From Paenibacillus sp. JZ16 (GTDB lineage Bacteria; Bacillota; Bacilli; Paenibacillales; Paenibacillaceae): a stretch of 64,000 nucleotides of DNA. The stretch is taken from positions 5,212,001 through 5,276,000 of the forward strand of contig NZ_CP017659.1 of the NCBI RefSeq assembly GCF_015326965.1. The letters are read 5' to 3'. This document shows positions 1 through 64,000 of this stretch, piece by piece. Position 1 is the first letter of the stretch. Every line of letters begins with the position of its first letter. Position numbers and translations under genes: made by a program. The notes beneath the pieces were generated by a model that ran no database searches, was not told where the DNA came from, and worked only from the letters and a program-made list of their open reading frames with translations.

Positions 1-191
1 TATTCAAATGTATATTAGAATGTTATGCAAAAACGCTTGATTTTTTCTGGAAATCCAACGATATTCATATTAACAGTTTTTTCTTGCAAATTCTGCTGTT
101 GGGATCTTAAGTTGTAGCATCATGTCGAATACGTTCGGATTCACACCTGCCTTGCCGATGTTTATTATCTGTTAATGAAAGTAGGCGAACG

Positions 192-1697
192 ATGCAACTG
201 TATAAGTCTTTTCTTAAACAGCTAATCCGGAACTATATGATCGGGTCCATTGCAGCTGTGCTTGTTGTGGGTGGCGTATTAATGGTAACGACTCTGGAAA
301 TTCCTATTGAGGAAGGCGCGCGCCTTGTGGTCATACTGACCATTTCATTCATGGTGATGATTGCGTCCGAGCTGACCGTCTTTCTTCGGCATTTACGACC
401 GATTCACGCGGGGTTTCATGAAGGCCATACGGATTTGGAAACGTTGGAAAAAGCATATTTGAGCATACACCGTATGCCGCGTTTGGCGGTATACCGTATA
501 TTCGGACCTCATCTGCTCGGCTTGTCGCTTCCGGCCATTCTGCTGACGGTTTGGATGATGGAGCAGGGCAAACTGAATTTTTCGCCGTTCTATATATGGC
601 TGGCTTGCCTGGGGGCGGTCCTGCTAGCCAGCTGTCACGCCATGATCGAATTTTTTCTGACGATAGCCGCCATTCGCCCATTGATCAAGGAGATTCGGCG
701 GCAGGCGTTATCTCGTTATGGCGTGGACTTCTCCCTTGAGGGCCATGTATTCATGGCGATTCGGACAAAATTTTTGCTCAGCACGATGTTAATCGGCACT
801 TTTCCGCTGTTTTTGTTTAGTCTGGCGGTCCAGATTCGTCTGGAGGGGCTCAGCCAGATCGTAGCTCAGCAGTACTGGGGCTGGGCGGGATTTATATTGC
901 TGCTTGGCGTCGGTTTTGCTTATATCGGCGCCTGGCTCTTGACCCAGGATTTACAGCGGCCGATCCGGCAGCTGTACCGGGCGATGAATGAGATTAAGGA
1001 GGGGCGTCTGATTCAGACCTCCAATCTCTATTCTGATGAATTTTCCAATCTGATCGCGGGTTTCAATATGATGGTTCGCGGGCTGCAGGTGCGCGAGGAG
1101 CGAAACCGCAAGCTGCTGGACAGTTATTTTGCCGCCCTGGCAGCGGCGCTGGATGCCAGAGATCCTTACACGGCCGGCCATTCGCTTCGGGTAGCGGAGT
1201 ATTCGGTGTTAATCGGCCGTCTGGCGGGACTCAGCGAAGAGCAGGTTGATCTGCTGCACAAGACGGCATTGCTGCATGATATCGGCAAGATCGGAGTTCG
1301 GGACAATATTTTGCTGAAGGAAGGGAAACTGACGGCAGAGGAGTTCGATCAGGTAAAGGCCCACCCGGCTCAAGGAGAGAACATTCTGCTGCAAATCGAG
1401 CCTGCCGATGCCATGGCTCCTTATCTGGAAGGGGTACGGTCCCATCATGAGCGCTATGATGGAGGCGGGTATCCTGACGGGTTGAAGGGGAAGGAGATTC
1501 CGTTGTTTGGACGGATTATTGCCGTGGCCGATGCCTATGATGCCATGACGTCGGACAGGCCGTACCGCAGCGGCATGAAATCGGCGGATGCCTTGAACAT
1601 ACTGGAAGCCGGCAGGGGAACCCAGTGGGACCCCGATTATGCGGGCATATTCGTTAAATATATGAAAGCGGAGAAGAAGGTCATTACGATCCGCTAG
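192..1697 (+). CDS. Membrane HD-GYP domain phosphodiesterase with HAMP
   Basis: Predicted membrane sensor protein of 501 residues. The N-terminal half has about six hydrophobic segments (roughly residues 16-35, 43-64, 106-122, 132-154, 195-215, 228-250). A HAMP-like linker follows at about 252-305 and an HD-GYP domain at about 310-495. Metal and active-site motifs are intact: HDIGKIG at 362-368 and HHERYDGGGYP at 418-428, the GYP signature. The family hydrolyses cyclic di-GMP, so the likely role is lowering c-di-GMP in response to a membrane or extracytoplasmic signal; the signal is not visible. The ribosome site before the ATG is weak (GTAGGCG). The gene stands alone and is followed by a hairpin terminator. 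Domain assignment is firm; catalytic activity is inferred. Confidence 0.9.
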   Translation: MQLYKSFLKQLIRNYMIGSIAAVLVVGGVLMVTTLEIPIEEGARLVVILTISFMVMIASELTVFLRHLRPIHAGFHEGHTDLETLEKAYLSIHRMPRLAVYRIFGPHLLGLSLPAILLTVWMMEQGKLNFSPFYIWLACLGAVLLASCHAMIEFFLTIAAIRPLIKEIRRQALSRYGVDFSLEGHVFMAIRTKFLLSTMLIGTFPLFLFSLAVQIRLEGLSQIVAQQYWGWAGFILLLGVGFAYIGAWLLTQDLQRPIRQLYRAMNEIKEGRLIQTSNLYSDEFSNLIAGFNMMVRGLQVREERNRKLLDSYFAALAAALDARDPYTAGHSLRVAEYSVLIGRLAGLSEEQVDLLHKTALLHDIGKIGVRDNILLKEGKLTAEEFDQVKAHPAQGENILLQIEPADAMAPYLEGVRSHHERYDGGGYPDGLKGKEIPLFGRIIAVADAYDAMTSDRPYRSGMKSADALNILEAGRGTQWDPDYAGIFVKYMKAEKKVITIR

Positions 1698-1745
1698 TAG
1701 GTGGATAAGCAGGGAATCGCAGCTGATTCTATGGATAGGAATGAG

Positions 1746-1783
1746 AAGAGACCGTACCTGTACAGGTAAACGGCCTCTTTTTT
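1746..1783 (+). terminator. Rho-independent terminator after the HD-GYP gene
   Basis: AGAG-ACCGT pairs with ACGG-CCTCT around a CCTGTACAGG inner palindrome, followed by TTTTTT. It lies 49 bp after the stop codon. Confidence 0.75.
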
Positions 1784-1799
1784 GTGCGCCTGTCGTTAA

Positions 1800-1821
1800 A
1801 ATATCACTGCCCTCAGGGCAG
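1800..1821 (-). terminator. Possible weak terminator after tatC
   Basis: The arms CTGCCC and GGGCAG (1807-1821) form a short perfect hairpin below the tatC stop. On the minus strand it is followed by a T-rich stretch rather than a clean U-run. Confidence 0.3.
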
Positions 1822-1880
1822 CCAATAAATGGGTACTCGGCTGCTTCGAGAGTCGGCGAGGAGTGAATACGGAAATTAGA

Positions 1881-2645
1881 TCATCTGGTGAGCCGTATCG
1901 ATTCCGTGCTTTCTTCATGTTTCACATGCTTCTGTTTGCGATGCATCCAGCTTGCCAGCCATGTGCTGATCTCATACAGACCGATGAGCGGGATGGCAAC
2001 CATCAGGTGAGATACGAGATCAGGCGGTGAGATCAGCGCCGCAATGATCACCAGAACGACGTAGGCATACCGCCTCATCGTATGCAGGATAGCCGGGCTT
2101 AATATGCCTATTCGCGTCAGAAACAGGACAACAACGGGGAGCTCGAAGGCAAGGGAGAGCGGGATGATGATATTGAACATGAATCCGAAGTACTGGGCGA
2201 CGCCGTACGTTTCGACAAGGTCCATCTGACTGTTGATTCCTGTCGTAAAAGCAAGACTCATCGGAAAAACGACAAAGTACGCAAAGGCAACCCCTATAAG
2301 AAAACATAACGCGGAGAAAGGGATAAACCGAAGGGCCGCTCTCTGCTCGCGGTTGTTCAGTCCCTGATTGACGAACAGCCATATTTGATAAAGGGCAAAC
2401 GGCAGGGTAGGAAGCAGCGATAATACGATGCTTATGCTCATATAGATGCGCAGTCCGTCCCAAGGCGAGAACACGTTCCAGGTTACCTGAAAGGCCGGTG
2501 AGTGATGCTTTAACATGGATAACACATGGGGGGCGGCAATCAGGCCTGCCGCCATGCTCAGGATGAAGACGGCAGCTACCAGCAGGATCCGTTTTCTAAG
2601 TTCGGCGATGTGCTCAAGCAGCGTCATGGTACCCTTGAACTCCAT
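1881..2645 (-). CDS. tatC: Twin-arginine translocase subunit TatC
   Basis: Polytopic core of the Tat system, which recognises twin-arginine signal peptides and moves folded proteins across the membrane. It reads 254 residues from the chosen start, the usual TatC length. The N-terminal HIAELRKRI motif and the cytoplasmic-loop pattern ALYQIWLFVNQGL followed by NREQR match the family, and six hydrophobic segments follow. I chose the ATG at 2645 because AAAGGAG lies 11 nt upstream and TatC proteins start close to the AELR motif. An alternative ATG pair at 2672 would overlap the upstream MerR stop by 4 nt and has no visible ribosome site. It lies downstream of the MerR gene, and tatA plus a Tat-signal oxidase sit divergently next door, so this is probably a dedicated TatAC pair for that oxidase. 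Confidence 0.93.
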   Translation of the reverse strand: MEFKGTMTLLEHIAELRKRILLVAAVFILSMAAGLIAAPHVLSMLKHHSPAFQVTWNVFSPWDGLRIYMSISIVLSLLPTLPFALYQIWLFVNQGLNNREQRAALRFIPFSALCFLIGVAFAYFVVFPMSLAFTTGINSQMDLVETYGVAQYFGFMFNIIIPLSLAFELPVVVLFLTRIGILSPAILHTMRRYAYVVLVIIAALISPPDLVSHLMVAIPLIGLYEISTWLASWMHRKQKHVKHEESTESIRLTR

Positions 2646-2668
2646 AGGCTTCGTCACTCCTTTGGTCA

Positions 2669-2920
2669 TCATCGGAAGATGGGCGTGCAGCGCTGTTTTT
2701 TCGTTTTGTTCAATTCCTTCAGCTCAAATGTATTAAATCCCTCCTGCATTTTTTGATGGATTTCCTGGATGCTTTTCACATCCCCAAAAGAATATCGACG
2801 ATTTCCTCCCTTCGTACGCTCCGGAAATATAAGCTTTCGTTCCTCGTAATACCGAATTTGACGTTCCGTCAAGCCGGTCAGTTCGCAAACAACCCCAATA
2901 CTCATCACCTTACTCTCCAT
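2669..2920 (-). CDS. MerR-family regulator, TnrA/GlnR-like
   Basis: Eighty-three residues. The winged-helix part (about 5-72) contains GLTERQIRYYEERKLIFPER and RYSFGDV, closely resembling the DNA-binding half of Bacillus TnrA (SIGIVSELTGL, RQIRYYEERKLIYPQR, KYSFADV). TnrA and GlnR are the global nitrogen regulators of Bacilli, controlled by feedback-inhibited glutamine synthetase through their C-terminal tails. Here the tail is short, ending in TPIFR, where TnrA has about 110 residues. The AGGAGGT ribosome site lies 8 nt before the ATG. It precedes tatC on the same strand and is divergent from the oxidase, whose promoter carries a TnrA-type box, so it is the likely local controller. It could instead be one of several TnrA/GlnR copies in the genome. 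Confidence 0.82.
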   Translation of the reverse strand: MESKVMSIGVVCELTGLTERQIRYYEERKLIFPERTKGGNRRYSFGDVKSIQEIHQKMQEGFNTFELKELNKTKKQRCTPIFR

Positions 2921-3101
2921 AATCTTTACCTCCTATGTAAGTATTGTTAACCCTGAGCTATTGTTCCTGGCTTGGGATTAAAAACGAAGAAGATAAAACG
3001 GCAATAATTTTGGCGATTTCATTTTGTTTGGAAGGATTTATGACATGATTTTATGAAAAAGAAGGAAAAAAAGCAATCGTTTTTCAAAAATAAAAAAACC
3101 G

Positions 3102-3118
3102 TGTAAGAAAACCTAACA
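3102..3118. promoter_or_regulatory. TnrA/GlnR-type operator before the oxidase gene
   Basis: The 17-mer TGTAAGAAAACCTAACA fits the TnrA/GlnR consensus TGTNA-N7-TNACA at every fixed position. It lies in the divergent region between the MerR-type regulator and the oxidase. Its centre (3110) is about 50 bp before the start site predicted from the -10 at 3148-3153. TnrA-activated promoters in Bacillus have the box at about -50. Confidence 0.72.
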
Positions 3119-3144
3119 AAATTTAAGCCAAACTTTGTTTTCTC

Positions 3145-3153
3145 TGCTAAGAT
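3145..3153 (+). promoter_or_regulatory. Extended -10 promoter of the oxidase operon
   Basis: TG-C-TAAGAT is an extended -10 element. The 17-bp-upstream position (AAGCCA) shows no -35 likeness, as expected for an activator-dependent promoter. The start site would fall near 3160. Confidence 0.5.
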
Positions 3154-3197
3154 CGGCTCATGAATCCAATCACAAACTAGCGAAGGAGTGAACGAGG

Positions 3198-4802
3198 GTG
3201 GCTACAAAAGGACAACCAAAAGAGATGACCCGGAGGCAATTTCTGACGACTGTTGGCAAGGTGGGTGGATCTGTCGCCGTCTTCAGCTTGATGGGTACGA
3301 TGGGGCTCCTTACGCCGGAAACGTTGAAAGCAGCAGAATATATGCCTCCCGGAAAAAATGACCTGACTCTAAGCGGCCGCGGCGGCAAGAAGATTATTAT
3401 TCTCGGCGCAGGAATCGCGGGTTTGACGGCAGCGTATGAGCTTGGTCTGGCAGGTTACGATTGCACGATATTGGAAGCGAAAAGCTTTGCCGGCGGGCGC
3501 AATTGGACGATCCGCAAAGGAACCTCCGTTGCGGAGATCGGATTTGGCCGTCAGACTTCCCGCTTTGATAACGGGCTGCACTTCAATGCAGGCCCGATGC
3601 GGATTCCGCAGTTTCACGTCACGCTGGATTATTGCAAGAAGTTTGGCGTAGCCATCGAGCCATTCAACAATGTGAATGAGAGCGGCTACTACTATAACGA
3701 GAACGTGGGGGCTTTATCCGGGCAGCGCGTCCCCAAGCGTGCAGCCAAAGCCGACGTGCGCGGTTACGTGGCCGAGATGTTGGCCAAAGCCGTGAATCAA
3801 AATGCGCTGGATCTGCCGCTGACAGCGGAAGAGAAGCTGAAGCTGGTGGATTATCTGAGGGCCGAAGGCGATTTGAATCCGGATCTGTTCTACAAGGGAT
3901 CCGAGCGCGGCGGGTATAAGGATGAGCCGGGAAGCCGCCTGGATGCCGGTGTGCTCCGGGATCCATTCGATTTGAAGGCGATCATCAATTCCGGCTTCGG
4001 CAAATATTTCAGCAACGAGTACGGTTACGACCAGCAGATGATGATGTTTCATCCCGTAGGCGGCATGGATGCCATCATCAAGGCATTTGAGAAAAGAATC
4101 GGCAACCGGATCAAGTACCGGGCAGAGGTGAAGGAAATTCGCCAGTCCTCTTCCGGTGTGCGGATCGTGTACACGGACGGCAATTCCGCCAGAGAGCAAG
4201 AAATCCGCGGCGATTATTGCATCTGCACCATACCGTTGACGGTATTGAAGAAGATCCCGGCCGATTTCTCGCCGGAGATGTCCAAAGCGATCAGCAGCGT
4301 CGGTTACGCTTCCGCAGGTAAAATCGGCCTGCAGTTCAAACGGCGCTTTTGGGAAGAAGACGAATATTTATATGGCGGCAGCAGCTTGACGAATATGGAC
4401 ATTACGCAAATCTACTATCCGCCGACAGACTATTTTGGAAAGAAGGGGATTCTGCTTGGTTATTATGCATACGGGGGCACTGCCGATAAAATCGGGGCCA
4501 TGTCGTATGCCGAACGCGAGCGACTTGCACTAACGCAAGGCGCTAAGATTCATCCACAGTATCCGAAGGAGTTCGAGGCATCCTTCTCCATCGACTGGAA
4601 AAAGACTAAATACCAGGAAGGCGGCTGGGTATCCTATTCCGCCAACGACAGGAAAACCTACTACCCTACCCTCTGCAAGCCGGATAACCGTATTTACTTG
4701 GCAGGGGAGCACATCAGCTACATCACGGCTTGGCAAGCAGGGGCCATTGAGTCCGCCCGCGAGGTCGTAACCGACATCCATCAACGCGTAATGAAAGCGT
4801 AA
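3198..4802 (+). CDS. Tat-exported flavin amine oxidase, L-amino-acid-oxidase-like
   Basis: FAD enzyme of 534 residues predicted to oxidise amines or L-amino acids to imines with release of hydrogen peroxide. The N-terminus is a twin-arginine signal: TRRQFLT at 11-17, then a glycine-rich hydrophobic stretch to about 36. The dinucleotide-binding motif GAGIAG lies at 70-75, with the adenosine-binding ILEA about 20 residues later. GPMRIPQFH at 132-140 matches the snake-venom L-amino-acid oxidase segment GPMRLPEKH, whose arginine binds the substrate carboxylate, so an amino acid is the more likely substrate. The C-terminal YLAGEHISYITAWQAGA covers the flavin. The start is GTG with AAGGAG 9 nt upstream. 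It heads an operon with an exported RidA-like protein (19-bp gap) and tatA, under a TnrA-type box. Exact substrate is unknown. Confidence 0.88.
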   Translation: MATKGQPKEMTRRQFLTTVGKVGGSVAVFSLMGTMGLLTPETLKAAEYMPPGKNDLTLSGRGGKKIIILGAGIAGLTAAYELGLAGYDCTILEAKSFAGGRNWTIRKGTSVAEIGFGRQTSRFDNGLHFNAGPMRIPQFHVTLDYCKKFGVAIEPFNNVNESGYYYNENVGALSGQRVPKRAAKADVRGYVAEMLAKAVNQNALDLPLTAEEKLKLVDYLRAEGDLNPDLFYKGSERGGYKDEPGSRLDAGVLRDPFDLKAIINSGFGKYFSNEYGYDQQMMMFHPVGGMDAIIKAFEKRIGNRIKYRAEVKEIRQSSSGVRIVYTDGNSAREQEIRGDYCICTIPLTVLKKIPADFSPEMSKAISSVGYASAGKIGLQFKRRFWEEDEYLYGGSSLTNMDITQIYYPPTDYFGKKGILLGYYAYGGTADKIGAMSYAERERLALTQGAKIHPQYPKEFEASFSIDWKKTKYQEGGWVSYSANDRKTYYPTLCKPDNRIYLAGEHISYITAWQAGAIESAREVVTDIHQRVMKA

Positions 4803-4821
4803 ATCGAAAGGAGACAATTCC

Positions 4822-5376
4822 ATGAAAAATCAACTGAAGACGATCCTGGCGCTGGCCATGCTGATCAGTGCGGTGAGTGTAACCGCCGCGTATGCCGACA
4901 GCTCTTCCGCCTATAAGAAGCCGACCAAAGCTTCACCCGCCCCGAAATTTTACGGCAGTCCCACATCCTCTATTTCCAGCGGGGTTATCATACCCGAAGG
5001 GGCTTCCTATCTTTATACAAGCGGGACGGTTCCGCCCTTGCTGAACAAGGATGGCAAGACGGTTTATGAGCGCTATGGCGATACCAAAACCCAAGGAATC
5101 GGCATCCTGAAGGAGATCGAGAAACAGCTGAAGGAGCAGGGGCTGACGATGAAGGATGTCGTCTATTTGAGAGTATACTTAACCCCGGATGCAGCCAAGA
5201 ACGGAGCTTTTGATTATACCGGCTGGTTTGACGCATACGCCCAGTTTTTCAATACGAAGGAGAATCCCGTGAAGCCTGCGCGTTCTACCGTGGGAGTAGC
5301 GAGCCTCGTGAATGCCGATTGGTTAATTGAGATTGAAGCCGTAGCGGTATACCCTGGCAAGGATAAGAAAAAGTAA
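4822..5376 (+). CDS. Exported RidA/YjgF-like imine deaminase
   Basis: RidA-family proteins hydrolyse reactive enamines and imines to ketones and ammonia, normally in the cytosol. This 184-residue version has a clear Sec-type signal peptide: basic start, hydrophobic core at 8-20, AYA at 23-25 as the likely cleavage site. The RidA fold spans about 45-178. The substrate-binding arginine of the family is present in KPARSTVGV (R154), followed by the LIEIEAVA strand. GAAAGGAGA precedes the ATG. It lies 19 bp after the oxidase, so product and enzyme would meet outside the membrane: oxidase makes the imine, this protein releases ammonia. It is clearly longer than the 126-residue cytosolic paralogue at 7429. 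Family is firm; the coupled role is inference. Confidence 0.85.
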   Translation: MKNQLKTILALAMLISAVSVTAAYADSSSAYKKPTKASPAPKFYGSPTSSISSGVIIPEGASYLYTSGTVPPLLNKDGKTVYERYGDTKTQGIGILKEIEKQLKEQGLTMKDVVYLRVYLTPDAAKNGAFDYTGWFDAYAQFFNTKENPVKPARSTVGVASLVNADWLIEIEAVAVYPGKDKKK

Positions 5377-5466
5377 GTTGTTCTTGTTCCACGTAGTCGG
5401 CTGATCGAATAGCGCTGGCTTTTACAAATGAACGGTCACCATCACATATTAAAGGAGTTGGGTTCT

Positions 5467-5682
5467 ATGTTTCAAAATGTCGGCTTTGTCGGATTGATGA
5501 TGATCCTGATTGTCGTGCTCATTCTGTTCGGTCCTTCCAAGCTGCCGGAGCTTGGGCGGGCGGTGGGCCGCACGTTGTCTGAATTCAAAGCTTCCGCCAG
5601 AGACTTGGTTGGGGAAGATAAAGAAGAGGAAAAGGGCAAGGAGAGGGAAAGGGAGGGAGCGGTCATCAAACTGAAAGGGTGA
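5467..5682 (+). CDS. tatA: Sec-independent translocase protein TatA
   Basis: Pore-forming partner of TatC, 71 residues. One N-terminal membrane helix (about 5-21) ends in the family hinge LFGPSKLPELGRAVG, followed by an amphipathic helix and a highly charged Lys/Glu tail. I chose the ATG at 5467 because AAAGGAG ends 9 nt upstream; an in-frame ATG at 5428 would add 13 residues without a ribosome site. It is the third gene of the oxidase operon, with tatC on the opposite strand 2.8 kb away, so the oxidase appears to carry its own translocase. Confidence 0.92.
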   Translation: MFQNVGFVGLMMILIVVLILFGPSKLPELGRAVGRTLSEFKASARDLVGEDKEEEKGKEREREGAVIKLKG

Positions 5683-5738
5683 TCAGGCCGTTTCATCCAG
5701 CCCTCAGCACTATGAGATTGGATTTGTATGTACAAATG

Positions 5739-5783
5739 AAGCTGTCCCGTGGAGCTGCTGTAGCCCATGGAGACAGCTTTTTT
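5739..5783 (+). terminator. Terminator of the oxidase-RidA-tatA operon
   Basis: AAGCTGTC pairs with GACAGCTT, with a second CCGTGG/CCATGG pairing inside, followed by a T-run. It lies 57 bp after tatA. Confidence 0.85.
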
Positions 5784-5844
5784 GAATGTTTGGACTTTGA
5801 GATCAATGCGAGGACTGAAACTTCGCGATGACATCCTTTGCCAG

Positions 5845-5870
5845 GATTCAGAGAAACTTCTGAGGGGTAT
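5845..5870 (+). promoter_or_regulatory. Possible SigB-type promoter before the CsbD-like gene
   Basis: GGGTAT (5865-5870) equals the general-stress -10 element, and GATTCA 14 bp upstream matches GTTTAA at four of six positions. CsbD genes are SigB-controlled in Bacillus. Whether this organism has SigB is not visible. Confidence 0.3.
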
Positions 5871-5928
5871 ACACAAGTACAGGCAATTCTACATTTCATC
5901 ATTCATTACTCTATGAGGAGCTGATATT

Positions 5929-6132
5929 ATGGATAGCAACGTATTTAAAGGGAAATGGAAACAGATGAAGGGTGAAGCGAAGAAGCAATGGGGAAAATTG
6001 ACGGATGACGATCTCGATGTGATCGACGGCCAGAAGGATAAATTGGTTGGCAAGCTGCAGGAACGTTACGGACATACGAAGGATGCGGCTGAACGTGAAT
6101 ATACCGATTGGAGTGCAAGATACCGCGACTAG
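5929..6132 (+). CDS. CsbD-family stress protein
   Basis: Small hydrophilic protein of 67 residues with the CsbD pattern FKGKWKQMKGEAKKQWGKLTDDDL and a later GKLQERYG. CsbD-like proteins accumulate in general stress and stationary phase; their biochemical role is not established. GAGGAG lies 8 nt before the ATG. It stands about 250 bp after tatA behind that operon's terminator, and a small unknown gene follows 32 bp later in the same direction. Confidence 0.9.
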   Translation: MDSNVFKGKWKQMKGEAKKQWGKLTDDDLDVIDGQKDKLVGKLQERYGHTKDAAEREYTDWSARYRD

Positions 6133-6164
6133 TCTAAAGGACGATAAGGGAGGCAGAACGAATC

Positions 6165-6440
6165 ATGTTGGAATCCCGGGTTGTGACCGGCAAGGTGATC
6201 GATATTCGTGACGGCAAGGTGTTTACCTTACACGGAGACATGGTCAGCACCTATCATTTGGGATACTATGAGATGATGAATGAGGAAGTTCTCCCTGTCA
6301 GAGACAGTCAGCAGGCGGCATCTTCCACCGCGGGGCTACTGGCGGAGGAAACTGCCGAATCCTCCGGCTGGCTCCACAGGGAGTGGAAGCCGCTGACCAG
6401 CTTCATAACCGCTTGGAGAAAGAGTGCAAATCGAGCCTGA
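6165..6440 (+). CDS. Small hypothetical protein after csbD-like gene
   Basis: Ninety-one residues I do not recognise. The first 45 residues look structured, with alternating strands (VVTGKVIDIRDGKVFTL, then STYHLGYYEMM). The second half is low-complexity, rich in Ala, Ser and Glu, and ends in a basic stretch. There is no signal peptide or membrane segment. GGGAGG precedes the ATG by 11 nt. It is probably co-transcribed with the CsbD-like gene. The terminator stem overlaps its last codons and stop. Confidence 0.6.
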   Translation: MLESRVVTGKVIDIRDGKVFTLHGDMVSTYHLGYYEMMNEEVLPVRDSQQAASSTAGLLAEETAESSGWLHREWKPLTSFITAWRKSANRA

Positions 6441-6457
6441 TTTGCGCTCTTTTTTTG
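6421..6457 (+). terminator. Terminator overlapping the end of the small hypothetical gene
   Basis: AGAGTGCAAATC pairs with GATTTGCGCTCT around GAGCCT, then seven T. The TGA stop (6438-6440) lies inside the stem. Confidence 0.9.
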
Positions 6458-6685
6458 CCTTTTTAAGCTTGGATGTCCAGGCCCTGAGCCATGGGAAATT
6501 CATGTGAGTTTTATATTTGAAAAGTCATATTGACTTGGGTCCGATGCGGTGTAGAATGAGGTCAAAAGGAAGTTTGATCAGCCCATTTAGGGCGGAGAAT
6601 GCTTCGTGCTGCATAGAAGAGCGGGGGCTGCAGAGGCCTTTCATGTCATTCATATTTTATATCATGAACGGAGGGAGGGGGCGAG

Positions 6686-7360
6686 GTGGGAATGGTTGCA
6701 CTCGTAGTCGGGGCCACAGGGCTTGTGGGGCGTATGGTAACCGAAGAACTGCTGGGGCGCGAGGAGCTTGAAGAGGTTCGCGTGCTGGTACGAAGTCTTC
6801 CTGATATAACGCATCCCCAGTTGAAGCCCATCTTGGTGGAATGGGATCAACTGGATCGATACAGCGATGCTTTTTCTGGCGTCCACAGCGTGTATTGCTG
6901 CCTGGGAACCACGATCAGGAAAGCGGGGTCCCAGCAGCAATTCCGTAAAGTGGATGTGGATTATGTCATCAAGACAGCGGAGTTGGCTAAGCGGCACGGG
7001 GTGAGACAATTTATGGCGGTCAGCTCCGCAGGCGCTAATCCGAAGGTTCGTAATTTCTATCTTCGTACCAAGGGTGAGGTTGAAGAAAAGCTGGCCGAGA
7101 TTGGCTTTCGGGGTCTGCATCTGTTCAGACCGTCATTATTGCTGGGCGAGCGGCCCGAGCGGCGGTTTGGAGAGCGGGTGGCATCTGTTCTCATGACTTC
7201 CCTGGACTTTGCATTCAAAGGTCCGAAGCTGGCCCCATACCGGGCCATACCAGCGCGGAAAGTAGCCAGATCGATGGTGAATATCGGCTTAACGGATATG
7301 AAAGGCCACCATGTATACACCAATGAAGTCATTCATGTTCTCGGCGAGGCCGCTGAATAA
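6686..7360 (+). CDS. NAD(P)-binding Rossmann protein, TIP30/NmrA-like
   Basis: Atypical short-chain dehydrogenase/epimerase-like protein of 224 residues. The N-terminal VVGATGLVGRMV is the dinucleotide-binding turn, CLGTTIRKAGS follows the fourth strand, and VSSAGAN with Y-R-T-K-G-E-V-E (YLRTKGEVEEKL) gives the usual Ser/Tyr-Lys region. The pattern FRPSLLLGERPERRFGE resembles the TIP30/HTATIP2-type oxidoreductases and Bacillus YraR-like proteins. The substrate is unknown. The start may be GTG 6686 or ATG 6692; GGAGGG repeats lie just upstream of both. No operon partner is evident; ridA follows 68 bp later. Confidence 0.75.
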   Translation: MGMVALVVGATGLVGRMVTEELLGREELEEVRVLVRSLPDITHPQLKPILVEWDQLDRYSDAFSGVHSVYCCLGTTIRKAGSQQQFRKVDVDYVIKTAELAKRHGVRQFMAVSSAGANPKVRNFYLRTKGEVEEKLAEIGFRGLHLFRPSLLLGERPERRFGERVASVLMTSLDFAFKGPKLAPYRAIPARKVARSMVNIGLTDMKGHHVYTNEVIHVLGEAAE

Positions 7361-7428
7361 ATTTGCCAGAGCACCCTTGGCAGATTACAATGTACACAGA
7401 TAGGAATACATAGAAAGGGTGACAGACC

Positions 7429-7809
7429 ATGAGTAAACATATCATATCGACCAACAAAGCACCGGGAGCTATCGGGCCTTACAGCCAAGCTGTAGAAATC
7501 AACGGATTCGTCTATACCTCAGGCCAGCTCGGCCTGAATCCGGAAACGGGTGAATTCGGCGAGGGAGTTCAGGAGCAGGCGAAGCTGTCTCTTAGCAACG
7601 TGAAGGCGATCCTTGAAGCAGCCGGGACAAGCCTCGACCATGTGGTGAAAACCACCGTATTCTTGAAGGATATGAATGATTTTGCAGCGGTTAACGAAGT
7701 GTACGGCAGCTTTTTCTCCGAGCCCTACCCTGCTCGCAGCGCCGTTGAGGTTGCTCGTTTGCCGAAGGACGGACTGGTTGAGATTGAAGTCATCGCCGTT
7801 AAGCCATAA
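7429..7809 (+). CDS. ridA: RidA family 2-iminobutanoate/2-iminopropanoate deaminase
   Basis: Canonical cytosolic RidA/YabJ, 126 residues, the standard length. It hydrolyses reactive imines formed by PLP enzymes such as threonine dehydratase, protecting metabolism. Family signatures are intact: GPYSQAV near 16-22, YTSGQLGL at 29-36, the substrate arginine in YPARSAVEVARLP (R103) and the final VEIEVIAVKP. AAAGGGTGA lies before the ATG. A strong terminator follows. It is a paralogue of the exported RidA-like protein at 4822 but has no signal peptide. Confidence 0.93.
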   Translation: MSKHIISTNKAPGAIGPYSQAVEINGFVYTSGQLGLNPETGEFGEGVQEQAKLSLSNVKAILEAAGTSLDHVVKTTVFLKDMNDFAAVNEVYGSFFSEPYPARSAVEVARLPKDGLVEIEVIAVKP

Positions 7810-7827
7810 GCGATATGATCACATGTG

Positions 7828-7866
7828 AAAGGGAGCTTTGCCAATGCAGGCAAAGCTCCCTTTTTT
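7828..7866 (+). terminator. Terminator after ridA
   Basis: GGGAGCTTTGCC pairs perfectly with GGCAAAGCTCCC around a 6-nt loop, then TTTTTT. Confidence 0.95.
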
Positions 7867-7951
7867 ATGCTCTATTGAATTTTAACGATATTGAAAAGGG
7901 TGCGAACTAATCTCATAGACGAGTAAGGGAAGCTTTTCGTTAAGGCTCGGT

Positions 7952-8716
7952 TTAATATAGCGATCTTCTCCGATTGCGGGTAAAGAAGAGCCATATGGCA
8001 TATACAAACAGGACGATAGAGAGTACAAAGGCGGTCATTAAAATGCTGTCGGTCTCCCGATGCTCGGCCGCGATGGCGATGTAAGCCCAAGTGAAGACCA
8101 GCGGCACGATGCTGTCCCGGTAACGCTGGCCGATCCATATGGCGAGTAATGCACCGATGCAGAGCAGCACAATCCCCAAAGTGGTTTCGCGCAGGCCGAA
8201 AAGGCTCCAGTCATTCTTCTGAAACACGATTCCGACGTTGACGATAAAGGCAGGGCATACCCAGCCGATATATAGGCTGAACGGCAATTTCAGACAAAAC
8301 TTTTCCCCTGACGTCGGATAGTCGATCGTATGCGTGCGGGCATATAGAACCCATAAGGTTAACAGCAGCAGGAACATCACCACGACAGACCATTCAATAT
8401 ACAAATAGTGCCACAAAATAAGCCATGCCATATTGAATACACAGCTGAGGATAAACCATGGACCGATGGATTTTACCGAATCGCGGTTTCCGGTGTCGCG
8501 ACGCAGCTGATAGATGACAAAAAAGAACAGCAGCACATAGATGACGGACCATATGGAAAAGGCATATCCTGCGGGAGTGATCGCTGTATAATACATATCT
8601 GATATCTCCCCGGTTGTTCTGCCGCCAAGCGGCAGCATGCCTGATAACACATTCACGGCAATTACACCGGCGAAAAACAGCAGATTCCACCAGCGGTACG
8701 GGTTGTTGCGGTACAA
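7952..8716 (-). CDS. TspO/MBR-related tryptophan-rich membrane protein
   Basis: Integral membrane protein of 254 residues with about seven hydrophobic segments and many Trp residues. The ITPAGYAFSIWSVIY motif near residue 47 is shared with TspO-like tryptophan-rich sensory proteins, although this form is about 90 residues longer than classical TspO. The first helix follows a basic start (YRNNPYRWW), and the C-terminus is Arg-rich (RNRRR). TspO proteins bind porphyrins and other ligands; the role of the long form is unknown. AGGAGG lies before the ATG on the minus strand. It is a single gene between ridA and a two-component pair. Confidence 0.75.
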   Translation of the reverse strand: MYRNNPYRWWNLLFFAGVIAVNVLSGMLPLGGRTTGEISDMYYTAITPAGYAFSIWSVIYVLLFFFVIYQLRRDTGNRDSVKSIGPWFILSCVFNMAWLILWHYLYIEWSVVVMFLLLLTLWVLYARTHTIDYPTSGEKFCLKLPFSLYIGWVCPAFIVNVGIVFQKNDWSLFGLRETTLGIVLLCIGALLAIWIGQRYRDSIVPLVFTWAYIAIAAEHRETDSILMTAFVLSIVLFVYAIWLFFTRNRRRSLY

Positions 8717-8789
8717 TAAAATCTCCTCCTGATATCAGTCTGGAATATATAGAATATACCCAAAAGAATGAATATCGAGCCAGCAGCCA

Positions 8790-8810
8790 AGAAAGGGGCA
8801 CCGCCCCTTC
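8790..8810 (-). terminator. Terminator of the response-regulator operon
   Basis: AAGGGGC and GCCCCTT form a 7-bp stem with an ACC loop just below the stop codon. The minus-strand 3' side is TTTCTT. Confidence 0.6.
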
Positions 8811-8812
8811 GC

Positions 8813-10429
8813 TTAACTCATAGGTTTCTTCCGGTATTCGTTGGGCGTGAAACCCTCCATCTTTTTGAACACTTTGCTGAAATACTTCTCATCCTGGTAA
8901 CCAACCATCTCCGCGATTTGGGCGATCCGGATCTGGGGATTGAGCAGCAGCGTTTTGGCTTTGTCGATACGAATCCGCCCGAGAAAATCCGATAACGTTA
9001 CGCCGAATTCCTGCTTGAATTTTCGCGAAATGTACTCCCTGCTAAGAAAGAATTTCCCCGCAATTTGCTGAAGGGAAATCTCCTCATGATAGTGCTGCTC
9101 CAAATAGTGGGCAATATCATGAATGATGTGACTGTCCTTGGAATGAATCTGGGTAAGAACCCGGGATGCTGCATACAGCCTTCCGCTGATCTGCTCGCGC
9201 CAGCGATCCCAGCAGATCATTCCCTCCTCGCTGTAAGGAAGCGGGGAAGGGAGGTCCTGCGAGATTTCAGCGTCTTCGATGGGCTCCTGCGTGCTTTTCA
9301 CTTCATTTTCCGTCCAATGATACTGGATCCAGTCCCACTCCGAATTCCATCTCGCCAGATGCTCCGGCGATACGAGATCCCTCTCTCTCACATCGTGCAG
9401 CCATTCTTCCGTGGCTGCCTCAATGCGCTCCTTGCTCCCGCTAAGCGCGGCCAGTTTGAATTTCTCCTCGTAGGAGGAGAGCCGAAGGGTGCGCGAGCCT
9501 TCGCTTTCAACGGCGCGTTCGCGATGGATACGGGATTTGCCGGTTAATAGATTGCGGCTGCACAAAGCTTGGACGGCATTTAGATAAGCCTTCGGCAGAT
9601 CATCGGGAAAGGCGCATGCTCTGGCGGCACCGAAATGGCTCCGCCTGCGAAGGGTGGAGAAGAACCCGTCATTGATTCGATCGAGTACGTCGTTAAAGGG
9701 AAGCCGCGGATTCCAACAGAGGATCATGATTTCCCCGGGCTTGTCGATATGTCGAAAGGCAACCCCCTGATCCATCAACAGCTCATTGCAAATATTGATG
9801 AGCGTGAAGGATAGCAGATGGCGCCTGTTGCGGAATTTGGACAGCAAAGCTTCGTCAAATTGATCATCGCGTAGGACGGCAACGTTATAGATCATGCCGG
9901 TTGCCGGCAGCGTCATCCGGTTCCGCAATTGAGAAACCACGCTGTCCCTGTTGCCGTAGCCGTTAACCAGATCCGAGAGCAGGCGGTCCATATAGAAAGG
10001 GGCCATCTGATTCATTTCAATATTCTGGTTAGTAATCTGCTGCCGCTTCTCTTCCTCGAGCTGCCAGGTTTGAACCGCTTTGGCCAGCGCTTCGTTCAAG
10101 CTGTCCGGTTCAACGGGCTTGAGAATATAGTCAATGCCTCCCGAACGGATCGTATGACGCACATATTCAAAATCATCATATCCGCTAATGACGAGCACTT
10201 TAATATCCGGTTTCGTAGTATGGAGCCAGGTAAGCAGCTCCAGTCCGTTTTTGCGGGGCATTCGCATGTCGGTCATGACAATTTGCGGTTTGTTCTCCTC
10301 GATTAAGCGGACCGCTTCCTCCCCGTCAGCGGCCTGATCAATTTCCGTGATGCCATGCCGCTTCCAGTCTGCCAGAAGCCCTATAGCCTCCCGCACATGC
10401 TGTTCGTCATCTACGATCAATACTCTCAT
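8813..10429 (-). CDS. YesN-like response regulator, AraC-type DNA-binding
   Basis: Two-component response regulator of 538 residues. The receiver domain at 1-120 has the acidic pair in VLIVDDE and the phospho-acceptor Asp in MTDMRMP. A long middle region of unknown fold follows. The C-terminus (about 435-535) has two AraC/XylS helix-turn-helix motifs, including ISLQQIAGKFFLSREYISRKF. I chose the ATG at 10429, one base after the kinase stop, because it gives the typical MRVLIVDDE start; a GTG at 10441 is the alternative. It forms an operon with the kinase at 10431. Together they probably sense a sugar or glycan and switch on the divergent ABC transporter at 12368, the usual arrangement for YesMN pairs. 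Confidence 0.92.
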   Translation of the reverse strand: MRVLIVDDEQHVREAIGLLADWKRHGITEIDQAADGEEAVRLIEENKPQIVMTDMRMPRKNGLELLTWLHTTKPDIKVLVISGYDDFEYVRHTIRSGGIDYILKPVEPDSLNEALAKAVQTWQLEEEKRQQITNQNIEMNQMAPFYMDRLLSDLVNGYGNRDSVVSQLRNRMTLPATGMIYNVAVLRDDQFDEALLSKFRNRRHLLSFTLINICNELLMDQGVAFRHIDKPGEIMILCWNPRLPFNDVLDRINDGFFSTLRRRSHFGAARACAFPDDLPKAYLNAVQALCSRNLLTGKSRIHRERAVESEGSRTLRLSSYEEKFKLAALSGSKERIEAATEEWLHDVRERDLVSPEHLARWNSEWDWIQYHWTENEVKSTQEPIEDAEISQDLPSPLPYSEEGMICWDRWREQISGRLYAASRVLTQIHSKDSHIIHDIAHYLEQHYHEEISLQQIAGKFFLSREYISRKFKQEFGVTLSDFLGRIRIDKAKTLLLNPQIRIAQIAEMVGYQDEKYFSKVFKKMEGFTPNEYRKKPMS

Positions 10430-10430
10430 T

Positions 10431-12215
10431 CTACTGTTCACTCTCCCATGCGTTGATATCGAGCGTGACCTTGACGCCGTGTGGTATTACATTCTCTATC
10501 GTTAATCCGGCCTTGTTGTCGGAGTATAAGTTCAATCGCATCAAAACATTTAAGAGCCCAATCGATTCATTGCCGGCATCGTTCCGGTCAGGGTGGCCGT
10601 AAGCGGTCGCAAGCTTGCTGCGAATCAAAGCGAGCTCGGCTTCTTCGATGGAGGACCCGTTATTTTCAACGATGACGATCAAGCGGCGATCTTCCGCGAT
10701 GCGGGAAGATATGGATATATGGCCGACGCCGGCGTGCGTATTCATGCCATGCTTAAAATAATTCTCAACTATCGGCTGCAGGATCATCTTCGGAACCGGA
10801 GTCGTAAGGCTCTCGGGATCCAAATCCCATGTGATGTCCAGCTGGTCACGGAACCGCTGCTTCTGCAGCTCAAGATACAGCCGCACATGGTTGATCTCAT
10901 CCTGCAGGGTCACTTTGCCCTCGCTGTTGCGCATATTGTAGCGCATCATATTCGCCAGCGATGAGAGCAGGGAATAGATCCGCGGCACATTATGCTGCAG
11001 GGCCAGGGTACCGATCGACTGGAGCGAATTGTACAGAAAATGCGGATCAATCTGCGCCTGAAGTGCCTTCAGCTGATTGGTCTTATTGGCGATTTCCAGC
11101 CGGTACTCACGCAGGATCAGGTTGTTGATGGTGTCCATCATCGTTCGGAAGCGGCGGGAGAGAATCCCGATCTCGTCCGGGCTTGTTACGTCAATATCCA
11201 CGTCAAGCCGACCGGTTTTCACCTGATTCATATAGCTTGTGAGTTGTTTAATGGGTCTTGTAATCCGAATGGATATCCATAGCGTGCCGAATATGACAAT
11301 GAACAGTGCTAAAATCGCAATAATCGCATTAATGCTCGTTAGTTCTGTCGAATGCTTGTACAGCGTTTGATGCGGAATTTGTTTGACAAGCGTCCAGGGC
11401 GCATAAGGCAAATCGAGTTTCTCATATACGATCATCGCGTCTTTGCCATCGTAGTAACCATTTTCCGCTTGAGCGATTTCGCCCATGAGCACAGGGTCGT
11501 CCAGACGTTGCCCCCGTTGCTGCGGATCCGGACTGTAGATGATGCTTCCCTTGTCATCAATCAAGTATAGCTGTTCTTCCCCTTTGGCATACAGTTGATC
11601 GCAAATGGCCAAAATACTGTCAAGTTTCACATCGATCGCCATAAGGGCATATTGGTCGGGTGACGGTACGTTGGTGATGGAGCGATAGAAGGTGAAAACT
11701 TCAAAATTCAGAATGTCCGCAGGCCGCGGAGGGAACCCGTAACTGTGCACCTGATGGACGGGCTCGATGGCCGTATTGCCCGGGCCGAATTCTTCTATTT
11801 TACGGTAAGGGGCCTGCCGGAATTCCCTGCGAGGCAAATTGCTGGATATCTGGGTGGACTGTCCCGTCAAATGATTGTGCAGATAAATTTGATGCACGTC
11901 CTGCGTGCCCGTTTGAATGGCCTGCAAGGTCGTATACAGCTCGGCCACCACCCGGTGATTATCGGGATCCAGGGCAAGATTACGCAAAAAATGGGGATCG
12001 GAATATACGGACAGGGAGGCGCGGTCGATGACGCGCAAATAGTTCATCAGATTGGTGGCTCCTTGGTAAATCAGCCGTATATTTTCATCCACCGTCTGCT
12101 CCTTCACGGACTCGCGGGTATGCGTAAACGTAATGTAAAGCGACAGCAGAAGCGGAATGGTTGTGACGGCGAGCATGAATGTGATCAGCCGGGTCTGGAT
12201 GCTGCGGTATTTCAT
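10431..12215 (-). CDS. YesM-like sensor histidine kinase
   Basis: Membrane kinase of 594 residues. Membrane segments near 12-32 and 290-312 bracket an extracytoplasmic sensor domain of about 250 residues (dCache-like). A HAMP linker follows (RITRPIKQLTSYM), then the His_kinase domain with the phospho-acceptor in IDPHFLYNSLQSIG, and a HATPase with PIVENYFKHGMN. This is the LytS/YesM class, in which the histidine sits in PHFLYN. It pairs with the AraC-type regulator one base downstream. The divergent sugar ABC transporter 150 bp away is the probable target. Confidence 0.92.
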   Translation of the reverse strand: MKYRSIQTRLITFMLAVTTIPLLLSLYITFTHTRESVKEQTVDENIRLIYQGATNLMNYLRVIDRASLSVYSDPHFLRNLALDPDNHRVVAELYTTLQAIQTGTQDVHQIYLHNHLTGQSTQISSNLPRREFRQAPYRKIEEFGPGNTAIEPVHQVHSYGFPPRPADILNFEVFTFYRSITNVPSPDQYALMAIDVKLDSILAICDQLYAKGEEQLYLIDDKGSIIYSPDPQQRGQRLDDPVLMGEIAQAENGYYDGKDAMIVYEKLDLPYAPWTLVKQIPHQTLYKHSTELTSINAIIAILALFIVIFGTLWISIRITRPIKQLTSYMNQVKTGRLDVDIDVTSPDEIGILSRRFRTMMDTINNLILREYRLEIANKTNQLKALQAQIDPHFLYNSLQSIGTLALQHNVPRIYSLLSSLANMMRYNMRNSEGKVTLQDEINHVRLYLELQKQRFRDQLDITWDLDPESLTTPVPKMILQPIVENYFKHGMNTHAGVGHISISSRIAEDRRLIVIVENNGSSIEEAELALIRSKLATAYGHPDRNDAGNESIGLLNVLMRLNLYSDNKAGLTIENVIPHGVKVTLDINAWESEQ

Positions 12216-12367
12216 ATAGGATCACCCCCTGAGTTATGGAATGGGCATCGCGTATGGTCAATATTTTACACCTAACGGTTCATGATTCTCCGTGTTTATT
12301 GTTTACAGGTTACCGCATAATGGCTGTACATCATACAACAACTTAAACGAAAAGGGGAGATCAAGGG

Positions 12368-13249
12368 ATGAATCGAAAAAAATCTTCGGCGCTGCTGCAG
12401 CAGTTTCTTTTCGTGGGACCTTCCACTATTTTTTTCATCCTGATCATGATCATTCCGTTCCTTCTGGGTCTTTATTATTCCTTCACGAACTGGAATGGCG
12501 TGTCAAGCAAAATCGACTTTGTCGGCTTTGATAATTTTGTTACCATTTTTACCAATGATGATAAATTCCGTGATGCCTTCTGGTTCACAACCCGGTTTAC
12601 GGTGCTTGGCGTCATCCTTACGAATCTGCTCGGATTTTTACTGGCGTACTTCCTGACCAAGCCGCTTAAAACACGGAACGTGCTCCGAACGATTTTCTTC
12701 ATGCCTAACGTCATCGGCGGCCTGCTGCTCGGTTTTATCTGGCAGTTTATTTTTGTCAAAGGGTTTGCGGCGATCGGTAATGCCACCAACCTCGGATTCT
12801 TCAATCTGCCGTGGCTCGGTACGAAGGGAACTGCCTTTTGGGCAATTGTAATCGTTTTCGTATGGCAGACGGCCGGTTACCTGATGGTCATCTACATTTC
12901 CTCGCTCAACAACGTGCCGAAGGATATTCTTGAGGCAGCCGAAATCGACGGCGCGAGCAGAGGGCAGGTACTGCGGTCCATCATTATTCCGCTCGTTATG
13001 CCAGCGGTTACGGTATGTTTGTTCCTGGCGATTTCCTGGTCCTTCAAAATGTTCGACTTGAACCTATCCTTAACTAAAGGCGGACCGTTCGGCTCCACGG
13101 AGTCGGTGGCCATGAATATTTACAACGAGGCTTATACGAATAACCGTCTCGGGCTCGGAACGGCGAAGGCGGTCATCTTCTTCATCGTGGTTGCCATCAT
13201 AACAAGTCTGCAAGTTCGATTCACGAAGAGCAAGGAGGTTGAAGCGTAA
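12368..13249 (+). CDS. Sugar ABC transporter permease, UgpA/MalF type
   Basis: First inner-membrane subunit of a CUT1-type carbohydrate importer, 293 residues with six hydrophobic segments. The cytoplasmic EAA loop is present as LEAAEIDGASRGQVLRSIIIP near 195-215, the contact site for the ATPase. The start ATG has AAGGGGAGA upstream. Its stop overlaps the next permease by one base (TAATG). No ATPase gene is in the cluster; CUT1 systems commonly share an MsmX-type ATPase encoded elsewhere. The substrate is not evident. Confidence 0.92.
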   Translation: MNRKKSSALLQQFLFVGPSTIFFILIMIIPFLLGLYYSFTNWNGVSSKIDFVGFDNFVTIFTNDDKFRDAFWFTTRFTVLGVILTNLLGFLLAYFLTKPLKTRNVLRTIFFMPNVIGGLLLGFIWQFIFVKGFAAIGNATNLGFFNLPWLGTKGTAFWAIVIVFVWQTAGYLMVIYISSLNNVPKDILEAAEIDGASRGQVLRSIIIPLVMPAVTVCLFLAISWSFKMFDLNLSLTKGGPFGSTESVAMNIYNEAYTNNRLGLGTAKAVIFFIVVAIITSLQVRFTKSKEVEA

Positions 13250-14085
13250 TGGAGACCACGAGAAAATACCGGCTGAACACCATGGCCACGGAGATCATCA
13301 TGATTATCGTAGCCTTGCTCTTCCTGGTCCCGTTCTACTTCCTGTTCGTGAACTCTGTCAAAACCTTCGGTGATCTGTTGACGGACTCGGCAGGACTCCC
13401 GACCACTCTTGAATGGAGCAACTATTCACGGGCGTGGGATATCACCAATTTCCCGCAGGCGTTCTGGAACTCGCTGGTCGTTACGGTAGCCAGCAATCTG
13501 CTGCTGGCGATGTTAAGTGCGATGACCGCGTATCAGATGGTTCGCCGGAACACGCGCTTTAACCGGATCATGTTTGCACTGTTTGTGGCGGCGATGGTCA
13601 TTCCGTTTCAATCGATCATGATTCCGCTCGTGAAAGTGACGGCAACGCTGGGCATTAACAACAGTTTGTACGGGCTCATTATCTGTTACCTGGGCTTCGG
13701 AGTTCCGCTAAGCGTATTTCTGTTCCATGGCTTCGTGAAATCGATCCCGATGGAGATCGAAGAAGCCGCAACCGTGGATGGATCCAGCGGATACGGCGTA
13801 TTCTTCCGGGTGGTATTCCCGCTGATGAAGCCGATGTTCGTTACGGTTATCATCCTGAACACCCTATGGATATGGAATGACTACCTGCTGCCATCCTTGA
13901 TCCTGCAGTCCGCAGATCTTCGGACCATTCCGATTGCTACCTTCGCCTTTTTTGGGCAATATACCAAGCAGTGGGATTTGGCTCTGCCGGCGCTGGTGCT
14001 GGGGATCATGCCGGTCATTATTTTCTTCCTGGCCATGCAGAAATACATCATTGAGGGCATTACGCAAGGAGCGGTGAAGGGATAG
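13249..14085 (+). CDS. Sugar ABC transporter permease, UgpE/MalG type
   Basis: Second permease of the CUT1 importer, 278 residues with six hydrophobic segments. The EAA loop reads IEEAATVDGSSGYGVFFRVVFP. It is translationally coupled to the first permease through a 1-nt TAATG overlap. The typical C-terminus KYIIEGITQGAVKG is present. The binding protein gene follows after 143 bp that hold a cre-like site. Confidence 0.93.
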   Translation: METTRKYRLNTMATEIIMIIVALLFLVPFYFLFVNSVKTFGDLLTDSAGLPTTLEWSNYSRAWDITNFPQAFWNSLVVTVASNLLLAMLSAMTAYQMVRRNTRFNRIMFALFVAAMVIPFQSIMIPLVKVTATLGINNSLYGLIICYLGFGVPLSVFLFHGFVKSIPMEIEEAATVDGSSGYGVFFRVVFPLMKPMFVTVIILNTLWIWNDYLLPSLILQSADLRTIPIATFAFFGQYTKQWDLALPALVLGIMPVIIFFLAMQKYIIEGITQGAVKG

Positions 14086-14165
14086 CTGTCAATCGGTCAA
14101 TTCCTTCCCCCTCACAGATCAATATAATCCCTGATTTAACGAAAAAAGGTTGATTATACTGGAAA

Positions 14166-14179
14166 AGTAAACGCTATCA
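14166..14179. promoter_or_regulatory. Catabolite-responsive element (cre) candidate
   Basis: AGTAAACGCTATCA matches the CcpA consensus TGWNANCGNTNWCA at 13 of 14 positions (first base A instead of T). It lies 50 bp before the binding-protein start. A TATACT -10-like element sits just upstream at 14155-14160, so CcpA bound here could block an internal promoter. Confidence 0.5.
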
Positions 14180-14228
14180 ACAAATGCAGTACACGATCCT
14201 TATAGAAGAAAAAAAGGGAGGATTCACA

Positions 14229-15518
14229 ATGAAGAAATACGGTAAGCTGCTCCTGGTCATGGTTCTGGCTTTCTCTACGCTGCTTGCAGCCTGCGGCGGC
14301 AAGAATGAGGACAATCAAGGCGCTGATGGTGGTGCCGAGGGCGGAACGAAAACGATTAAGATTTTTCAATTTAAAGTCGAAATCGCCGAGGCTCTGAATA
14401 AACTGAAAGCCGAATACGAAAAAGAGCATCCCGGCATTAAGCTGGACATTCAAACGGTTGGCGGCGGTTCGGATTATGGCGCGGCGCTGAAAGCGAAGTT
14501 CGCTTCCGGCGACGAGCCGGACATTTTCAACGTTGGCGGATACCGCGATCTTGAAACGTGGTTCGAGAATGTTGAGGATCTCTCAGACCAGCCATGGGTG
14601 AAGGATGTTGTTGACGTTGCCAAAGAGCCTATGACCAAAGACGGTAAACTGTACGGACAACCGATGACGATCGAGGGTTATGGATTTATTTACAATAAAG
14701 ATTTGTTTGAAAAAGCGGGAATCACCGAGCTTCCTAAGACGCTCACAGAGCTTGAGGAAGCAGCCAAAAAACTGCAAGCAGCCGGTATTACGCCATTCGT
14801 GAACGGTTACCAAGAGACCTGGATTTTGGCCAACCATTTGCTGAACATTCCGTTCGCCCATCAGGAAGATCCGAATGCATTCGTTAAAGGAATGAATGAA
14901 GGCACGGAGAAGCTGGTTGGCAACGCGAAATTCGACGAATGGATGAGACTGTTCGACCTCACCGTCCAATACGGCCAGAAGAACCCGCTGACGACGGATT
15001 ACAACACGGAAATCACGACCTTTGCCAGCGGTGAAGCGGCTATGACCCAGAACGGGAACTGGACGCAAGTACAGATCGACGGCATCAATCCGGATCTGAA
15101 CATCGGCCTTCTGCCGATGCCGATCAATGACAATGCCGAAGAGAATGACAAACTTCCGATCGGCGTGCCAAACAACTGGGTCGTGAACAACAAATCGCAG
15201 GTGAAGGATGAAGCGAAGGAATTCCTGAACTGGCTCGTCACTTCGGAGACCGGTAAACGTTACATTACGGAAGAGTTCAAGTTCATCCCTGCACTGACCA
15301 GCATCGAAGCAAACAGCGAGACGCTTGGCGATCTGGGGAACGATGTCATGAAATACAGCAAAGAGAACAAAGCGCTCAGCTGGGAGTTCAACAAATTCCC
15401 TGACGGCGGCATGAATGAATTCGGCAGCCAGATGCAAGGTTATGTGGCAGGCAATGTGGACAAGAACCAATTGTTCGAAGGCATTCAGAAATCATGGGAA
15501 AGCTTGAAAGCGAAGTAA
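14229..15518 (+). CDS. Sugar ABC transporter substrate-binding lipoprotein
   Basis: Solute-binding lipoprotein of 429 residues, family 1 extracellular binding protein. The signal peptide (1-22) ends in the lipobox LAAC, followed by a Gly/Asp-rich linker. The mature part has the usual ASGDEPDIFNVGGYRD and TIEGYGFIYNKDLFEKAGI segments. I chose the ATG at 14229 because GGGAGG lies 9 nt upstream; an ATG at 14184 would add 15 residues before the signal peptide. It follows the two permeases, an unusual order since the binding protein usually comes first, and may have its own promoter, which would allow higher expression. Ligand unknown. Confidence 0.93.
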   Translation: MKKYGKLLLVMVLAFSTLLAACGGKNEDNQGADGGAEGGTKTIKIFQFKVEIAEALNKLKAEYEKEHPGIKLDIQTVGGGSDYGAALKAKFASGDEPDIFNVGGYRDLETWFENVEDLSDQPWVKDVVDVAKEPMTKDGKLYGQPMTIEGYGFIYNKDLFEKAGITELPKTLTELEEAAKKLQAAGITPFVNGYQETWILANHLLNIPFAHQEDPNAFVKGMNEGTEKLVGNAKFDEWMRLFDLTVQYGQKNPLTTDYNTEITTFASGEAAMTQNGNWTQVQIDGINPDLNIGLLPMPINDNAEENDKLPIGVPNNWVVNNKSQVKDEAKEFLNWLVTSETGKRYITEEFKFIPALTSIEANSETLGDLGNDVMKYSKENKALSWEFNKFPDGGMNEFGSQMQGYVAGNVDKNQLFEGIQKSWESLKAK

Positions 15519-15623
15519 CCACGAGGGTGGCGCTTATAGCGCTATGCCATCGAAATGATCCATTGACGTAATTGGGGCTGTCCCTAAGGGAATATCGAGT
15601 CATCAAAACAGTTTATGCATTAT

Positions 15624-15671
15624 AAAAGGTCGGAGACAGACTCATTTCGAGCGCTGTGCTTCGACCTTTTT
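15624..15671 (+). terminator. Terminator of the sugar ABC operon
   Basis: AAAAGGTCG (15624-15632) pairs with CGACCTTTT (15662-15670), and the right arm runs into T. It lies about 105 bp after the binding-protein stop. Confidence 0.7.
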
Positions 15672-15770
15672 ATTTATTGGTAATAGCTTTGTGGCACTGT
15701 CTTTATCGTTGATAAGCATGCCCTGTGGCTAAGGGGAAGAAGCAGTGCAGGATTCTCACTAATAGTGCGT

Positions 15771-15937
15771 GTTCAAAAAGGTCGATTTTCAGCACCGAGA
15801 AGGTTGGATGAAGCTAGGGAGTGAGGAGCGGAGCGTACGTTTTGGGTACGTGAGCACCGGAAGGCCCGGCTGAATTCAAGATTCGATGCCGAGCTGCTTC
15901 CTGATTCGCTTCGTGATCAAAAGCGGACTTTTTGAAC
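15771..15937. repeat. 167-bp palindrome-ended intergenic repeat element
   Basis: The left end GTTCAAAAAGGTCGATTTT and the reverse complement of the right end (GTTCAAAAAGTCCGCTTTT) match at 16 of 19 positions. Inside is a hairpin CGTAC-GTTTTGG-GTACG, plus a GC-rich core around GAGCACCGGAAGGCCCGG. No plausible coding frame fills it. The ends and size fit a MITE-like or structured-RNA repeat dispersed in the genome. I believe similar sequence is multi-copy in Paenibacillus, but a second copy is not in this window. Confidence 0.6.
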
Positions 15938-15942
15938 AACCT

Positions 15943-16155
15943 CTAATAATGATTTCGGATCAGCAAATAAATAATGAGACCAACAACAGGGAAGAACAAC
16001 AAGCCGAGCACAACCAGAATCGCAAATTCAGGGCTGCGGCCTTTTCGCCGGGCGTCATTATAACCCCATACGCAGACGGCAATGTGAAGAAGGAAGAAGA
16101 ATAATCCCAGTAATAATGTCAAAATCCCGATAATACCAACGCCAACAAAACTCAT
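15943..16155 (-). CDS. Small two-helix membrane protein, PLDc_N-like
   Basis: Seventy residues with two strong hydrophobic segments (about 4-30 and 45-65) around the loop WGYNDARRKGRSPEF. The pattern Y-x-D-A-R-R-K-G-R followed by FPVVGLIIYLLIR resembles the N-terminal transmembrane domain of cardiolipin-synthase-type phospholipase D proteins (PLDc_N), found alone in many small Bacilli proteins. GGGAGG lies 10 nt before the ATG. It is a single gene next to the palindromic repeat. Function unknown. Confidence 0.75.
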   Translation of the reverse strand: MSFVGVGIIGILTLLLGLFFFLLHIAVCVWGYNDARRKGRSPEFAILVVLGLLFFPVVGLIIYLLIRNHY

Positions 16156-16467
16156 AATGAAATAGCCTCCCGAACTCTAATTGTATGATCTACATACGGT
16201 CGATCGGCATTAGGGTCGCATAAAAACGAAAAAATTTGGGGTTTTCCTGCTGGCGGTAACCGGAGATTGCATAAGATTACGGATATTTTATTAACCTATA
16301 TAGGAGAAATCTGCAATACATAGATCACTACGAAATAGTAAATACATGGTATGATAAAGGTTGACGTTATTTTGGCGTGAGAACGATTTCGCATCGTTTT
16401 GAAATGTTGAAGCTATCGTATAAGATAGTAATAATATCTATAAAGCAGGAAAAGACGGGAGACAACG
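16156..16467. other. Divergent intergenic region, small hairpins only
   Basis: This 312-bp AT-rich region lies between two divergent genes. Two small dyads are visible on the helicase side: AACGAT-TTCGC-ATCGTT (about 16382-16398) and CTATC-GTATAA-GATAG. No coding frame or known regulatory RNA is recognised. Confidence 0.4.
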
Positions 16468-19400
16468 ATGAATCAACCGCTCTATGGCGTATGGTTAGGT
16501 GATGTATTCTTTTGTTTTTCCGGTGAGGTTTCGGAACCGAGAGTGGATGCTTGGAGCCGCGTGGTCCGTACCTTTCGCAGACCGGATGGAATCCGTCCCT
16601 TCGCTAACGCTTCCCTCCGGCTTGCCGAGCTCCGATATCCGGCCAAAGTTCTCGGATCGAAAAGCGCACGGCGTCCGGAACGGAAGACACTTGGCGGACG
16701 GACGATGGAAGGGCTTGCTCTGACACCGGGAGACGCATTTCAATTGCTGATCTCGCTGGATCCTGAGTATTACCAGACTCAGGGCCTAAGCGTTGGTGAA
16801 GAAATGGAATATTGGGTACAAGCGAGCAGATTCGCATTGGAGCTGCTCCTGCAAGGGAAGTTTGCACCAGGGACGGCCGAGGTGCCTTCCGTAGGCAGGC
16901 GTCGGACAACGATGCAAAATATAAAGGCGGTATGGAAGCCGCAGCTGTCTGCCGAGGATGGCGCGCGCTTTCTACAGCTGGCAGCGAGTATCCCGCCCAT
17001 TGCGATTGGGACGCCGGCAGCTCTTGCCGGATTCGATCCTTCTACTCGTGAGGAAGCAGGGGCTATTGTGCTGTATTCTTTTCTGTGCGGCGTGATCGAC
17101 AGCCAAGTCCGGGCGGCTGTCCGCGAATCGGAGGATAAGCTGCGGACCTATCTGGCGAACTACCGGCGGGGACAATCTCCGCTGGCCGAGCTGTGGTGGA
17201 ACAGCCTGTTGACCGTCAGTCGGGACATTCCCATTCAAGGGACGGCGGAGGAAGTGAGCGAGCTGGAGGAAGCCGTTGAACGTGTTGGAGGGACGGCGTT
17301 TCCTTATGACAGCGGGGAGGATCAGCCTCCCGAGAACGGGACCATTGGACTTGGGCTGCGGCTTGAGCCGCCCCTGGATGAGAGCCGGAAGGACTGGAAG
17401 GTGTCCTTCTGGGCACGCAGTCAGGAGGATGAAGGCTTATCGATGCCCGTCCGCAGCATCTGGGGAAATCCGGAATCCGATCAGCTGATCCGCGGACGGA
17501 TGTATTCTAGGGTTCAGCTGCAGCTGTTGATGAAGCTGGGAGAAGCGGCAGAGCTGGCACCGGAGCTGGCCGCTGGCTTGTACGGACGTGCTCCCGAGAG
17601 CGTGTCCCTGTCGCTTGACCGCTTGTCCACATTTATGAAGGAATCGGTTCCGAAATTAACGGCAAGCGGAGTCACGGTTCAAATGCCTTCACGATGGAGC
17701 AGGGAAGGGCGCCGCCGCGTCGGCTTATCCCTCAAAATGATGCCGGATGCAAGACCATCCGGCGAAGCGCATCCTCTGCCGGTGCTCGGCATGGAGCATC
17801 TGGTCAGATTTCAAATCTCCGCAGCGATGGGAGGCCAATCCCTGACGCGCGAAGAATTGAAGTTTCTGGCCGAACAGAATCTGCCCTATGTCCAGTTCCG
17901 CGGGGAATGGGTTGAGGTGGATCTGAAGGAGATCAGCCAAGTGCTGCGGTTCATGAAACGCCATGAGAAGGGCGAGATGGAGCTTGCGGAATGGATGCAT
18001 CTTAGCGCGGATATGGATGGAGAACGCATGTGGAAAGGTCTCTTTATCGAGGAAGTGGAGACAACCGGTCTGCTGTCCTCCTTACTGGATGGCGAAACGG
18101 CCCGCAAGCTGCCGTCTCGCCCGATTCCTTCCTCGCTTCACGGCGAACTGAGACCGTATCAGGAACGGGGATACCAGTGGCTTAGCGTAATGCGCGATTT
18201 GGGATTTGGTGTTTGCCTTGCCGACGATATGGGACTTGGAAAAACGGTACAGGTTATAACCTGTCTATTAGAGCGTCTCAATACGGAAACGGCTGGCGGT
18301 CCGGTGCTGATTATTTGCCCGACTTCGCTTCTGGGTAACTGGCAGCGGGAAATCCAGCGATTTGCACCGGATCTGACCTTGCATGTGCACCATGGCGTTC
18401 GACGTCTGCGTGGAGAAGACTTCCTGCAGGAAGCAGCCAATCATGATATCGTGCTGACCACGTATCATTTGGCGGGAAGAGACGGCGGTGATTTATCCGC
18501 TATCCAGTGGTCGAGTGTGGTGCTTGACGAAGCACAATATATTAAGAATTACCGGACGAAGCAGGCGCAGAGCGTCATGAAATTATCCGCGCCTCACCGC
18601 ATTGCCATGACCGGAACACCGGTGGAGAACCGTTTGGCGGAGCTTTGGTCGATCTTTCATTTTCTTAATCCGGGATATCTCGGCTCCTTTAACGCCTTCC
18701 GTCAGCGATATGCGCCGGGAGAGGGACAGCAGGAGAGATTCCGCGAGCTTCATAAGCTCGTATCTCCATTCATGCTGCGCAGACTCAAGAGCGATCCGGA
18801 TATCCGCAAGGATCTGCCGGAGAAACTGGAATTGAAATCGTATTGCCCGCTGACCGAGGTTCAAGGTGCGATGTACCAAGCGGTTGTCGATGAGATGATG
18901 GGACAGATCGAAAGCCGGACGGGCATGGCGCGCAAGGGACTTGTGCTTTCATCCCTCACCAAGCTGAAGCAGATATGCGATCATCCGCAGCTGCTTCGAC
19001 GCGACGAAGGACGTGCGGTGCGTGCGGAGTCCTCGGGCAAAATGGAGCGCATGCTTGAAATTCTCGACAGCATCGCGGATGTTGGAGAATCCGCGCTGAT
19101 TTTTACCCAGTATGTAGGCATGGGTGAATTGCTGGTAAGCATGCTTGGGCGTAAATACGGGAAGGAGCCGTATTTCCTTCATGGCGGGGTGCCCAAACGG
19201 GAGCGGGATGAGATGGTACGGGCGTTCCAGGCAGGCGAGGGGACCGAGTTTTTTGTTCTGTCGTTAAAAGCCGGGGGCGTAGGTCTGAATTTGACCCGTG
19301 CGAACCATGTGCTCCACTATGATCGTTGGTGGAACCCGGCGGTTGAGAATCAGGCGACGGACCGTGTGTTCCGGATCGGCCAGCATCGCAACGTTCAGGT

Positions 19401-19569
19401 GCACAAGCTGATTTCTCAGGGAACGCTGGAGGAACGGATTGACGAGCTGATTGAACAGAAGAAGGCGTTGTCCGAGCAGGTGGTCGGGTCGGGCGAAACA
19501 TGGCTGACGGAAATGTCGGACGGTGAGCTGCGCCAGTTGATCGAGCTGCAAGAGCAGGATTGGATGTAA
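16468..19569 (+). CDS. SNF2-family DEAD/DEAH-box helicase, YwqA-like
   Basis: Large Swi2/Snf2 ATPase of 1033 residues. The first 540 residues form the bacterial SNF2-associated region. The ATPase core follows: motif I DDMGLGKT near 585-592, DEAQ box near 686, TGTPVENR after it, and the C-terminal helicase half ending in ATDRVFRIGQ near 965. These proteins translocate on DNA or remodel DNA-bound complexes; bacterial members are linked to transcription recycling or repair. GGGAGA precedes the ATG. A SWIM-finger protein follows 70 bp later, the same pairing as ywqA-ywqB in Bacillus subtilis, so the two probably act together. Confidence 0.92.
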   Translation: MNQPLYGVWLGDVFFCFSGEVSEPRVDAWSRVVRTFRRPDGIRPFANASLRLAELRYPAKVLGSKSARRPERKTLGGRTMEGLALTPGDAFQLLISLDPEYYQTQGLSVGEEMEYWVQASRFALELLLQGKFAPGTAEVPSVGRRRTTMQNIKAVWKPQLSAEDGARFLQLAASIPPIAIGTPAALAGFDPSTREEAGAIVLYSFLCGVIDSQVRAAVRESEDKLRTYLANYRRGQSPLAELWWNSLLTVSRDIPIQGTAEEVSELEEAVERVGGTAFPYDSGEDQPPENGTIGLGLRLEPPLDESRKDWKVSFWARSQEDEGLSMPVRSIWGNPESDQLIRGRMYSRVQLQLLMKLGEAAELAPELAAGLYGRAPESVSLSLDRLSTFMKESVPKLTASGVTVQMPSRWSREGRRRVGLSLKMMPDARPSGEAHPLPVLGMEHLVRFQISAAMGGQSLTREELKFLAEQNLPYVQFRGEWVEVDLKEISQVLRFMKRHEKGEMELAEWMHLSADMDGERMWKGLFIEEVETTGLLSSLLDGETARKLPSRPIPSSLHGELRPYQERGYQWLSVMRDLGFGVCLADDMGLGKTVQVITCLLERLNTETAGGPVLIICPTSLLGNWQREIQRFAPDLTLHVHHGVRRLRGEDFLQEAANHDIVLTTYHLAGRDGGDLSAIQWSSVVLDEAQYIKNYRTKQAQSVMKLSAPHRIAMTGTPVENRLAELWSIFHFLNPGYLGSFNAFRQRYAPGEGQQERFRELHKLVSPFMLRRLKSDPDIRKDLPEKLELKSYCPLTEVQGAMYQAVVDEMMGQIESRTGMARKGLVLSSLTKLKQICDHPQLLRRDEGRAVRAESSGKMERMLEILDSIADVGESALIFTQYVGMGELLVSMLGRKYGKEPYFLHGGVPKRERDEMVRAFQAGEGTEFFVLSLKAGGVGLNLTRANHVLHYDRWWNPAVENQATDRVFRIGQHRNVQVHKLISQGTLEERIDELIEQKKALSEQVVGSGETWLTEMSDGELRQLIELQEQDWM

Positions 19570-19639
19570 CCGGATTGCATACGGCGTGTGAAGCAGCGTA
19601 AAAAGGCATACAAAAATGGACGCCAAGGAGGTGTGGGTT

Positions 19640-20377
19640 ATGGAATCTGCGGAATCGGCCGAACGGACCGGGCTGGTGATCGAACCCGGATGGTTAAAAG
19701 GGAAAGTGGATGGAGCGCCCGAATCATCGGGGAGCTATGAGGTCAGCGTTCAGGTAAAGACGCTGAGCCCTGCTGCCCGCGAGGCCGTGCTGGCTTATCT
19801 GGAGGAAGACCCGCAGGCGCTGTACCGCCTGCTTGCAGGGCAGGACGCCCCTTGGCTGGCCGAGCTGGCGCCGTCCCCCCTGCAGGGCGAAGAGCCGGCC
19901 GCCTCTGCCCGCTGCACCTGCGGCCAAGCGGCCTGCGGACACGCCGCAGCCGTGCTGGCTGCCGCAGCCCTGCGGCTTGCGGCTGAGCCGCTCCAGCAGC
20001 TGACGCTGCTGGGGCTGCCGCGGGAAGCGCTGCTGGCCGGCGTCTTTGGCGCCTGGGCCAAAGCAGCTCCGCCGCAGGCAGGCGGCTCTGCCGCAGAGCA
20101 GGCCGCCCGCGCGAAGGAGAAGGGGCCTTCCGGCCCTTCTCCGGGCGAATGGGTGGCCGAAGCGGCGGCCGAGGGCCGATTGCACCGGCCCGGCCCGCAG
20201 CTTAGTGAGCTGGCGGTGCAGCTGTCACCGCCGCCTCCGGCAGATCAGCTGGGCCCAGTCGGCGACTGGACAAGCTTACTGCCAGGCGTTCGCGGCGCGT
20301 CCAAAGCGCTCAGCGTGATTGCCCGCGGCGCGGCCAAGCAAGCCGAGCAGAAGCGCCGCAGCTTAAAGTCGCCGTAA
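19640..20377 (+). CDS. SWIM zinc-finger protein, YwqB-like
   Basis: Protein of 245 residues with one SWIM finger, C-T-C-G then C-G-H (pattern CxCxnCxH), near 91-101. The finger is followed by an Ala/Leu-rich helical region and an Ala/Pro/Gly-rich second half. I chose ATG 19640 because AAGGAGGTG lies 6 nt upstream; an upstream frame extension has no ribosome site. SWIM fingers bind DNA or protein and often accompany SNF2 helicases, as here. The region from about 19840 to 20350 is visibly much richer in G and C than the neighbouring genes. Many proteins of this family are longer at the C-terminus, so this copy may be short. Confidence 0.75.
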   Translation: MESAESAERTGLVIEPGWLKGKVDGAPESSGSYEVSVQVKTLSPAAREAVLAYLEEDPQALYRLLAGQDAPWLAELAPSPLQGEEPAASARCTCGQAACGHAAAVLAAAALRLAAEPLQQLTLLGLPREALLAGVFGAWAKAAPPQAGGSAAEQAARAKEKGPSGPSPGEWVAEAAAEGRLHRPGPQLSELAVQLSPPPPADQLGPVGDWTSLLPGVRGASKALSVIARGAAKQAEQKRRSLKSP

Positions 20378-20566
20378 GGGTTACCAATCCATCACAGCAT
20401 TGTAATGAATTTGATAGATACGGCGCCATAAATCGGGGCAATCTGCCGGATATTTGACGTAAACGGAGATTATCCGGGATGTTTCGACAGCCGCTCGTTT
20501 GTTCTGCTCATTCTGATTAATGTACAATGGATGCAGGACAAACCGTGGGAAAGGAAGAAGCCATAG

Positions 20567-21445
20567 ATGAATGCATTTTCGGGAAAACGAACACGATTTA
20601 CAAGCGCAATGCTGTCATCCTTGCTGTTAGCAGGAGCCATTCTGGCAGGCTGTCAATCGGATGATGCCGGTTCCGGCAAGGAACAGGGTCAGGAATTGCA
20701 GTCGCCGGCTGAGGGCCAGGAAGGAAACACACTTCCTGAGGGCGGCGCGGGCAATGAAGAGACAGGGGCTGAGAATCAGCCGGCGGATCCGGTCATGGCG
20801 AAGCGGAGCGAGAATGCGCTTCAGGCCACGATCCAGGAAAGCGGCGGCAAGCAGGTTGTAACCAACGCAGAGGCGATGACGGTGGTTGTGAATAAGCAGC
20901 GCAGCTTGCCGGATGGTTATGAACCAAGTGACCTCGTGGAGCCGGATGTTCCATTTTCTTTTGATGAGCCGCACGAAAAACGGCATCTGAGAAAAGAAGC
21001 GGCGGATGCGCTCGAGGAATTGTTCGCTGCGGCCCAAGCAGACGGCATCGAGCTCCGGGCCGTATCGGGATACCGTTCTTATGCCCGTCAAAAAACGATA
21101 TACGAGAACAATGTTCGTACCAAAGGGGAAGCCGAGGCTAATCGTGTAAGCGCGGTGCCGGGTACGAGCGAGCATCAGACAGGCCTTACAATAGACGTGT
21201 CCAGCCCTAGCGCAGGCAATGCGCTGGAGGAAGCGTTCGGGCATACGGAGGAAGGGCAGTGGCTGGCGCAACGCGCGCCGGAATTCGGCTTTATCATTCG
21301 TTATCCGGAAGGGGCCGAGGATATTACCGGCTATGTATACGAGCCGTGGCATATCCGTTATGTAGGCAAGGATCTGGCGCCGGATATTGCCGACAGCGGC
21401 TTGACGCTGGAGGAATACTTCGATGAGGCAAACATTAAACTGTAA
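20567..21445 (+). CDS. D-alanyl-D-alanine carboxypeptidase lipoprotein, VanY type
   Basis: Cell-wall peptidase of 292 residues, predicted lipoprotein: basic start, hydrophobic core and lipobox LAGC near 29. An acidic linker (about 30-100) joins it to a VanY/M15 domain. Zinc-site motifs are present: SEHQTGLTIDVSS (His and Asp ligands) and EPWHIRYVG (third ligand and catalytic Glu region), with the upstream AVSGYRSYARQ typical of the family. It trims D-Ala from peptidoglycan stem peptides outside the membrane. A strong terminator follows. No vancomycin-resistance genes are nearby, so housekeeping wall remodelling is more likely. Confidence 0.92.
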   Translation: MNAFSGKRTRFTSAMLSSLLLAGAILAGCQSDDAGSGKEQGQELQSPAEGQEGNTLPEGGAGNEETGAENQPADPVMAKRSENALQATIQESGGKQVVTNAEAMTVVVNKQRSLPDGYEPSDLVEPDVPFSFDEPHEKRHLRKEAADALEELFAAAQADGIELRAVSGYRSYARQKTIYENNVRTKGEAEANRVSAVPGTSEHQTGLTIDVSSPSAGNALEEAFGHTEEGQWLAQRAPEFGFIIRYPEGAEDITGYVYEPWHIRYVGKDLAPDIADSGLTLEEYFDEANIKL

Positions 21446-21552
21446 GCTGTGCTAATAGTCGTAGGATAAACGGGACTTTTTATCCTTGTACCCCGGCTTG
21501 CGAATCTATAAAGTAGAACAGGACCTGCGCAAGACCGGGCGATGTTCTTGTT

Positions 21553-21601
21553 ATACGAATGAATCCCGGGGCGGCTTGGCTCCGGGATTCATTCGTATTT
21601 T
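21553..21601. terminator. Strong terminator between convergent genes
   Basis: Perfect 17-bp stem, ATACGAATGAATCCCGG (21553-21569) with CCGGGATTCATTCGTAT (21582-21598), then TTTT on the plus side. It ends the VanY-type gene and may serve the opposing gene too. Confidence 0.85.
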
Positions 21602-21649
21602 AAGAGATAAGAAAGCATACACTTCAGAGGCTTACCATTCTGATAGTCT

Positions 21650-22018
21650 TTACTTATTTAATGGCGAGTCCTCATAACCGGGATCATCGTAGCCGGTGTC
21701 GGTCAGCTTGCCCATGATGTTCATGTCCTCAATGGTTTTGCGGGTGCGTTCATCCCCATGTTCATGGAGAAAGTGGTAGAGGTTGATCGTTCGTTCATCG
21801 TATTGCTCGGCAGCATCGTCATGATCTGCCGACTTGTAAGGGACGAATGTGCGTTTAAACGCATACCGATCGCTGCTGCTGACTTCATAGAGCAGCCCCC
21901 TCAGCTTTGAGACCTCTTCATCATCCATATATACGACATATTCGTTCGAATCGTTCGGCACATCCTGGATCAGGTTGTGATTGACTGAAACATAATACGT
22001 CTTTTTATCGTTTGTCAT
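21650..22018 (-). CDS. Conserved hypothetical protein
   Basis: Acidic soluble protein of 122 residues. It begins TNDKKTYYVSV and contains EYVVYMDDEEVSKLRGLLYEV, then HDDAAEQYDERTINLYHFLHEHGDERT. There is no signal peptide, membrane segment or recognised domain. The start at 22018 is set by GGAGGG 7 nt upstream; an in-frame extension to 22123 has no ribosome site and looks non-coding in composition. Many Paenibacillus genomes seem to carry a protein of this kind, but I cannot assign a function. Confidence 0.7.
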   Translation of the reverse strand: MTNDKKTYYVSVNHNLIQDVPNDSNEYVVYMDDEEVSKLRGLLYEVSSSDRYAFKRTFVPYKSADHDDAAEQYDERTINLYHFLHEHGDERTRKTIEDMNIMGKLTDTGYDDPGYEDSPLNK

Positions 22019-22171
22019 ATTAAATCCCTCCAGTCTTCGGCAGCTAGGGGCTGCACGGAATAGGATGCGGCTGCGGCCGACAGTATCCGGCATTGTACTG
22101 TCCAGTTTTCTAATCATATACACGTTCGGGGCCGGGATGAATCAGCCGTGAAGTTGGAAGGGGCTTCCTTT

Positions 22172-22200
22172 TTCACATGGGGCAAGGAATTTGGTATGAT
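22172..22200 (+). promoter_or_regulatory. SigA-type promoter before the zinc-ribbon gene
   Basis: TTCACA (-35, 5 of 6), 17-bp spacer, TATGAT (-10, 5 of 6). It is the best promoter in the 375-bp gap 22019-22393 and would give a leader of about 190 nt. No known riboswitch was recognised in that leader. Confidence 0.5.
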
Positions 22201-22393
22201 AGAATCACCATGGCGGCAGTATACTGGACGATGAGAGCATGGATCATCACATCGAGTAGTATGCGAACGGTAAAAATATGGGATGGCCGGTTTATGGCTA
22301 GTTAAAAATCGTTAATAACCTTAATGAAGTGATATGACAATGTGCCGGCGGACTGCCGGTCAATCGGGATATGAGAAAGAGGAGGATTCATAA

Positions 22394-23215
22394 ATGAATA
22401 TTTTACAAAAGCTTAAGGATGGAGCCAACCGCGCAACGGAAAAGGCGCAGCACGTGGTGGAAGTGAATAAACTCAACAGCCAAATTTCCGAAATCGAACA
22501 GCAGAAGAACTCATATTACTTACAGATGGGTAAAGTGTTCTATGAGGGCTACCGTCTGCAGGACATGACGATGGCAGAAAAAGAAATGGTTGAGCTTGCG
22601 CAAACCTGCGATGGATTGCAGGAGCAAATCGAAGCGATTCGAAACCGCATTGCGGTCCTCAAGAATGAGCGGGTCTGTGAATGCGGACGGGTGGTCGCGC
22701 TGGATGCGAATTTCTGCCCGTACTGCGGAAACAAGCTTGCTAATTTGATACACCCTGAGAAGTCAGCATCGGACGGACCAAGGGAGTCTGAACGTAAGAT
22801 CGTGTTTGATAAACATGAATTTGCAGCGGCTGAAGAACAACAGGAACAGGATGAATTGTCTACCTATGACTACCGTTCGAATCCGGATCCATACGAGCCG
22901 GACATGTACGAGCCGGAGCCGGAACGGCAGCACGAGGAAATGGATCTCTCCGAACCTGAGGTTGATCCGGAACAGCTGCGTATCGAGCAGGAAGAGCAGG
23001 AGAAGGAGCGCCGTCACTGGGAAGAACTTGAGCGGGAGCGGGAGCGGCAGCTGGAACTGGACCGCCGCATTCGTTTCTGGCAGGAGAATAACCAAAGTCA
23101 GGACTATGTTGGTGATGATGAGGCGACGCGCGATATGGTGAAGTGCCAGATTTGCAGTGTCGACCTGCCAAAAGGCTCGAAATGGTGTCCGCGCTGTGGA
23201 GCTGAACAGATTTAA
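22394..23215 (+). CDS. Double zinc-ribbon protein with coiled coil
   Basis: Protein of 273 residues. The N-terminal 90 residues are helical coiled coil (NKLNSQISEIEQQKNSYYLQ onward). A zinc ribbon with C-x-C and FCPYCG follows at about 95-112. The middle is very acidic, with repeated Tyr-Glu-Pro units and Glu/Arg-rich helix. A second ribbon lies at the C-terminus (CQICSVDLPKGSKWCPRCG). There is no membrane helix. Such ribbons usually bind nucleic acid or protein partners; no enzymatic domain is present. AGAGGAGGA precedes the ATG. A TrmB-type regulator follows 96 bp later in the same direction. Confidence 0.75.
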   Translation: MNILQKLKDGANRATEKAQHVVEVNKLNSQISEIEQQKNSYYLQMGKVFYEGYRLQDMTMAEKEMVELAQTCDGLQEQIEAIRNRIAVLKNERVCECGRVVALDANFCPYCGNKLANLIHPEKSASDGPRESERKIVFDKHEFAAAEEQQEQDELSTYDYRSNPDPYEPDMYEPEPERQHEEMDLSEPEVDPEQLRIEQEEQEKERRHWEELERERERQLELDRRIRFWQENNQSQDYVGDDEATRDMVKCQICSVDLPKGSKWCPRCGAEQI

Positions 23216-23311
23216 GATATAGGGATTCGGACGATCATGCCCTTGCGCGAGGTTAATAAGACAGTGTGAATGATAGAGCAAGCGTTCGAGCATCTTGGGA
23301 GGACTAATATT

Positions 23312-24208
23312 ATGGAACAATTGCTGCATCATTTGCGGAATTTGGGATTTACGGAGATTGAATCGAAAATTATGGTAGACCTTGCCGAGTATGGGCCGGC
23401 GGGTGGTTATGAAGTGGCAAAACGACTTGGAGCTTCGCGTTCTAATGTCTATGCAGCCATGCAGCGTTTGGAGCGGCAAGGGGCACTTGAGCGAATGGAC
23501 GGGGAACCCGTCCGTTACCGTTCGCTGAAACCGGAGGAATTGACGCGGATGATATCCGGCCGTGTGGAGGCATCACTCGCTTTTGTTGAGAAGAGCTTGC
23601 CGCGAGGAAGCGGCACGGCCGCTCCCTTCCTCAGTATGGAGGGAGATCAGGCGGTGCTTGATGTGCTCGTCCGGGAATTGAAGCGAGCGAAACAGGAGAT
23701 CGTGGTTGACGTCTGGCGTGAAGAAGCTTCGCTTCTGCGTGAACCGCTGGCTGAGGCGGAGGCTAGGGGTGTTAAGGTGCTGTGGGCTTGTGACGGCCCG
23801 GACCAGGGTCTCTCAAGAACGCTGGCATGGTCTGGGTGGAACGGACTTGCGGAGCGCCGGGGAGGCGGCCGGAAATTCTCCTTTGTTGTGGATCGGCAGT
23901 GGTGCATACTAGGGATGCGCGGCGGGGAATATGATACAGGGGCGGTTATCACGGAGCATCCGGTAATGGCGGAGCTGCTGCTGCACCATTTTACTCAAGA
24001 GATGGTATTGTTCCAGCTTGAACAGGATATGGGTGAGCAGTTGGAAGCCCGTTATGGAGAGCACTTTGGTCTGATTCAGAGCCAGTATCTTAATGCGGAA
24101 GCCGACGCTGAAGCACAGGATGACCAGACTGCGGAATCGAAATCGGGCGCGGAGTATGAAGCTGATTCTGACCCAATGGACGGGGATAGCAATCGTAATA
24201 CGGCCTAG
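23312..24208 (+). CDS. TrmB-family transcriptional regulator
   Basis: Winged-helix regulator of 298 residues. The N-terminal TrmB domain (about 1-75) reads LRNLGFTEIESKIMVDLAEYGP, then YEVAKRLGASRSNVYAAMQRLERQG. The following domain (about 105-240) resembles the PLD-like TrmB effector region (EIVVDVWREEASLLREPL). The C-terminal 40 residues are acidic and low in complexity. GGGAGG 8 nt upstream of ATG 23312 fixes the start. The ligand is unknown; TrmB proteins often sense sugars. The likely operon partner is the zinc-ribbon gene upstream. Confidence 0.82.
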   Translation: MEQLLHHLRNLGFTEIESKIMVDLAEYGPAGGYEVAKRLGASRSNVYAAMQRLERQGALERMDGEPVRYRSLKPEELTRMISGRVEASLAFVEKSLPRGSGTAAPFLSMEGDQAVLDVLVRELKRAKQEIVVDVWREEASLLREPLAEAEARGVKVLWACDGPDQGLSRTLAWSGWNGLAERRGGGRKFSFVVDRQWCILGMRGGEYDTGAVITEHPVMAELLLHHFTQEMVLFQLEQDMGEQLEARYGEHFGLIQSQYLNAEADAEAQDDQTAESKSGAEYEADSDPMDGDSNRNTA

Positions 24209-24426
24209 GGTTCCGACTGGCACATGAAGAGGCCCTTCCAGAAGTGACTTTTATCACAGTTAGGCATCATGGTTCATCGTACAATGTAATAAACATAAAG
24301 ATAAGGAACGCCGGGATTTATCTTGGCGTTTATTTGCAGGCAGGCGGGAATGAAAGTTGCAGCTGGCAAGAGGATAAATGCGGTGGTCTTTAATCGCAAT
24401 CATGACAACCAAGAGAAGGGGGATGA

Positions 24427-24738
24427 ATGAGCATGGAATGCATCGTTCATTTTACAGTGGGACATAAGGAAGGACCCAAGAAGCTCCGAGGATTGATTTT
24501 TGTTGATAAAGGAGAGAATCCTACAGGTCAGCAGCTGCTCGATATGTTTCATGAAATGGAGTATAAGGTGGTACCTGACCCGCAGGATGAACTTCTATTT
24601 AAACCGGAAAATCCCGCGGAAAGTTATACTTATATACGTGTGAACGAACTCGATATGGGTCAGGAAAAATATACGGAAGACCGCAATCTGAAATCGCTGC
24701 TGAATGAGCTGCTGCCTAAACAGCGCACGGGCTTGTAA
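24427..24738 (+). CDS. Hypothetical protein
   Basis: Soluble protein of 103 residues that I do not recognise. It begins with a strand (CIVHFTVGH), has KLRGLIFVDKGENPTGQQLLDMFHEMEYKV in the middle and ends in a helix KSLLNELLP. There is no signal or membrane segment. AAGGGGGATG precedes the ATG, and codon use looks like its neighbours. The 218-bp gap before it holds nothing I can name. Confidence 0.6.
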   Translation: MSMECIVHFTVGHKEGPKKLRGLIFVDKGENPTGQQLLDMFHEMEYKVVPDPQDELLFKPENPAESYTYIRVNELDMGQEKYTEDRNLKSLLNELLPKQRTGL

Positions 24739-24823
24739 CGAATAAACCCATCTGCCTTCCGCTGACATCCGCTGGGATTTGCAAAACCCGCTTGTTATAA
24801 TGGATGTACGGAAGGGGATGGAG

Positions 24824-25921
24824 ATGTTTATTTTTGCAGGAATCGCAGCATTATTGATTTACGGCTTGCTGGTTTATTATATTGGCCGAAGCGTATGGAG
24901 CTGGATGAAGCCAGGTCCGTCCATTGTGCTCAAATGGATATACATAATGGTGCTGACCGTTGTTTCGACATCGTTTATTTCAGGACGGTTCTTCGGCAAC
25001 CTCACGGTGCTGAGCGTGATAGGATCGTATTGGATGGCTATTTTCTATGTCCTGATCATCCTGCTCCCGTTGATGCACATCATGCTGTGGCTGCTAAGAT
25101 TGACGGCATTGCGAAGAGAGGGCCTGAAGAAGGCGGCGGGATTTATCGTGTTGGTGCTATTGGTCGTTGTGATCGGCTTCGGTTCTTTTAATGCCTATAG
25201 TCCAACGGTTCGCGCATATGATATTCACGTGGACAAGGACGCCGGCACAATTGAGGAGCTGAATATTGTCATGGCGTCCGATATGCACTTCGGCGTCCTG
25301 TCAGGTAAAGCCCACGCTGCGCGTATGGTGAAGGAGATTAATGACTTAAAGCCGGATCTGGTATTGTTCCCTGGCGATATCATCGATGACGATCTGGATG
25401 CCTATTTAAGCCAGGGGATCGATCAGATCCTGACCGGTATCCAGGCAACGTATGGCGTGTATGCCTCGCTTGGCAATCATGACCGGTTCGAAGGCGAAAT
25501 GCCGGAACTGATCGCGGCTCTTGAGCATAGCGGCATGACCGTGCTGTATGATGAGAAATTGACGGTCGAGGGTCTGACGCTGGTTGGCAGACGGGATAAA
25601 CAGGATCAGGAGCGGGCCGAGTTGTCCACGATCATGGATGGGGCCGATCTATCCAAGCCGATCTTTGTGCTCGATCATCAGCCGAATGCGCTGGAGGAAG
25701 CACAGCAGCAGGGCGTAGACCTTATCGTTTCCGGACACACGCACCGCGGGCAGGTATTCCCGGCGCATCTGATTACGCAGGCGATGTTCGAGAATGATTG
25801 GGGGTATCTGCAAAAAGGCCGGATGCATTCCATCGTGTCCTCAGGTTACGGTTTCTGGGGACCTCCGATTCGTCTGGGTTCCCGCTCCGAAATTGTACAG
25901 ATCCATGTTACATTTCAATAG
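24824..25921 (+). CDS. Membrane-anchored metallophosphoesterase
   Basis: Protein of 365 residues: about four membrane segments in the first 125, then a calcineurin-type phosphoesterase domain (about 140-360) predicted outside the membrane. Metal-site motifs are complete: ASDMHFG, GDIIDDD, LGNHDRFEG, LDHQP and SGHTHRGQ, matching the YkuE/YaeI-like group. Substrate could be a lipid or nucleotide phosphate; not determinable here. GGAAGGGG lies 6 nt before ATG 24824; the nearby ATG at 24818 would overlap that site. Its terminator appears to be split by the IS element that follows. Confidence 0.87.
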   Translation: MFIFAGIAALLIYGLLVYYIGRSVWSWMKPGPSIVLKWIYIMVLTVVSTSFISGRFFGNLTVLSVIGSYWMAIFYVLIILLPLMHIMLWLLRLTALRREGLKKAAGFIVLVLLVVVIGFGSFNAYSPTVRAYDIHVDKDAGTIEELNIVMASDMHFGVLSGKAHAARMVKEINDLKPDLVLFPGDIIDDDLDAYLSQGIDQILTGIQATYGVYASLGNHDRFEGEMPELIAALEHSGMTVLYDEKLTVEGLTLVGRRDKQDQERAELSTIMDGADLSKPIFVLDHQPNALEEAQQQGVDLIVSGHTHRGQVFPAHLITQAMFENDWGYLQKGRMHSIVSSGYGFWGPPIRLGSRSEIVQIHVTFQ

Positions 25922-26003
25922 ATGATATTGAGGGATGAAGCCACCTGTGTGAACTGCACCCTAATTGTTAGACACATCTAACAGTTGGAGGTGCAGTTTT
26001 TTT

Positions 26004-26534
26004 ATGACTAAATTTACTAAGGATAGCAAATTGGCATTAATTCAAGGGTATGATTCTGTTCTTTTATCTCAGACCGAATACGCAAATCAAATGGGCGTTA
26101 CCAAGTCTCAATTCCAATATTGGTTGAAGCTCTATGAGATGCATGGTGAGACTGCCTTTACTAACGGCTATACAAATTATCCGGCAAGCTTTAAACTGGA
26201 CGTACTCAATCATATGGCTCAATCAGACGCTTCTCTCATGGATACCGCTGCTTTGTTTAAACTCCCGGACTTCTCCATGTTGTATTCCTGGCAGAGAAAG
26301 ATGGAGACAGGCGGTTTAGAAGCCCTTGAGCCAAAAAAGAAGGGGCGTCCATCCATGAAGAAAAATCCCAATTCGTCTACCAAACGATCCGTAGTTGAAG
26401 GGTCTGTTGAAGCACTCGAAGAACGTATCAAACAGCTTGAAATGGAAAATGAGTATCTAAAAAAGTTGAATGCCTTAGTTCGAAACAAGGAAAAATCACC
26501 AAACAAGACAAAGCACAAGCCGTCTGGCAACTAA
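26004..26534 (+). CDS. IS3-family transposase OrfA (helix-turn-helix)
   Basis: DNA-binding subunit of 176 residues. Two helix-turn-helix parts (about 15-55, TEYANQMGVTKSQFQYWLKLY, and 60-110) precede a basic linker and a C-terminal leucine-zipper coiled coil (LEERIKQLEMENEYLKKL). It binds the IS ends. The slippery heptamer near its end moves ribosomes into orfB to make the full transposase. The start ATG lies within the left 60 bp of the element. Confidence 0.9.
   Translation: MTKFTKDSKLALIQGYDSVLLSQTEYANQMGVTKSQFQYWLKLYEMHGETAFTNGYTNYPASFKLDVLNHMAQSDASLMDTAALFKLPDFSMLYSWQRKMETGGLEALEPKKKGRPSMKKNPNSSTKRSVVEGSVEALEERIKQLEMENEYLKKLNALVRNKEKSPNKTKHKPSGN
26459..26465 (+). promoter_or_regulatory. 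Programmed -1 frameshift site
   Basis: AAAAAAG is in the orfA frame as A AAA AAG, the standard IS3-family heptamer. After slipping, the frame reads on through KITKQDKAQAVWQLRHKYP into orfB without a stop. Confidence 0.8.
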
Positions 26535-26548
26535 GGCATAAATATCCG

Positions 26549-27358
26549 GTGAAGGCACTCGTACAGCTGGCTGGTATCCCGCGCAGCACCTATTACAACC
26601 TTGTAAAGCGTATGAACCAACCGGATCCGAATGCCGAGTTGGAGGCTGAAATCCAGTCCATTTACGCGGAGCATGATGGACGTTACGGATATCGCCGTAT
26701 TCGTGATGAACTGGCCGTCCGTGGATGGAAAGTTAACCACAAAAAGGTTCAGAGGCTCATGAAGAAGATGGGCCTTCAATGCCTGGTTCGCATGAAAAAG
26801 TATAAGTCATATAAAGGGACCGTCGGCAAGATTGCACCGAATCATCTGGACCGCCAGTTCACGGCTGGGGCGCCAAATGAGAAATGGGTGACGGACATTA
26901 CGGAGTTTAAGTTATTTGGAGAAAAGCTGTATCTATCGCCCATTTTGGACTTATTCAACGGGGAAATTATCACCTATACCATGGGTTCACGACCAACCTA
27001 TTCTCTGGTATCCGAGATGCTGGATGCAGGACTGAAGCGTCTGCCAGAAGAACACCAACTTCTCATTCATTCAGATCAAGGATGGCATTACCAAATGAAG
27101 CCGTATCGCCATGCGCTTAAGTCGAGTGGCATTCTCCAAAGCATGTCACGAAAAGGGAATTGTTACGACAATGCCGTCATAGAGAATTTCTTCGGCATTC
27201 TTAAGTCGGAGTTTCTGTACTACAAAGAGTTTGAAAATGTGGAACATTTTAAGGAAGAACTGAAAAAATATATTGAATACTACAATACCAAACGGTTAAA
27301 GGCAAAATTAAAAATGAGTCCGGTACAGTACCGAACTCATTTTGAGAAAGCTGCCTAA
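26549..27358 (+). CDS. IS3-family transposase OrfB (DDE catalytic part)
   Basis: Catalytic domain, 269 residues from a GTG but normally made as the OrfAB fusion. An HTH_21-like region (YYNLVKRMN to YGYRRIRDEL) precedes the rve integrase core: WVTDITEF (first Asp), IHSDQGWHYQ (second Asp) and the C-terminal ENFFGILKSEF (Glu). All three catalytic acids are present and the frame is unbroken. The frame is -1 relative to orfA. Confidence 0.92.
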   Translation: MKALVQLAGIPRSTYYNLVKRMNQPDPNAELEAEIQSIYAEHDGRYGYRRIRDELAVRGWKVNHKKVQRLMKKMGLQCLVRMKKYKSYKGTVGKIAPNHLDRQFTAGAPNEKWVTDITEFKLFGEKLYLSPILDLFNGEIITYTMGSRPTYSLVSEMLDAGLKRLPEEHQLLIHSDQGWHYQMKPYRHALKSSGILQSMSRKGNCYDNAVIENFFGILKSEFLYYKEFENVEHFKEELKKYIEYYNTKRLKAKLKMSPVQYRTHFEKAA

Positions 27359-27509
27359 TGAAATAATCGTGTCTAACTTTTGGGGGTCACATCAGTGAGG
27401 TGGCTTTTTTTCATGTCAGATATTTTGGGAAAATATTGTATCCAGAAAGGACCGGATTATTGTATGATCTTTGCTAGATATACACATTGAGTGTAGGGAG
27501 GTAAACGGG

Positions 27510-30500
27510 TTGCGATCGATTCCGTGCAGGAAGCTTGGAATATTGGCAATAGCCGCTGCCCTAGTTGGAAGCGGATTAGCGGGAACCGGGGCAATTGAGA
27601 CGGTATCCGCGGCACCCATCGTGGTTAAGGAGGGGCTTAAGAACAGCAACGGGATGCCTTTAGGTCAATCGGTTACGGTTGCAGGAGGGCCCGATCATGT
27701 CGCTGGCCTATCTTCGTCACTGGCTGCAGAAGGACTGCGGCAACCAGGGAGCGTAGCTTGGCTGCCGGATGGCTCCGTTGTTGTATCCGATACGGAGAAT
27801 CATGTCATTCGCAGGATAAAGGACGGGCAGAGCACCATTCTTGCAGGGGCATCCTTATCCTACAAGCGGGACGGCGGAGGACTCCCGATCGGCGGTCTGC
27901 TGGACGGACAGGGAGAGCGTGCTTTTTTTAACCGGCCGTCCGGGATTGCGGTGGATGGAAACGGACAATTGTACATAGCCGATTCAGGCAACCATGCGAT
28001 TCGTAAAATCGACCAAAATGGCGAAGTAACTACCATAGCGGGCAGCGGACTTATGGGTCTTAAAGACGGCAAGTCTAAAGATGCCCTGTTCCATGAGCCG
28101 CAGGATATCGCCGTTACCAAGGACGGCATTCTGTATGTGGCGGATACCTTAAACCACGTCATCCGGCGGATTTCGCCAGACGGGGAAGTGATGACGATTG
28201 GGACCCCGTCCACGCGTGCTGTGCAGATCCGGGCTGGTGTCGTCGCGTTGGCGGGAGACTATAAGAACGGTTCTCTTACGGAAGCTCGATTTAATGAGCC
28301 GGCAGGGCTAGCGCTTGATGGTAAAGACAATTTGTATGTCAGCGACTCGGGCAATCACGTGATTCGCTACATCGATTTTGGGAAGGGGACCGTATCAACG
28401 GCTGCAGGCAGCGGGCCATCATCCGGATACTACGATAAGGACGCTTTATACGGCAATCCGGGTTATCAGGATGGAGACTCGAATGGAGCACGCTTCAACT
28501 CGCCCCGGGGATTGACATGGAGTGCGGACGATGGGCTTCTCATTGCAGATTCCCGTAATCATGCGGTCCGTCAATTGAAAGGGGAGCAAGTAACCACCCT
28601 GACAGGCGGGATCGGAGGCTACGTGGATGGAATTGAAAGTGAAACCCGGTTCCATTCACCAGCCGATATTTCGGTGGCTGCGGGCGACGGGGCACTATTT
28701 ATTGCGGATCAACGCAACGGGGCTGTCCGGGTATGGTCCGGATACAAAGCTCCCGAAGCATGGCAAGCAGGAAAAGGGATCACGGCTGCTTACGGAGATC
28801 AGGTAACCGAACTGGGTGACTTGTCTGTTATACAACAGGGGCAGATGATGGTGCCCGTCAAAACGATAGGCAAGCTTCTCGGGTATCGTATGAGCTATCA
28901 TGCCAAGAATAAGGAATTAACATTGGCTCGAGGCGAAGATGTGATCACGCTGCAAGCCGAAGGTCAATATATGACCCGGAAACAGGCAGGAGAAGAGGTT
29001 ACCAGGGCAGAGGCTGGAATTAAGCCGTATATTGCGAATGACCAGATGATGGCTCCGCTTCGAACGGTGGCAGAACTGCTGGGGAAAGATGTGCAGTGGA
29101 ACGCCGGTGACAAGCTGGTTATCATCCGGGATTTGGCTGAACGAGAAATAAAGCAGGGGGACGTTAGCTTCAGCACTTCGAACGTTACGCCCCGACGCAT
29201 GCAGATCGTGGAAATCACCGGTTCGGCCAAGATCCGTTACGGCGGGTATGCGCAGGTAGATGCCTACAAGGGAATGATCCTGGGTGAAGGCGATGAAATT
29301 GTTACCGGCTCTGGCATAGGAGGCGCGAGGCTGCGGCTTGTGGATACCGACGATGTCATCACATTAGGCAATAACACGAGATTGGCTGCCGAGCAGCTTC
29401 GCAAGGTTGGCATCTCCAACGTGACTCGACTGAATTTAGAGGCCGGGCAAGCTTATTATGATGTCACCGACTTGAGCCGGTCGACGGATCGTTTCGAAGT
29501 ACGTTCCGGTTATATGACGAATAGCGTGCGAGGCACGCACTTTATAATAACCGTCAACCCCTTAACCGGAGTGACAACCGTAGCAACGGCTAGCGGGAAA
29601 GTCACGAGTACAGTGACGCCGACAGGCAAAGACGGTTCCATGCAGCCATCAGGCCCAATAACCATTAGTCCAACGCAGCAAATTTCGATAGGCGGTTCGC
29701 AAGAGGGACGGCTCCCTGTACAATTTATCGATATTGAGGATTTGATAGGGAATGCCTCGCCGGAAGTCATTGCGCAGCTAATTAAGAATCAGAACGACAT
29801 CGACCGGGAGAACGAGGAGCTCCTCAAGAAGATGCGGCAAGAGTTACAGTCAGGACAAAGCGGAAACGTCGCCCAGGACTTGAATGTTAAATCTCCGGAT
29901 GATTTGTCAAAAGTCGCAGATAATTTGGATAACCTCATCGGAAACATCGTGAAAGAAACTCTGGACAAGAAAAAAGTAAGCAAAGAGGAACTTGATAAAC
30001 TGATTAAAGAAGCAAACACGGATTCGGGCAAGAAACTTGATCTTGGCCAAGTGAAAGACTTGGATAAAACAGCTGGACTCGACCCTGGACTGGAGCAGGT
30101 GCGCTTGGAAGCACTGAAGCGCCAACAGGACGAGGAAAGAAAGAAGCTTGAGCAGCAGCAGGATCGGATGGAGCAGCTGCAGCAGCATCTCGGCGATATG
30201 CTGGCTAAGCTCGAGCAGCAGAAGAAACAGCAGGATGAAGCTAACAGGAAAGCACAGGAAGAAATGAAAAAGAAGGCCGAAGAGCAGCTTCTTCAATCCT
30301 TAAGCACAGAGGAGAAGGAACGGTTTCTCCAGGGCAAAAAAGAGGCAGAGCAGGAGAAAGGCGCTCGGCAGCCGACGCCGGTTAGTCCGGGCGGTGGCAC
30401 GGGATCAGGAGGCAGCATATCGCCGCCTGTAGCCAGTCCGCCTGTGACTGGGCCCCCAGTGACTGAGCCTCCGGTGACTGAGCCTCCGGTGACGGAACCT

Positions 30501-31370
30501 CCCAAGCCGGAGCCGCCGTTACCTGATCGATCTGTAAAGGTCATATATAGCGATGATATGAGCGGTGAACTATCGGCACGTCCAGACAATTATTTTGGAT
30601 CCATTCATTTTGAAACGCAAGGCTTTGCCGATGACCTGGAAGTTCAAGTCAGGGTGACGCTGACAAGGGATGGAAGTCCGGTTGTTGGACTCCCTGTCCG
30701 TCATGGCGAGCAGACGGTGGAATCCAATGCAGAGGGAAGCTTTCTGCTGCAGTCAGTTGAAGGTACCGGCTTTAAGTTAAGCGAGGTCGCTTCACCGGAT
30801 ACTCCGCTGGAGTTCTATGCCGAACTGCTGGATTCCGGAAGTTATACGGAGAAGATCGAACTGCTTGAGGTCAAAGAAGGCCAATTGACGGTGCTTGGAG
30901 AAAGCGTCCGTTCCATCCAGGTCAGCCCTTTCTCGCAATTCGAATTCATTGGCGAAGGCCCGTTTCCGGCAGCCATTGATATGTATTGGGGCTTTTATTC
31001 CAAAGCGTACGGACTGAGCGAGGACACCAAGATTGGTTATGAATTGACGATACTCGATGACAATGGTCAGCCGGTAAATCTGGGCGTACTCGGATTCCGG
31101 ATGAAGCCGCATGAATCCGTAACCACCTTGACGGAGCCCGGGTATGAGATCGTCGCTCCCGATAGTGAAGGGGTATACCGGGTGAATGCAGGTTTAACGG
31201 CCGGGGATATGGATTTGGAAGGGAATGGGAATGATATCCTGTTCCGCTGGCAGCAAGCTCATGTTGGAACATATACGCTTCGAATCCAGCTCGTTGATGT
31301 AAGCGGCGATGTACCCCAGTCCATTGGTGATCCTCTGGAATGGATAATTGAAGTTATACCTACAAGTTAA
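27510..31370 (+). CDS. Exported NHL-repeat / stalk domain / FecR-like protein
   Basis: Protein of 1286 residues with a signal peptide (1 to about 34, ending VSAA). In order: about six NHL repeats at 50-415 (for example LYIADSGNHAIRKI and LYVADTLNHVIRRI), predicted to make a beta-propeller; a copper-amine-oxidase-N (stalk) domain at about 427-543; a FecR-like domain to about 730 with SVRGTHF near 673; a Glu/Lys/Gln coiled coil at 760-950; a proline linker with PPVTEPPVTEPP; and a C-terminal region of about 280 residues of likely Ig-like strands. There is no anchor or sortase signal. The start is TTG with AGGGAGGT 7 nt upstream. It stands alone after the IS. The role is probably cell-surface binding or scaffolding; nothing points to an enzyme. 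Confidence 0.8.
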   Translation: MRSIPCRKLGILAIAAALVGSGLAGTGAIETVSAAPIVVKEGLKNSNGMPLGQSVTVAGGPDHVAGLSSSLAAEGLRQPGSVAWLPDGSVVVSDTENHVIRRIKDGQSTILAGASLSYKRDGGGLPIGGLLDGQGERAFFNRPSGIAVDGNGQLYIADSGNHAIRKIDQNGEVTTIAGSGLMGLKDGKSKDALFHEPQDIAVTKDGILYVADTLNHVIRRISPDGEVMTIGTPSTRAVQIRAGVVALAGDYKNGSLTEARFNEPAGLALDGKDNLYVSDSGNHVIRYIDFGKGTVSTAAGSGPSSGYYDKDALYGNPGYQDGDSNGARFNSPRGLTWSADDGLLIADSRNHAVRQLKGEQVTTLTGGIGGYVDGIESETRFHSPADISVAAGDGALFIADQRNGAVRVWSGYKAPEAWQAGKGITAAYGDQVTELGDLSVIQQGQMMVPVKTIGKLLGYRMSYHAKNKELTLARGEDVITLQAEGQYMTRKQAGEEVTRAEAGIKPYIANDQMMAPLRTVAELLGKDVQWNAGDKLVIIRDLAEREIKQGDVSFSTSNVTPRRMQIVEITGSAKIRYGGYAQVDAYKGMILGEGDEIVTGSGIGGARLRLVDTDDVITLGNNTRLAAEQLRKVGISNVTRLNLEAGQAYYDVTDLSRSTDRFEVRSGYMTNSVRGTHFIITVNPLTGVTTVATASGKVTSTVTPTGKDGSMQPSGPITISPTQQISIGGSQEGRLPVQFIDIEDLIGNASPEVIAQLIKNQNDIDRENEELLKKMRQELQSGQSGNVAQDLNVKSPDDLSKVADNLDNLIGNIVKETLDKKKVSKEELDKLIKEANTDSGKKLDLGQVKDLDKTAGLDPGLEQVRLEALKRQQDEERKKLEQQQDRMEQLQQHLGDMLAKLEQQKKQQDEANRKAQEEMKKKAEEQLLQSLSTEEKERFLQGKKEAEQEKGARQPTPVSPGGGTGSGGSISPPVASPPVTGPPVTEPPVTEPPVTEPPKPEPPLPDRSVKVIYSDDMSGELSARPDNYFGSIHFETQGFADDLEVQVRVTLTRDGSPVVGLPVRHGEQTVESNAEGSFLLQSVEGTGFKLSEVASPDTPLEFYAELLDSGSYTEKIELLEVKEGQLTVLGESVRSIQVSPFSQFEFIGEGPFPAAIDMYWGFYSKAYGLSEDTKIGYELTILDDNGQPVNLGVLGFRMKPHESVTTLTEPGYEIVAPDSEGVYRVNAGLTAGDMDLEGNGNDILFRWQQAHVGTYTLRIQLVDVSGDVPQSIGDPLEWIIEVIPTS

Positions 31371-31378
31371 TGCTCTAG

Positions 31379-31417
31379 GAAGGCTGTCCCATGAAACTTA
31401 TGGGGCGGCTTTTTTTC
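31379..31417 (+). terminator. Terminator after the NHL/FecR gene
   Basis: GGCTGTCCCAT pairs with ATGGGGCGGCT (one G-T pair) around GAAACTT, then TTTTTTT. Confidence 0.8.
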
Positions 31418-31551
31418 GTTTAATTGACCGGTAGTTTATTATTTCCGTAAATTTTCACTTTATTTTTTCATAGGGAATGCGTTATACTTCATTCATTCGG
31501 AAATATTACATTTACACGTAAGCATTCTATGGTACACGAATCATACATTTT

Positions 31552-31617
31552 CTCGTATAGGTGCAGGAATTGGCCTGCATGTCTCTACCCGATCACCGGA
31601 AATGATTGGACTACGGG
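31552..31617 (+). promoter_or_regulatory. Guanine-type purine riboswitch aptamer
   Basis: The three-way junction is complete. P1 is CTCGTA with TACGGG; P2 is TGCAGG with CCTGCA; J2/3 is GTCTCTACC; P3 is CGATCA with TGATTG around the loop CCGGAAA. J3/1 reads GGACTAC, and the C in GAC marks guanine/hypoxanthine rather than adenine specificity. It lies upstream of xpt-pbuX, the classic target, and is followed by a terminator at 31691. Confidence 0.92.
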
Positions 31618-31690
31618 TTATAGCAGCAGCGGACAAGCCAGGTCAATTCCATTTGACTTCTATGGCTCAAGGTGCGTTTTTGCTGTTTAT

Positions 31691-31743
31691 GCCCATTTGT
31701 TTCTTTCCCGGCGATTCGGTGAGAGGAGGAAGTGGGCTTTTTT
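31691..31743 (+). terminator. Riboswitch-controlled terminator in the xpt leader
   Basis: GCCCA pairs with TGGGC, with a longer pyrimidine/purine stem (TTTCTTTCC against GAGAGGAGGAAG), then TTTTTT. It lies 74 nt after the aptamer and 35 nt before xpt, so guanine binding would favour it and switch the operon off. Confidence 0.75.
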
Positions 31744-31777
31744 GCTTGGAATGTAAACAAATTTAAGGGGGAGCATC

Positions 31778-32347
31778 ATGCAATTACTGCAGAACAAGGT
31801 GAAAGAGGAAGGCATTGTATTAAGCGGACAGGTACTGAAGGTGGATTCGTTCCTGAACCACCAGATGGATCCGGTATTGATGAAAGAGGTAGGTAAGGAA
31901 TTTACACGATTGTTTAAGGAAGCGAACGTGACTCGTGTATTGACCATTGAATCCTCCGGCATCGCGCCCGGCATTATGACCGCCCTTGAGATGGAAGTGC
32001 CTCTCATCTTTGCACGGAAGCAGAAGTCGCTGACCCTCCGTGAGGATATATTTGTGGAGAAGGTGTACTCCTTCACCAAGCAGGAGACGAACGAAATTAC
32101 GGTCGCGAAGAAATTCATCAAGCCCGGCGATAAAGTGCTGATCGTGGATGACTTCCTTGCCAACGGCGAGGCGGCATTCGGGCTTGCCCGAATCGTAGAG
32201 CAGGCGGGTGCAGAGGTGGTAGGCATCGGGATCGTTATTGAAAAGGCGTTTCAACCAGGAGGACGTTTGCTGGCCGAAGCGGGTTATCGGGTAGAATCGC
32301 TCGTACGGATTGCATCACTTGAAGATGGCGTAGTGACATTCGCATAG
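31778..32347 (+). CDS. xpt: Xanthine phosphoribosyltransferase
   Basis: Purine salvage enzyme converting xanthine and PRPP to XMP, 189 residues, the normal Xpt length. Family features are [17 protein letters not shown] near the substrate site, ARKQKSLTL, and the PRPP loop [22 protein letters not shown] lies before the ATG. It is the first gene of the xpt-pbuX operon behind a guanine riboswitch and its terminator, so expression should fall when guanine is plentiful. Confidence 0.96.
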
Positions 32348-32386
32348 AACGAAAGCTAACAATTTATTGGGGGGAATCAAGAAGCC

Positions 32387-33751
32387 ATGGAACAACAGAA
32401 ACAAGCGGTGCAAGAACCGATTTTCGATAAAAATCGGAGTCCGGGCAAAACCTTTTCGCTGGGTTTGCAGCATGTATTGGCAATGTACGCAGGGGCAATC
32501 ATCGTACCGCTTATCGTTGGCGGGCAGCTCGGCTTAACGACGGAGCAGCTGACGTATCTCATCGCCATCGACCTGCTGGCGTGCGGGGTCGCTACTTTGC
32601 TGCAGGTATTCGGCAACAAATACTTCGGCATCGGTCTTCCGGTCATGCTTGGCTGCGCGTTCCAGGCCGTAGGTCCGATGATCATTATCGGACAGCAGCA
32701 CGGGATGTCGGCTATTTATGGAGCGATAATCGCTTCCGGTTTATTTGTCATTCTGTTCTCCGGTTTATTCGGCAAGCTGATTAAGGTATTCCCGCCTGTC
32801 GTTACAGGGAGCGTTGTTACGATTATCGGTTTGACGCTGATCCCCGTAGCTTTAACTGACCTTGGTGGTGGGCAAAGTGCAGGGGATGAGTTTGGCAGCG
32901 CGCTTAACATTTCCCTTGGCTTCGGCGTTCTAGCCTTCATTATTATCATGAATCGTTTTGCCAAAGGCTTTTTGCGTTCGATTTCCGTTCTTTTGGGTCT
33001 CATTCTCGGCACCGTGGTAGCTGCATTCTACGGTGGAGTGGATTTAACCCCGCTGCGCGAAGCCGGCTGGTTCCGTGCTCCGCAGCCATTCTATTTTGGC
33101 ACGCCGGAGTTTAAGATCGTTCCGATCATGACGATGATTCTGGTGGCGATTGTCAGCGTTGCCGAATCGACGGGCGTGTTTATGGCGCTTGGCAAAATCG
33201 TGGATCGCGATATTACCTCCAAGGATCTGTCCCGTGGTTATCGTGCGGAAGGTCTTGCGATTGTGGTAGGCGGTATTTTCAATTCGTTCCCTTATACCAC
33301 ATACTCTCAAAACGTGGGCCTGATTCAGATGAGCCGTGTGAAGACACGCGATGTGATTGTGGTGGCTGGCGGCTTGCTAGTCTTGATCGGATTCGTTCCG
33401 AAGATTGCCGCCATGACGCAGCTTGTACCGACTTCGGTTCTCGGTGGGGCCATGGTAGCCTTGTTCGGCATGGTTGTATCTTCCGGTATTCGGATGTTAG
33501 GAGATCAAGTAGACCTTAACCGTCACGAGAACCTGTTCATTATTGCGTGTTCTGTCGGCATGGGCCTTGGTGTAACAACCGTGCCGGGTCTGTTCGCAAG
33601 TCTGCCTGACAACCTGCGCATTCTTGCCGATAACGGCATCGTGGCCGGCAGCTTGACCGCGATTGTGCTGAACCTGATCTTTAACGGCTTGAAGTATACG
33701 AAGCCCACTCATACAGAGCAAGGTGATACCGCAGAAGGGCATGCTGCATAA
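32387..33751 (+). CDS. pbuX: Xanthine permease PbuX
   Basis: Nucleobase:cation symporter-2 family transporter of 454 residues with about 12-14 membrane segments. Family motifs include VPLIVGGQLGL near the start and ESTGVFMALGKI with the NSFPYTTYSQNVGLIQMS segment lining the substrate path. It imports xanthine for Xpt. It lies 39 bp after xpt in the same riboswitch-controlled operon, and a terminator follows. Confidence 0.95.
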   Translation: MEQQKQAVQEPIFDKNRSPGKTFSLGLQHVLAMYAGAIIVPLIVGGQLGLTTEQLTYLIAIDLLACGVATLLQVFGNKYFGIGLPVMLGCAFQAVGPMIIIGQQHGMSAIYGAIIASGLFVILFSGLFGKLIKVFPPVVTGSVVTIIGLTLIPVALTDLGGGQSAGDEFGSALNISLGFGVLAFIIIMNRFAKGFLRSISVLLGLILGTVVAAFYGGVDLTPLREAGWFRAPQPFYFGTPEFKIVPIMTMILVAIVSVAESTGVFMALGKIVDRDITSKDLSRGYRAEGLAIVVGGIFNSFPYTTYSQNVGLIQMSRVKTRDVIVVAGGLLVLIGFVPKIAAMTQLVPTSVLGGAMVALFGMVVSSGIRMLGDQVDLNRHENLFIIACSVGMGLGVTTVPGLFASLPDNLRILADNGIVAGSLTAIVLNLIFNGLKYTKPTHTEQGDTAEGHAA

Positions 33752-33768
33752 CCAATGCCCACTGTAAG

Positions 33769-33792
33769 CAGCCGGACCTCCGGCTGTTTTTT
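33769..33792 (+). terminator. Terminator of xpt-pbuX
   Basis: CAGCCGG pairs with CCGGCTG around ACCT, then TTTTTT. Confidence 0.9.
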
Positions 33793-33925
33793 AGTTAAAG
33801 TAACAATCTCAGAGGCTAACCTCCTTAGATCGTAAGAAAAACTTCCTTAACTAGCGGTTTGGTTTCTGCAGACAGGACGTCGATAGACGGTTTTCCTTTG
33901 ATACTGGTCCCGTTCGTTCCAACCA

Positions 33926-33962
33926 AAAACGGCTGCCTCCATAGAATGGAGGCAGCCGTTTT
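33926..33962 (-). terminator. Terminator of the DUF4870-like gene
   Basis: AAAACGGCTGCCTCCA pairs perfectly with TGGAGGCAGCCGTTTT around a 5-nt loop. The AAAA arm gives a U-tail on the minus strand and the TTTT arm one on the plus strand, so it can act both ways. Confidence 0.85.
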
Positions 33963-33978
33963 ACGTGATGTATAAGCG

Positions 33979-34317
33979 TTAGACGCGCTGCATTTGTTTC
34001 TCTGCAATATTGCCGATCCAGGGCAGCTTGAACCATTTTCCCTGAATGGCGTTTGCCATAAGCACCAGCCACATCAAGACGCCGACCAGCGCCAGAAGGG
34101 CGGAGGCCAGAAGGCCGATGATGGGCACCGCGCTCGACAGCAGGTGAGCGACGGCGAGGATGCCGAAGGCCAGCAAGGACTGCAGCGCGTGGAATATGAC
34201 GTAGCGGCTTCTCTTTTCTAATGAAAGAAACAGAATTCCTCCGACCATGGGAAAAAAATAGCACAGCGTAGCGGCCAGATTCTCGGGAAGTCCTGTGGAC
34301 GATTTGAAAGGGGACAT
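33979..34317 (-). CDS. DUF4870-like small membrane protein
   Basis: Membrane protein of 112 residues with three hydrophobic segments (about 14-30, 45-64, 68-90). The pattern AATLCYFFPMVGGILFL, then RSRYVIFHALQSLLAFG and LMANAIQGKWFKLPWIG, matches the DUF4870/YqhA-like family of unknown function. AAGGAG 8 nt before the ATG at 34317 decides the start over a longer frame to 34359. Single gene. Confidence 0.85.
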   Translation of the reverse strand: MSPFKSSTGLPENLAATLCYFFPMVGGILFLSLEKRSRYVIFHALQSLLAFGILAVAHLLSSAVPIIGLLASALLALVGVLMWLVLMANAIQGKWFKLPWIGNIAEKQMQRV

Positions 34318-34420
34318 CTCATCAACTCCTTGTCTTAGACCGGTTCTGGGGTAGGGCAAGCTTTATTTATACCTTACCTTATGAGCCGATGGGACAAAGT
34401 ATGATGGTTAAATCCCGAAC

Positions 34421-36379
34421 TTATTTCATTTTCAATTGCAGCAGATATTTCACGAGAGCATCCTGCTGCTCCTGCGTGAACCCGCTGCTTTCGTCCACCC
34501 AAAACTCATGTCCCTGACCGGTGACATGGGTGTCTCTCAGTCTTGAATCCTTGCGGTTCGCCTCGACGACCTGCAGTCTCAACTTACGGTCTATCAGGGC
34601 TTTCAGGCTGTTGTAAGGGTCAGGGTGAATCCCTTTCATCAGGGTCTGCGATACGCCGGTTTGCGTCAGCTTTGGCCCGACTGCTACGCCGCCGTCGTGC
34701 AAATACGGTGCGGACCAGCGAAGACCGATCAACCCTTTGACCTTATAACCGCCGCCCGATGTATGGCCGAAGCCCAACTTGATCTGCTCCGGGTCGATAT
34801 TATCCAGCGGGATTTTGGTTATTTTGGCATCCGGAGGGATTGGGACAGGCGTGTCGGGCGGGTAGAACTCCGAATCGCCAAAAGCATTCCGCGTTCGCTG
34901 GAAAGCCTTTGCCCTTGCAGGCTCGGTACCGATTTCAGCCGCGCGCATAACGTGGTTATTCGTATAGAAGTCACCAGCGTGGCAAGTGATGCATTGCGCT
35001 TTTTTGAATACTTCCGCTCCGAGGTTGATCGTCTTGGCATCGGAGATATCCTTGGTATTCGTTTCCGGCGGACGGATCGTATTCTGATAGGCGGACATGG
35101 CGTTCACCTGCTCCCCGGCTTTGAAGCCCGGCGAGCTGATGTACAGCCCGTTCGGTGCGATGGCTGAAACCTTCGGGAAATTCGGAATCTTAACAACCTC
35201 ATTCACGCCGGGGGTGCCGGGATTGGGATCCAGCCGGTTAAAGAATTCGGTGGGCTTCAGCCCGCTGCCCGGATCATAGCGAAACTTGCGATAGGCTGCA
35301 TTTTGCAGAATGGTGCCCACATAAATCTCTTTGTCGATTCCCCACATCGGTTCGCTAACCTCGGTTTGACTCAAGGTATCCGTGTTCTGGGCATGAACAT
35401 TGTTGCTGAAGGTGCTTAGCCCCTTGAAGGGGCCCGCGGCAGCGAAGCCGCTCCAGCTGTATGGATGATCGCCCTTCGTAAACATATCGGGAATTTGGGT
35501 CACGTCACTGACCAGATCCGCGGTTGTATCGAACGTGCCGGGCATCCATTTGATGAGATTTTCGTCAACGGCTTTTTCCAGCAGGGCGGGATCCGGCAGC
35601 GCTTCGGTTTTTCCTTTGGAGTTTACAATCGTACGCTGCTCGTTCTTTACATAATCCACAAGGCTGGTAATGTCCGTATGGGTAAAATAAGCCGCGCTAT
35701 TCGGGGCCAGTGCCAGCATGAAACCGAGGTTCAGATCGGAGTTGGGCGCGCCCTCGACGACCATTCCCGTTTCACGGTTGACGGTTGCATGGCAGGCCAT
35801 GCAGCTAACGCCGATGCGACCCTTGCCTTCGGCATATTTAAATGTGACGCCAACGGGGGCATAGGCGCCTTTGGCTACGTCAAAGCCGGTATCAATCTTA
35901 TCCCCCTTGCGGTAGGTCTTGCCGCCGATCGTTACATCCTGATCGAGTGCAACGCGCAAATTGGTTGTTCCCCGTCCTTTTAACTCGGCGAGGGCTTTTG
36001 CAATATTATTCAGCTTCATCGGACCGCCGATGATCCCCACAATATCAGTTAAAAACACCTCATTGCCAAAAGATTCCTCATACAATGTACGACGCCCTAG
36101 GGCAAGCAGATCTTTTGTCACCTCAACGGCGCCATGGGCGGCTGTTAAGCGGGGGTCCTGATCCTTCAGGGCGGTACCGGGAACCGTAAGCGTCTTGCCC
36201 CAGATATCATACTGGCGAATGAAGCCCGTTTGCTGGGCTTGGATTTGCGTAGTATTCTCCAATTTATGTGCAGGCGGTATATAGGCGTATTCCGGCTCCA
36301 CGATATTAGCAGCAAGCCATAAGGCCCCTACGACGGTGATCGGGATCAGCCATAGCAGAAGCCGCTTCGATTTTCGCAT
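34421..36379 (-). CDS. Membrane-anchored di-haem c-type cytochrome, MauG/peroxidase-like
   Basis: Protein of 652 residues with one N-terminal membrane anchor (about 8-25) and a large outside domain. Two haem c sites are visible: CMACH at 193-197 and CITCH at 463-467. RWSAPYLHDGGV near 554-565 is the signature of the di-haem peroxidase/MauG superfamily, where it lies near the second haem. Two haems plus length also recall the rubber oxygenase RoxA, about 680 residues. Possible activities are peroxidase, oxygenase or electron transfer; the sequence does not decide. AAGGGTGA precedes the ATG. It stands alone, with no maturation genes near, although ctaCDEF lies 3.5 kb away. Confidence 0.8.
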   Translation of the reverse strand: MRKSKRLLLWLIPITVVGALWLAANIVEPEYAYIPPAHKLENTTQIQAQQTGFIRQYDIWGKTLTVPGTALKDQDPRLTAAHGAVEVTKDLLALGRRTLYEESFGNEVFLTDIVGIIGGPMKLNNIAKALAELKGRGTTNLRVALDQDVTIGGKTYRKGDKIDTGFDVAKGAYAPVGVTFKYAEGKGRIGVSCMACHATVNRETGMVVEGAPNSDLNLGFMLALAPNSAAYFTHTDITSLVDYVKNEQRTIVNSKGKTEALPDPALLEKAVDENLIKWMPGTFDTTADLVSDVTQIPDMFTKGDHPYSWSGFAAAGPFKGLSTFSNNVHAQNTDTLSQTEVSEPMWGIDKEIYVGTILQNAAYRKFRYDPGSGLKPTEFFNRLDPNPGTPGVNEVVKIPNFPKVSAIAPNGLYISSPGFKAGEQVNAMSAYQNTIRPPETNTKDISDAKTINLGAEVFKKAQCITCHAGDFYTNNHVMRAAEIGTEPARAKAFQRTRNAFGDSEFYPPDTPVPIPPDAKITKIPLDNIDPEQIKLGFGHTSGGGYKVKGLIGLRWSAPYLHDGGVAVGPKLTQTGVSQTLMKGIHPDPYNSLKALIDRKLRLQVVEANRKDSRLRDTHVTGQGHEFWVDESSGFTQEQQDALVKYLLQLKMK

Positions 36380-36445
36380 GTCTTATCACCCTTTTTTATG
36401 AGCAGATCTGATGAATCATCTCTTCACTGCCGATATACAAGGGCT

Positions 36446-36724
36446 TTAGTCTACATGCACATCATGGCGTAGCGGCGATTCGGCATTAACCTGCTTATCA
36501 GGGCCTTTCTCTTTCGGAACCAGACGCTCGTCTGTCCTGCCTTGATGGTGGTTTTCAAAATCATATTCCGCCAGCCGCCATTCCGTGGAGCCCTTCTGGG
36601 GATCGAACGGGAATTCTTCGCCGCGTTTTAAATATTCCTCCCGTCCCCATTCATTTGTGTATGTCCCGTCTACTTCAACCTCTTCTCGCGAAATAGGGTG
36701 GAGATCCTTGTCTTTTCCGGACAT
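36446..36724 (-). CDS. Hypothetical hydrophilic protein
   Basis: Ninety-two residues from ATG 36724, where AGAGGAG lies 9 nt upstream; a longer frame to 36772 lacks a ribosome site. It is highly charged, with no membrane segment: GTYTNEWGREEYLKRGEEFPFDP in the middle and a His-rich end. Not recognised. It lies 66 bp upstream of the di-haem cytochrome on the same strand and may be co-transcribed with it. Confidence 0.6.
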   Translation of the reverse strand: MSGKDKDLHPISREEVEVDGTYTNEWGREEYLKRGEEFPFDPQKGSTEWRLAEYDFENHHQGRTDERLVPKEKGPDKQVNAESPLRHDVHVD

Positions 36725-36885
36725 GTCGCATGCTCCTCTCAGGCTTGATTTTAGAAATGATTCATATCGCATAAAGTAACCAGAAAGAGGAGGTACTATC
36801 CGCTGAAATTTGCAAGGTAAGTCAGATTACGGTTTTGGGAAAGAACCGGATGCTCTAAGTGTAGGGATGGCCACAGGACGATCTG

Positions 36886-37932
36886 TCAGCTGCCTGACGG
36901 TGATGCAGCAGGTTTTGACTTTAAGTCATCAAGAATATAGCGCTCCAGCAGAGAGCGTGGGTTCTTCCAGCGGCTGACCTTGCTGTCGGCAGTAAATACG
37001 ACGACCGTATCCAATTGGGGAAAAAGGTAGATTTGCTGCCCTCCATGGCCGTGTGCAAGCGCGAAGGGAGTCCCGTTCTGAATGCCGGTCCACCACTGAA
37101 ATCCGTAATCCCCAAAGGCGGGATAGCCCTTGACCTGCGGGGCGAGGGCTTGCTTAAGCCATGATTCCGGGATGAGCGTGTTGCCTTGCCATCGTCCCCC
37201 ATTCAGGCAGCAAAGACCGAACTTGGCCATGTCGCGGGAGGTGAGATAGAGGCCGACGTGACCCATGCTGTGGCCCTCGGGGCTTGGGGACCAGGCGGAA
37301 TGGCGAATGCCGAGCGGCTCGAATAAATATTGTCTGGCATAGGCGTAAGCATCCATTCCCGTAGCCTCGCTAATGGCAACGGAGAGTAGGTGGGAATCCG
37401 TGCTCCGGTATTGAAAGAGGCCCATTTCCTGTTCCATGACAGGGAGGGATAGCGCGAAGCTCGTCCATTTCCGGTTGCGGTGGAATCGGTGAATGAGCGG
37501 TTCCCCCAGCTTTTTACCGGTTTGCCACGCAAAGCCCGAGGTCATCGTCAGCAGATGATGAAGGGATACCTTGTGTAAGAGCGGATGGGCTCGTTCGGGA
37601 ACATATCGATGGAAAATGTCCATTAAAGAGGAATTCAGATCAGGTAATTCGCCGCGTGATTGGGCGATGCCGCATAATGCTGACGTGAAACTCTTGGTAG
37701 CGGACCTGAGATCGTTCAGCGAGGAAACGCCATGACCGTTGTAATAGCGTTCGTAGATGAGTTTGCCGGCATGCAGCAGGAGAAAGCTGCGCATTTTCGG
37801 ATATTGTTTCTGAATAATCAGGTCGACCTGATTAAGCGAATCGAGGTGCAGCCCTGCCTCATGAGGCTCAGCGGCAGGGATAGGTGATCCTAAATCGACA
37901 GGGGAATGCAGGATAGACTGTGAGTTCGGCAT
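36886..37932 (-). CDS. Beta-lactamase-fold serine hydrolase
   Basis: Class C beta-lactamase/esterase-like enzyme of 348 residues without a signal peptide. The active-site tetrad SATK lies at 77-80, a YRS motif after LFQ (tyrosine box) in the middle, and HGHGG near 294 stands at the KTG position. Secondary features such as HHLLTMTSGFAW are typical of this family, which includes esterases and D-amino-acid peptidases. Without a signal peptide a cytosolic hydrolase is likelier than antibiotic resistance. AGGAGG precedes the ATG. Confidence 0.87.
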   Translation of the reverse strand: MPNSQSILHSPVDLGSPIPAAEPHEAGLHLDSLNQVDLIIQKQYPKMRSFLLLHAGKLIYERYYNGHGVSSLNDLRSATKSFTSALCGIAQSRGELPDLNSSLMDIFHRYVPERAHPLLHKVSLHHLLTMTSGFAWQTGKKLGEPLIHRFHRNRKWTSFALSLPVMEQEMGLFQYRSTDSHLLSVAISEATGMDAYAYARQYLFEPLGIRHSAWSPSPEGHSMGHVGLYLTSRDMAKFGLCCLNGGRWQGNTLIPESWLKQALAPQVKGYPAFGDYGFQWWTGIQNGTPFALAHGHGGQQIYLFPQLDTVVVFTADSKVSRWKNPRSLLERYILDDLKSKPAASPSGS

Positions 37933-38312
37933 GAACTGTAGACCTCCTTGAGTCTAGAATATGTTATGCGTATCTATTTGTGATATTCGCTGATTTCGAG
38001 ATCGCGGGAGCTGCGTTTGAATGTATCTTAACCAATTCCGGGGATAAAGGATGATCTGATGAAAAACATAGTACCAAAAAACATTTTTTGGGAAAGATGA
38101 AACAAACAGAAGAATATGATATAATATATTAATGATTCAGTTGCATGCTGTTAGGGTATGTATAGTGTCAGGTGCATTGGTAAGTTGCTGAATATCAACC
38201 TAATGGTCACCGTAAGAACTGCAATATGGCTTCAACTTAATGGAGGTAGATCTTTTCGGCATTCTCTTTAAACGGAGTAATTTTATTCCACACGTTTTGG
38301 GAGGGATCCATC
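37933..38312. other. Intergenic region with a TATAAT element
   Basis: This 380-bp AT-rich gap lies between divergent genes. A TATAAT at 38120-38125 is the clearest promoter element, but no good -35 sits 17 bp before it. The last 190 bp would be a long leader for the small gene at 38313; no known riboswitch is recognised. Confidence 0.4.
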
Positions 38313-38501
38313 ATGGCAACGAAAGGTCACAATGAGGTTAAGGAAAGTCTGCGGGAAATGACACGAATTTTCCGGCCTAAAGATCCGAAAAAATTTGTAA
38401 AGGAGTATGTCCGGAAGTACCATATTATGGGGGGCTATGAAGAAGAGCTTACACTTGTTGTTGAGCATGAACTTGGCAAGCTGAATTCCTCCGTTTCGTA
38501 A
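38313..38501 (+). CDS. Small hypothetical protein
   Basis: Sixty-two residues, basic at the start (KESLREMTRIFRPKDPKKFVKEYVRKYH) and helical throughout, with no membrane segment. GGGAGGG lies 6 nt before the ATG, and a terminator follows about 95 bp after the stop, so it looks like a true single gene. Not recognised. Confidence 0.65.
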   Translation: MATKGHNEVKESLREMTRIFRPKDPKKFVKEYVRKYHIMGGYEEELTLVVEHELGKLNSSVS

Positions 38502-38596
38502 CCTGTAATAGCACCTGGTCTATAGAAATAACCAACACGCATCGCATCTTCACCTTGTTAATGACTAATGATATGAATCAATTTAGAGTTTATGGT

Positions 38597-38637
38597 TAAA
38601 CCGTTTTTGGGGCGAATGTCCCGAAAGCGGTTTTTTT
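38597..38637 (+). terminator. Terminator after the small gene
   Basis: AAACCG pairs with CGGTTT, with GGG/CCC pairing inside, then seven T. An ATG at 38592 in the frame of map falls beside this hairpin, which argues against the longer map start. Confidence 0.75.
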
Positions 38638-38768
38638 GCGTTTGCCAGTCCCCGTTAAGTGAACAGACTCATCTCCTCGGAAAGTCTATTTCCTGGGGGA
38701 ATTTTGCATCTGTCCCTACATATATTGTTAGCAATCGATCCGATAAGGATATAAGGGAGTGGACAGAT

Positions 38769-39518
38769 GTGAGGACACAGCTCAGACGGAAGGAAGAAAT
38801 CGGATATATCCGCGAGGCGGGACGTATATTGGCTGCGTGTCACCGTGAAATAGCGAAAGTCATCAAACCGGGAATCACAACGAGCGAGATCGATGCCAGG
38901 GTCGAGAGATTTTTGGAGAAGAATGGGGCTTTGCCCGAGCAAAAAGGATATAAAGGATTTCCATACGCCACTTGTGCATCGGTCAATGATGTGGTGTGTC
39001 ATGGATTCCCCGATCAGCGGCCGCTGCAATCCGGGGATGTTGTGACCATTGATATGGTGGTGAATAAGAACGGGTGGCTGGCGGATTCCGGCTGGACCTA
39101 TGCGGTAGATCGGGTTTCAAGGGAAGTAAACCAGCTGATGCAGCACACCCATGAAGCGCTGTTTAAAGGGATTGAGGCCGCTCGGCACGGCGCAACCTTG
39201 GGCGACGTAGGTTATGCCATTGAGCAGGTTGCCGAAAGGGAAGGCTACGGGATCGTCAAATCGCTTGTCGGTCATGGCATCGGCCGCGCCATCCACGAGC
39301 CGCCCGATGTCCCGAACTATGGCATTCCAGGAAGGGGACTTAAACTCAAAGAAGGAATGGTCATTACCATCGAACCCGTTTTCACCCTGGGCCCCTCGGG
39401 TGCCGTGTTCTGGGGGGATGACGGCTGGACCATTTCCAGTGCGGACGGATCGGTGGGCGTCCAGTATGAGCATACGATTGCTATTACTCGTGGAGAAGCT
39501 GTTATCCTGACGGATTAA
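38769..39518 (+). CDS. map: Type I methionine aminopeptidase
   Basis: Removes the initiator methionine from nascent proteins. It reads 249 residues from GTG 38769, the standard length, with GGGAG about 9 nt upstream. A frame extension to 38592 would cross the preceding terminator. The five metal ligands are in place: VTIDMVV, ADSGWTY, GHGIGRAIHEPP, ITIEPVF and QYEHTIAIT. It stands alone, away from the ribosomal-protein cluster where Bacilli usually keep one map copy, so it may be a second paralogue. Confidence 0.92.
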   Translation: MRTQLRRKEEIGYIREAGRILAACHREIAKVIKPGITTSEIDARVERFLEKNGALPEQKGYKGFPYATCASVNDVVCHGFPDQRPLQSGDVVTIDMVVNKNGWLADSGWTYAVDRVSREVNQLMQHTHEALFKGIEAARHGATLGDVGYAIEQVAEREGYGIVKSLVGHGIGRAIHEPPDVPNYGIPGRGLKLKEGMVITIEPVFTLGPSGAVFWGDDGWTISSADGSVGVQYEHTIAITRGEAVILTD

Positions 39519-39543
39519 GATGCAGAAAAATATACCATAATAA

Positions 39544-39594
39544 TAGGAGGCTTTCTTCGTGAGGCATCAGGGCTTTTCGAAGGAGACCTCCTTA
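39544..39594 (+). terminator. Imperfect hairpin after map
   Basis: AGGAGG and CCTCCT close a long imperfect stem that includes TTCTTCG against CGAAGGA. There is no proper U-run, so termination is uncertain. Confidence 0.3.
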
Positions 39595-39735
39595 TATCAT
39601 GGGTGCCAGATAAATGGGGGACGGCTGCATATAGATTCAAAAAGGCGGAAATGACTGTATATATAGCTATGAAGGCTGTCGCTGACAGGGTGTGAAGAAT
39701 GTCGAATGATGGGTCGCGGGACGGTGGATACGCTT

Positions 39736-39749
39736 TGAAAGCGATTGCA
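39736..39749. promoter_or_regulatory. cre candidate upstream of ctaC
   Basis: TGAAAGCGATTGCA matches the CcpA consensus TGWNANCGNTNWCA at 13 of 14. It lies about 75 bp before the -35 at 39811. Glucose repression of the cta operon through CcpA is known in Bacillus subtilis. Confidence 0.55.
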
Positions 39750-39788
39750 AAATCAGTAATGGCGCGACTTTGACGACTTTTCGAACAA

Positions 39789-39807
39789 TTTGTGAACTCC
39801 CTGTGAA
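39789..39807. promoter_or_regulatory. Phased TGTGAA direct repeats before the cta promoter
   Basis: TTTGTGAA and CCTGTGAA are spaced exactly 11 bp and end 3 bp before the -35. They resemble ResD sites (TTTGTGAAT). The reverse strand gives TTCACA-N5-TTCACA, which also resembles a Pho box. A similar pair precedes cydA. Confidence 0.4.
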
Positions 39808-39810
39808 TGA

Positions 39811-39839
39811 TTGACAAAAGCAACCCATGAACTTATATT
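39811..39839 (+). promoter_or_regulatory. SigA promoter of the ctaCDEF operon
   Basis: TTGACA, 17-bp spacer, TATATT. It lies about 115 bp before ctaC, and the leader shows no recognised riboswitch. A second TTGACA occurs near 39859. Confidence 0.7.
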
Positions 39840-39952
39840 TAATAAGTGATTGCTTTAATTGACAGGATTACTTCATCCGTGATTGTGCAGGTAGATTACC
39901 GCTGTTTGCGCCGGATGGTAGTCTACGAAAATCGGAAAAGTGGGGTAGATCA

Positions 39953-41002
39953 ATGATGAAACGGTGGCAGGCTGTAAAGCGTCTTCTTCCTTTGATGGCC
40001 ATGTTTGCTTTGGTGTTATCCGGCTGCGGCCGAGAGGATTTGTCGGTCTTAAGACCACAAGGTCCGGTAGCACAAGGTCAACTGGATTTAATTAAGCTCT
40101 CCATTTCGATTATGATCGTCGTAATGGTTGTGGTATTTGGAATCGCCGCATACGTGCTTGTTAAATTCCGTCGAAAGAAGGGACAAGATGAAATTCCTGA
40201 GCAAGTAGAAGGTAACCATAAGTTGGAGATTATTTGGACGGCGATTCCGCTGCTCTTGGTACTCGTGCTTGCAGTTCCTACTATTCAAAAGGTATTTGCT
40301 TACGGAGAGAACGACTGGAACAATCCAGATGCAGTTAAGGTGGAAGTTACTTCTCATCAGTTCTGGTGGGAGTTTAATTATCCAGACTACGGCGTAAGAA
40401 CCGCTCAAGAGCTGGTTATTCCTGTAGGCAAGAAAATTGCTTTCCAATTAAAAACGAATGATGTGCTTCACTCCTTCTGGGTACCATCGCTCGGCGGCAA
40501 GATGGATACAAACACAGAAGGCAGCGTTAACTACATGACTCTGGTTGCTGACAAAGCAGATACATACATTGGTAAATGCGCAGAGTTGTGCGGTCCTTCT
40601 CACGGCTTCATGGAATTCCGGGTGAAAGCGGTTGACGATGCGGCATTTGACAAATGGGTAGCGGCATTTAAAGAACCTGCTGTGCTTCCTGCGGATGCGG
40701 CACTCGCCGAGAAATTCAAGACCAACTGCCTTTCTTGCCACGCTGTAGGCGACCAAGGCGGAGCGATGGGTCCTAACCTGACCGGCATTGGATCACGTGA
40801 GACGATTGCGAGTATCTTGCTGAACGACATAAGCGGCAAACCAGGCACGAAGCCTACGAAAGACAACCTGGTGGAATGGCTGATGGAGCCTCAGGCTGTA
40901 AAACCTGGCAACACGATGCCTAATCCGAAGGATCTCGGCTTCAGTGACGAAGAAATCGAGCAGATTGCCGATTACTTGGCCAATTATAAGTTGGATTATT
41001 AA
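39953..41002 (+). CDS. ctaC: Cytochrome c oxidase subunit II (caa3 type)
   Basis: Lipoprotein of 349 residues: signal peptide with lipobox LSGC near 24, two membrane helices (about 43-65 and 85-105), then a cupredoxin domain with the dinuclear copper site HSFWVPS and CAELCGPSHGFM. A C-terminal cytochrome c domain (about 245-345) has CLSCH and a methionine ligand in NTMPNP, which defines the caa3 type that accepts electrons directly. ATG ATG at 39953/39956 gives two possible starts. It is the first gene of ctaCDEF. Confidence 0.95.
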   Translation: MMKRWQAVKRLLPLMAMFALVLSGCGREDLSVLRPQGPVAQGQLDLIKLSISIMIVVMVVVFGIAAYVLVKFRRKKGQDEIPEQVEGNHKLEIIWTAIPLLLVLVLAVPTIQKVFAYGENDWNNPDAVKVEVTSHQFWWEFNYPDYGVRTAQELVIPVGKKIAFQLKTNDVLHSFWVPSLGGKMDTNTEGSVNYMTLVADKADTYIGKCAELCGPSHGFMEFRVKAVDDAAFDKWVAAFKEPAVLPADAALAEKFKTNCLSCHAVGDQGGAMGPNLTGIGSRETIASILLNDISGKPGTKPTKDNLVEWLMEPQAVKPGNTMPNPKDLGFSDEEIEQIADYLANYKLDY

Positions 41003-41037
41003 TACAGCAGCAAGAACTTTAAAAGGGGGTACAAACC

Positions 41038-42936
41038 TTGGCTCACGCTCATGCTCAAAGCCATAGCGTCAAGCGCTACACGGGGTTAATGGATTGGCTT
41101 ACAACCGTTGACCACAAGAAAATCGGGATATTATACCTGATAGCGGGCGGCTTCTTCTTCGGGATTGGCGGTATTGAAGCGATTCTGATTCGCTTGCAGC
41201 TGATCAAGCCGATGAACGATCTGGTATCGGCTCAAGTATTTAACGAATTGATTACAATGCACGGAACGACGATGATTTTCCTTGGTGTTATGCCAGTTAT
41301 CTTCGCCTTGATGAACGCGGTTATTCCGCTTCAGATCGGTGCACGTGACGTCGCATTTCCATTTTTGAACTCGCTTGGATTTTGGACGTTTTTGTTCGGT
41401 GGACTTTTGCTCAATCTTAGCTGGATTATGGGCGGCGCGCCTGATGCGGGCTGGACATCCTATACACCGCTTTCCACAAATGACTACTCGTCCACGCACG
41501 GTGTAGACTTTTATACCATAGGTCTTCAGATTGCGGGTCTGGGTACGTTGATCGGTGGTATCAACTTCCTGGCTACCATCATAACGATGCGTGCACCTGG
41601 AATGTCCTTCATGAGAATGCCAATGTTTACATGGACGGCTTTCATCACATCGGCCATGATCCTGTTCGCATTCCCTGCCATTACGGTAGGTCTCGTATTG
41701 CTTAGCTTTGACCGTTTGCTCGGTGCCAATTTCTTTGATGTTGCGGCTGGCGGTAGCTCCGTATTGTGGCAGCATATTTTCTGGATCTTCGGTCACCCTG
41801 AAGTCTACATTCTGATTTTGCCGGCATTCGGTATTATTTCAGAAGTTATTCCGACATTCTCTCGTAAACGTTTGTTCGGATACAGCTCCATGGTATTTGC
41901 AACCATCCTGATCGCCTTCTTGGGCTTCATGGTTTGGGCTCACCATATGTTTACGACAGGTCTTGGTCCTGTAGCGAATGCGCTCTTCTCCATCGCAACG
42001 ATGCTGATCGCCGTTCCTACCGGTATCAAAATCTTTAACTGGCTCTTTACGATGTGGGGCGGTCAAATCCGCTTTACCAGTGCAAACCTGTTCGCGATCG
42101 GTTTCGTACCGACGTTCGTTATGGGTGGAGTTACCGGCGTCATGCTGGCATCTGCTCCGGCAGACTTCCAGTTCCATGATACGTATTTCGTTGTAGCTCA
42201 CTTCCACTACGTTATCGTTGGTGGTCTGGTATTCGGTTTGTTTGCCGGACTCCACTACTGGTGGCCAAAAATGTTCGGCCGGGTATTGAACGAAACGCTT
42301 GGCAAATGGACGTTCTGGTTGTTCGCAATCGGCTTCCATTTGACATTCTTCGTACAGCATTTCCTTGGATTGCTGGGTATGCAGCGGCGGATTGTCTCTT
42401 ATCTGCCGAATCAGAATTTTGACGAACTTAACTTTATCAGTACCATCGGCGCAATCTTGATGGGGATTGGCGTTCTGGCCTTCTTGGCTAACGTTGTGAT
42501 CACTTCGAGAAAACCGGTTGGTGCTCCGGCCGATCCATGGGAAGATGGCCGTACGCTCGAGTGGAGTATTCCTTCTCCACCTCCAGAGTACAACTTTAAG
42601 CAAATTCCGCTTGTTCGCGGCATTGACGCTTATTGGAAAGAGAAGATGGCAGGCAATAAAGAGATGACACCATCCGAACCGGTTGGTCCAATCCACATGC
42701 CTTCGCCAAGCATCCTTCCGTTTGTGATGTCACTGGGTCTGTTTATCGCGGGTCTTGGTTTCATGTTTAGCACGGAGGACTTCTCAAATTCGTTCATGAG
42801 CTTAATCTTCAATAAATATATCGTTCTGATTGTTGGTCTTCTGATTACGTTCGCGGCAATGATCGCTCGTTCCCTGTACGATGATCATGGATATCACATC
42901 GAAGTTGAAGAACTGGAAGGGGAGGGTAAAGCATGA
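41038..42936 (+). CDS. ctaD: Cytochrome c oxidase subunit I
   Basis: Catalytic haem-copper subunit of 632 residues with at least 12 membrane helices, reducing oxygen and pumping protons. Haem and copper ligands are visible: MHGTTMIFL (low-spin haem), GHPEVYILILP (CuB His and cross-linked Tyr), the HH pair in VWAHHMFT, and the final VAHFHYVIVGG. TTG start with AGGGGG before it. Its end overlaps ctaE by 4 nt (ATGA). Confidence 0.96.
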   Translation: MAHAHAQSHSVKRYTGLMDWLTTVDHKKIGILYLIAGGFFFGIGGIEAILIRLQLIKPMNDLVSAQVFNELITMHGTTMIFLGVMPVIFALMNAVIPLQIGARDVAFPFLNSLGFWTFLFGGLLLNLSWIMGGAPDAGWTSYTPLSTNDYSSTHGVDFYTIGLQIAGLGTLIGGINFLATIITMRAPGMSFMRMPMFTWTAFITSAMILFAFPAITVGLVLLSFDRLLGANFFDVAAGGSSVLWQHIFWIFGHPEVYILILPAFGIISEVIPTFSRKRLFGYSSMVFATILIAFLGFMVWAHHMFTTGLGPVANALFSIATMLIAVPTGIKIFNWLFTMWGGQIRFTSANLFAIGFVPTFVMGGVTGVMLASAPADFQFHDTYFVVAHFHYVIVGGLVFGLFAGLHYWWPKMFGRVLNETLGKWTFWLFAIGFHLTFFVQHFLGLLGMQRRIVSYLPNQNFDELNFISTIGAILMGIGVLAFLANVVITSRKPVGAPADPWEDGRTLEWSIPSPPPEYNFKQIPLVRGIDAYWKEKMAGNKEMTPSEPVGPIHMPSPSILPFVMSLGLFIAGLGFMFSTEDFSNSFMSLIFNKYIVLIVGLLITFAAMIARSLYDDHGYHIEVEELEGEGKA

Positions 42937-43553
42937 GTCACGCTGAACATGTAAACGGCGAACTTCCTCACGAGCCGGAGAAGGCAACACTCGAAGGCCG
43001 TAATAAGGTTCTTGGTTTCTGGCTCTTCCTCGGTGGAGAGGCCGTGCTCTTCGGTACGTTGTTTGCAACGTTCCTGGCGCTTCGCGGACAGAACAACGAA
43101 GGCCCAACCGCAGCTGAGCTGTTCTCTCTGCCGATTACGGCAGCGGCAACGTTGATATTGCTTGTCAGTTCCTTGACCAGTGTGTTCGCTATTCAGGCGC
43201 TCCACCGTCACAATATCGAGAAGCTGAAGTTGTGGCTGATCGTAACCGTTGTTCTGGGTCTTGGGTTCCTTGGCCTTGAAATTTATGAGTTCTATGAATA
43301 TGTTGTGCATGAATCGTTTAACATGAAGACGAGTGCATTCTCGTCTGCATTCTATACGCTGGTTGGCTTCCACGGTGCCCACGTTGCGTTTGGGGTTGTG
43401 TGGATCAGCCTGTTGATCGCTCAGCTGTACAGAAAAGGGTTAACCGTAGTTACAGCACCTAAGGTATATGTTTCTGCCATGTACTGGCACTTTATCGACG
43501 TTGTATGGGTGTTCATCTTCTCGGTCGTATACCTTCTTGGAAAGGTGGGCTAA
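42933..43553 (+). CDS. ctaE: Cytochrome c oxidase subunit III
   Basis: Two hundred and six residues with five membrane helices, the short form usual in Bacilli. It contains LGFWLFLGGEAVLFGTLFATF at the first helix and FHGAHVAFGVVWI and YWHFIDVVWVFIF later. It stabilises subunit I and supports proton uptake. It overlaps ctaD by 4 nt, so it is translationally coupled. Confidence 0.95.
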   Translation: MSHAEHVNGELPHEPEKATLEGRNKVLGFWLFLGGEAVLFGTLFATFLALRGQNNEGPTAAELFSLPITAAATLILLVSSLTSVFAIQALHRHNIEKLKLWLIVTVVLGLGFLGLEIYEFYEYVVHESFNMKTSAFSSAFYTLVGFHGAHVAFGVVWISLLIAQLYRKGLTVVTAPKVYVSAMYWHFIDVVWVFIFSVVYLLGKVG

Positions 43554-43556
43554 GGA

Positions 43557-43880
43557 ATGACTGCGAATCAACAATCTAATGAGGGGCCTACAGTAAAACA
43601 CCGCCATCGTGTGGAAGGTCCTGAGAAACACATTGTTGTCTTTATTTTCTCGATCGTCCTGACTGCGATTGCTTTTGCGGCTGTCGCAGCCGGTGGCATC
43701 AACACAGCATTTACGATCATCATTTTGCTGGTTATGGCTGTGTTGCAGGTGTTCGTGCAAATGGGTTACTGGATGCACTTGAAGGACAAAGGGCATCTGA
43801 TGCCAATCCTATTTATGATTGGCGGTTTCTTCGTAGCTAGTACCTGTATTGTCATGGCACTGTTCTGGGTTTGGTGGTAA
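43557..43880 (+). CDS. ctaF: Cytochrome c oxidase subunit IV
   Basis: Small subunit of 107 residues with three membrane helices (VVFIFSIVLTAIAF, TIIILLVMAVLQVFVQ, FMIGGFFVASTCIVMALF). The MGYWMHLKDKGH turn is typical of bacterial caa3 subunit IV. It follows ctaE by 3 bp. A strong terminator follows. Confidence 0.93.
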   Translation: MTANQQSNEGPTVKHRHRVEGPEKHIVVFIFSIVLTAIAFAAVAAGGINTAFTIIILLVMAVLQVFVQMGYWMHLKDKGHLMPILFMIGGFFVASTCIVMALFWVWW

Positions 43881-43885
43881 AATGA

Positions 43886-43919
43886 AAAAGAGGTGGGCTC
43901 TTCAGCCCCCTCTTTTTTT
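43886..43919 (+). terminator. Terminator between ctaF and ctaG
   Basis: AGAGG-TGGGCT pairs with AGCCC-CCTCT around CTTC, then TTTTTTT. It may reduce read-through into ctaG. Confidence 0.85.
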
Positions 43920-43979
43920 AAATCGTAGGAAGGTGTCACAATTTCGACAGAATTTAACCCGTTTAGGGGAGGTTTTTGC

Positions 43980-44888
43980 ATGCTGGGCTTAGAATATTTT
44001 AGTTTTGCAGATAAATGGAGTCCCTTGTTCCTGGCATTTATGCTGCTCGTGACAGCAGGCTACTTCCTGTTGACCGGACCGCTGAGCAGTAGATTCGAAG
44101 GGAGCGCTCCGGTTTCCGCAGGAAGGAAAGCGCTGTTTGTAGGCGGTATGCTTACGTTCTATCTTGCGCAGGGTGGACCTATTGAACTGCTGGGACATAC
44201 GATGTTCTCGTTTCATATGGTCAGTATGGCCATGTCCTATTTAATGGCGATGCCGCTCTTGATTCTGGGTATTCCTGTCTGGATGTGGCGTGCCTTCGAT
44301 AAGGTCAACCCGTTTAAGAAGCTCGGTTTTCTTGCGCGTCCGATCGTTGCCGCGGTTCTGTTTAACGGTTTGTTTTCTTTTTATCACGTCCCGGTTATCC
44401 ATGACTTTGTCATGTTGAACTTCTGGGTGCACCGCTTGTACTATTTAATCCTGTTCATCGCCTCACTGTTGATGTGGTGGGCTATCATTAACCCGATTCC
44501 GGAGAAGGACAAGTCCTCAGGTCTTTTGAAAATGGGATACATTTTTCTCAACATGGTATTGTTAACTCCGGCGTGTGCGCTCATTATATTCTCGAGCGAG
44601 CCCATGTACGCAACGTACAGCGATCCGGTGGTATGGGCGAAGGCGATGGGATACTGCGTAGCTGGCGATACCTCGGCATTGCTTAGCCAATTTGGCGGAC
44701 CTGAGTTCTTCGGTTATCTGGAGCCTGCGATTGACCAGCGAGTGGGCGGGATCATCATGAAGTTTTTCCAAGAGATTATTTTTGCCTCGATGCTAGCCTA
44801 TGTGTTCTTTCATTGGTACAAACGAGAAAATCAGGAAGACGATCCTTTGCCTAGCGAGATTCCTCCCGGCAAGCTCAATCAGGCGTAA
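43980..44888 (+). CDS. ctaG: Cytochrome c oxidase assembly factor CtaG
   Basis: Membrane protein of 302 residues with about seven helices of the Bacillus CtaG (caa3_CtaG) type, needed to deliver copper to the caa3 oxidase. Conserved His/Met-rich helix segments are LLGHTMFSFHMVSMAMSYLM and VIHDFVMLNFWVHRLYYL. GGGGAGG precedes the ATG. It lies after the ctaF terminator and 25 bp before a DUF420 gene. No ctaA or ctaB (haem A synthesis) is in the window. Confidence 0.93.
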   Translation: MLGLEYFSFADKWSPLFLAFMLLVTAGYFLLTGPLSSRFEGSAPVSAGRKALFVGGMLTFYLAQGGPIELLGHTMFSFHMVSMAMSYLMAMPLLILGIPVWMWRAFDKVNPFKKLGFLARPIVAAVLFNGLFSFYHVPVIHDFVMLNFWVHRLYYLILFIASLLMWWAIINPIPEKDKSSGLLKMGYIFLNMVLLTPACALIIFSSEPMYATYSDPVVWAKAMGYCVAGDTSALLSQFGGPEFFGYLEPAIDQRVGGIIMKFFQEIIFASMLAYVFFHWYKRENQEDDPLPSEIPPGKLNQA

Positions 44889-44912
44889 GGGGATTATTGA
44901 AGGGGGATCCAT

Positions 44913-45377
44913 ATGGATTGGTTTTTTATATTTCCCACGGTCAGTACAACGTTTATTGTCATCAGCGCCGTGTTGGTAGCGATTGGCTGGGGTCTTATCA
45001 TTAAGGGGAAGCGCGAAGCCCACAAAAAGGTAATGATCTGGGCGGCCGTCGCAGCCGTCATCTTCTTTATCATCTATTCCTCGCGCACCGTATTCATCGG
45101 GAACACGTCATGGGGTGGACCTGATGATCTGCAACCGTATTATCAGGTATTCCTGGTCTTCCACATTGTCCTGGCTACCGTCGCAGCGGTATTCGGGATC
45201 ACGACATTGACCCTCGGCTTCAAGGAGAAGTATTCCAAGCACCGCAAATGGGGCAGAGTCACGTCGATCATCTGGTTCTTTACCGCCATTACCGGCGTAG
45301 CCGTGTATACCTTGCTGTACCTGTTATATCCGGGCGGGCATACCCAGCCTGTATGGAAAGTGATATTTGGAATGTAA
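44913..45377 (+). CDS. ctaM: DUF420 membrane protein, CtaM/YozB-like
   Basis: Membrane protein of 154 residues with four helices. The pattern FPTVSTTFIVISAVLVAIGW, then KREAHKKVMIWAAV and HRKWGRVTSIIWFFTAITGVAVY, matches DUF420. In Staphylococcus aureus the homologue CtaM is needed to mature a haem-copper oxidase. Position directly after ctaG supports that role. AGGGGGA lies before the ATG. The symbol rests on this analogy. Confidence 0.87.
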   Translation: MDWFFIFPTVSTTFIVISAVLVAIGWGLIIKGKREAHKKVMIWAAVAAVIFFIIYSSRTVFIGNTSWGGPDDLQPYYQVFLVFHIVLATVAAVFGITTLTLGFKEKYSKHRKWGRVTSIIWFFTAITGVAVYTLLYLLYPGGHTQPVWKVIFGM

Positions 45378-45386
45378 GCGTGGGAG

Positions 45387-45420
45387 AACACCCGTCAGAG
45401 GAATCTGGCGGGTGTTTTTT
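45387..45420 (+). terminator. Terminator after ctaM
   Basis: ACACCCGTCAGA pairs with TCTGGCGGGTGT (one G-T), loop GGAA, then TTTTTT. Confidence 0.92.
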
Positions 45421-45433
45421 GTTTGCGCGGGGA

Positions 45434-45604
45434 GGCTCATTCAAGAGAATTGTGGGTATGGTGAGGGGGAGTGTATCCGCTCCGGTCGCTGTTGAAACCA
45501 GGAAACTGGGATTAGACGAGATGGATGTTTCCCGGTTTCAAAGGCGAACGCCAGGTCTCCTCCGCGGCTACACTCCCCTTGTGCAGGAAGCTCTTGAATG
45601 AGCC
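45434..45604. repeat. 171-bp nested palindrome element (first copy)
   Basis: Three nested inverted repeats share one centre. The outer pair is GGCTCATTCAAGAG with CTCTTGAATGAGCC (perfect 14). The middle pair is GGGGAGTGTATCCGC (45466-45480) with GCGGCTACACTCCCC (one mismatch). The inner pair is TTGAAACCAGGAAAC (45492-45506) with GTTTCCCGGTTTCAA (one mismatch). No convincing gene lies in it. It fits a MITE-like or bidirectional structured element. Confidence 0.65.
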
Positions 45605-46023
45605 GCCATGGGGTAGTGACACCCGTCAGGAAGCCTCGGACAGGTGTTTAGAGAGTGAGAGGGCAGGGAGGGGGAGTGTATCCGCTCCGGTCGCTGTTGA
45701 AACCAGGAAACTGGGATTAGACGAGATGGATGTTTCCCGGTTTCAAAGGCGAACGCCAGGTCTCCTCCGCGGCTACACTCCCCTTGTGCAGGAAGCTCTT
45801 GAATGAGCCGCCATGGGGTAGTGACACCCGTCAGGAAGCCTCGGACAGGTGTTTAGAGAGTGAGAGGGCAGGGAGGGGGAGTGTATCCGCTCCGGTCGCT
45901 GTTGAAACCAGGAAACTGGGATTAGACGAGATGGATGTTTCCCGGTTTCAAAGGCGAACGCCAGGTCTCCTCCGCGGCTACACTCCCCTTGTGCAGGAAG
46001 CTCTTGAATGAGCCGCCATGGGG
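45464..46023. repeat. 205-bp tandem repeat array, about 2.7 copies
   Basis: Copies begin at about 45464, 45669 and 45874. The second repeats the first, and the third follows the unit as far as 46023. I see no differences between copies. Each copy contains the middle and inner arms of the palindrome, the right outer arm, and a degenerate terminator-like stem (ACACCCGTC with GACAGGTGT). The 93-codon open frame recurring in each copy shifts frame with the 205-bp period and has no ribosome site, so I treat it as non-coding. Confidence 0.92.
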
Positions 46024-46032
46024 AAGTGATAC

Positions 46033-46061
46033 CCGACAGGCATCTCTGCCGGTTTTTTTTT
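46033..46061 (+). terminator. Terminator after the tandem array
   Basis: CCGACAG pairs with CTGCCGG (one mismatch) around GCATCT, then nine T. It shields the ABC operon downstream. Confidence 0.7.
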
Positions 46062-46071
46062 ACAACTTCTA

Positions 46072-46101
46072 TTGACACTGTTTATATACACACTATATAC
46101 T
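46072..46101 (+). promoter_or_regulatory. SigA promoter of the GntR-ABC operon
   Basis: TTGACA, 18-bp spacer, TATACT. A perfect dyad covers the -10. Confidence 0.7.
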
Positions 46102-46108
46102 GTGTATA
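46085..46108. promoter_or_regulatory. GntR (YtrA-like) operator overlapping the -10
   Basis: TATACACA and TGTGTATA are perfect inverted 8-mers separated by 8 bp over the -10. A further TATACACA half-site follows at 46113-46120. The operon encodes a YtrA-type GntR repressor, which probably binds here. Confidence 0.6.
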
Positions 46109-46208
46109 AAGATATACACAGTGAGCACAGTAATCACACTAAGCACAGTGAAACTTAACTGCGATGATAACGAAATGAATATATGAAGACATGAAAGGGT
46201 GAGCTGCA

Positions 46209-46934
46209 TTGCAACAAGTTCTCCATAATGCGATGAAGATCGTTAAGAAAGACTTCGCTAGCGACAAGCTGCAAATTGTATGGAACATAATGTTTATGGT
46301 GTATATGGGGTTTGCCACCAGCGTTATCATTGACAACCAGTTTGAACATTTGGATGAGTACATCAATCCACTGATTGACTTTCTATTGGTATTCTACGCT
46401 CCGTTGCTGGGATTCCTTTTTAGCAGGAGGTCCTTCCGGTATCTGAACGAGGATTCATACACCCGGATGCTGTATTTTTACCGGAGTCTACCGGTACCTG
46501 CCTCGGCCATCTTCGTAAGCCGGATCATAAACTCGCTGATCGCTTTCATCATAAACGGCATCGTATTATTTGGAGTCATTTATGCGATAGGCAATCATAT
46601 TAGAACCGCGATGGATATCCCTAGTTATATTGCATTTATACTGACCTGGATGGGCATCGGGTTTTTAATAACAGGACCCTATATTTACTGGGAGAATATG
46701 TGCAGCGGTAAGAAGTACTTCGGGATTACCCTTCTGGTGATGGTGATCACCTCCGGAACGGCCGTTATGCTTAGCTTGCTGGGTTACAGCGTTTTCGAGT
46801 TCGTTGTGAGAGCCTCCATCAAATGGGGCCTGCTATCTCCGGTCATGTGGGGATCGCTGATGGTTGGACTGGCATCTATGCTCCTTATAAGCAAAATAAC
46901 CTACATTCGGCAGCAGACCAGGGACTTATCATGA
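46209..46934 (+). CDS. ABC-2 type permease, first gene of GntR-ABC operon
   Basis: Membrane protein of 241 residues with about six helices (IVWNIMFMVYMGFATSVII, LLVFYAPLLGFLFSRR, IINSLIAFIINGIVLFGVI and others). It resembles permeases of YtrC-like or drug-export ABC systems. The TTG start at 46209 has AAAGGGTGAG just upstream; an ATG at 46233 is an alternative. It likely pairs with the ATPase at 47418, with the regulator gene between them. Confidence 0.75.
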   Translation: MQQVLHNAMKIVKKDFASDKLQIVWNIMFMVYMGFATSVIIDNQFEHLDEYINPLIDFLLVFYAPLLGFLFSRRSFRYLNEDSYTRMLYFYRSLPVPASAIFVSRIINSLIAFIINGIVLFGVIYAIGNHIRTAMDIPSYIAFILTWMGIGFLITGPYIYWENMCSGKKYFGITLLVMVITSGTAVMLSLLGYSVFEFVVRASIKWGLLSPVMWGSLMVGLASMLLISKITYIRQQTRDLS

Positions 46935-47009
46935 AGGATATGAAGATGAATCCGTATGGAATCGCAATAGCACGGGTTTATGCACAGGAGAAAAGCGAGG
47001 TGATAAAAG

Positions 47010-47411
47010 GTGCGAATTCCGATTCAGATCAATGAAAATAGCGCAGAGCCTTTATATCACCAGATTGAAACACAGCTGCGCTCACTCATTATTAGCGGTC
47101 AGATTGAGGAGGGAACGTTATTGCCGTCCATTAGGGAATTTGCCGGGAATCTGAACTGTAGTGTCATTACGGTACGCAGGGTGTATCAGGATCTTGAGAA
47201 TGAAGGGCTGCTGCGAACGAGACAAGGTACGGGAACCTTTGTGGCCGGCGTCGGGGATCAGGCCCGTGAACAGTATAAACGCGATGCGGTTATTGAGGCG
47301 TTAAGAATAGCAGTCGAAAAAGGGCTTGCCGTTCAGTTTAACGAGGATGAATTGAAGGAACTGTTCATGGAAGTGATTCGGGAAGTACTCGATGCAAAAG
47401 GAGGTCGTTAA
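47010..47411 (+). CDS. GntR-family regulator, YtrA subfamily
   Basis: One hundred and thirty-three residues: an N-terminal GntR winged helix (AEPLYHQIETQLRSLIISGQ, PSIREFAGNLNCSVITVRRVYQDLE) and a short C-terminal dimer helix without an effector domain, which defines the YtrA group. GTG start with AGGTGA upstream. YtrA repressors control adjacent ABC genes induced by cell-wall antibiotics in Bacillus. The dyad at 46085 over the operon promoter is the likely binding site, giving autoregulation. Confidence 0.9.
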   Translation: MRIPIQINENSAEPLYHQIETQLRSLIISGQIEEGTLLPSIREFAGNLNCSVITVRRVYQDLENEGLLRTRQGTGTFVAGVGDQAREQYKRDAVIEALRIAVEKGLAVQFNEDELKELFMEVIREVLDAKGGR

Positions 47412-47417
47412 CACGTC

Positions 47418-48320
47418 ATGGAACCACATATCATTGAATTTCGTAATGTCATTAAACGACGGAGAACGAAAACCATCGGCCCGATCGAATTGTCGATTCC
47501 TCAAGGATATATTGTTGCCCTGGTGGGGCCTAACGGCTCGGGAAAAAGCACGCTGCTGAACATGATGATGCAGACCGTGTTTCCGGACGAAGGGGAGATC
47601 ACCTGGTTCGGCGAGTCTTACCGGGGAGAGCTTCCGGTCTCGATCCGTAAACAAATGGGATTCGTTCCTGAACAGTTGAGTGTAGAGGAGCAGCATTTGA
47701 CGGTAGATGAAGCGGCCAGCTTTCGCGCATCCTGGTATGACACTTGGGACGGTTATTTTTTCGATGAGCTGCTATCCCGGTTTGATGTCCCGCGAGGCGT
47801 AAAACTGCGCAAGATGTCCAAAGGGGAACGACGCAAGTTCGAGATCGCCGCTGCACTTGCACCAAGGCCCAAGTTCTTGCTGCTGGATGAACCTTCTTCC
47901 GGTCTCGATCCTTTCGCTTGGAAGCTGATGATCGACCAGCTGCACAAAGTAATGAAGTCCATGGATACAACGATCGTGCTCTCAACCCATGTTGTGGATG
48001 AAATCCGGCGGCTGGCGGATTACGTCATTCTCATTCATCATGGAAAGCTGCTGGGCATGGTGGAGAAGGACTCGCTGCTGGATAACTGGAAGGAGTGCTG
48101 GATACAAGGGGATGCCTCCATTGTGGAGGAGCTGCCGGGTATTCTGAGTTACAAACAAGAGACAGCAACAACGATTTCTTTTATAACCACGGAATGCTTG
48201 GAAGTGGAGAAGATCCTGCAGTCTGCAGGCATACCGTTTATTCAGACCCGTTCCCTGGAGCTGGATGAAGTGCTTCGATTATGGATTGACGGAAACATTC
48301 CTGCCAACGTGCAGAACTAG
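47418..48320 (+). CDS. ABC transporter ATP-binding protein, YtrB-like
   Basis: Three hundred residues. Walker A is GPNGSGKST near 38, the signature is the atypical MSKGERRKFEIAAAL, and Walker B is LLLDEPSSGLDP with the H-loop STHVVDE. The non-standard SKGE signature is typical of YtrB/EcsA-like exporters. It lies 7 bp after the GntR gene. Its membrane partner is probably the permease at 46209. Confidence 0.9.
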   Translation: MEPHIIEFRNVIKRRRTKTIGPIELSIPQGYIVALVGPNGSGKSTLLNMMMQTVFPDEGEITWFGESYRGELPVSIRKQMGFVPEQLSVEEQHLTVDEAASFRASWYDTWDGYFFDELLSRFDVPRGVKLRKMSKGERRKFEIAAALAPRPKFLLLDEPSSGLDPFAWKLMIDQLHKVMKSMDTTIVLSTHVVDEIRRLADYVILIHHGKLLGMVEKDSLLDNWKECWIQGDASIVEELPGILSYKQETATTISFITTECLEVEKILQSAGIPFIQTRSLELDEVLRLWIDGNIPANVQN

Positions 48321-48341
48321 GATAGAGAGGGGTTTTACGAT

Positions 48342-49244
48342 ATGCAACGCTTGCAATTAGACAATGTAGTTAAGATTTATGCGGACAAAACGGCAGTAAA
48401 CCGGATTTCGCTTCAGGTTGAGGAAGGTGAAATCTACGGACTGCTTGGCGCGAACGGCGCCGGCAAAACAACCACCATGCGGATGGTGCTTGGGTTGATC
48501 TACCCGGATGACGGAACGATTCTATATAACGGAAAGCCGTATAACAAAGAACTGCGTCACATTATGGGTTACTTGCCGGAAGAGCGCGGGTTATACCCGA
48601 AAGTGAAAGTCAGCGAGCAGATTTCCTACTTGGCACAGCTGCGGGGCATGTCCGCGAAAGACGCGGATAAGAGTCTGAAATATTGGCTGGAACGGTTTGA
48701 AGTACCTGACTATTATGATAAGAAGATTGAAGAACTGTCTAAGGGTAATCAGCAAAAAATGGGCTTTATCGCAGCGGTTGTTCATGACCCGCAAATTCTG
48801 ATTTTGGACGAAGCCTTCAGCGGTCTGGATCCGGTGAACGTCGAACTTCTGAAATCAACGGTAAAAGAACTACGCGACAAAGGCACGAGCATTCTGTTCT
48901 CCACCCACCGGATGGAACATGTCGAGGAGTTGTGTAAGAACATTACCATTCTGCATCGCTCCAATACGGTAGTGAAGGGGAACCTGAAGGATATCAAATC
49001 CAAGTATCCTCGAGAAGAGGTGATGCTCGGTACGTCCGGTGAAGTCCGTGGTCTTGAAGCCCTGCCAGGCGTAACGGCTGTGGAGCGGACAGAGGACGGC
49101 TACTCCATCCGGATCAGCCAGGTTGATGCAGCGCAAGAGATTTTGAATACAGCCATGTCGCAAAGCACGATCCATCGGTTTGAAGTGAAGGAGCCGACAC
49201 TCAATCAAATCTTCATAAAGGCGGTAGGTGAATCCAATGAATAA
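48342..49244 (+). CDS. ABC transporter ATP-binding protein, NatA-like
   Basis: Three hundred residues. Walker A is GANGAGKTT, the signature LSKGNQQKMGFIAAVVHDP, Walker B LILDEAFSGLDPVN, and the H-loop STHRMEHVEEL. A C-terminal domain of about 75 residues ends in EPTLNQIFIKAVG, as in NatA/YhaQ-type proteins, which with NatB export sodium or drugs. It overlaps the permease gene that follows by 8 nt. Confidence 0.92.
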   Translation: MQRLQLDNVVKIYADKTAVNRISLQVEEGEIYGLLGANGAGKTTTMRMVLGLIYPDDGTILYNGKPYNKELRHIMGYLPEERGLYPKVKVSEQISYLAQLRGMSAKDADKSLKYWLERFEVPDYYDKKIEELSKGNQQKMGFIAAVVHDPQILILDEAFSGLDPVNVELLKSTVKELRDKGTSILFSTHRMEHVEELCKNITILHRSNTVVKGNLKDIKSKYPREEVMLGTSGEVRGLEALPGVTAVERTEDGYSIRISQVDAAQEILNTAMSQSTIHRFEVKEPTLNQIFIKAVGESNE

Positions 49245-50541
49245 TATGTGGACCGTTATCCGATTTACGTTCATGAATAAAGTAAGAACGAAGTCCTTTC
49301 TTGTTTCGACCTTGATATTTGCACTCATTATTACCATCGGGATCAATCTTCCTTTTCTGATTCAAATGTTTACGGGAGATAAGGCGGGCTCCGAAGAAAC
49401 CACCCGCATCGGACTGGTTTACGGACAGGAGCAAATGCTTGCCGAACAACTGGAAACCACTTGGAGTAATCTGCCGTCAACTTCCTATGAATTTGTAAAA
49501 TATGAAACGGCTGATGAAGCCGCTCTGAATAAAGACATTAAAGATGGCGTTATCGAAGGTTATCTGAAATTTGAAGCAAAAGAAGGCAATGCGTTCCCGA
49601 CGGTGGTCTACAGCTCTGAAGACGAGGCCATGAGTCCGGAACTGCAATCCAACCTGCAAGCAGCTCTGCAAGTGGCGAAGACGCGCAGCATTGTAGACGG
49701 ACTTAATTTGTCCGATGCGCAGATCAATGAGCTGAATACGCCTGTTCAGATTGATGCTCGGGGTATCAATCCTACAGAAACGGGTAACGCGGGCGGAGCT
49801 TCCGGAGAGAAGGAAGGGGCTTCCGAGGTTATTAACTACATTGTCGTGTATGCACTGATTATTCTCTTCTTCTTCACTTTGATGGGAACAGGTAACATGA
49901 TCGCATCTGAAGTAACGACAGAGAAGAGCTCCCGCATCATGGAGATTTTGATTACAAGCGTATCTCCGCTGAGCCAAATGTTTGGTAAGGTTATTGGCAT
50001 GTTCCTGCTGGGACTGTCGCAGATCGCGGCATTCGGTGTTGTAACCGCCGTGAACCTGATGCTGCCGCACAATATGGATACATTGAAGGACATGAATCTC
50101 GACCTGACGGCGATCGACCCGATGCTTCTGGTGTTCGGTTTAATCTTCTACATCCTTGGTTATTTCTTGTACGCGATGCTCTATGCGGCCATTGGTTCGA
50201 TCGTCAGTCGTACCGAGGATTTGGGGCAGGCGGTTATGCCGATCACGATGCTGTCGCTGGTGGCATTCTATATCGCGATCTTTAGCTTAAGCGCTCCGAA
50301 CTCGATGCTGATGAAGGTATCCAGCTATATTCCGTTCATCTCGCCGACCACGATTCTGGTTCGCATCGGACTTGGAGATATCCCATTGTGGGAGATCCTG
50401 CTCTCACTGGCGATCCTGATCGTATCCATCCTCGTCTTTGGCTGGTTGGCAGCGAAAATCTATCGTACCGGTGTCTTGATGTACGGCAAACGCCCTACGT
50501 TCAAGGAGCTTAGAAAAGCGATGAAAGCTTATAAGATGTAA
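49237..50541 (+). CDS. ABC transporter permease, NatB/YhaP-like
   Basis: Four hundred and thirty-four residues: an N-terminal helix, an extracytoplasmic domain of about 150 residues (about 35-190) and five or six helices in the second half, including TGNMIASEVTTEKSSRIMEILITSVSP in short pieces, which marks the NatB/YhaP family. ATG 49237 has TAGGTGA upstream, making it better than the in-frame GTG at 49228. It forms an exporter with the ATPase before it. No clear terminator follows. Confidence 0.9.
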   Translation: MNNMWTVIRFTFMNKVRTKSFLVSTLIFALIITIGINLPFLIQMFTGDKAGSEETTRIGLVYGQEQMLAEQLETTWSNLPSTSYEFVKYETADEAALNKDIKDGVIEGYLKFEAKEGNAFPTVVYSSEDEAMSPELQSNLQAALQVAKTRSIVDGLNLSDAQINELNTPVQIDARGINPTETGNAGGASGEKEGASEVINYIVVYALIILFFFTLMGTGNMIASEVTTEKSSRIMEILITSVSPLSQMFGKVIGMFLLGLSQIAAFGVVTAVNLMLPHNMDTLKDMNLDLTAIDPMLLVFGLIFYILGYFLYAMLYAAIGSIVSRTEDLGQAVMPITMLSLVAFYIAIFSLSAPNSMLMKVSSYIPFISPTTILVRIGLGDIPLWEILLSLAILIVSILVFGWLAAKIYRTGVLMYGKRPTFKELRKAMKAYKM

Positions 50542-50621
50542 GCACGAACTGTACAAGTGATTTTCAATTTTAATGGATGTCTTTAAATCTGATACTGATC
50601 CTTAATAGCGAGGTTGTTAAA

Positions 50622-50804
50622 ATGACCAAAAGTACTAGCTCGAAATTATTAATGTTTTTAAGCGCTGCTGCAGTCGTGATTTTGTTCGGCTTCATGTTCA
50701 ACACGGAAGGTTCTGCGCTAAAGGATGCCATGCAAGAAGGATTAATGGGAGCAGTTGCCGTGATCGCTATAGCAGGCTTATGGGCTGCTGGAGCAAAGAA
50801 ATAG
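50622..50804 (+). CDS. Small membrane protein
   Basis: Sixty residues with two hydrophobic segments (about 8-26 and 40-56) and a Lys-rich start and end. Not recognised. ATG 50622 is preceded by GCGAGGTTG; a longer frame to 50577 has no ribosome site. It lies 80 bp after the NatB-like gene and may be co-transcribed. Confidence 0.55.
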   Translation: MTKSTSSKLLMFLSAAAVVILFGFMFNTEGSALKDAMQEGLMGAVAVIAIAGLWAAGAKK

Positions 50805-50817
50805 AAGATATGGGGGG

Positions 50818-50841
50818 CGCCATACCGACAGCGGTATGGCG
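50818..50841 (+). terminator. Hairpin after the small membrane protein gene
   Basis: CGCCATACCG pairs perfectly with CGGTATGGCG around ACAG. There is no U-run, so it may not terminate by itself. Confidence 0.4.
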
Positions 50842-50924
50842 AATATAACCCCATAAATAAATAGTTTGATGCACGGCTATTCTTAATCGCACCCGATTAC
50901 AACAACATAAAGGAGATTACATAA

Positions 50925-52139
50925 ATGAAAAATTGGAAAAGAATGATATTGTCACTCACGATTTCGGTAGGTTTGCTTGCTTCGGCAGTGCCTGCCATGG
51001 CTGCTCCACAGCAGCCAGCAGTAAAAGTGGATAACGAAGTAGTTAAATACTCGCTTGGCACACCGGTTATAGATAAGGGCACAACGCTCGTCCCGCTCAG
51101 AACAACGCTCCAGGCGATGGATGTGAAACTGACGGATGCTGCAGATGACACGATCCATGTGGTTGTGGACGGCAAAACCATTACGCTGAAAAGCAAACTG
51201 AAACAAATCAATGGCGTAACGTATGCGCCAATTCGGGTTGTTGGGGACGCTGCGGGTTATAAGGTTAGCTGGGATGCGAAAACTCGCACCGTTGTGCTGG
51301 TTTCCAAAGAAACGGAGGTCGCTCAAACAGGTGGCCGCGGCTTCATGTGGGAAGTGGAGAGCAACGGGAATACCGTTTATCTGGTAGGCTCTATGCACAT
51401 CGCGGATGACAGCTTCTACCCGCTGCGTCCGGAGTTTGAGGAAGCCTTTGCCGAAGCGGACTATCTCGGTGTCGAGGTTGATGTCAGCAAAGCAGCTGAC
51501 GAAGCTCAGCAGCAGCTGATCATGGATATGGGGATGTATAAAGATGGAACAACACTCAAGGATCATGTGACCAGCGAGACGTACGCCAAACTCGGCAAAA
51601 TCCTGACGGAGAGCGGCATGCAGCCGAATGCCTTAGATGCATTCAAGCCTTGGGTAGCGGAATCCACGATCAGCAGCTTGAAAGCAGTGAAGGCTGGATA
51701 CGAAGCGGCTGCAGGAATCGATCTGTATTTCGTCCAGAAAGCGATCGAGCGCAAAATTCCGGTGATCGAGCTGGAATCCTACGAATTGCAGCTGGGCATG
51801 TTCAATGGCTTCTCTAAAGAGTTGCAGGAGAAGAATCTCAACATCGTCTTGGACAATTTCGATGTACTGGATGGCAGTGTCGAGCAATTAGGTGAAATGT
51901 GGAAGACGGGCAATGATGAGGAACTGCTGGAGTTCACCAACAGCATGGCCGTTGACGAGGAATACAATAAAGCGATGCTGATTGACCGAAACATCGGCAT
52001 GGCCGAGAAAATCGACGGATACCTGAAAAACGGCAAAAATGAAGAGTACTTCATCGTGGTTGGCGCAGCCCACTATCTGGGTGAGCATGGCATCGTGAAG
52101 CTGCTGCAGGATAAAGGCTATACTGTCGTTCGCAAATAG
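50925..52139 (+). CDS. Exported TraB/GumN protein with stalk domain
   Basis: Four hundred and four residues with a Sec signal peptide (1-26, ending AMAA). A copper-amine-oxidase-N (stalk) domain at about 30-130 (TLVPLRTTLQAMDVKL, then TYAPIRVVGDAAGYKVSWD) is followed by a TraB/GumN domain at about 138-404. Both family GxxH motifs are present: LVGSMHIAD and VVGAAHYLGEHG, with the Glu of LGVEVDVS. TraB/TIKI relatives are predicted metallopeptidases. AAGGAGA precedes the ATG. The stalk domain likely attaches the enzyme to the wall or a partner. Single gene with a strong terminator. Confidence 0.9.
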   Translation: MKNWKRMILSLTISVGLLASAVPAMAAPQQPAVKVDNEVVKYSLGTPVIDKGTTLVPLRTTLQAMDVKLTDAADDTIHVVVDGKTITLKSKLKQINGVTYAPIRVVGDAAGYKVSWDAKTRTVVLVSKETEVAQTGGRGFMWEVESNGNTVYLVGSMHIADDSFYPLRPEFEEAFAEADYLGVEVDVSKAADEAQQQLIMDMGMYKDGTTLKDHVTSETYAKLGKILTESGMQPNALDAFKPWVAESTISSLKAVKAGYEAAAGIDLYFVQKAIERKIPVIELESYELQLGMFNGFSKELQEKNLNIVLDNFDVLDGSVEQLGEMWKTGNDEELLEFTNSMAVDEEYNKAMLIDRNIGMAEKIDGYLKNGKNEEYFIVVGAAHYLGEHGIVKLLQDKGYTVVRK

Positions 52140-52171
52140 ATAGCCGCAGGGTTGTAGTCTTCGGGGAAATG

Positions 52172-52214
52172 AAAACCTTCCAATGATCGTTATTCGATCA
52201 TTGGAAGGTTTTTT
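52172..52214 (+). terminator. Terminator after the TraB-like gene
   Basis: AAAACCTTCCAATGATCG pairs with CGATCATTGGAAGGTTTT, then TT. The stem is perfect over about 17 bp. Confidence 0.95.
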
Positions 52215-52388
52215 AATTGTGAAACAGGAAGCATGCCGAATCTGTATCTATGCCCATCGTAGAGGGGGTGGGCCAGTGTTCAAAGGAATAAAGCATCGGA
52301 AGGAGTTGTGGGTGGCGCTGTCAAGAAGTGATGCCGACGATTCAGTAAAAAGTCATGGAAATTATCAAACGTTAATGCAAACTATCGT

Positions 52389-52414
52389 ACCGTCCCGAAA
52401 GGGGCGGTGCTTTT
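52389..52414 (+). terminator. Small GC-rich hairpin with T-run
   Basis: ACCGTCCC pairs with GGGGCGGT (one G-T) around GAAA, then GCTTTT. It lies between the TraB-like and LacI-type genes, in a 290-bp stretch with no convincing gene. Confidence 0.45.
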
Positions 52415-52505
52415 GTTAAATTAGCTTCGCGGCCAGGCCCCGTACATGTATACTAGTGTTAAGTTTTGTAAACGTACGGAAAATATGCCGCAAGGAGTAT
52501 AAACA

Positions 52506-53513
52506 ATGAAGGTTAGTATATTTGACGTAGCAAAAAAATCAGGACTGTCCGTCGTGACCGTTTCACGTGTCTTAAATGGTGCTGAATCCGTTCGAGAGAA
52601 GAACAGACTAAAGGTTCTGGAAGCCATCAAGGAGCTTGATTACCGTCCCAATGCCGCTGCCCGGAGTTTAGCACGGGGTAAGACAGGAATCGTTGGGTTG
52701 ATCGTAACTACCCTTCAGGACTCTTTCTTCGACGCTGTGGTCAAGGAGCTGAATGAGGTGCTGGCACTGCACGGTTATTTCCTGGCCATTTCGGTCTCTA
52801 CGGGTATAGGCTCCGACGAGGCCCATTATCTGATTCAGGAAGACCGCGTGGACGGACTGATTCTGCTCTCGCCGCTAGAAGAAGACAACTATATCGTGGA
52901 AATGAAACGCCGAAATATCCCTTATGTCCTGATAGACAACCAGAAGCCGGATAATGACGCTTATTCCGTCACCATAGACAACTACAAAGGCGGCTATACC
53001 GCAACGAAGCACCTGCTCGATCTCGGCCATACCTCCATTGCGCATATCAGCGGGCAGGATATGTTCCGCAGCACGAGGGAACGTCGCAGCGGCTTTCTGC
53101 AGGCGCTTGAGGAAAAGCGCCTGGCGCCGTTCGAAATGATTACGGGCGATTTCGAAATCGACTTTGGCTACGATGTCTGTCGCAAATGGCTGCGGGAAGG
53201 ACGACTTCCTACCGCCGTATTCGCAGGCGATGACAATATCGCGCTCGGGGTCCTGAACGCTCTTTTGGAAGAAGGCATCCGGGTTCCGGAACAGGTAGCC
53301 ATTGTCGGCTATGACGATCAGTATATCTCATCCAAGCTGCGCCCCCATTTGACAACGGTCCGGCAGCCTGCTGACCGGATTGGGCTTGCCGCAGCGGATA
53401 TGCTGCTGAAGCGCATGGATGGAACGATGGAACGCGGGGGCAATGTTCGAATTGACCCTGAGCTCATCGTGAGAGACTCTACGGTTAGACCTGTGCAAGA
53501 CACGCCTGAATAA
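52506..53513 (+). CDS. LacI-family transcriptional regulator
   Basis: Three hundred and thirty-five residues: the N-terminal LacI helix-turn-helix (IFDVAKKSGLSVVTVSRVLNG) and hinge (YRPNAAARSLARGKT), then a periplasmic-binding-protein-like effector domain (about 60-330). It senses an unknown sugar-like ligand. GCAAGGAG lies about 7 nt before the ATG. No sugar genes are adjacent, so its targets lie elsewhere. It could be a CcpA-like or local regulator; a short-range call is not possible. Confidence 0.92.
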   Translation: MKVSIFDVAKKSGLSVVTVSRVLNGAESVREKNRLKVLEAIKELDYRPNAAARSLARGKTGIVGLIVTTLQDSFFDAVVKELNEVLALHGYFLAISVSTGIGSDEAHYLIQEDRVDGLILLSPLEEDNYIVEMKRRNIPYVLIDNQKPDNDAYSVTIDNYKGGYTATKHLLDLGHTSIAHISGQDMFRSTRERRSGFLQALEEKRLAPFEMITGDFEIDFGYDVCRKWLREGRLPTAVFAGDDNIALGVLNALLEEGIRVPEQVAIVGYDDQYISSKLRPHLTTVRQPADRIGLAAADMLLKRMDGTMERGGNVRIDPELIVRDSTVRPVQDTPE

Positions 53514-53554
53514 ACAGTAATACATCCTTATATAGGAATAACGAAGAGTGCCTG

Positions 53555-53585
53555 GTCCCCGAATTAACGGGGACTTTTCTTTTTT
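53555..53585 (+). terminator. Terminator after the LacI-family gene
   Basis: GTCCCCG pairs with CGGGGAC around AATTAA, then TTTTCTTTTTT. Confidence 0.88.
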
Positions 53586-53777
53586 ATCGACTGTATAAAT
53601 AGATGAGCATGAATGGTTGACGACAAACCATAATGCATTCGTAAGCCGTCGGCCCGCTTATGCCCCAGCAGCTTCAAATACCATACATCGGTTAATAGAA
53701 CAATGACTCGATAGAGTGATTTTCTTGATTTTCACCGAGTTGTCGGAAAGATTCGATTGTTTATTGAACGAGAGGCT

Positions 53778-53812
53778 TTCGTGATTCATTTGTGATATTC
53801 CTTCGTTATAAT
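53778..53812 (+). promoter_or_regulatory. cyd promoter with phased GTGAT repeats
   Basis: TATAAT at 53807-53812 is the -10. The -35 position reads ATTCAT, a poor match. TTCGTGAT and TTTGTGAT, 11 bp apart (GTGAT at 53781 and 53792), cover that position, suggesting an activator such as ResD. The leader is about 75 nt. Confidence 0.45.
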
Positions 53813-53893
53813 AACGTTTAAATATCGGGTATGTACTTATTAGGGTTAATCCCGACAAACGAATGAACAGGGTTTAAAAGGAGGCAGGATCTC

Positions 53894-55252
53894 GTGGTTA
53901 TAGATACGGTGCTGTGGAGCAAATGGCTGACGGGGCTAACCTTGGCGTTTCATGTCATTTTTGCCACGGTCGGCGTCGGTGTTCCGTTAATGATTGCCAT
54001 TGCGGAGTTCGTTGGTATACGTAAGAAGGATCCTCATTACATGCTCATGGCCAAAAGGTGGACACGAGGATTCGTGATTTCGGTGGCGGTTGGTGTAGTG
54101 ACTGGAACAGCGATTTCCCTGCTGCTTGCGCTTGTATGGCCGAACTTTATGCAAGTGGCGGGGAATGTCATCGCGCTTCCGTTATTTATGGAGGTTTTTG
54201 CATTCTTTTTTGAAGCCATATTCCTGGGGATTTATATGTACACCTGGGATCGGTTCCGCAATCCGTATGCGCATTGGCTGCTGACGATTCCGATTGTTGC
54301 CGGGGCAGGCATGTCCGCAATTTTTATTACGACGGTGAACGGATTCATGAATCAGCCTGGAGGCTTTGTCATGGAGGCAGGCCACTTTACGGCGGTTAAC
54401 CCGCTGCAAGCGATGATGAATACGGCGACGCCTTCAAAAGTATTCCATGTACTAACCTCGGCCTATTTAACGGGCGCTGCCCTGCTGGCGGGTATCGCAG
54501 CCTACGTTATTCTGAGAAAAGGGGCCTCGGCATATTACAAAAAAGCATTGAAACTTATGATGGGGGTTGTTCTGGTGTTCAGCGTGCTGACAACCTTAGC
54601 CGGGGATATGTCGGCCAAGTTTCTGGCAGAACATCAGCCGGAGAAGCTGGCCGCCGCAGAATGGCATTTTGAAACGGAAAGCGGTGCAGATCTGATATTA
54701 TTGGGCTGGCTTAATGCGGAGCAGAAGGTCATGGGAGCCATTCATATTCCGAAAGCGCTCAGCTTCCTGGCCTTTGGAGACTTTGATGCCGAGGTAAAAG
54801 GGCTGGAGGAGTTTCCGCTGGATGAAAGACCGCCGCTGCTTGTCCACTATTTGTTTGATTTCATGGCCGGGATCGGTTTTGTTCTGTTGGCCGTTGCGTT
54901 CCTGTATTTCCTGTTTTTGTTCTGGAAGAGACGCAATGAGCTCAACAAGTGGCTGCTTCGGGTCATTGTTTTTAGTGCACCCCTTGCATTTTTGGGCGTT
55001 GAAATGGGCTGGTTCTATGCGGAGCTCGGGCGGCAGCCGTGGATAATCCGCGGATATATGCGCGTAGAGGAGGCAGCTACGACTTCACCGAATGTGAGAA
55101 TTCTCTTTTTCCTCTTCCTGCTGCTGTATATTGTGCTGGGGACCATGTGTGTCTTTGTACTGAGACGGTTGTTCCGTAATAAACCGGCGGAAGCCGAGCT
55201 GGACGAGATTGTGAAAGAGAAACACTCCACGGGAAAGGGTGAGCCGGTATGA
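53894..55252 (+). CDS. cydA: Cytochrome bd ubiquinol/menaquinol oxidase subunit I
   Basis: Four hundred and fifty-two residues with about nine membrane helices. It oxidises quinol and reduces oxygen with high affinity without pumping protons. The haem ligand H20 lies in LAFHVIFATVGVG, and the GRQPW motif in ELGRQPWIIRGYMR. The Q-loop is the short form usual in Gram-positives. GTG start with AAGGAGG 9 nt upstream. It overlaps cydB by 4 nt (ATGA). Confidence 0.96.
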   Translation: MVIDTVLWSKWLTGLTLAFHVIFATVGVGVPLMIAIAEFVGIRKKDPHYMLMAKRWTRGFVISVAVGVVTGTAISLLLALVWPNFMQVAGNVIALPLFMEVFAFFFEAIFLGIYMYTWDRFRNPYAHWLLTIPIVAGAGMSAIFITTVNGFMNQPGGFVMEAGHFTAVNPLQAMMNTATPSKVFHVLTSAYLTGAALLAGIAAYVILRKGASAYYKKALKLMMGVVLVFSVLTTLAGDMSAKFLAEHQPEKLAAAEWHFETESGADLILLGWLNAEQKVMGAIHIPKALSFLAFGDFDAEVKGLEEFPLDERPPLLVHYLFDFMAGIGFVLLAVAFLYFLFLFWKRRNELNKWLLRVIVFSAPLAFLGVEMGWFYAELGRQPWIIRGYMRVEEAATTSPNVRILFFLFLLLYIVLGTMCVFVLRRLFRNKPAEAELDEIVKEKHSTGKGEPV

Positions 55253-56265
55253 TCGATTACGAGTTGATAGGCATCTCCGTCCTTTGGCTGTTTTTATACG
55301 GCTATTTAATTATAGCCTCCATTGATTTCGGCGCTGGTTTTTTTGCCTTCTATGCCCGTTTGACGAAGCAGGACCACCTGATCAATCGATTGATATCCCG
55401 TTATTTATCGCCGGTCTGGGAAATTACCAATGTGTTTTTTGTCTTTTTCTTTATCGGCATCGTCGGGTTTTTCCCGGACACGGCCTATTATTATGGCTCT
55501 GCGCTGCTTATACCGGGAAGCATCGCCATTATTCTGCTGGCAATCCGCGGCTCCTTTTATGCGTTTGAAAATTACGGCTCCAAAGAAAACATCGTGTATC
55601 TGTTTTTATACGGGGCCACAGGTTTGCTGATTCCGGCTTCCTTGTCGGTCGCATTAACGCTATCCGAAGGCGGTTTTATTGTGGATAGAGGCGGGGCTGT
55701 TTCTTTGGAATATTGGACGCTCATAACCAGTCCGTTGTCGTGGAGCATCGTTGCATTGGCCATCGTATCGGTGCTGTTCATAAGCGGATCGTTCCTGGCC
55801 TTTTACGCCTCACGGGCGGACGATCAGCCAGCGCTAAAGCTGGTGCGCACATATGCCCTGTTTTGGAGTACGCCAACCATTATTGCCGCGCTCACGGCAT
55901 TTATTTTCCTCAGTCAGCATAATGAGCGGCATTTTCAAAACATGATGGATTTATGGTGGCTGCTGGCGCTTTCCGTCGGTTTTTTCATGGCAGCCATATG
56001 GCTGCTGTACAAAGGACGCCGCTACGGACTGGCTTTTATTTGTGTCATGCTGCAATTCTTCTGTGCATTTTTTGCATACGGCATCGGGCAGTATCCTTAT
56101 ATTCTGGATCCGTACATTACCATTCAGAGCGGGGCCACGCATGAGTCGATGGGCGCTGCGCTTGTGGCAGCCTTTATCGGCGGCCTATGCCTGCTGATTC
56201 CGTCCCTTATACTAGTCTTCAAGCTCTTTCTGTTTGATGCGGATTATGTAAAAGGCAAAAAATAA
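55249..56265 (+). CDS. cydB: Cytochrome bd oxidase subunit II
   Basis: Three hundred and thirty-eight residues with eight to nine membrane helices, starting LWLFLYGYLIIASIDFGAGF, the family signature. It stabilises the haems of CydA. It is coupled to cydA by a 4-nt overlap. The cydD gene follows after 65 bp. Confidence 0.95.
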   Translation: MIDYELIGISVLWLFLYGYLIIASIDFGAGFFAFYARLTKQDHLINRLISRYLSPVWEITNVFFVFFFIGIVGFFPDTAYYYGSALLIPGSIAIILLAIRGSFYAFENYGSKENIVYLFLYGATGLLIPASLSVALTLSEGGFIVDRGGAVSLEYWTLITSPLSWSIVALAIVSVLFISGSFLAFYASRADDQPALKLVRTYALFWSTPTIIAALTAFIFLSQHNERHFQNMMDLWWLLALSVGFFMAAIWLLYKGRRYGLAFICVMLQFFCAFFAYGIGQYPYILDPYITIQSGATHESMGAALVAAFIGGLCLLIPSLILVFKLFLFDADYVKGKK

Positions 56266-56330
56266 TCGGGGCTTGGGTATCTTCATGTAAGGGTACTTGC
56301 ATCGGTTTAGTATAAAGGAGGGGAGTTTAT

Positions 56331-58151
56331 TTGAAGGGGAAAACCAGTCTGCTGTCCCAGCAAATGTCTGCACAAAGGAAACGGTTGATACTCTTGGGGT
56401 TCATGTCGCTTGCGCTCGGTGCTGCCATGACAGGCCAGGCCGCACTGCTCGCCGAAGCGGTTCAGCGGATTTTTGTGCAGCGGGCTTCCTTTTCGTCGGT
56501 AGCTGCCATACTTGGCGCATTGCTGGCCGTGATGGCTGCGCGGACGCTGCTGTCTTATGGAAACGGGATCATCGGCTTGCACATGGCTGCCAGCGCTAAG
56601 ACGGAGATGCGAGCAGCGGTGCTGCAAAAGCTGGCTAACGCTTCCGTAGCTTCAACGCTTCGTGGACAAACGGGCGGAAAAGTCAGTGTAGCACTGGATG
56701 CCGTGGACGAGGCGGACAGTTATTTCAGCCAATATATGCCGCGTATGATAGAAGCCGCCATCATTCCTGTCCTGATTCTGGTCATTGTTTTTACGGAGCA
56801 TATGAATTCCGGCTTGATTATGCTGGTTACCGCTCCCTTTATCCCGTTATTTATGGTGCTTGTGGGTCTGAAAACGAAAAACAAATCAGAGGAGAAATTC
56901 GCACAGCTGGCCGAGTTTTCCGGTACGTTTCTCGACTCTCTTCAAGGGCTGGTTTCGCTCAAGCTGTTTGGACGGACGAATCATCAGCAGCAGGAGATTG
57001 AACGCAGCAGCCTTGGCTACCGGGATGCAACGATGGGCATTTTACGGATTGCGTTTACCAACACCTTCATGCTGGAATCCATCGTCATGCTTAGCATTGG
57101 CGTTGTCGCGCTTGAGCTGGCGCTGCAGCTGCTGGTTTTCAAGTCGCTTTCCTTCCACACCGCCTTTTTGATTCTGCTGCTGGTGCCCGAGTTTTACAGC
57201 CTGTTAAAAAACACCGGAACTGCCTTTCACAGCGGTCGTACCAGCATGGGGGCTGTCCGAAAAGTAGAGGAGATGCTTACGGAAACAAGGGAAGCAGGAG
57301 CAGTGACAGATCGGAAAGAGGAGGCCGGGAAAAAGGACAAAACACACCAGGTCGATCCGATGGATATGACGGATAAGTCTGGGACAGCCGATTTAGGTTT
57401 GATTCGGATGCCGCCGACCATCGAACTGAGGGATGTCCGGTTTCGGTATGGGACGGATTCGTTCGAGCTTGCTGCCGGCTCCATGTCGTTTGGGCCAGGG
57501 GAGCAAATCGCCATCGTCGGTAAAAGCGGATCCGGCAAAACCACTTTGCTGCATCTCATTGCAGGGCTGCTTGCGCCAACGTCGGGAGAAGTGCTGGTGA
57601 ACGGACGTCCGCTTGCGCATTACGATGAGGCTTCATGGTTTGAACATGTCAGCTACATTACCCAGCATCCGTATATTTTTGCCGGCACGTTTGCCGACAA
57701 TATTGCGATTGGCGCGGGCAGGGACGTCACCAGGGAAGAAGTCGTGCAGGCGGCGGAGGCCGCCGGACTTGCTGCGGTTGCAGCCGCGTTGGAGCAGGGC
57801 TATGACACCTTTGTCGGCGAAGGAGGCCGGGGATTGTCAGGCGGAGAGAAGCAAAGGCTGGCGCTGGCCCGTGCTTTTTTGAAGCGGCCTTCTGTTATAT
57901 TGTTTGATGAGCCCACCGTCGGATTGGACCTGCACACCGAACGTGTTCTGCAGCGGTCCATTGCCGAGCTTGCAAGCAAGGCGACCATGATTACTGTGGC
58001 GCACCGCTTGTACACGATACGGCATGCCGACCGGATATTGTTTATGGACAACGGAGCGCTGCTGGACAGCGGGCGCCACGATGAGCTGCTAGCGCGTCTG
58101 CCCCAATATGCTGACCTGGTGGATGCGCAGCGGAAAGGGGGACTCGCATGA
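56331..58151 (+). CDS. cydD: ABC exporter CydD (cytochrome bd assembly)
   Basis: Six hundred and six residues: six membrane helices, then an ATPase domain with Walker A GKSGSGKTT, signature LSGGEKQRLALARAF and Walker B VILFDEPTVGLD. With CydC it exports thiol reductants (cysteine or glutathione in Escherichia coli) or haem needed for cytochrome bd assembly. A charged insert of about 45 residues (about 320-365, many Lys, Asp and Glu) lengthens the linker before the ATPase. TTG start with AAGGAGGGG before it. It overlaps cydC by 4 nt. Confidence 0.93.
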   Translation: MKGKTSLLSQQMSAQRKRLILLGFMSLALGAAMTGQAALLAEAVQRIFVQRASFSSVAAILGALLAVMAARTLLSYGNGIIGLHMAASAKTEMRAAVLQKLANASVASTLRGQTGGKVSVALDAVDEADSYFSQYMPRMIEAAIIPVLILVIVFTEHMNSGLIMLVTAPFIPLFMVLVGLKTKNKSEEKFAQLAEFSGTFLDSLQGLVSLKLFGRTNHQQQEIERSSLGYRDATMGILRIAFTNTFMLESIVMLSIGVVALELALQLLVFKSLSFHTAFLILLLVPEFYSLLKNTGTAFHSGRTSMGAVRKVEEMLTETREAGAVTDRKEEAGKKDKTHQVDPMDMTDKSGTADLGLIRMPPTIELRDVRFRYGTDSFELAAGSMSFGPGEQIAIVGKSGSGKTTLLHLIAGLLAPTSGEVLVNGRPLAHYDEASWFEHVSYITQHPYIFAGTFADNIAIGAGRDVTREEVVQAAEAAGLAAVAAALEQGYDTFVGEGGRGLSGGEKQRLALARAFLKRPSVILFDEPTVGLDLHTERVLQRSIAELASKATMITVAHRLYTIRHADRILFMDNGALLDSGRHDELLARLPQYADLVDAQRKGGLA

Positions 58152-59872
58152 ATGAGCTGGCTATTTTAACCAAGGCGATGATTCAGGAACGGAAGGATAT
58201 TGCCATCGCCATCCTCGGAGGATTCGTTGCCGGCATTGCAGGTGTATGCCTTTTTGCCGCAAGCGGGTATGTGATCTCCCAGACTGTATTTGCTCCGCCG
58301 CTTTATACCTTGATTGTGCTGACGTCCCTGGTAAAAATACTGGGTCTGCTGCGGGCGGCAAGCCGCTACGCGGAACGCTTGTATTCCCATCGGGCGACAT
58401 TCTCTCTGCTCAGCCGTTTGCGGACATCCTTTTTTGCCAAGCTGGTTCCTTTGACGCCGGGGATATTGGGTAAAAAGCGGAGCGGAGAGCTGCTCGCACG
58501 GATCGTTGGGGATGTGGAGAGTTTACAGCATTACTTTTTGCGCGTCGCCTATCCGCCTGTCATTGTTGTTATGGTGTTTCTGGCTACGGTTTTGTTTACT
58601 TCCGCCTTTTCATTCTGGATTGCTTGTTTATTTGTGCTGGGGATGCTGGCAACGGCTTTTGTGGTTCCAGGACTTGTTCTCCTTGGACAGAGAAGGATAC
58701 ATGGCCGCGTGCGCCAAGAACGAGCGGCGCTTTCCACAGAAGTGACCGAGCTGCTATACGGGTTCCGGGATTTGAAAGTATACGGACAAATGAAAAAGCG
58801 GGAGCGGCAGCTGCAGCGTACCTCCGCCGCATTGGCAGCGGAACAGCAAGCGGCAGCCCGGCATTTGCTGCGCGGGCAATCGCTGCATGTTTTTGTAACG
58901 TATCTGATTTCATGGGGCGTGCTGATTCTTGGCGCCTACTTAATAATGGATGGCTCGCTTGCCGGCGTATTTCTAGCCATGCTGGTCATGGCTTCGCTTA
59001 CGGTGTTTGAAGAAGCTGCGCCAATGGCCACACTGCCTGCTTATAAGCTGGATAGCGAACATGCGGCAGCTCGGCTTGCGGAAACGGTTCACGCCCTAGA
59101 TAAGCAGCCGCCGCAGCCAAGCGGTGTCCTGCCTATCGAGAAAGCCGTTTCCATTGAGCTGAGCGGTGTTTCCTTTCAATATGAAGATGAATGGCGCCCA
59201 GCGCTGAAAGACATAACCCTCTACTTACCACCGGGATCTAAAACGGCCATTGTCGGTCCGAGCGGATCAGGGAAAACCACCCTCATCGAATTGCTGCTCA
59301 AGCTGCGCACGCCGACAGACGGTCAGATTCGTTTAAATGATACTTCGGTTATGGAACTGGATGAAGCGAGCATTTGGCAAGCCTCAAAGGTTGTGCTGCA
59401 GCACAGTCATTTCTTTCGGGGCACCATTCGGGACAACCTGCTGCTGAACGAGGAACATCATTCCGATCAAGCGTTGTCGGATATACTGGATAAAGTGCAG
59501 CTGCCGAATAAGTCCCTGGACGATAGGATGTATGAAAAGGGGGAGAACTTATCGGAGGGAGAGAAGCAGCGCTTAGCCTTGGCCCGGGCGATGCTACGAG
59601 AAGGACGGTTATGGCTGCTGGACGAACCGACGTCTTCACTGGATTACGTTACGGAGCAGCGTGTTTTTCGGCATCTGCTGGCGCAAGCGGCTAACGATAC
59701 GCTTGTTCTGATTTGCCATCGGCTGACCGGCTTGGAAGAGATGGACCGGATTCTGGTCATGGACCAAGGCAGGGTTATTGAAGCGGGCACGTATTCAGAG
59801 CTGATGGAGCAGCAGGGATATTTTTATGAAATGAAACAAATTGAGCTGCAAATGATCGGCGAAGACGGATAA
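58148..59872 (+). CDS. cydC: ABC exporter CydC (cytochrome bd assembly)
   Basis: Five hundred and seventy-four residues, six membrane helices and an ATPase with Walker A GPSGSGKTT, signature LSEGEKQRLALARAM and Walker B LWLLDEPTSSLD. It is the second half of the heterodimer with CydD. The ATG overlaps the cydD stop (ATGA). Last gene of the cyd operon. Confidence 0.93.
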   Translation: MNELAILTKAMIQERKDIAIAILGGFVAGIAGVCLFAASGYVISQTVFAPPLYTLIVLTSLVKILGLLRAASRYAERLYSHRATFSLLSRLRTSFFAKLVPLTPGILGKKRSGELLARIVGDVESLQHYFLRVAYPPVIVVMVFLATVLFTSAFSFWIACLFVLGMLATAFVVPGLVLLGQRRIHGRVRQERAALSTEVTELLYGFRDLKVYGQMKKRERQLQRTSAALAAEQQAAARHLLRGQSLHVFVTYLISWGVLILGAYLIMDGSLAGVFLAMLVMASLTVFEEAAPMATLPAYKLDSEHAAARLAETVHALDKQPPQPSGVLPIEKAVSIELSGVSFQYEDEWRPALKDITLYLPPGSKTAIVGPSGSGKTTLIELLLKLRTPTDGQIRLNDTSVMELDEASIWQASKVVLQHSHFFRGTIRDNLLLNEEHHSDQALSDILDKVQLPNKSLDDRMYEKGENLSEGEKQRLALARAMLREGRLWLLDEPTSSLDYVTEQRVFRHLLAQAANDTLVLICHRLTGLEEMDRILVMDQGRVIEAGTYSELMEQQGYFYEMKQIELQMIGEDG

Positions 59873-59956
59873 AACGAATGTGTTCGCTGGAAACGCTCGT
59901 CAGGTCATGACTGGGAGATTGCGCAGCAATTCACTTAGAGATCATGTTTGCTCATT

Positions 59957-59974
59957 CAACTCCCTGACGAGTTG
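59957..59974. terminator. Weak hairpin between convergent cydC and TauE-like genes
   Basis: CAACTC pairs with GAGTTG around CCTGAC. There is no U-run. CCTGACGAG here also pairs with CTCGTCAGG at 59896-59904. Confidence 0.3.
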
Positions 59975-59982
59975 GGCAAACT

Positions 59983-60750
59983 CTACAGCAATAGAATGGC
60001 GGCACCGATCATGGGGGTGAGGACCATGCAGGTTTTCAGCCAGACAACGGGTACCCGCTTCGTAAACTTTGCCCCCACATACGAGCCGGACATCGTACCG
60101 ATCACAACAGCGGCGAGCAGTTGAACATCCAGGTACCCGATCGAGAAGTACCCGGCTCCTCCTGCCAGTGCGATTGGCATAATGACCAGCATGGTCGTGC
60201 CGGCGGCAACACGCATCGACATGCCGAGAATCAGCATAAGCCCTAACTGGATGAACGGGGTGGAGCCGATTCCGAACAGCCCCGATAAGGCGCCGGTTAT
60301 GAGTCCGATTAGCAGTGCCTGCAGCCAGTATCGGAAGTCATGGATGCCGGGTGTCACAGAGTCCCCGGAAGTCTTCGATCGACGTGAAACGTACAGCATC
60401 CTGAACCATAAGGCTAGTCCAGAGGCGAACAGCATACCGGATGTCATGAAGCCCAGCTTATCCTCGGGAATAAGCGAGGACCAGCCCGAGCTGACCCATG
60501 CCCCTGCCGCACCGGCCAAGCCGACGACGCCCCCTGTCTTCAGTGCCATGTTCCCTTCCCGGTAATGGCTGACAGAACCGGAAAGCGACGAGAAGAACAT
60601 CGCCGCCAGTGCGGTACCCAGCGCGGTATGAATGGGATAACCGAATACGACGGTTAGGATGGATATAATGAAACCTGAGCCGCCTGCACCCACAAAACCG
60701 AGAAGGAGTCCGAGCAGCACCATAACGAGGGCGATATCGACCAACTGCAT
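59983..60750 (-). CDS. TauE/SafE-family anion exporter
   Basis: Two hundred and fifty-five residues with about eight membrane helices; GLLLGFVGAGGSGFI at the start and GLFGIGSTPFIQLGLML in the second half are the paired family motifs. The family moves sulfite, sulfoacetate or other anions; the substrate here is open. ATG 60750 shares one base with the carboxylesterase stop (TGATG), with GGAGG 8 nt upstream, so the two are coupled. A longer start at 60765 lacks a spaced ribosome site. Confidence 0.88.
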   Translation of the reverse strand: MQLVDIALVMVLLGLLLGFVGAGGSGFIISILTVVFGYPIHTALGTALAAMFFSSLSGSVSHYREGNMALKTGGVVGLAGAAGAWVSSGWSSLIPEDKLGFMTSGMLFASGLALWFRMLYVSRRSKTSGDSVTPGIHDFRYWLQALLIGLITGALSGLFGIGSTPFIQLGLMLILGMSMRVAAGTTMLVIMPIALAGGAGYFSIGYLDVQLLAAVVIGTMSGSYVGAKFTKRVPVVWLKTCMVLTPMIGAAILLL

Positions 60751-62225
60751 CAGACCATCCTCCAAACCTGATGAGGAACGCCGATCCCGGCCGGAACCGG
60801 CAGGTCATCGCGAACGCAGCTAATCTTGTCCAGAACCATGGTGGCGTGTCCGCTTCCATAGACGGGCCAAGCCGGCAGCGCATGGATATTCGGATCTCCG
60901 CTTTGTATAAATGCAACCCATGCTTCCCGCATGGCGGTTGCCAGTGCATAACTCTCAGCTGCTACAGCATATGGATCCTCATTGCTGGACATTTCGGACA
61001 TGGGATTGCGGATTAACTGAGCATGGATGAGACTGCCTTCATAACCGTGTATCGCGCCGAGCGTGCCGCCGCATTGAAGCCGATACATCCATACCGATGT
61101 TCCGGACGATGCCACGGCTTCTGCGAACTGCATCGCTCCAATCGTATATAGATGCTCGGTTAACGTTTTGTTCCAGGCATCACTCGATGACATCGATTGG
61201 TTATAGCGACCATAAGCATCCCACGCGACAGCTGCATTCGCTCCGAAGAATCGTTCAAGCGTCTCGAAGGCCGGTGATTGAAGCACGGGATCATCCTGAA
61301 TGAAGATGGCTGCTTCATCCTCATTCGTGCCGATCAGCAGCGGCGGCAGACCGATGCTGCCGGTTAGGCTCCCCAGGGGATCAACGGGGATAACATGGCC
61401 ATCGGATACCGGGCCGAACATATGCAGGCTGCGCGAGGTATTGGAGCCGATCGTTGACTGCGCTTCGATGATTCTCTCCGCAGGAAGTTCAAGCAGCTGA
61501 TGCGCCTGCGCTTGCGATAACCCCAGCTCTTCTAGCAGCCGGAGAGTCGTGACATTGGCGGTTTGGCAATCCCGTATCGACTGCGTTGCGCCGCTTTGGG
61601 CTATAGCCCGTTGAAATAAGCCCTGTGCCGCTTCCATCACGTAAAGTGCGGCCGTGCATTTGGCCCCGGCAGAATTGCCGATGACGGTTACGCGCGACGG
61701 GTCGCCGCCGAAAGCGGTAATATTCAACTGAACCCATTGGAGGGCGGCCGCAATATCCAGCATGCCATTGTTACCGGAGGTTGCATATTCTTTGCCCAGC
61801 AGGTCTCCCAAATACAAGAAACCTAATGCGCCGAGCCGATAATTGATCGATACGTAGACGATTCCATCCTCGGCTGCATAGCGAAATCCGTCGCACTCCG
61901 CTCCATTGCCCGATATGAATCCCCCGCCATGGATATAGACCATGACAGGCTTTAACTTATCGCCTGCGCCTGGTGTCCACACATTCAAGTTTAGGCAATC
62001 TTCGGACTGTACAAGCTTCGGCATGCCGCTTTGCGGATTATGCTTCTGCGGTGCGATAGGTCCGAATGGCTTGCACGGCCTCACGCCCGGCCAGGGTTGC
62101 GGAGGGACCGGAGGCTTGAATCTGCGCTTGCCGACTGGCGGGGCCGCATAGGGGATGCCCCGGAATACATACGCACCGTTTGAATTTTCGCCTTCAACTG
62201 TTCCTGATAATGTCTGTACGATCAA
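60750..62225 (-). CDS. Type-B carboxylesterase, PnbA-like
   Basis: Four hundred and ninety-one residues of the carboxylesterase/cholinesterase family. SEDCLNLNVW near 74-83, the oxyanion motif YIHGGGF near 97-103 and the nucleophile in GNSAGA (S185) are intact; the acid is likely in GTNEDEA and the His in AIHGYEGS. There is no signal peptide, so it hydrolyses esters in the cytosol. It is coupled to the TauE-like gene, perhaps exporting an acid product, and divergent from a LysR regulator. Confidence 0.92.
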   Translation of the reverse strand: MIVQTLSGTVEGENSNGAYVFRGIPYAAPPVGKRRFKPPVPPQPWPGVRPCKPFGPIAPQKHNPQSGMPKLVQSEDCLNLNVWTPGAGDKLKPVMVYIHGGGFISGNGAECDGFRYAAEDGIVYVSINYRLGALGFLYLGDLLGKEYATSGNNGMLDIAAALQWVQLNITAFGGDPSRVTVIGNSAGAKCTAALYVMEAAQGLFQRAIAQSGATQSIRDCQTANVTTLRLLEELGLSQAQAHQLLELPAERIIEAQSTIGSNTSRSLHMFGPVSDGHVIPVDPLGSLTGSIGLPPLLIGTNEDEAAIFIQDDPVLQSPAFETLERFFGANAAVAWDAYGRYNQSMSSSDAWNKTLTEHLYTIGAMQFAEAVASSGTSVWMYRLQCGGTLGAIHGYEGSLIHAQLIRNPMSEMSSNEDPYAVAAESYALATAMREAWVAFIQSGDPNIHALPAWPVYGSGHATMVLDKISCVRDDLPVPAGIGVPHQVWRMV

Positions 62226-62285
62226 GTCGATCGTCTCCTATCCTTACAAGATGAGATTATTATATCTTGTTTGTTTGATGAGCCC

Positions 62286-62307
62286 TAATATATATTTGAA
62301 TATATTA
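62286..62307. promoter_or_regulatory. LysR-type operator candidate
   Basis: TAATATA and TATATTA are perfect inverted 7-mers 8 bp apart in the 125-bp divergent gap. The T-rich dyad fits a LysR recognition site, but AT-richness weakens the case. Confidence 0.4.
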
Positions 62308-62350
62308 ATTATAACTTGGGAGTTATGTATTGTAGAAAGTGGGGATCAGT

Positions 62351-63259
62351 ATGGAACTGTTGCAATTAAAATATTTTCAGACTGCCGCCCGAATGCAGCA
62401 TATGACAAAGGCAGCCCATAGCCTGCATATATCGCAGCCGGCATTAAGCAAAATGATCGCGTCGCTTGAAGCCGAGCTGGGAACCAAGCTGTTCGAACGG
62501 GAGCATAAAACGATACGGCTGAACGAGCACGGCAAGCTGTTTCTTCGCCAAGTGGATATCGCGCTGCAAGCACTGGAAGACGGAAAGCTGCAGCTGCAGG
62601 ATGCTAATGGCTGCGTCTCCGCCGTTATCACGCTTGATGTTCGCGTCTCCTCACATTTACTGCCGGATCTACTGGCCGATTTTCGCAAAGAATGGCCGCA
62701 TGCAGAGTTTCAATTGCAGCAGCATGTTTCGTCATTCGAAGATATGCCGAGCTTCGATCTGTGCCTATCCGATGGCGCAGCACCACCAAAGGGAACAGCG
62801 TCGGTCTGCTTGCTCGAAGAGGAGATCGTGGTTGCCGTTCCCGCCGAGCACCCGCTCGCGGATCGAGACCGTGTAAGCTTGCAGGAGCTCAAGGATGAGA
62901 GCTTCATTACCCTGCCTCCGGGTAAATCGCTGCGGGAAACAACCGATGCGTTCTGCCGTCTTGCCGGGTTTACTCCCCGCATCCGATTCGAGAGCGATGA
63001 TCCCGCCACCGTCCGCGGTCTCATTCGAGCCGGTCAGGGCGTCGCCTTCCTGCCGGTGGTGACATGGGGCGGGTCAACCGGACCTGATGTCGTCCAGCTC
63101 CGGCTCGAAGAAAGCTGGTGCAAACGCTCCATCTCCTTGTCTTGGCCCAAGGACCGATACCTCATGCATACGGCGGTGCTGTTTCGGGATTTTGCCATTC
63201 GGTACTTTGCTCGGCTGGCCGAATCGCACCGGCAGGACATCGCTCGGAGCGGATTCTAG
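62351..63259 (+). CDS. LysR-family transcriptional regulator
   Basis: Three hundred and two residues: the N-terminal HTH (LQLKYFQTAARMQHMTKAAHSL, then SQPALSKMIASLEAELG in short pieces) and an effector domain from about 90 of the periplasmic-binding type. I chose ATG 62351 over GTG 62339 because LysR proteins start MELLQLKYF. It is divergent from the esterase and TauE-like genes, which it probably controls. Ligand unknown. Confidence 0.93.
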   Translation: MELLQLKYFQTAARMQHMTKAAHSLHISQPALSKMIASLEAELGTKLFEREHKTIRLNEHGKLFLRQVDIALQALEDGKLQLQDANGCVSAVITLDVRVSSHLLPDLLADFRKEWPHAEFQLQQHVSSFEDMPSFDLCLSDGAAPPKGTASVCLLEEEIVVAVPAEHPLADRDRVSLQELKDESFITLPPGKSLRETTDAFCRLAGFTPRIRFESDDPATVRGLIRAGQGVAFLPVVTWGGSTGPDVVQLRLEESWCKRSISLSWPKDRYLMHTAVLFRDFAIRYFARLAESHRQDIARSGF

Positions 63260-63320
63260 CTTGTTCGGCTTATCAATGAGGAAGTTAATGTGATTTCGAA
63301 AGCGAAAAGGAGCGTCTCAA

Positions 63321-64000
63321 GTGGAAACCAAGCAGCCTCCCAGGCTAACCAATGAAGAGTACCGATTACAGCCCCACGCGCCTGTTCAAGTATTTCACGG
63401 CGTTCATCCGGGGAGAATCCAGCTGCACTGGCATGAATTTTACGAGCTGAGTTATGTGGTTTCCGGAAAAGGCGAGCACAGGCTCAACGGTTCCTCGTAT
63501 CCGCTCTCTTCGGGGACCATCTTCTTGCTGACGCCTGCCGATTTTCATGAGCTGGTTTCCTTGGAAGAGGAACCACTTGAAATATATAATCTCATTTTCA
63601 CCGAAGCTATGATGGATGATAACGTCTACCATTGGTTATTCGGCGGGAAACTTCTGCTGCAAGCACAGCTTGAGGAGAAGCGGCTCCCGGTGGTGTTCGC
63701 CGACTATGAACGGATGAAGGAGGAGAACGGAGTCTGGCGGGAAGGCAGCGAGATCGCGATCCGGGCTACGCTTCAGCGGCTGTTGGTGGATCTGTATCGT
63801 GGCAGCGCCGCAAATCGGCTCCTGCCCGCGAACGGGACGAGAGATCGGCAGCTCAACTTAAACCTGCAAAAAGCCCTAATCTATATTCATCATCATTTCC
63901 GTGAGGATTTGAGATTGGAAGATGCAGCTAGCCAGGCCCAATACTCGGCTACTTATTTCAGCGAGTGCTTCTCCAAATCCGTGGGGCAGTCTTTTCAACG
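63321..64000 (+). CDS. AraC-family regulator, truncated by the window end
   Basis: The frame is open from GTG 63321 to the end of the window, about 226 residues. A cupin-like N-terminal domain (HWHEFYELSYVVSGKGEHRL near 38-58) precedes an AraC helix-turn-helix beginning ALIYIHHHFREDLRLEDAAS and ATYFSECFSKSVG. AAAAGGAG lies 9 nt before the GTG. The second helix-turn-helix is missing only because the sequence stops. It lies 61 bp after the LysR gene; its own targets are probably downstream. Confidence 0.85.
   Translation, partial: METKQPPRLTNEEYRLQPHAPVQVFHGVHPGRIQLHWHEFYELSYVVSGKGEHRLNGSSYPLSSGTIFLLTPADFHELVSLEEEPLEIYNLIFTEAMMDDNVYHWLFGGKLLLQAQLEEKRLPVVFADYERMKEENGVWREGSEIAIRATLQRLLVDLYRGSAANRLLPANGTRDRQLNLNLQKALIYIHHHFREDLRLEDAASQAQYSATYFSECFSKSVGQSFQ

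What the first reader, a model, noticed from the sequence alone, without database searches (positions are those of the whole stretch)
1881..5682. Self-contained Tat module: L-amino-acid oxidase, exported RidA, tatA, tatC and a TnrA-like regulator
Five adjacent genes make one plausible system. The oxidase has a twin-arginine signal and a GPMR carboxylate-binding motif. An exported RidA-like protein follows it, then tatA; tatC and a TnrA/GlnR-like MerR gene lie divergently. RidA proteins are known to speed hydrolysis of imino acids made by L-amino-acid oxidase. I infer extracytoplasmic deamination of amino acids to keto acids and ammonia under nitrogen limitation, with its own translocase. I know of Bacillus TatAC pairs dedicated to PhoD or YwbN, but not this arrangement.
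Basis: partly seen in the sequence, partly recalled or inferred. Interest (0 to 1): 0.88.

Follow-up and report, generated by a model that had tools for sequence, protein, structure and literature searches.

The report
Nitrogen-controlled amino-acid oxidase export module
Some soil bacteria related to Bacillus carry a conserved gene set that seems to export an enzyme pair for stripping nitrogen off amino acids outside the cell, together with export-machinery genes and a nitrogen-starvation switch.

Summary
Five intact genes lie at 1881-5682: tatC and a short TnrA-like regulator on the minus strand; a Tat-signal L-amino-acid oxidase, a Sec-signal Rid3-like protein and tatA on the plus strand. 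In the 80 relatives returned (of 535 found), rid is present in 80, tatA in 79 (the miss is a contig end) and tatC in 68 (54 divergent, 14 collinear). No other gene family reaches more than 19 of the 80 loci.

Three points go beyond the finding. (1) A perfect GlnR/TnrA box lies upstream of the oxidase in 68 of 80 loci (about 0.8 expected); in 59 of 67 promoters it has fixed spacing to an extended -10, an activator-like layout. (2) Local TatC is polyphyletic (AU p 5e-6): the oxidase-Rid-TatA core has used TatC of at least two lineages. (3) The regulator lacks a GlnR-length sensor tail.

Best reading: nitrogen-starvation deamination of extracellular amino acids. Oxidase-RidA pairs (Gluconacetobacter, Chlamydomonas) and substrate-linked TatAC pairs are known; the combination is a new variant. 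Dedicated TatAC specificity is not shown: 11 loci lack a nearby tatC.

The parts
1881..2672 (-). tatC, 263 aa
   Evidence: PF00902 184.1 bits over profile 1-208; one of four tatC in the genome
2669..2920 (-). short TnrA-like MerR-fold regulator, 83 aa, overlapping tatC by 4 bases
   Evidence: TnrA 4r22 81.3 bits, GlnR 4r4e 58.6 bits
3102..3118 (+). GlnR/TnrA box, perfect match to TGTNAN7TNACA
   Evidence: only match in the 64 kb window, 0.55 expected; conserved upstream of 68 of 80 relatives
3145..3153 (+). inferred extended -10, TGCTAAGAT
   Evidence: read; same spacing to the box in 59 of 67 promoters
3198..3335 (+). twin-arginine signal of the oxidase, residues 1-46 (end point estimated by eye)
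   Evidence: MTRRQFL; an RRxF[LM] motif was found in all 80 relatives
3198..4802 (+). FAD L-amino-acid oxidase, 534 aa, GTG start
   Evidence: 2jae 401.8 bits; R135 and Y423 invariant in 28 rows
4822..4896 (+). Sec-type signal peptide of Rid, residues 1-25 (cleavage site estimated by eye)
   Evidence: MKNQLKTILALAMLISAVSVTAAYA; no RR motif
4822..5376 (+). exported Rid3-like imine deaminase, 184 aa, catalytic Arg at residue 154
   Evidence: best PDB hits PFL1385 and PSPTO3006; Arg column
5467..5682 (+). tatA, 71 aa from the likely start
   Evidence: PF02416 68.6 bits
5733..5785 (+). terminator-like hairpin with U-run
   Evidence: -29.4 kcal/mol, z -7.31, 0 of 200 shuffles as good

Best explanation
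The module is a nitrogen-scavenging system that works outside the membrane. When nitrogen is short, a TnrA/GlnR-type regulator (the local TnrA-like protein, the genome's GlnR, or both) binds the box at 3102-3118 and switches on oxidase-rid-tatA. The oxidase folds around FAD in the cytoplasm and leaves by Tat; Rid leaves unfolded by Sec. Outside, the oxidase turns L-amino acids into 2-imino acids and H2O2. Rid hydrolyses the imines to 2-keto acids and ammonia, which the cell can take up. The local TatA and TatC are made with the cargo and supply the translocase that it needs. Shown by sequence: gene identity, conservation, box and promoter spacing, catalytic residues, signal types, TatC of two lineages. 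Inferred: enzyme activity, location, direction of regulation, use of the local TatAC.
For: Oxidase is of R. opacus LAAO type with R135 and Y423 kept. Rid is closest to Rid3 proteins that act on imines made by an L-amino acid oxidase and keeps the catalytic Arg. Gene set conserved. Box in 68 of 80 loci against 0.77 expected, 137-fold denser than elsewhere in the same loci and absent upstream of tatA in 43 of 43 non-local tat loci; extended -10 at fixed spacing in 59 of 67. A close physiological parallel, LAO1 with LAO2/RIDA of Chlamydomonas, is nitrogen-starvation induced (PMC10805672, passages). Two different TatC lineages sit beside the same core.
Against: No assay exists here. 12 of 80 loci lack a perfect box within 430 bp, 6 of them among the 14 collinear loci. 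11 of 80 loci lack a nearby tatC and are unlikely to depend on a dedicated one. The window's single box is within chance taken alone. The 80 loci are the relatives most similar to the query and are not independent samples.
Confidence: 0.7

Rival explanations
1. Same enzymes and nitrogen control, but the tat genes only raise general Tat capacity when much of one folded cargo must leave; this TatAC has no specific pairing with this oxidase.
For: 11 of 80 loci have no nearby tatC, and the 10 of those genomes that were searched keep 1-2 tatC elsewhere. In five of those genomes (G001, G002, G005-G007) a tatC of the MoaB/MoaC-linked clade was placed on the tree, the clade of the own L001.
Against: tatA stays beside rid in 79 of 80 loci, and TatC of two lineages was joined to the same core; simple capacity would not need linkage.
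Confidence: 0.4
2. The enzyme makes H2O2 or keto acids for competition, signalling or iron binding, or indole-3-pyruvate for plants; nitrogen gain is secondary.
For: LAAO genes are needed for indole-3-acetic acid formation in G. diazotrophicus (PMC5053998, abstract and passages) and in Chlamydomonas (PMC10805672). Antimicrobial H2O2 from other bacterial LAAOs is recalled.
Against: The conserved GlnR/TnrA box argues for nitrogen as the signal.
Confidence: 0.15
3. The flavoenzyme is a dehydrogenase that passes electrons to a membrane carrier rather than to O2.
For: In 7 of the 10 plasmid records viewed, relatives lie beside a cytochrome c gene.
Against: No further gene family recurs in the 80 Bacilli loci above 19 (ORFs of 130 aa or more only, so a small cytochrome could be missed); the closest solved homologue is named an oxidase.
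Confidence: 0.15

Closest known systems
lao-cccA-ridA cluster of Gluconacetobacter diazotrophicus (PMC5053998)
   Same: Tat-signal L-amino-acid oxidase of the R. opacus type in an operon with a RidA gene
   Different: has a cytochrome c gene and no tat genes in the described cluster; studied for auxin formation
Chlamydomonas periplasmic LAO1 with LAO2/RIDA (PMC10805672)
   Same: extracellular L-amino-acid oxidase plus a RidA-type partner, highly expressed in nitrogen starvation, releases ammonium
   Different: a eukaryote; no Tat genes, no GlnR/TnrA box
Rid genes clustered with FAD amine oxidases (PMC4433059)
   Same: RidA or Rid3 genes beside FAD amine oxidases; Rid proteins hydrolyse oxidase-made imines
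   Different: 'secreted', 'signal peptide' and 'periplasm' occur 0 times in the main text
B. subtilis phoD-tatAd-tatCd and ywbN-tatAy-tatCy (PMC3827258)
   Same: tat genes linked to one secreted cargo whose need depends on nutrient conditions
   Different: other cargo (phosphodiesterase, peroxidase); here the TatC lineage changes between species and tatC is often divergent

Membership tests
L-amino-acid oxidase (R. opacus type) | full-length homology to a solved LAAO | tested here: met
   2jae, 401.8 bits, residues 55-532
L-amino-acid oxidase (R. opacus type) | Arg and Tyr that bind the substrate carboxylate (roles recalled) | tested here: met
   R135 and Y423 align with them and are invariant in 28 rows
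L-amino-acid oxidase (R. opacus type) | oxidation of L-amino acids with H2O2 release | not testable with these tools
   needs an assay
Rid imine deaminase (Rid3-like) | conserved catalytic Arg | tested here: met
   79 of 79 readable rows, one row gapped
Rid imine deaminase (Rid3-like) | subfamily placement as Rid3 | tested here: inconclusive
   best PDB hits are two Rid3 proteins; no subfamily tree was made
Tat substrate | twin-arginine motif in the signal region | tested here: met
   MTRRQFL in the window; RRxF[LM] in 80 of 80 relatives
Substrate-dedicated TatAC pair | stable linkage of tatA and tatC to one cargo gene | tested here: inconclusive
   tatA 79 of 80, tatC 68 of 80
Substrate-dedicated TatAC pair | export of the cargo only by the linked pair | not testable with these tools
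   needs tat deletion strains
TnrA/GlnR regulator | winged helix of TnrA/GlnR type | tested here: met
   TnrA 81.3 bits, GlnR 58.6 bits
TnrA/GlnR regulator | C-terminal sensor tail of GlnR length; NCBIfam TnrA cut-off | tested here: not met
   median 29 residues after the wing in 67 of 68 local genes, 82 in the own GlnR; 108.6 bits against a cut-off of 140. So TnrA-like, not filed as TnrA

The most novel reading that the evidence does not exclude
The oxidase-Rid-TatA core acquired its TatC more than once from unrelated TatC branches, so Tat translocases in Bacilli are re-recruited by their cargo. A TnrA-like protein without the sensor tail gives the module a local nitrogen switch that need not sense glutamine synthetase directly, and the Paenibacillus type may pair a TatAd-like TatA with a TatCy-like TatC.
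Probability: 0.35. Interest if true: 0.75.

Novelty: new variant of a known kind. Interest (0 to 1): 0.62.

Why it matters
It would extend nitrogen-starvation amino-acid oxidation outside the cell, known from an alga, to Gram-positive soil bacteria, with export machinery and promoter logic in one locus. It offers a natural experiment in Tat specificity: the same cargo beside TatC of two lineages, or none nearby. It also suggests why some Paenibacillus genomes hold four tatC, and gives a test system for an extracellular Rid protein.

Tried and rejected
Hybrid TatA(d)/TatC(y) pair: local TatA is nearer to d-side TatA (54% against 45% mean identity), but an AU test does not reject grouping with the y side (p 0.79, the held tree even scoring higher); kept only as a possibility. 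One origin of all local TatC: rejected (p 4.7e-6); one origin of the 12 collinear TatC used: rejected (p 0.004). Extra module genes: no family recurs in more than 19 of 80 loci (ORFs of 130 aa or more). Wider Bacilli: of 398 sampled genomes 22 match at E 1e-30, but only the own one is an ortholog; the others are 29-33% identical and their alignments start at residue 60 or later. The first Arg count (34 of 80) came from a faulty pattern search and was replaced by an alignment. The promoter scan found no more promoter-like sites than shuffles and did not list the site proposed here, which has no -35; it also missed the hairpin.

Papers: no held paper joined L-amino acid oxidase, RidA and Tat signal (0 papers), or TnrA, GlnR and L-amino acid oxidase; RidA, tatA and amine oxidase gave 4 papers whose titles are on other subjects; twin-arginine, amino acid oxidase, Bacillus and TatC gave one Streptomyces paper, listing seen only. 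PMC3827258 lists yjgF/L-PSP and merR among Bacilli tatC neighbours in a legend and holds 'amine oxidase' 0 times. A search for a paper on the R. opacus residues gave none. Only open-licence PMC papers were searched. Every paper cited was seen as passages found by term (in some cases with the abstract), none in full.

Full report
OBSERVATION. The five genes are present and intact. tatC 1881-2672 and the TnrA-like gene 2669-2920 lie on the minus strand and overlap by four bases, so they are probably co-expressed. Oxidase 3198-4802, rid 4822-5376 and tatA (start most likely 5467) follow on the plus strand, and a strong hairpin with a U-run closes the unit. The genome (7.42 Mb, one contig) holds four tatC; the other three have a tatA next to them. 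It has one copy of this oxidase.

WHAT THE PROTEINS ARE. The oxidase matches R. opacus L-amino-acid oxidase over residues 55-532 with 401.8 bits. R135 and Y423 align with the Arg and Tyr that bind the substrate carboxylate (role recalled; one search found no held paper) and are invariant in an alignment of 28 rows. The Rid protein is nearest in the PDB to PFL1385 and PSPTO3006, which PMC5619798 lists as Rid3 and shows to lower trapping of imines made by an L-amino acid oxidase (passages). Its catalytic Arg is kept in 79 of 80 loci, the 80th being a gap. A hydrophobic N-terminus was scored in 69 of 80 with a start chosen by rule; 0 of 80 has RRx[FLVI]. So the oxidase looks Tat-exported and Rid Sec-exported.

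CONSERVATION. A scan of genome contigs found 535 relatives and returned the best 80. Counts by profile search: rid 80 of 80; tatA 79 (L037 is a contig end); tatC 54 divergent, 14 collinear behind tatA, 12 none (of which L072 is a contig end); regulator 68. Some genes are in pieces: tatC and rid in L006, rid in L011, oxidase and tatC in L085. No other family recurs in more than 19 loci. In 295 sampled genomes of the window's family 48 hold the oxidase. In 61 genomes of the own genus the oxidase, the exported Rid and a regulator of at least 76% identity occur in the same 7 genomes, while a GlnR-sized relative occurs in all 61. In one of the 7 (G696) the oxidase is in two pieces, and the rid match holds a stop in two others (G704, G268). 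The genes are adjacent and the species related, so this shows linkage and is not independent evidence.

NITROGEN CONTROL. TGTNAN7TNACA is the published GlnR/TnrA consensus (PMC3412718, PMC6191146, PMC9948412; passages). The window's only perfect match in 64 kb is 3102-3118, just upstream of the oxidase (one match alone is within chance, 0.55 expected). Across relatives, 68 of 80 loci have at least one perfect box within 430 bp upstream of the RR codon, against 0.77 expected from shuffles. Density is 93 per 34.4 kb there and 26 per 1316 kb elsewhere in the same loci, and 0 of 43 non-local tat loci have one upstream of tatA. In 59 of 67 promoters (66 loci with a box 60-200 bp upstream, plus the window; L085 left out) an extended -10 lies at a fixed distance, against 0.53 in shuffles. 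This puts the box centre about 50 bp before the inferred start. No -35 recurs: the commonest near-match to TTGACA (14 of 67) lies inside the box itself. This is an activator-like layout; that TnrA activates from about this distance is recalled. By layout: divergent 52 of 54, collinear 8 of 14, no tatC 8 of 12. By regulator: 60 of 68 with it, 8 of 12 without, so a global regulator may serve where the local one is absent. The two papers on GlnR control hold 'oxidase' 0 times in their main text.

THE REGULATOR. It scores higher to TnrA (81.3 bits) than to GlnR (58.6). Its tail after the wing is short: median 29 residues in 67 of 68 local genes, 82 in the own 136-aa GlnR-like protein. In PMC6191146 the C-terminal tail is where glutamine synthetase acts on GlnR (passages). 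The local protein may thus bind DNA without that direct signal (inference). In 24 of 68 loci a further box lies within 110 bp upstream of the regulator gene.

THE TatC SWAP. A tree was made of 78 TatC: 35 local (22 of 54 divergent loci plus the window, 12 of 14 collinear; 34 loci left out by hand as near copies or broken) and 43 non-local (three of the own genome, 40 from 21 of the 37 genomes). The divergent-local TatC form one clade (support 96) on the side of the own tatC that lies by MoaB/MoaC-type genes (L001). All collinear-local TatC lie on the side of the own tatC behind a PhoX-family gene (L002). PMC3827258 links TatCy with moaC/mogA and TatCd with phoD or DUF839 (passages), hence the names y and d. 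Holding all local TatC together is rejected (p 4.7e-6), and so is one collinear clade (p 0.004), two long rows having been dropped first. The oxidase tree (56 rows) gives a collinear clade (92) and a divergent clade that holds the tatC-less loci in several places. So one enzyme core has used TatC of at least two lineages. TatA is too short to resolve. Of the 11 loci without nearby tatC, 10 genomes could be searched (L022 was not held) and all 10 have 1-2 tatC elsewhere.

OUTSIDE BACILLOTA. Of 37 plasmid records with the oxidase family, 10 were viewed. Four have cytochrome c and RidA beside it (Microvirga, Comamonas, Sulfitobacter, Ketogulonicigenium). Three have cytochrome c and no listed RidA (Deinococcus, Rhizobium, Mesorhizobium). 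Sphingomonas has RidA behind one other gene. None of these eight lists a tat gene in the stretch, though the plasmid gene tables are incomplete. Nonomuraea is not annotated. A Metabacillus plasmid, from Bacillota, carries oxidase-rid-tatA-tatC.

READING. The best-supported mechanism is nitrogen-starvation-induced oxidative deamination of amino acids outside the membrane, with Rid completing imine hydrolysis, as with LAO1 of Chlamydomonas and its RIDA partner (PMC10805672, passages). Known pieces: LAAO-RidA clusters (PMC5053998, PMC4433059) and cargo-linked TatAC (PMC3827258). Not found in print: their union with GlnR/TnrA boxes. Whether the local TatAC is specific for the oxidase remains open.

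Noticed in passing
L175 2678-2992 and L176 2698-2982: Two congeners without the oxidase (G724, G717) hold another short TnrA-like gene next to an amidohydrolase (PF07969 in L175), with two perfect GlnR/TnrA boxes in each 6-kb stretch (0.07 expected): perhaps a second locally controlled nitrogen-scavenging unit.
   Followed up: partly
L002 36-2208: The own genome has a PhoX-family gene followed by its own tatA and tatC, another cargo-linked Tat pair.
   Followed up: partly
window 7429-7809: A canonical cytosolic RidA gene (TIGR00004, 184.8 bits) lies 1.7 kb downstream of tatA, without a signal peptide.
   Followed up: no
L080 10254-10728: Two tatA genes in tandem between rid and tatC.
   Followed up: no
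G696:C5:118657-120247: In one congener the oxidase is in two pieces while rid and the regulator remain; L085 also has split oxidase and tatC ORFs.
   Followed up: no
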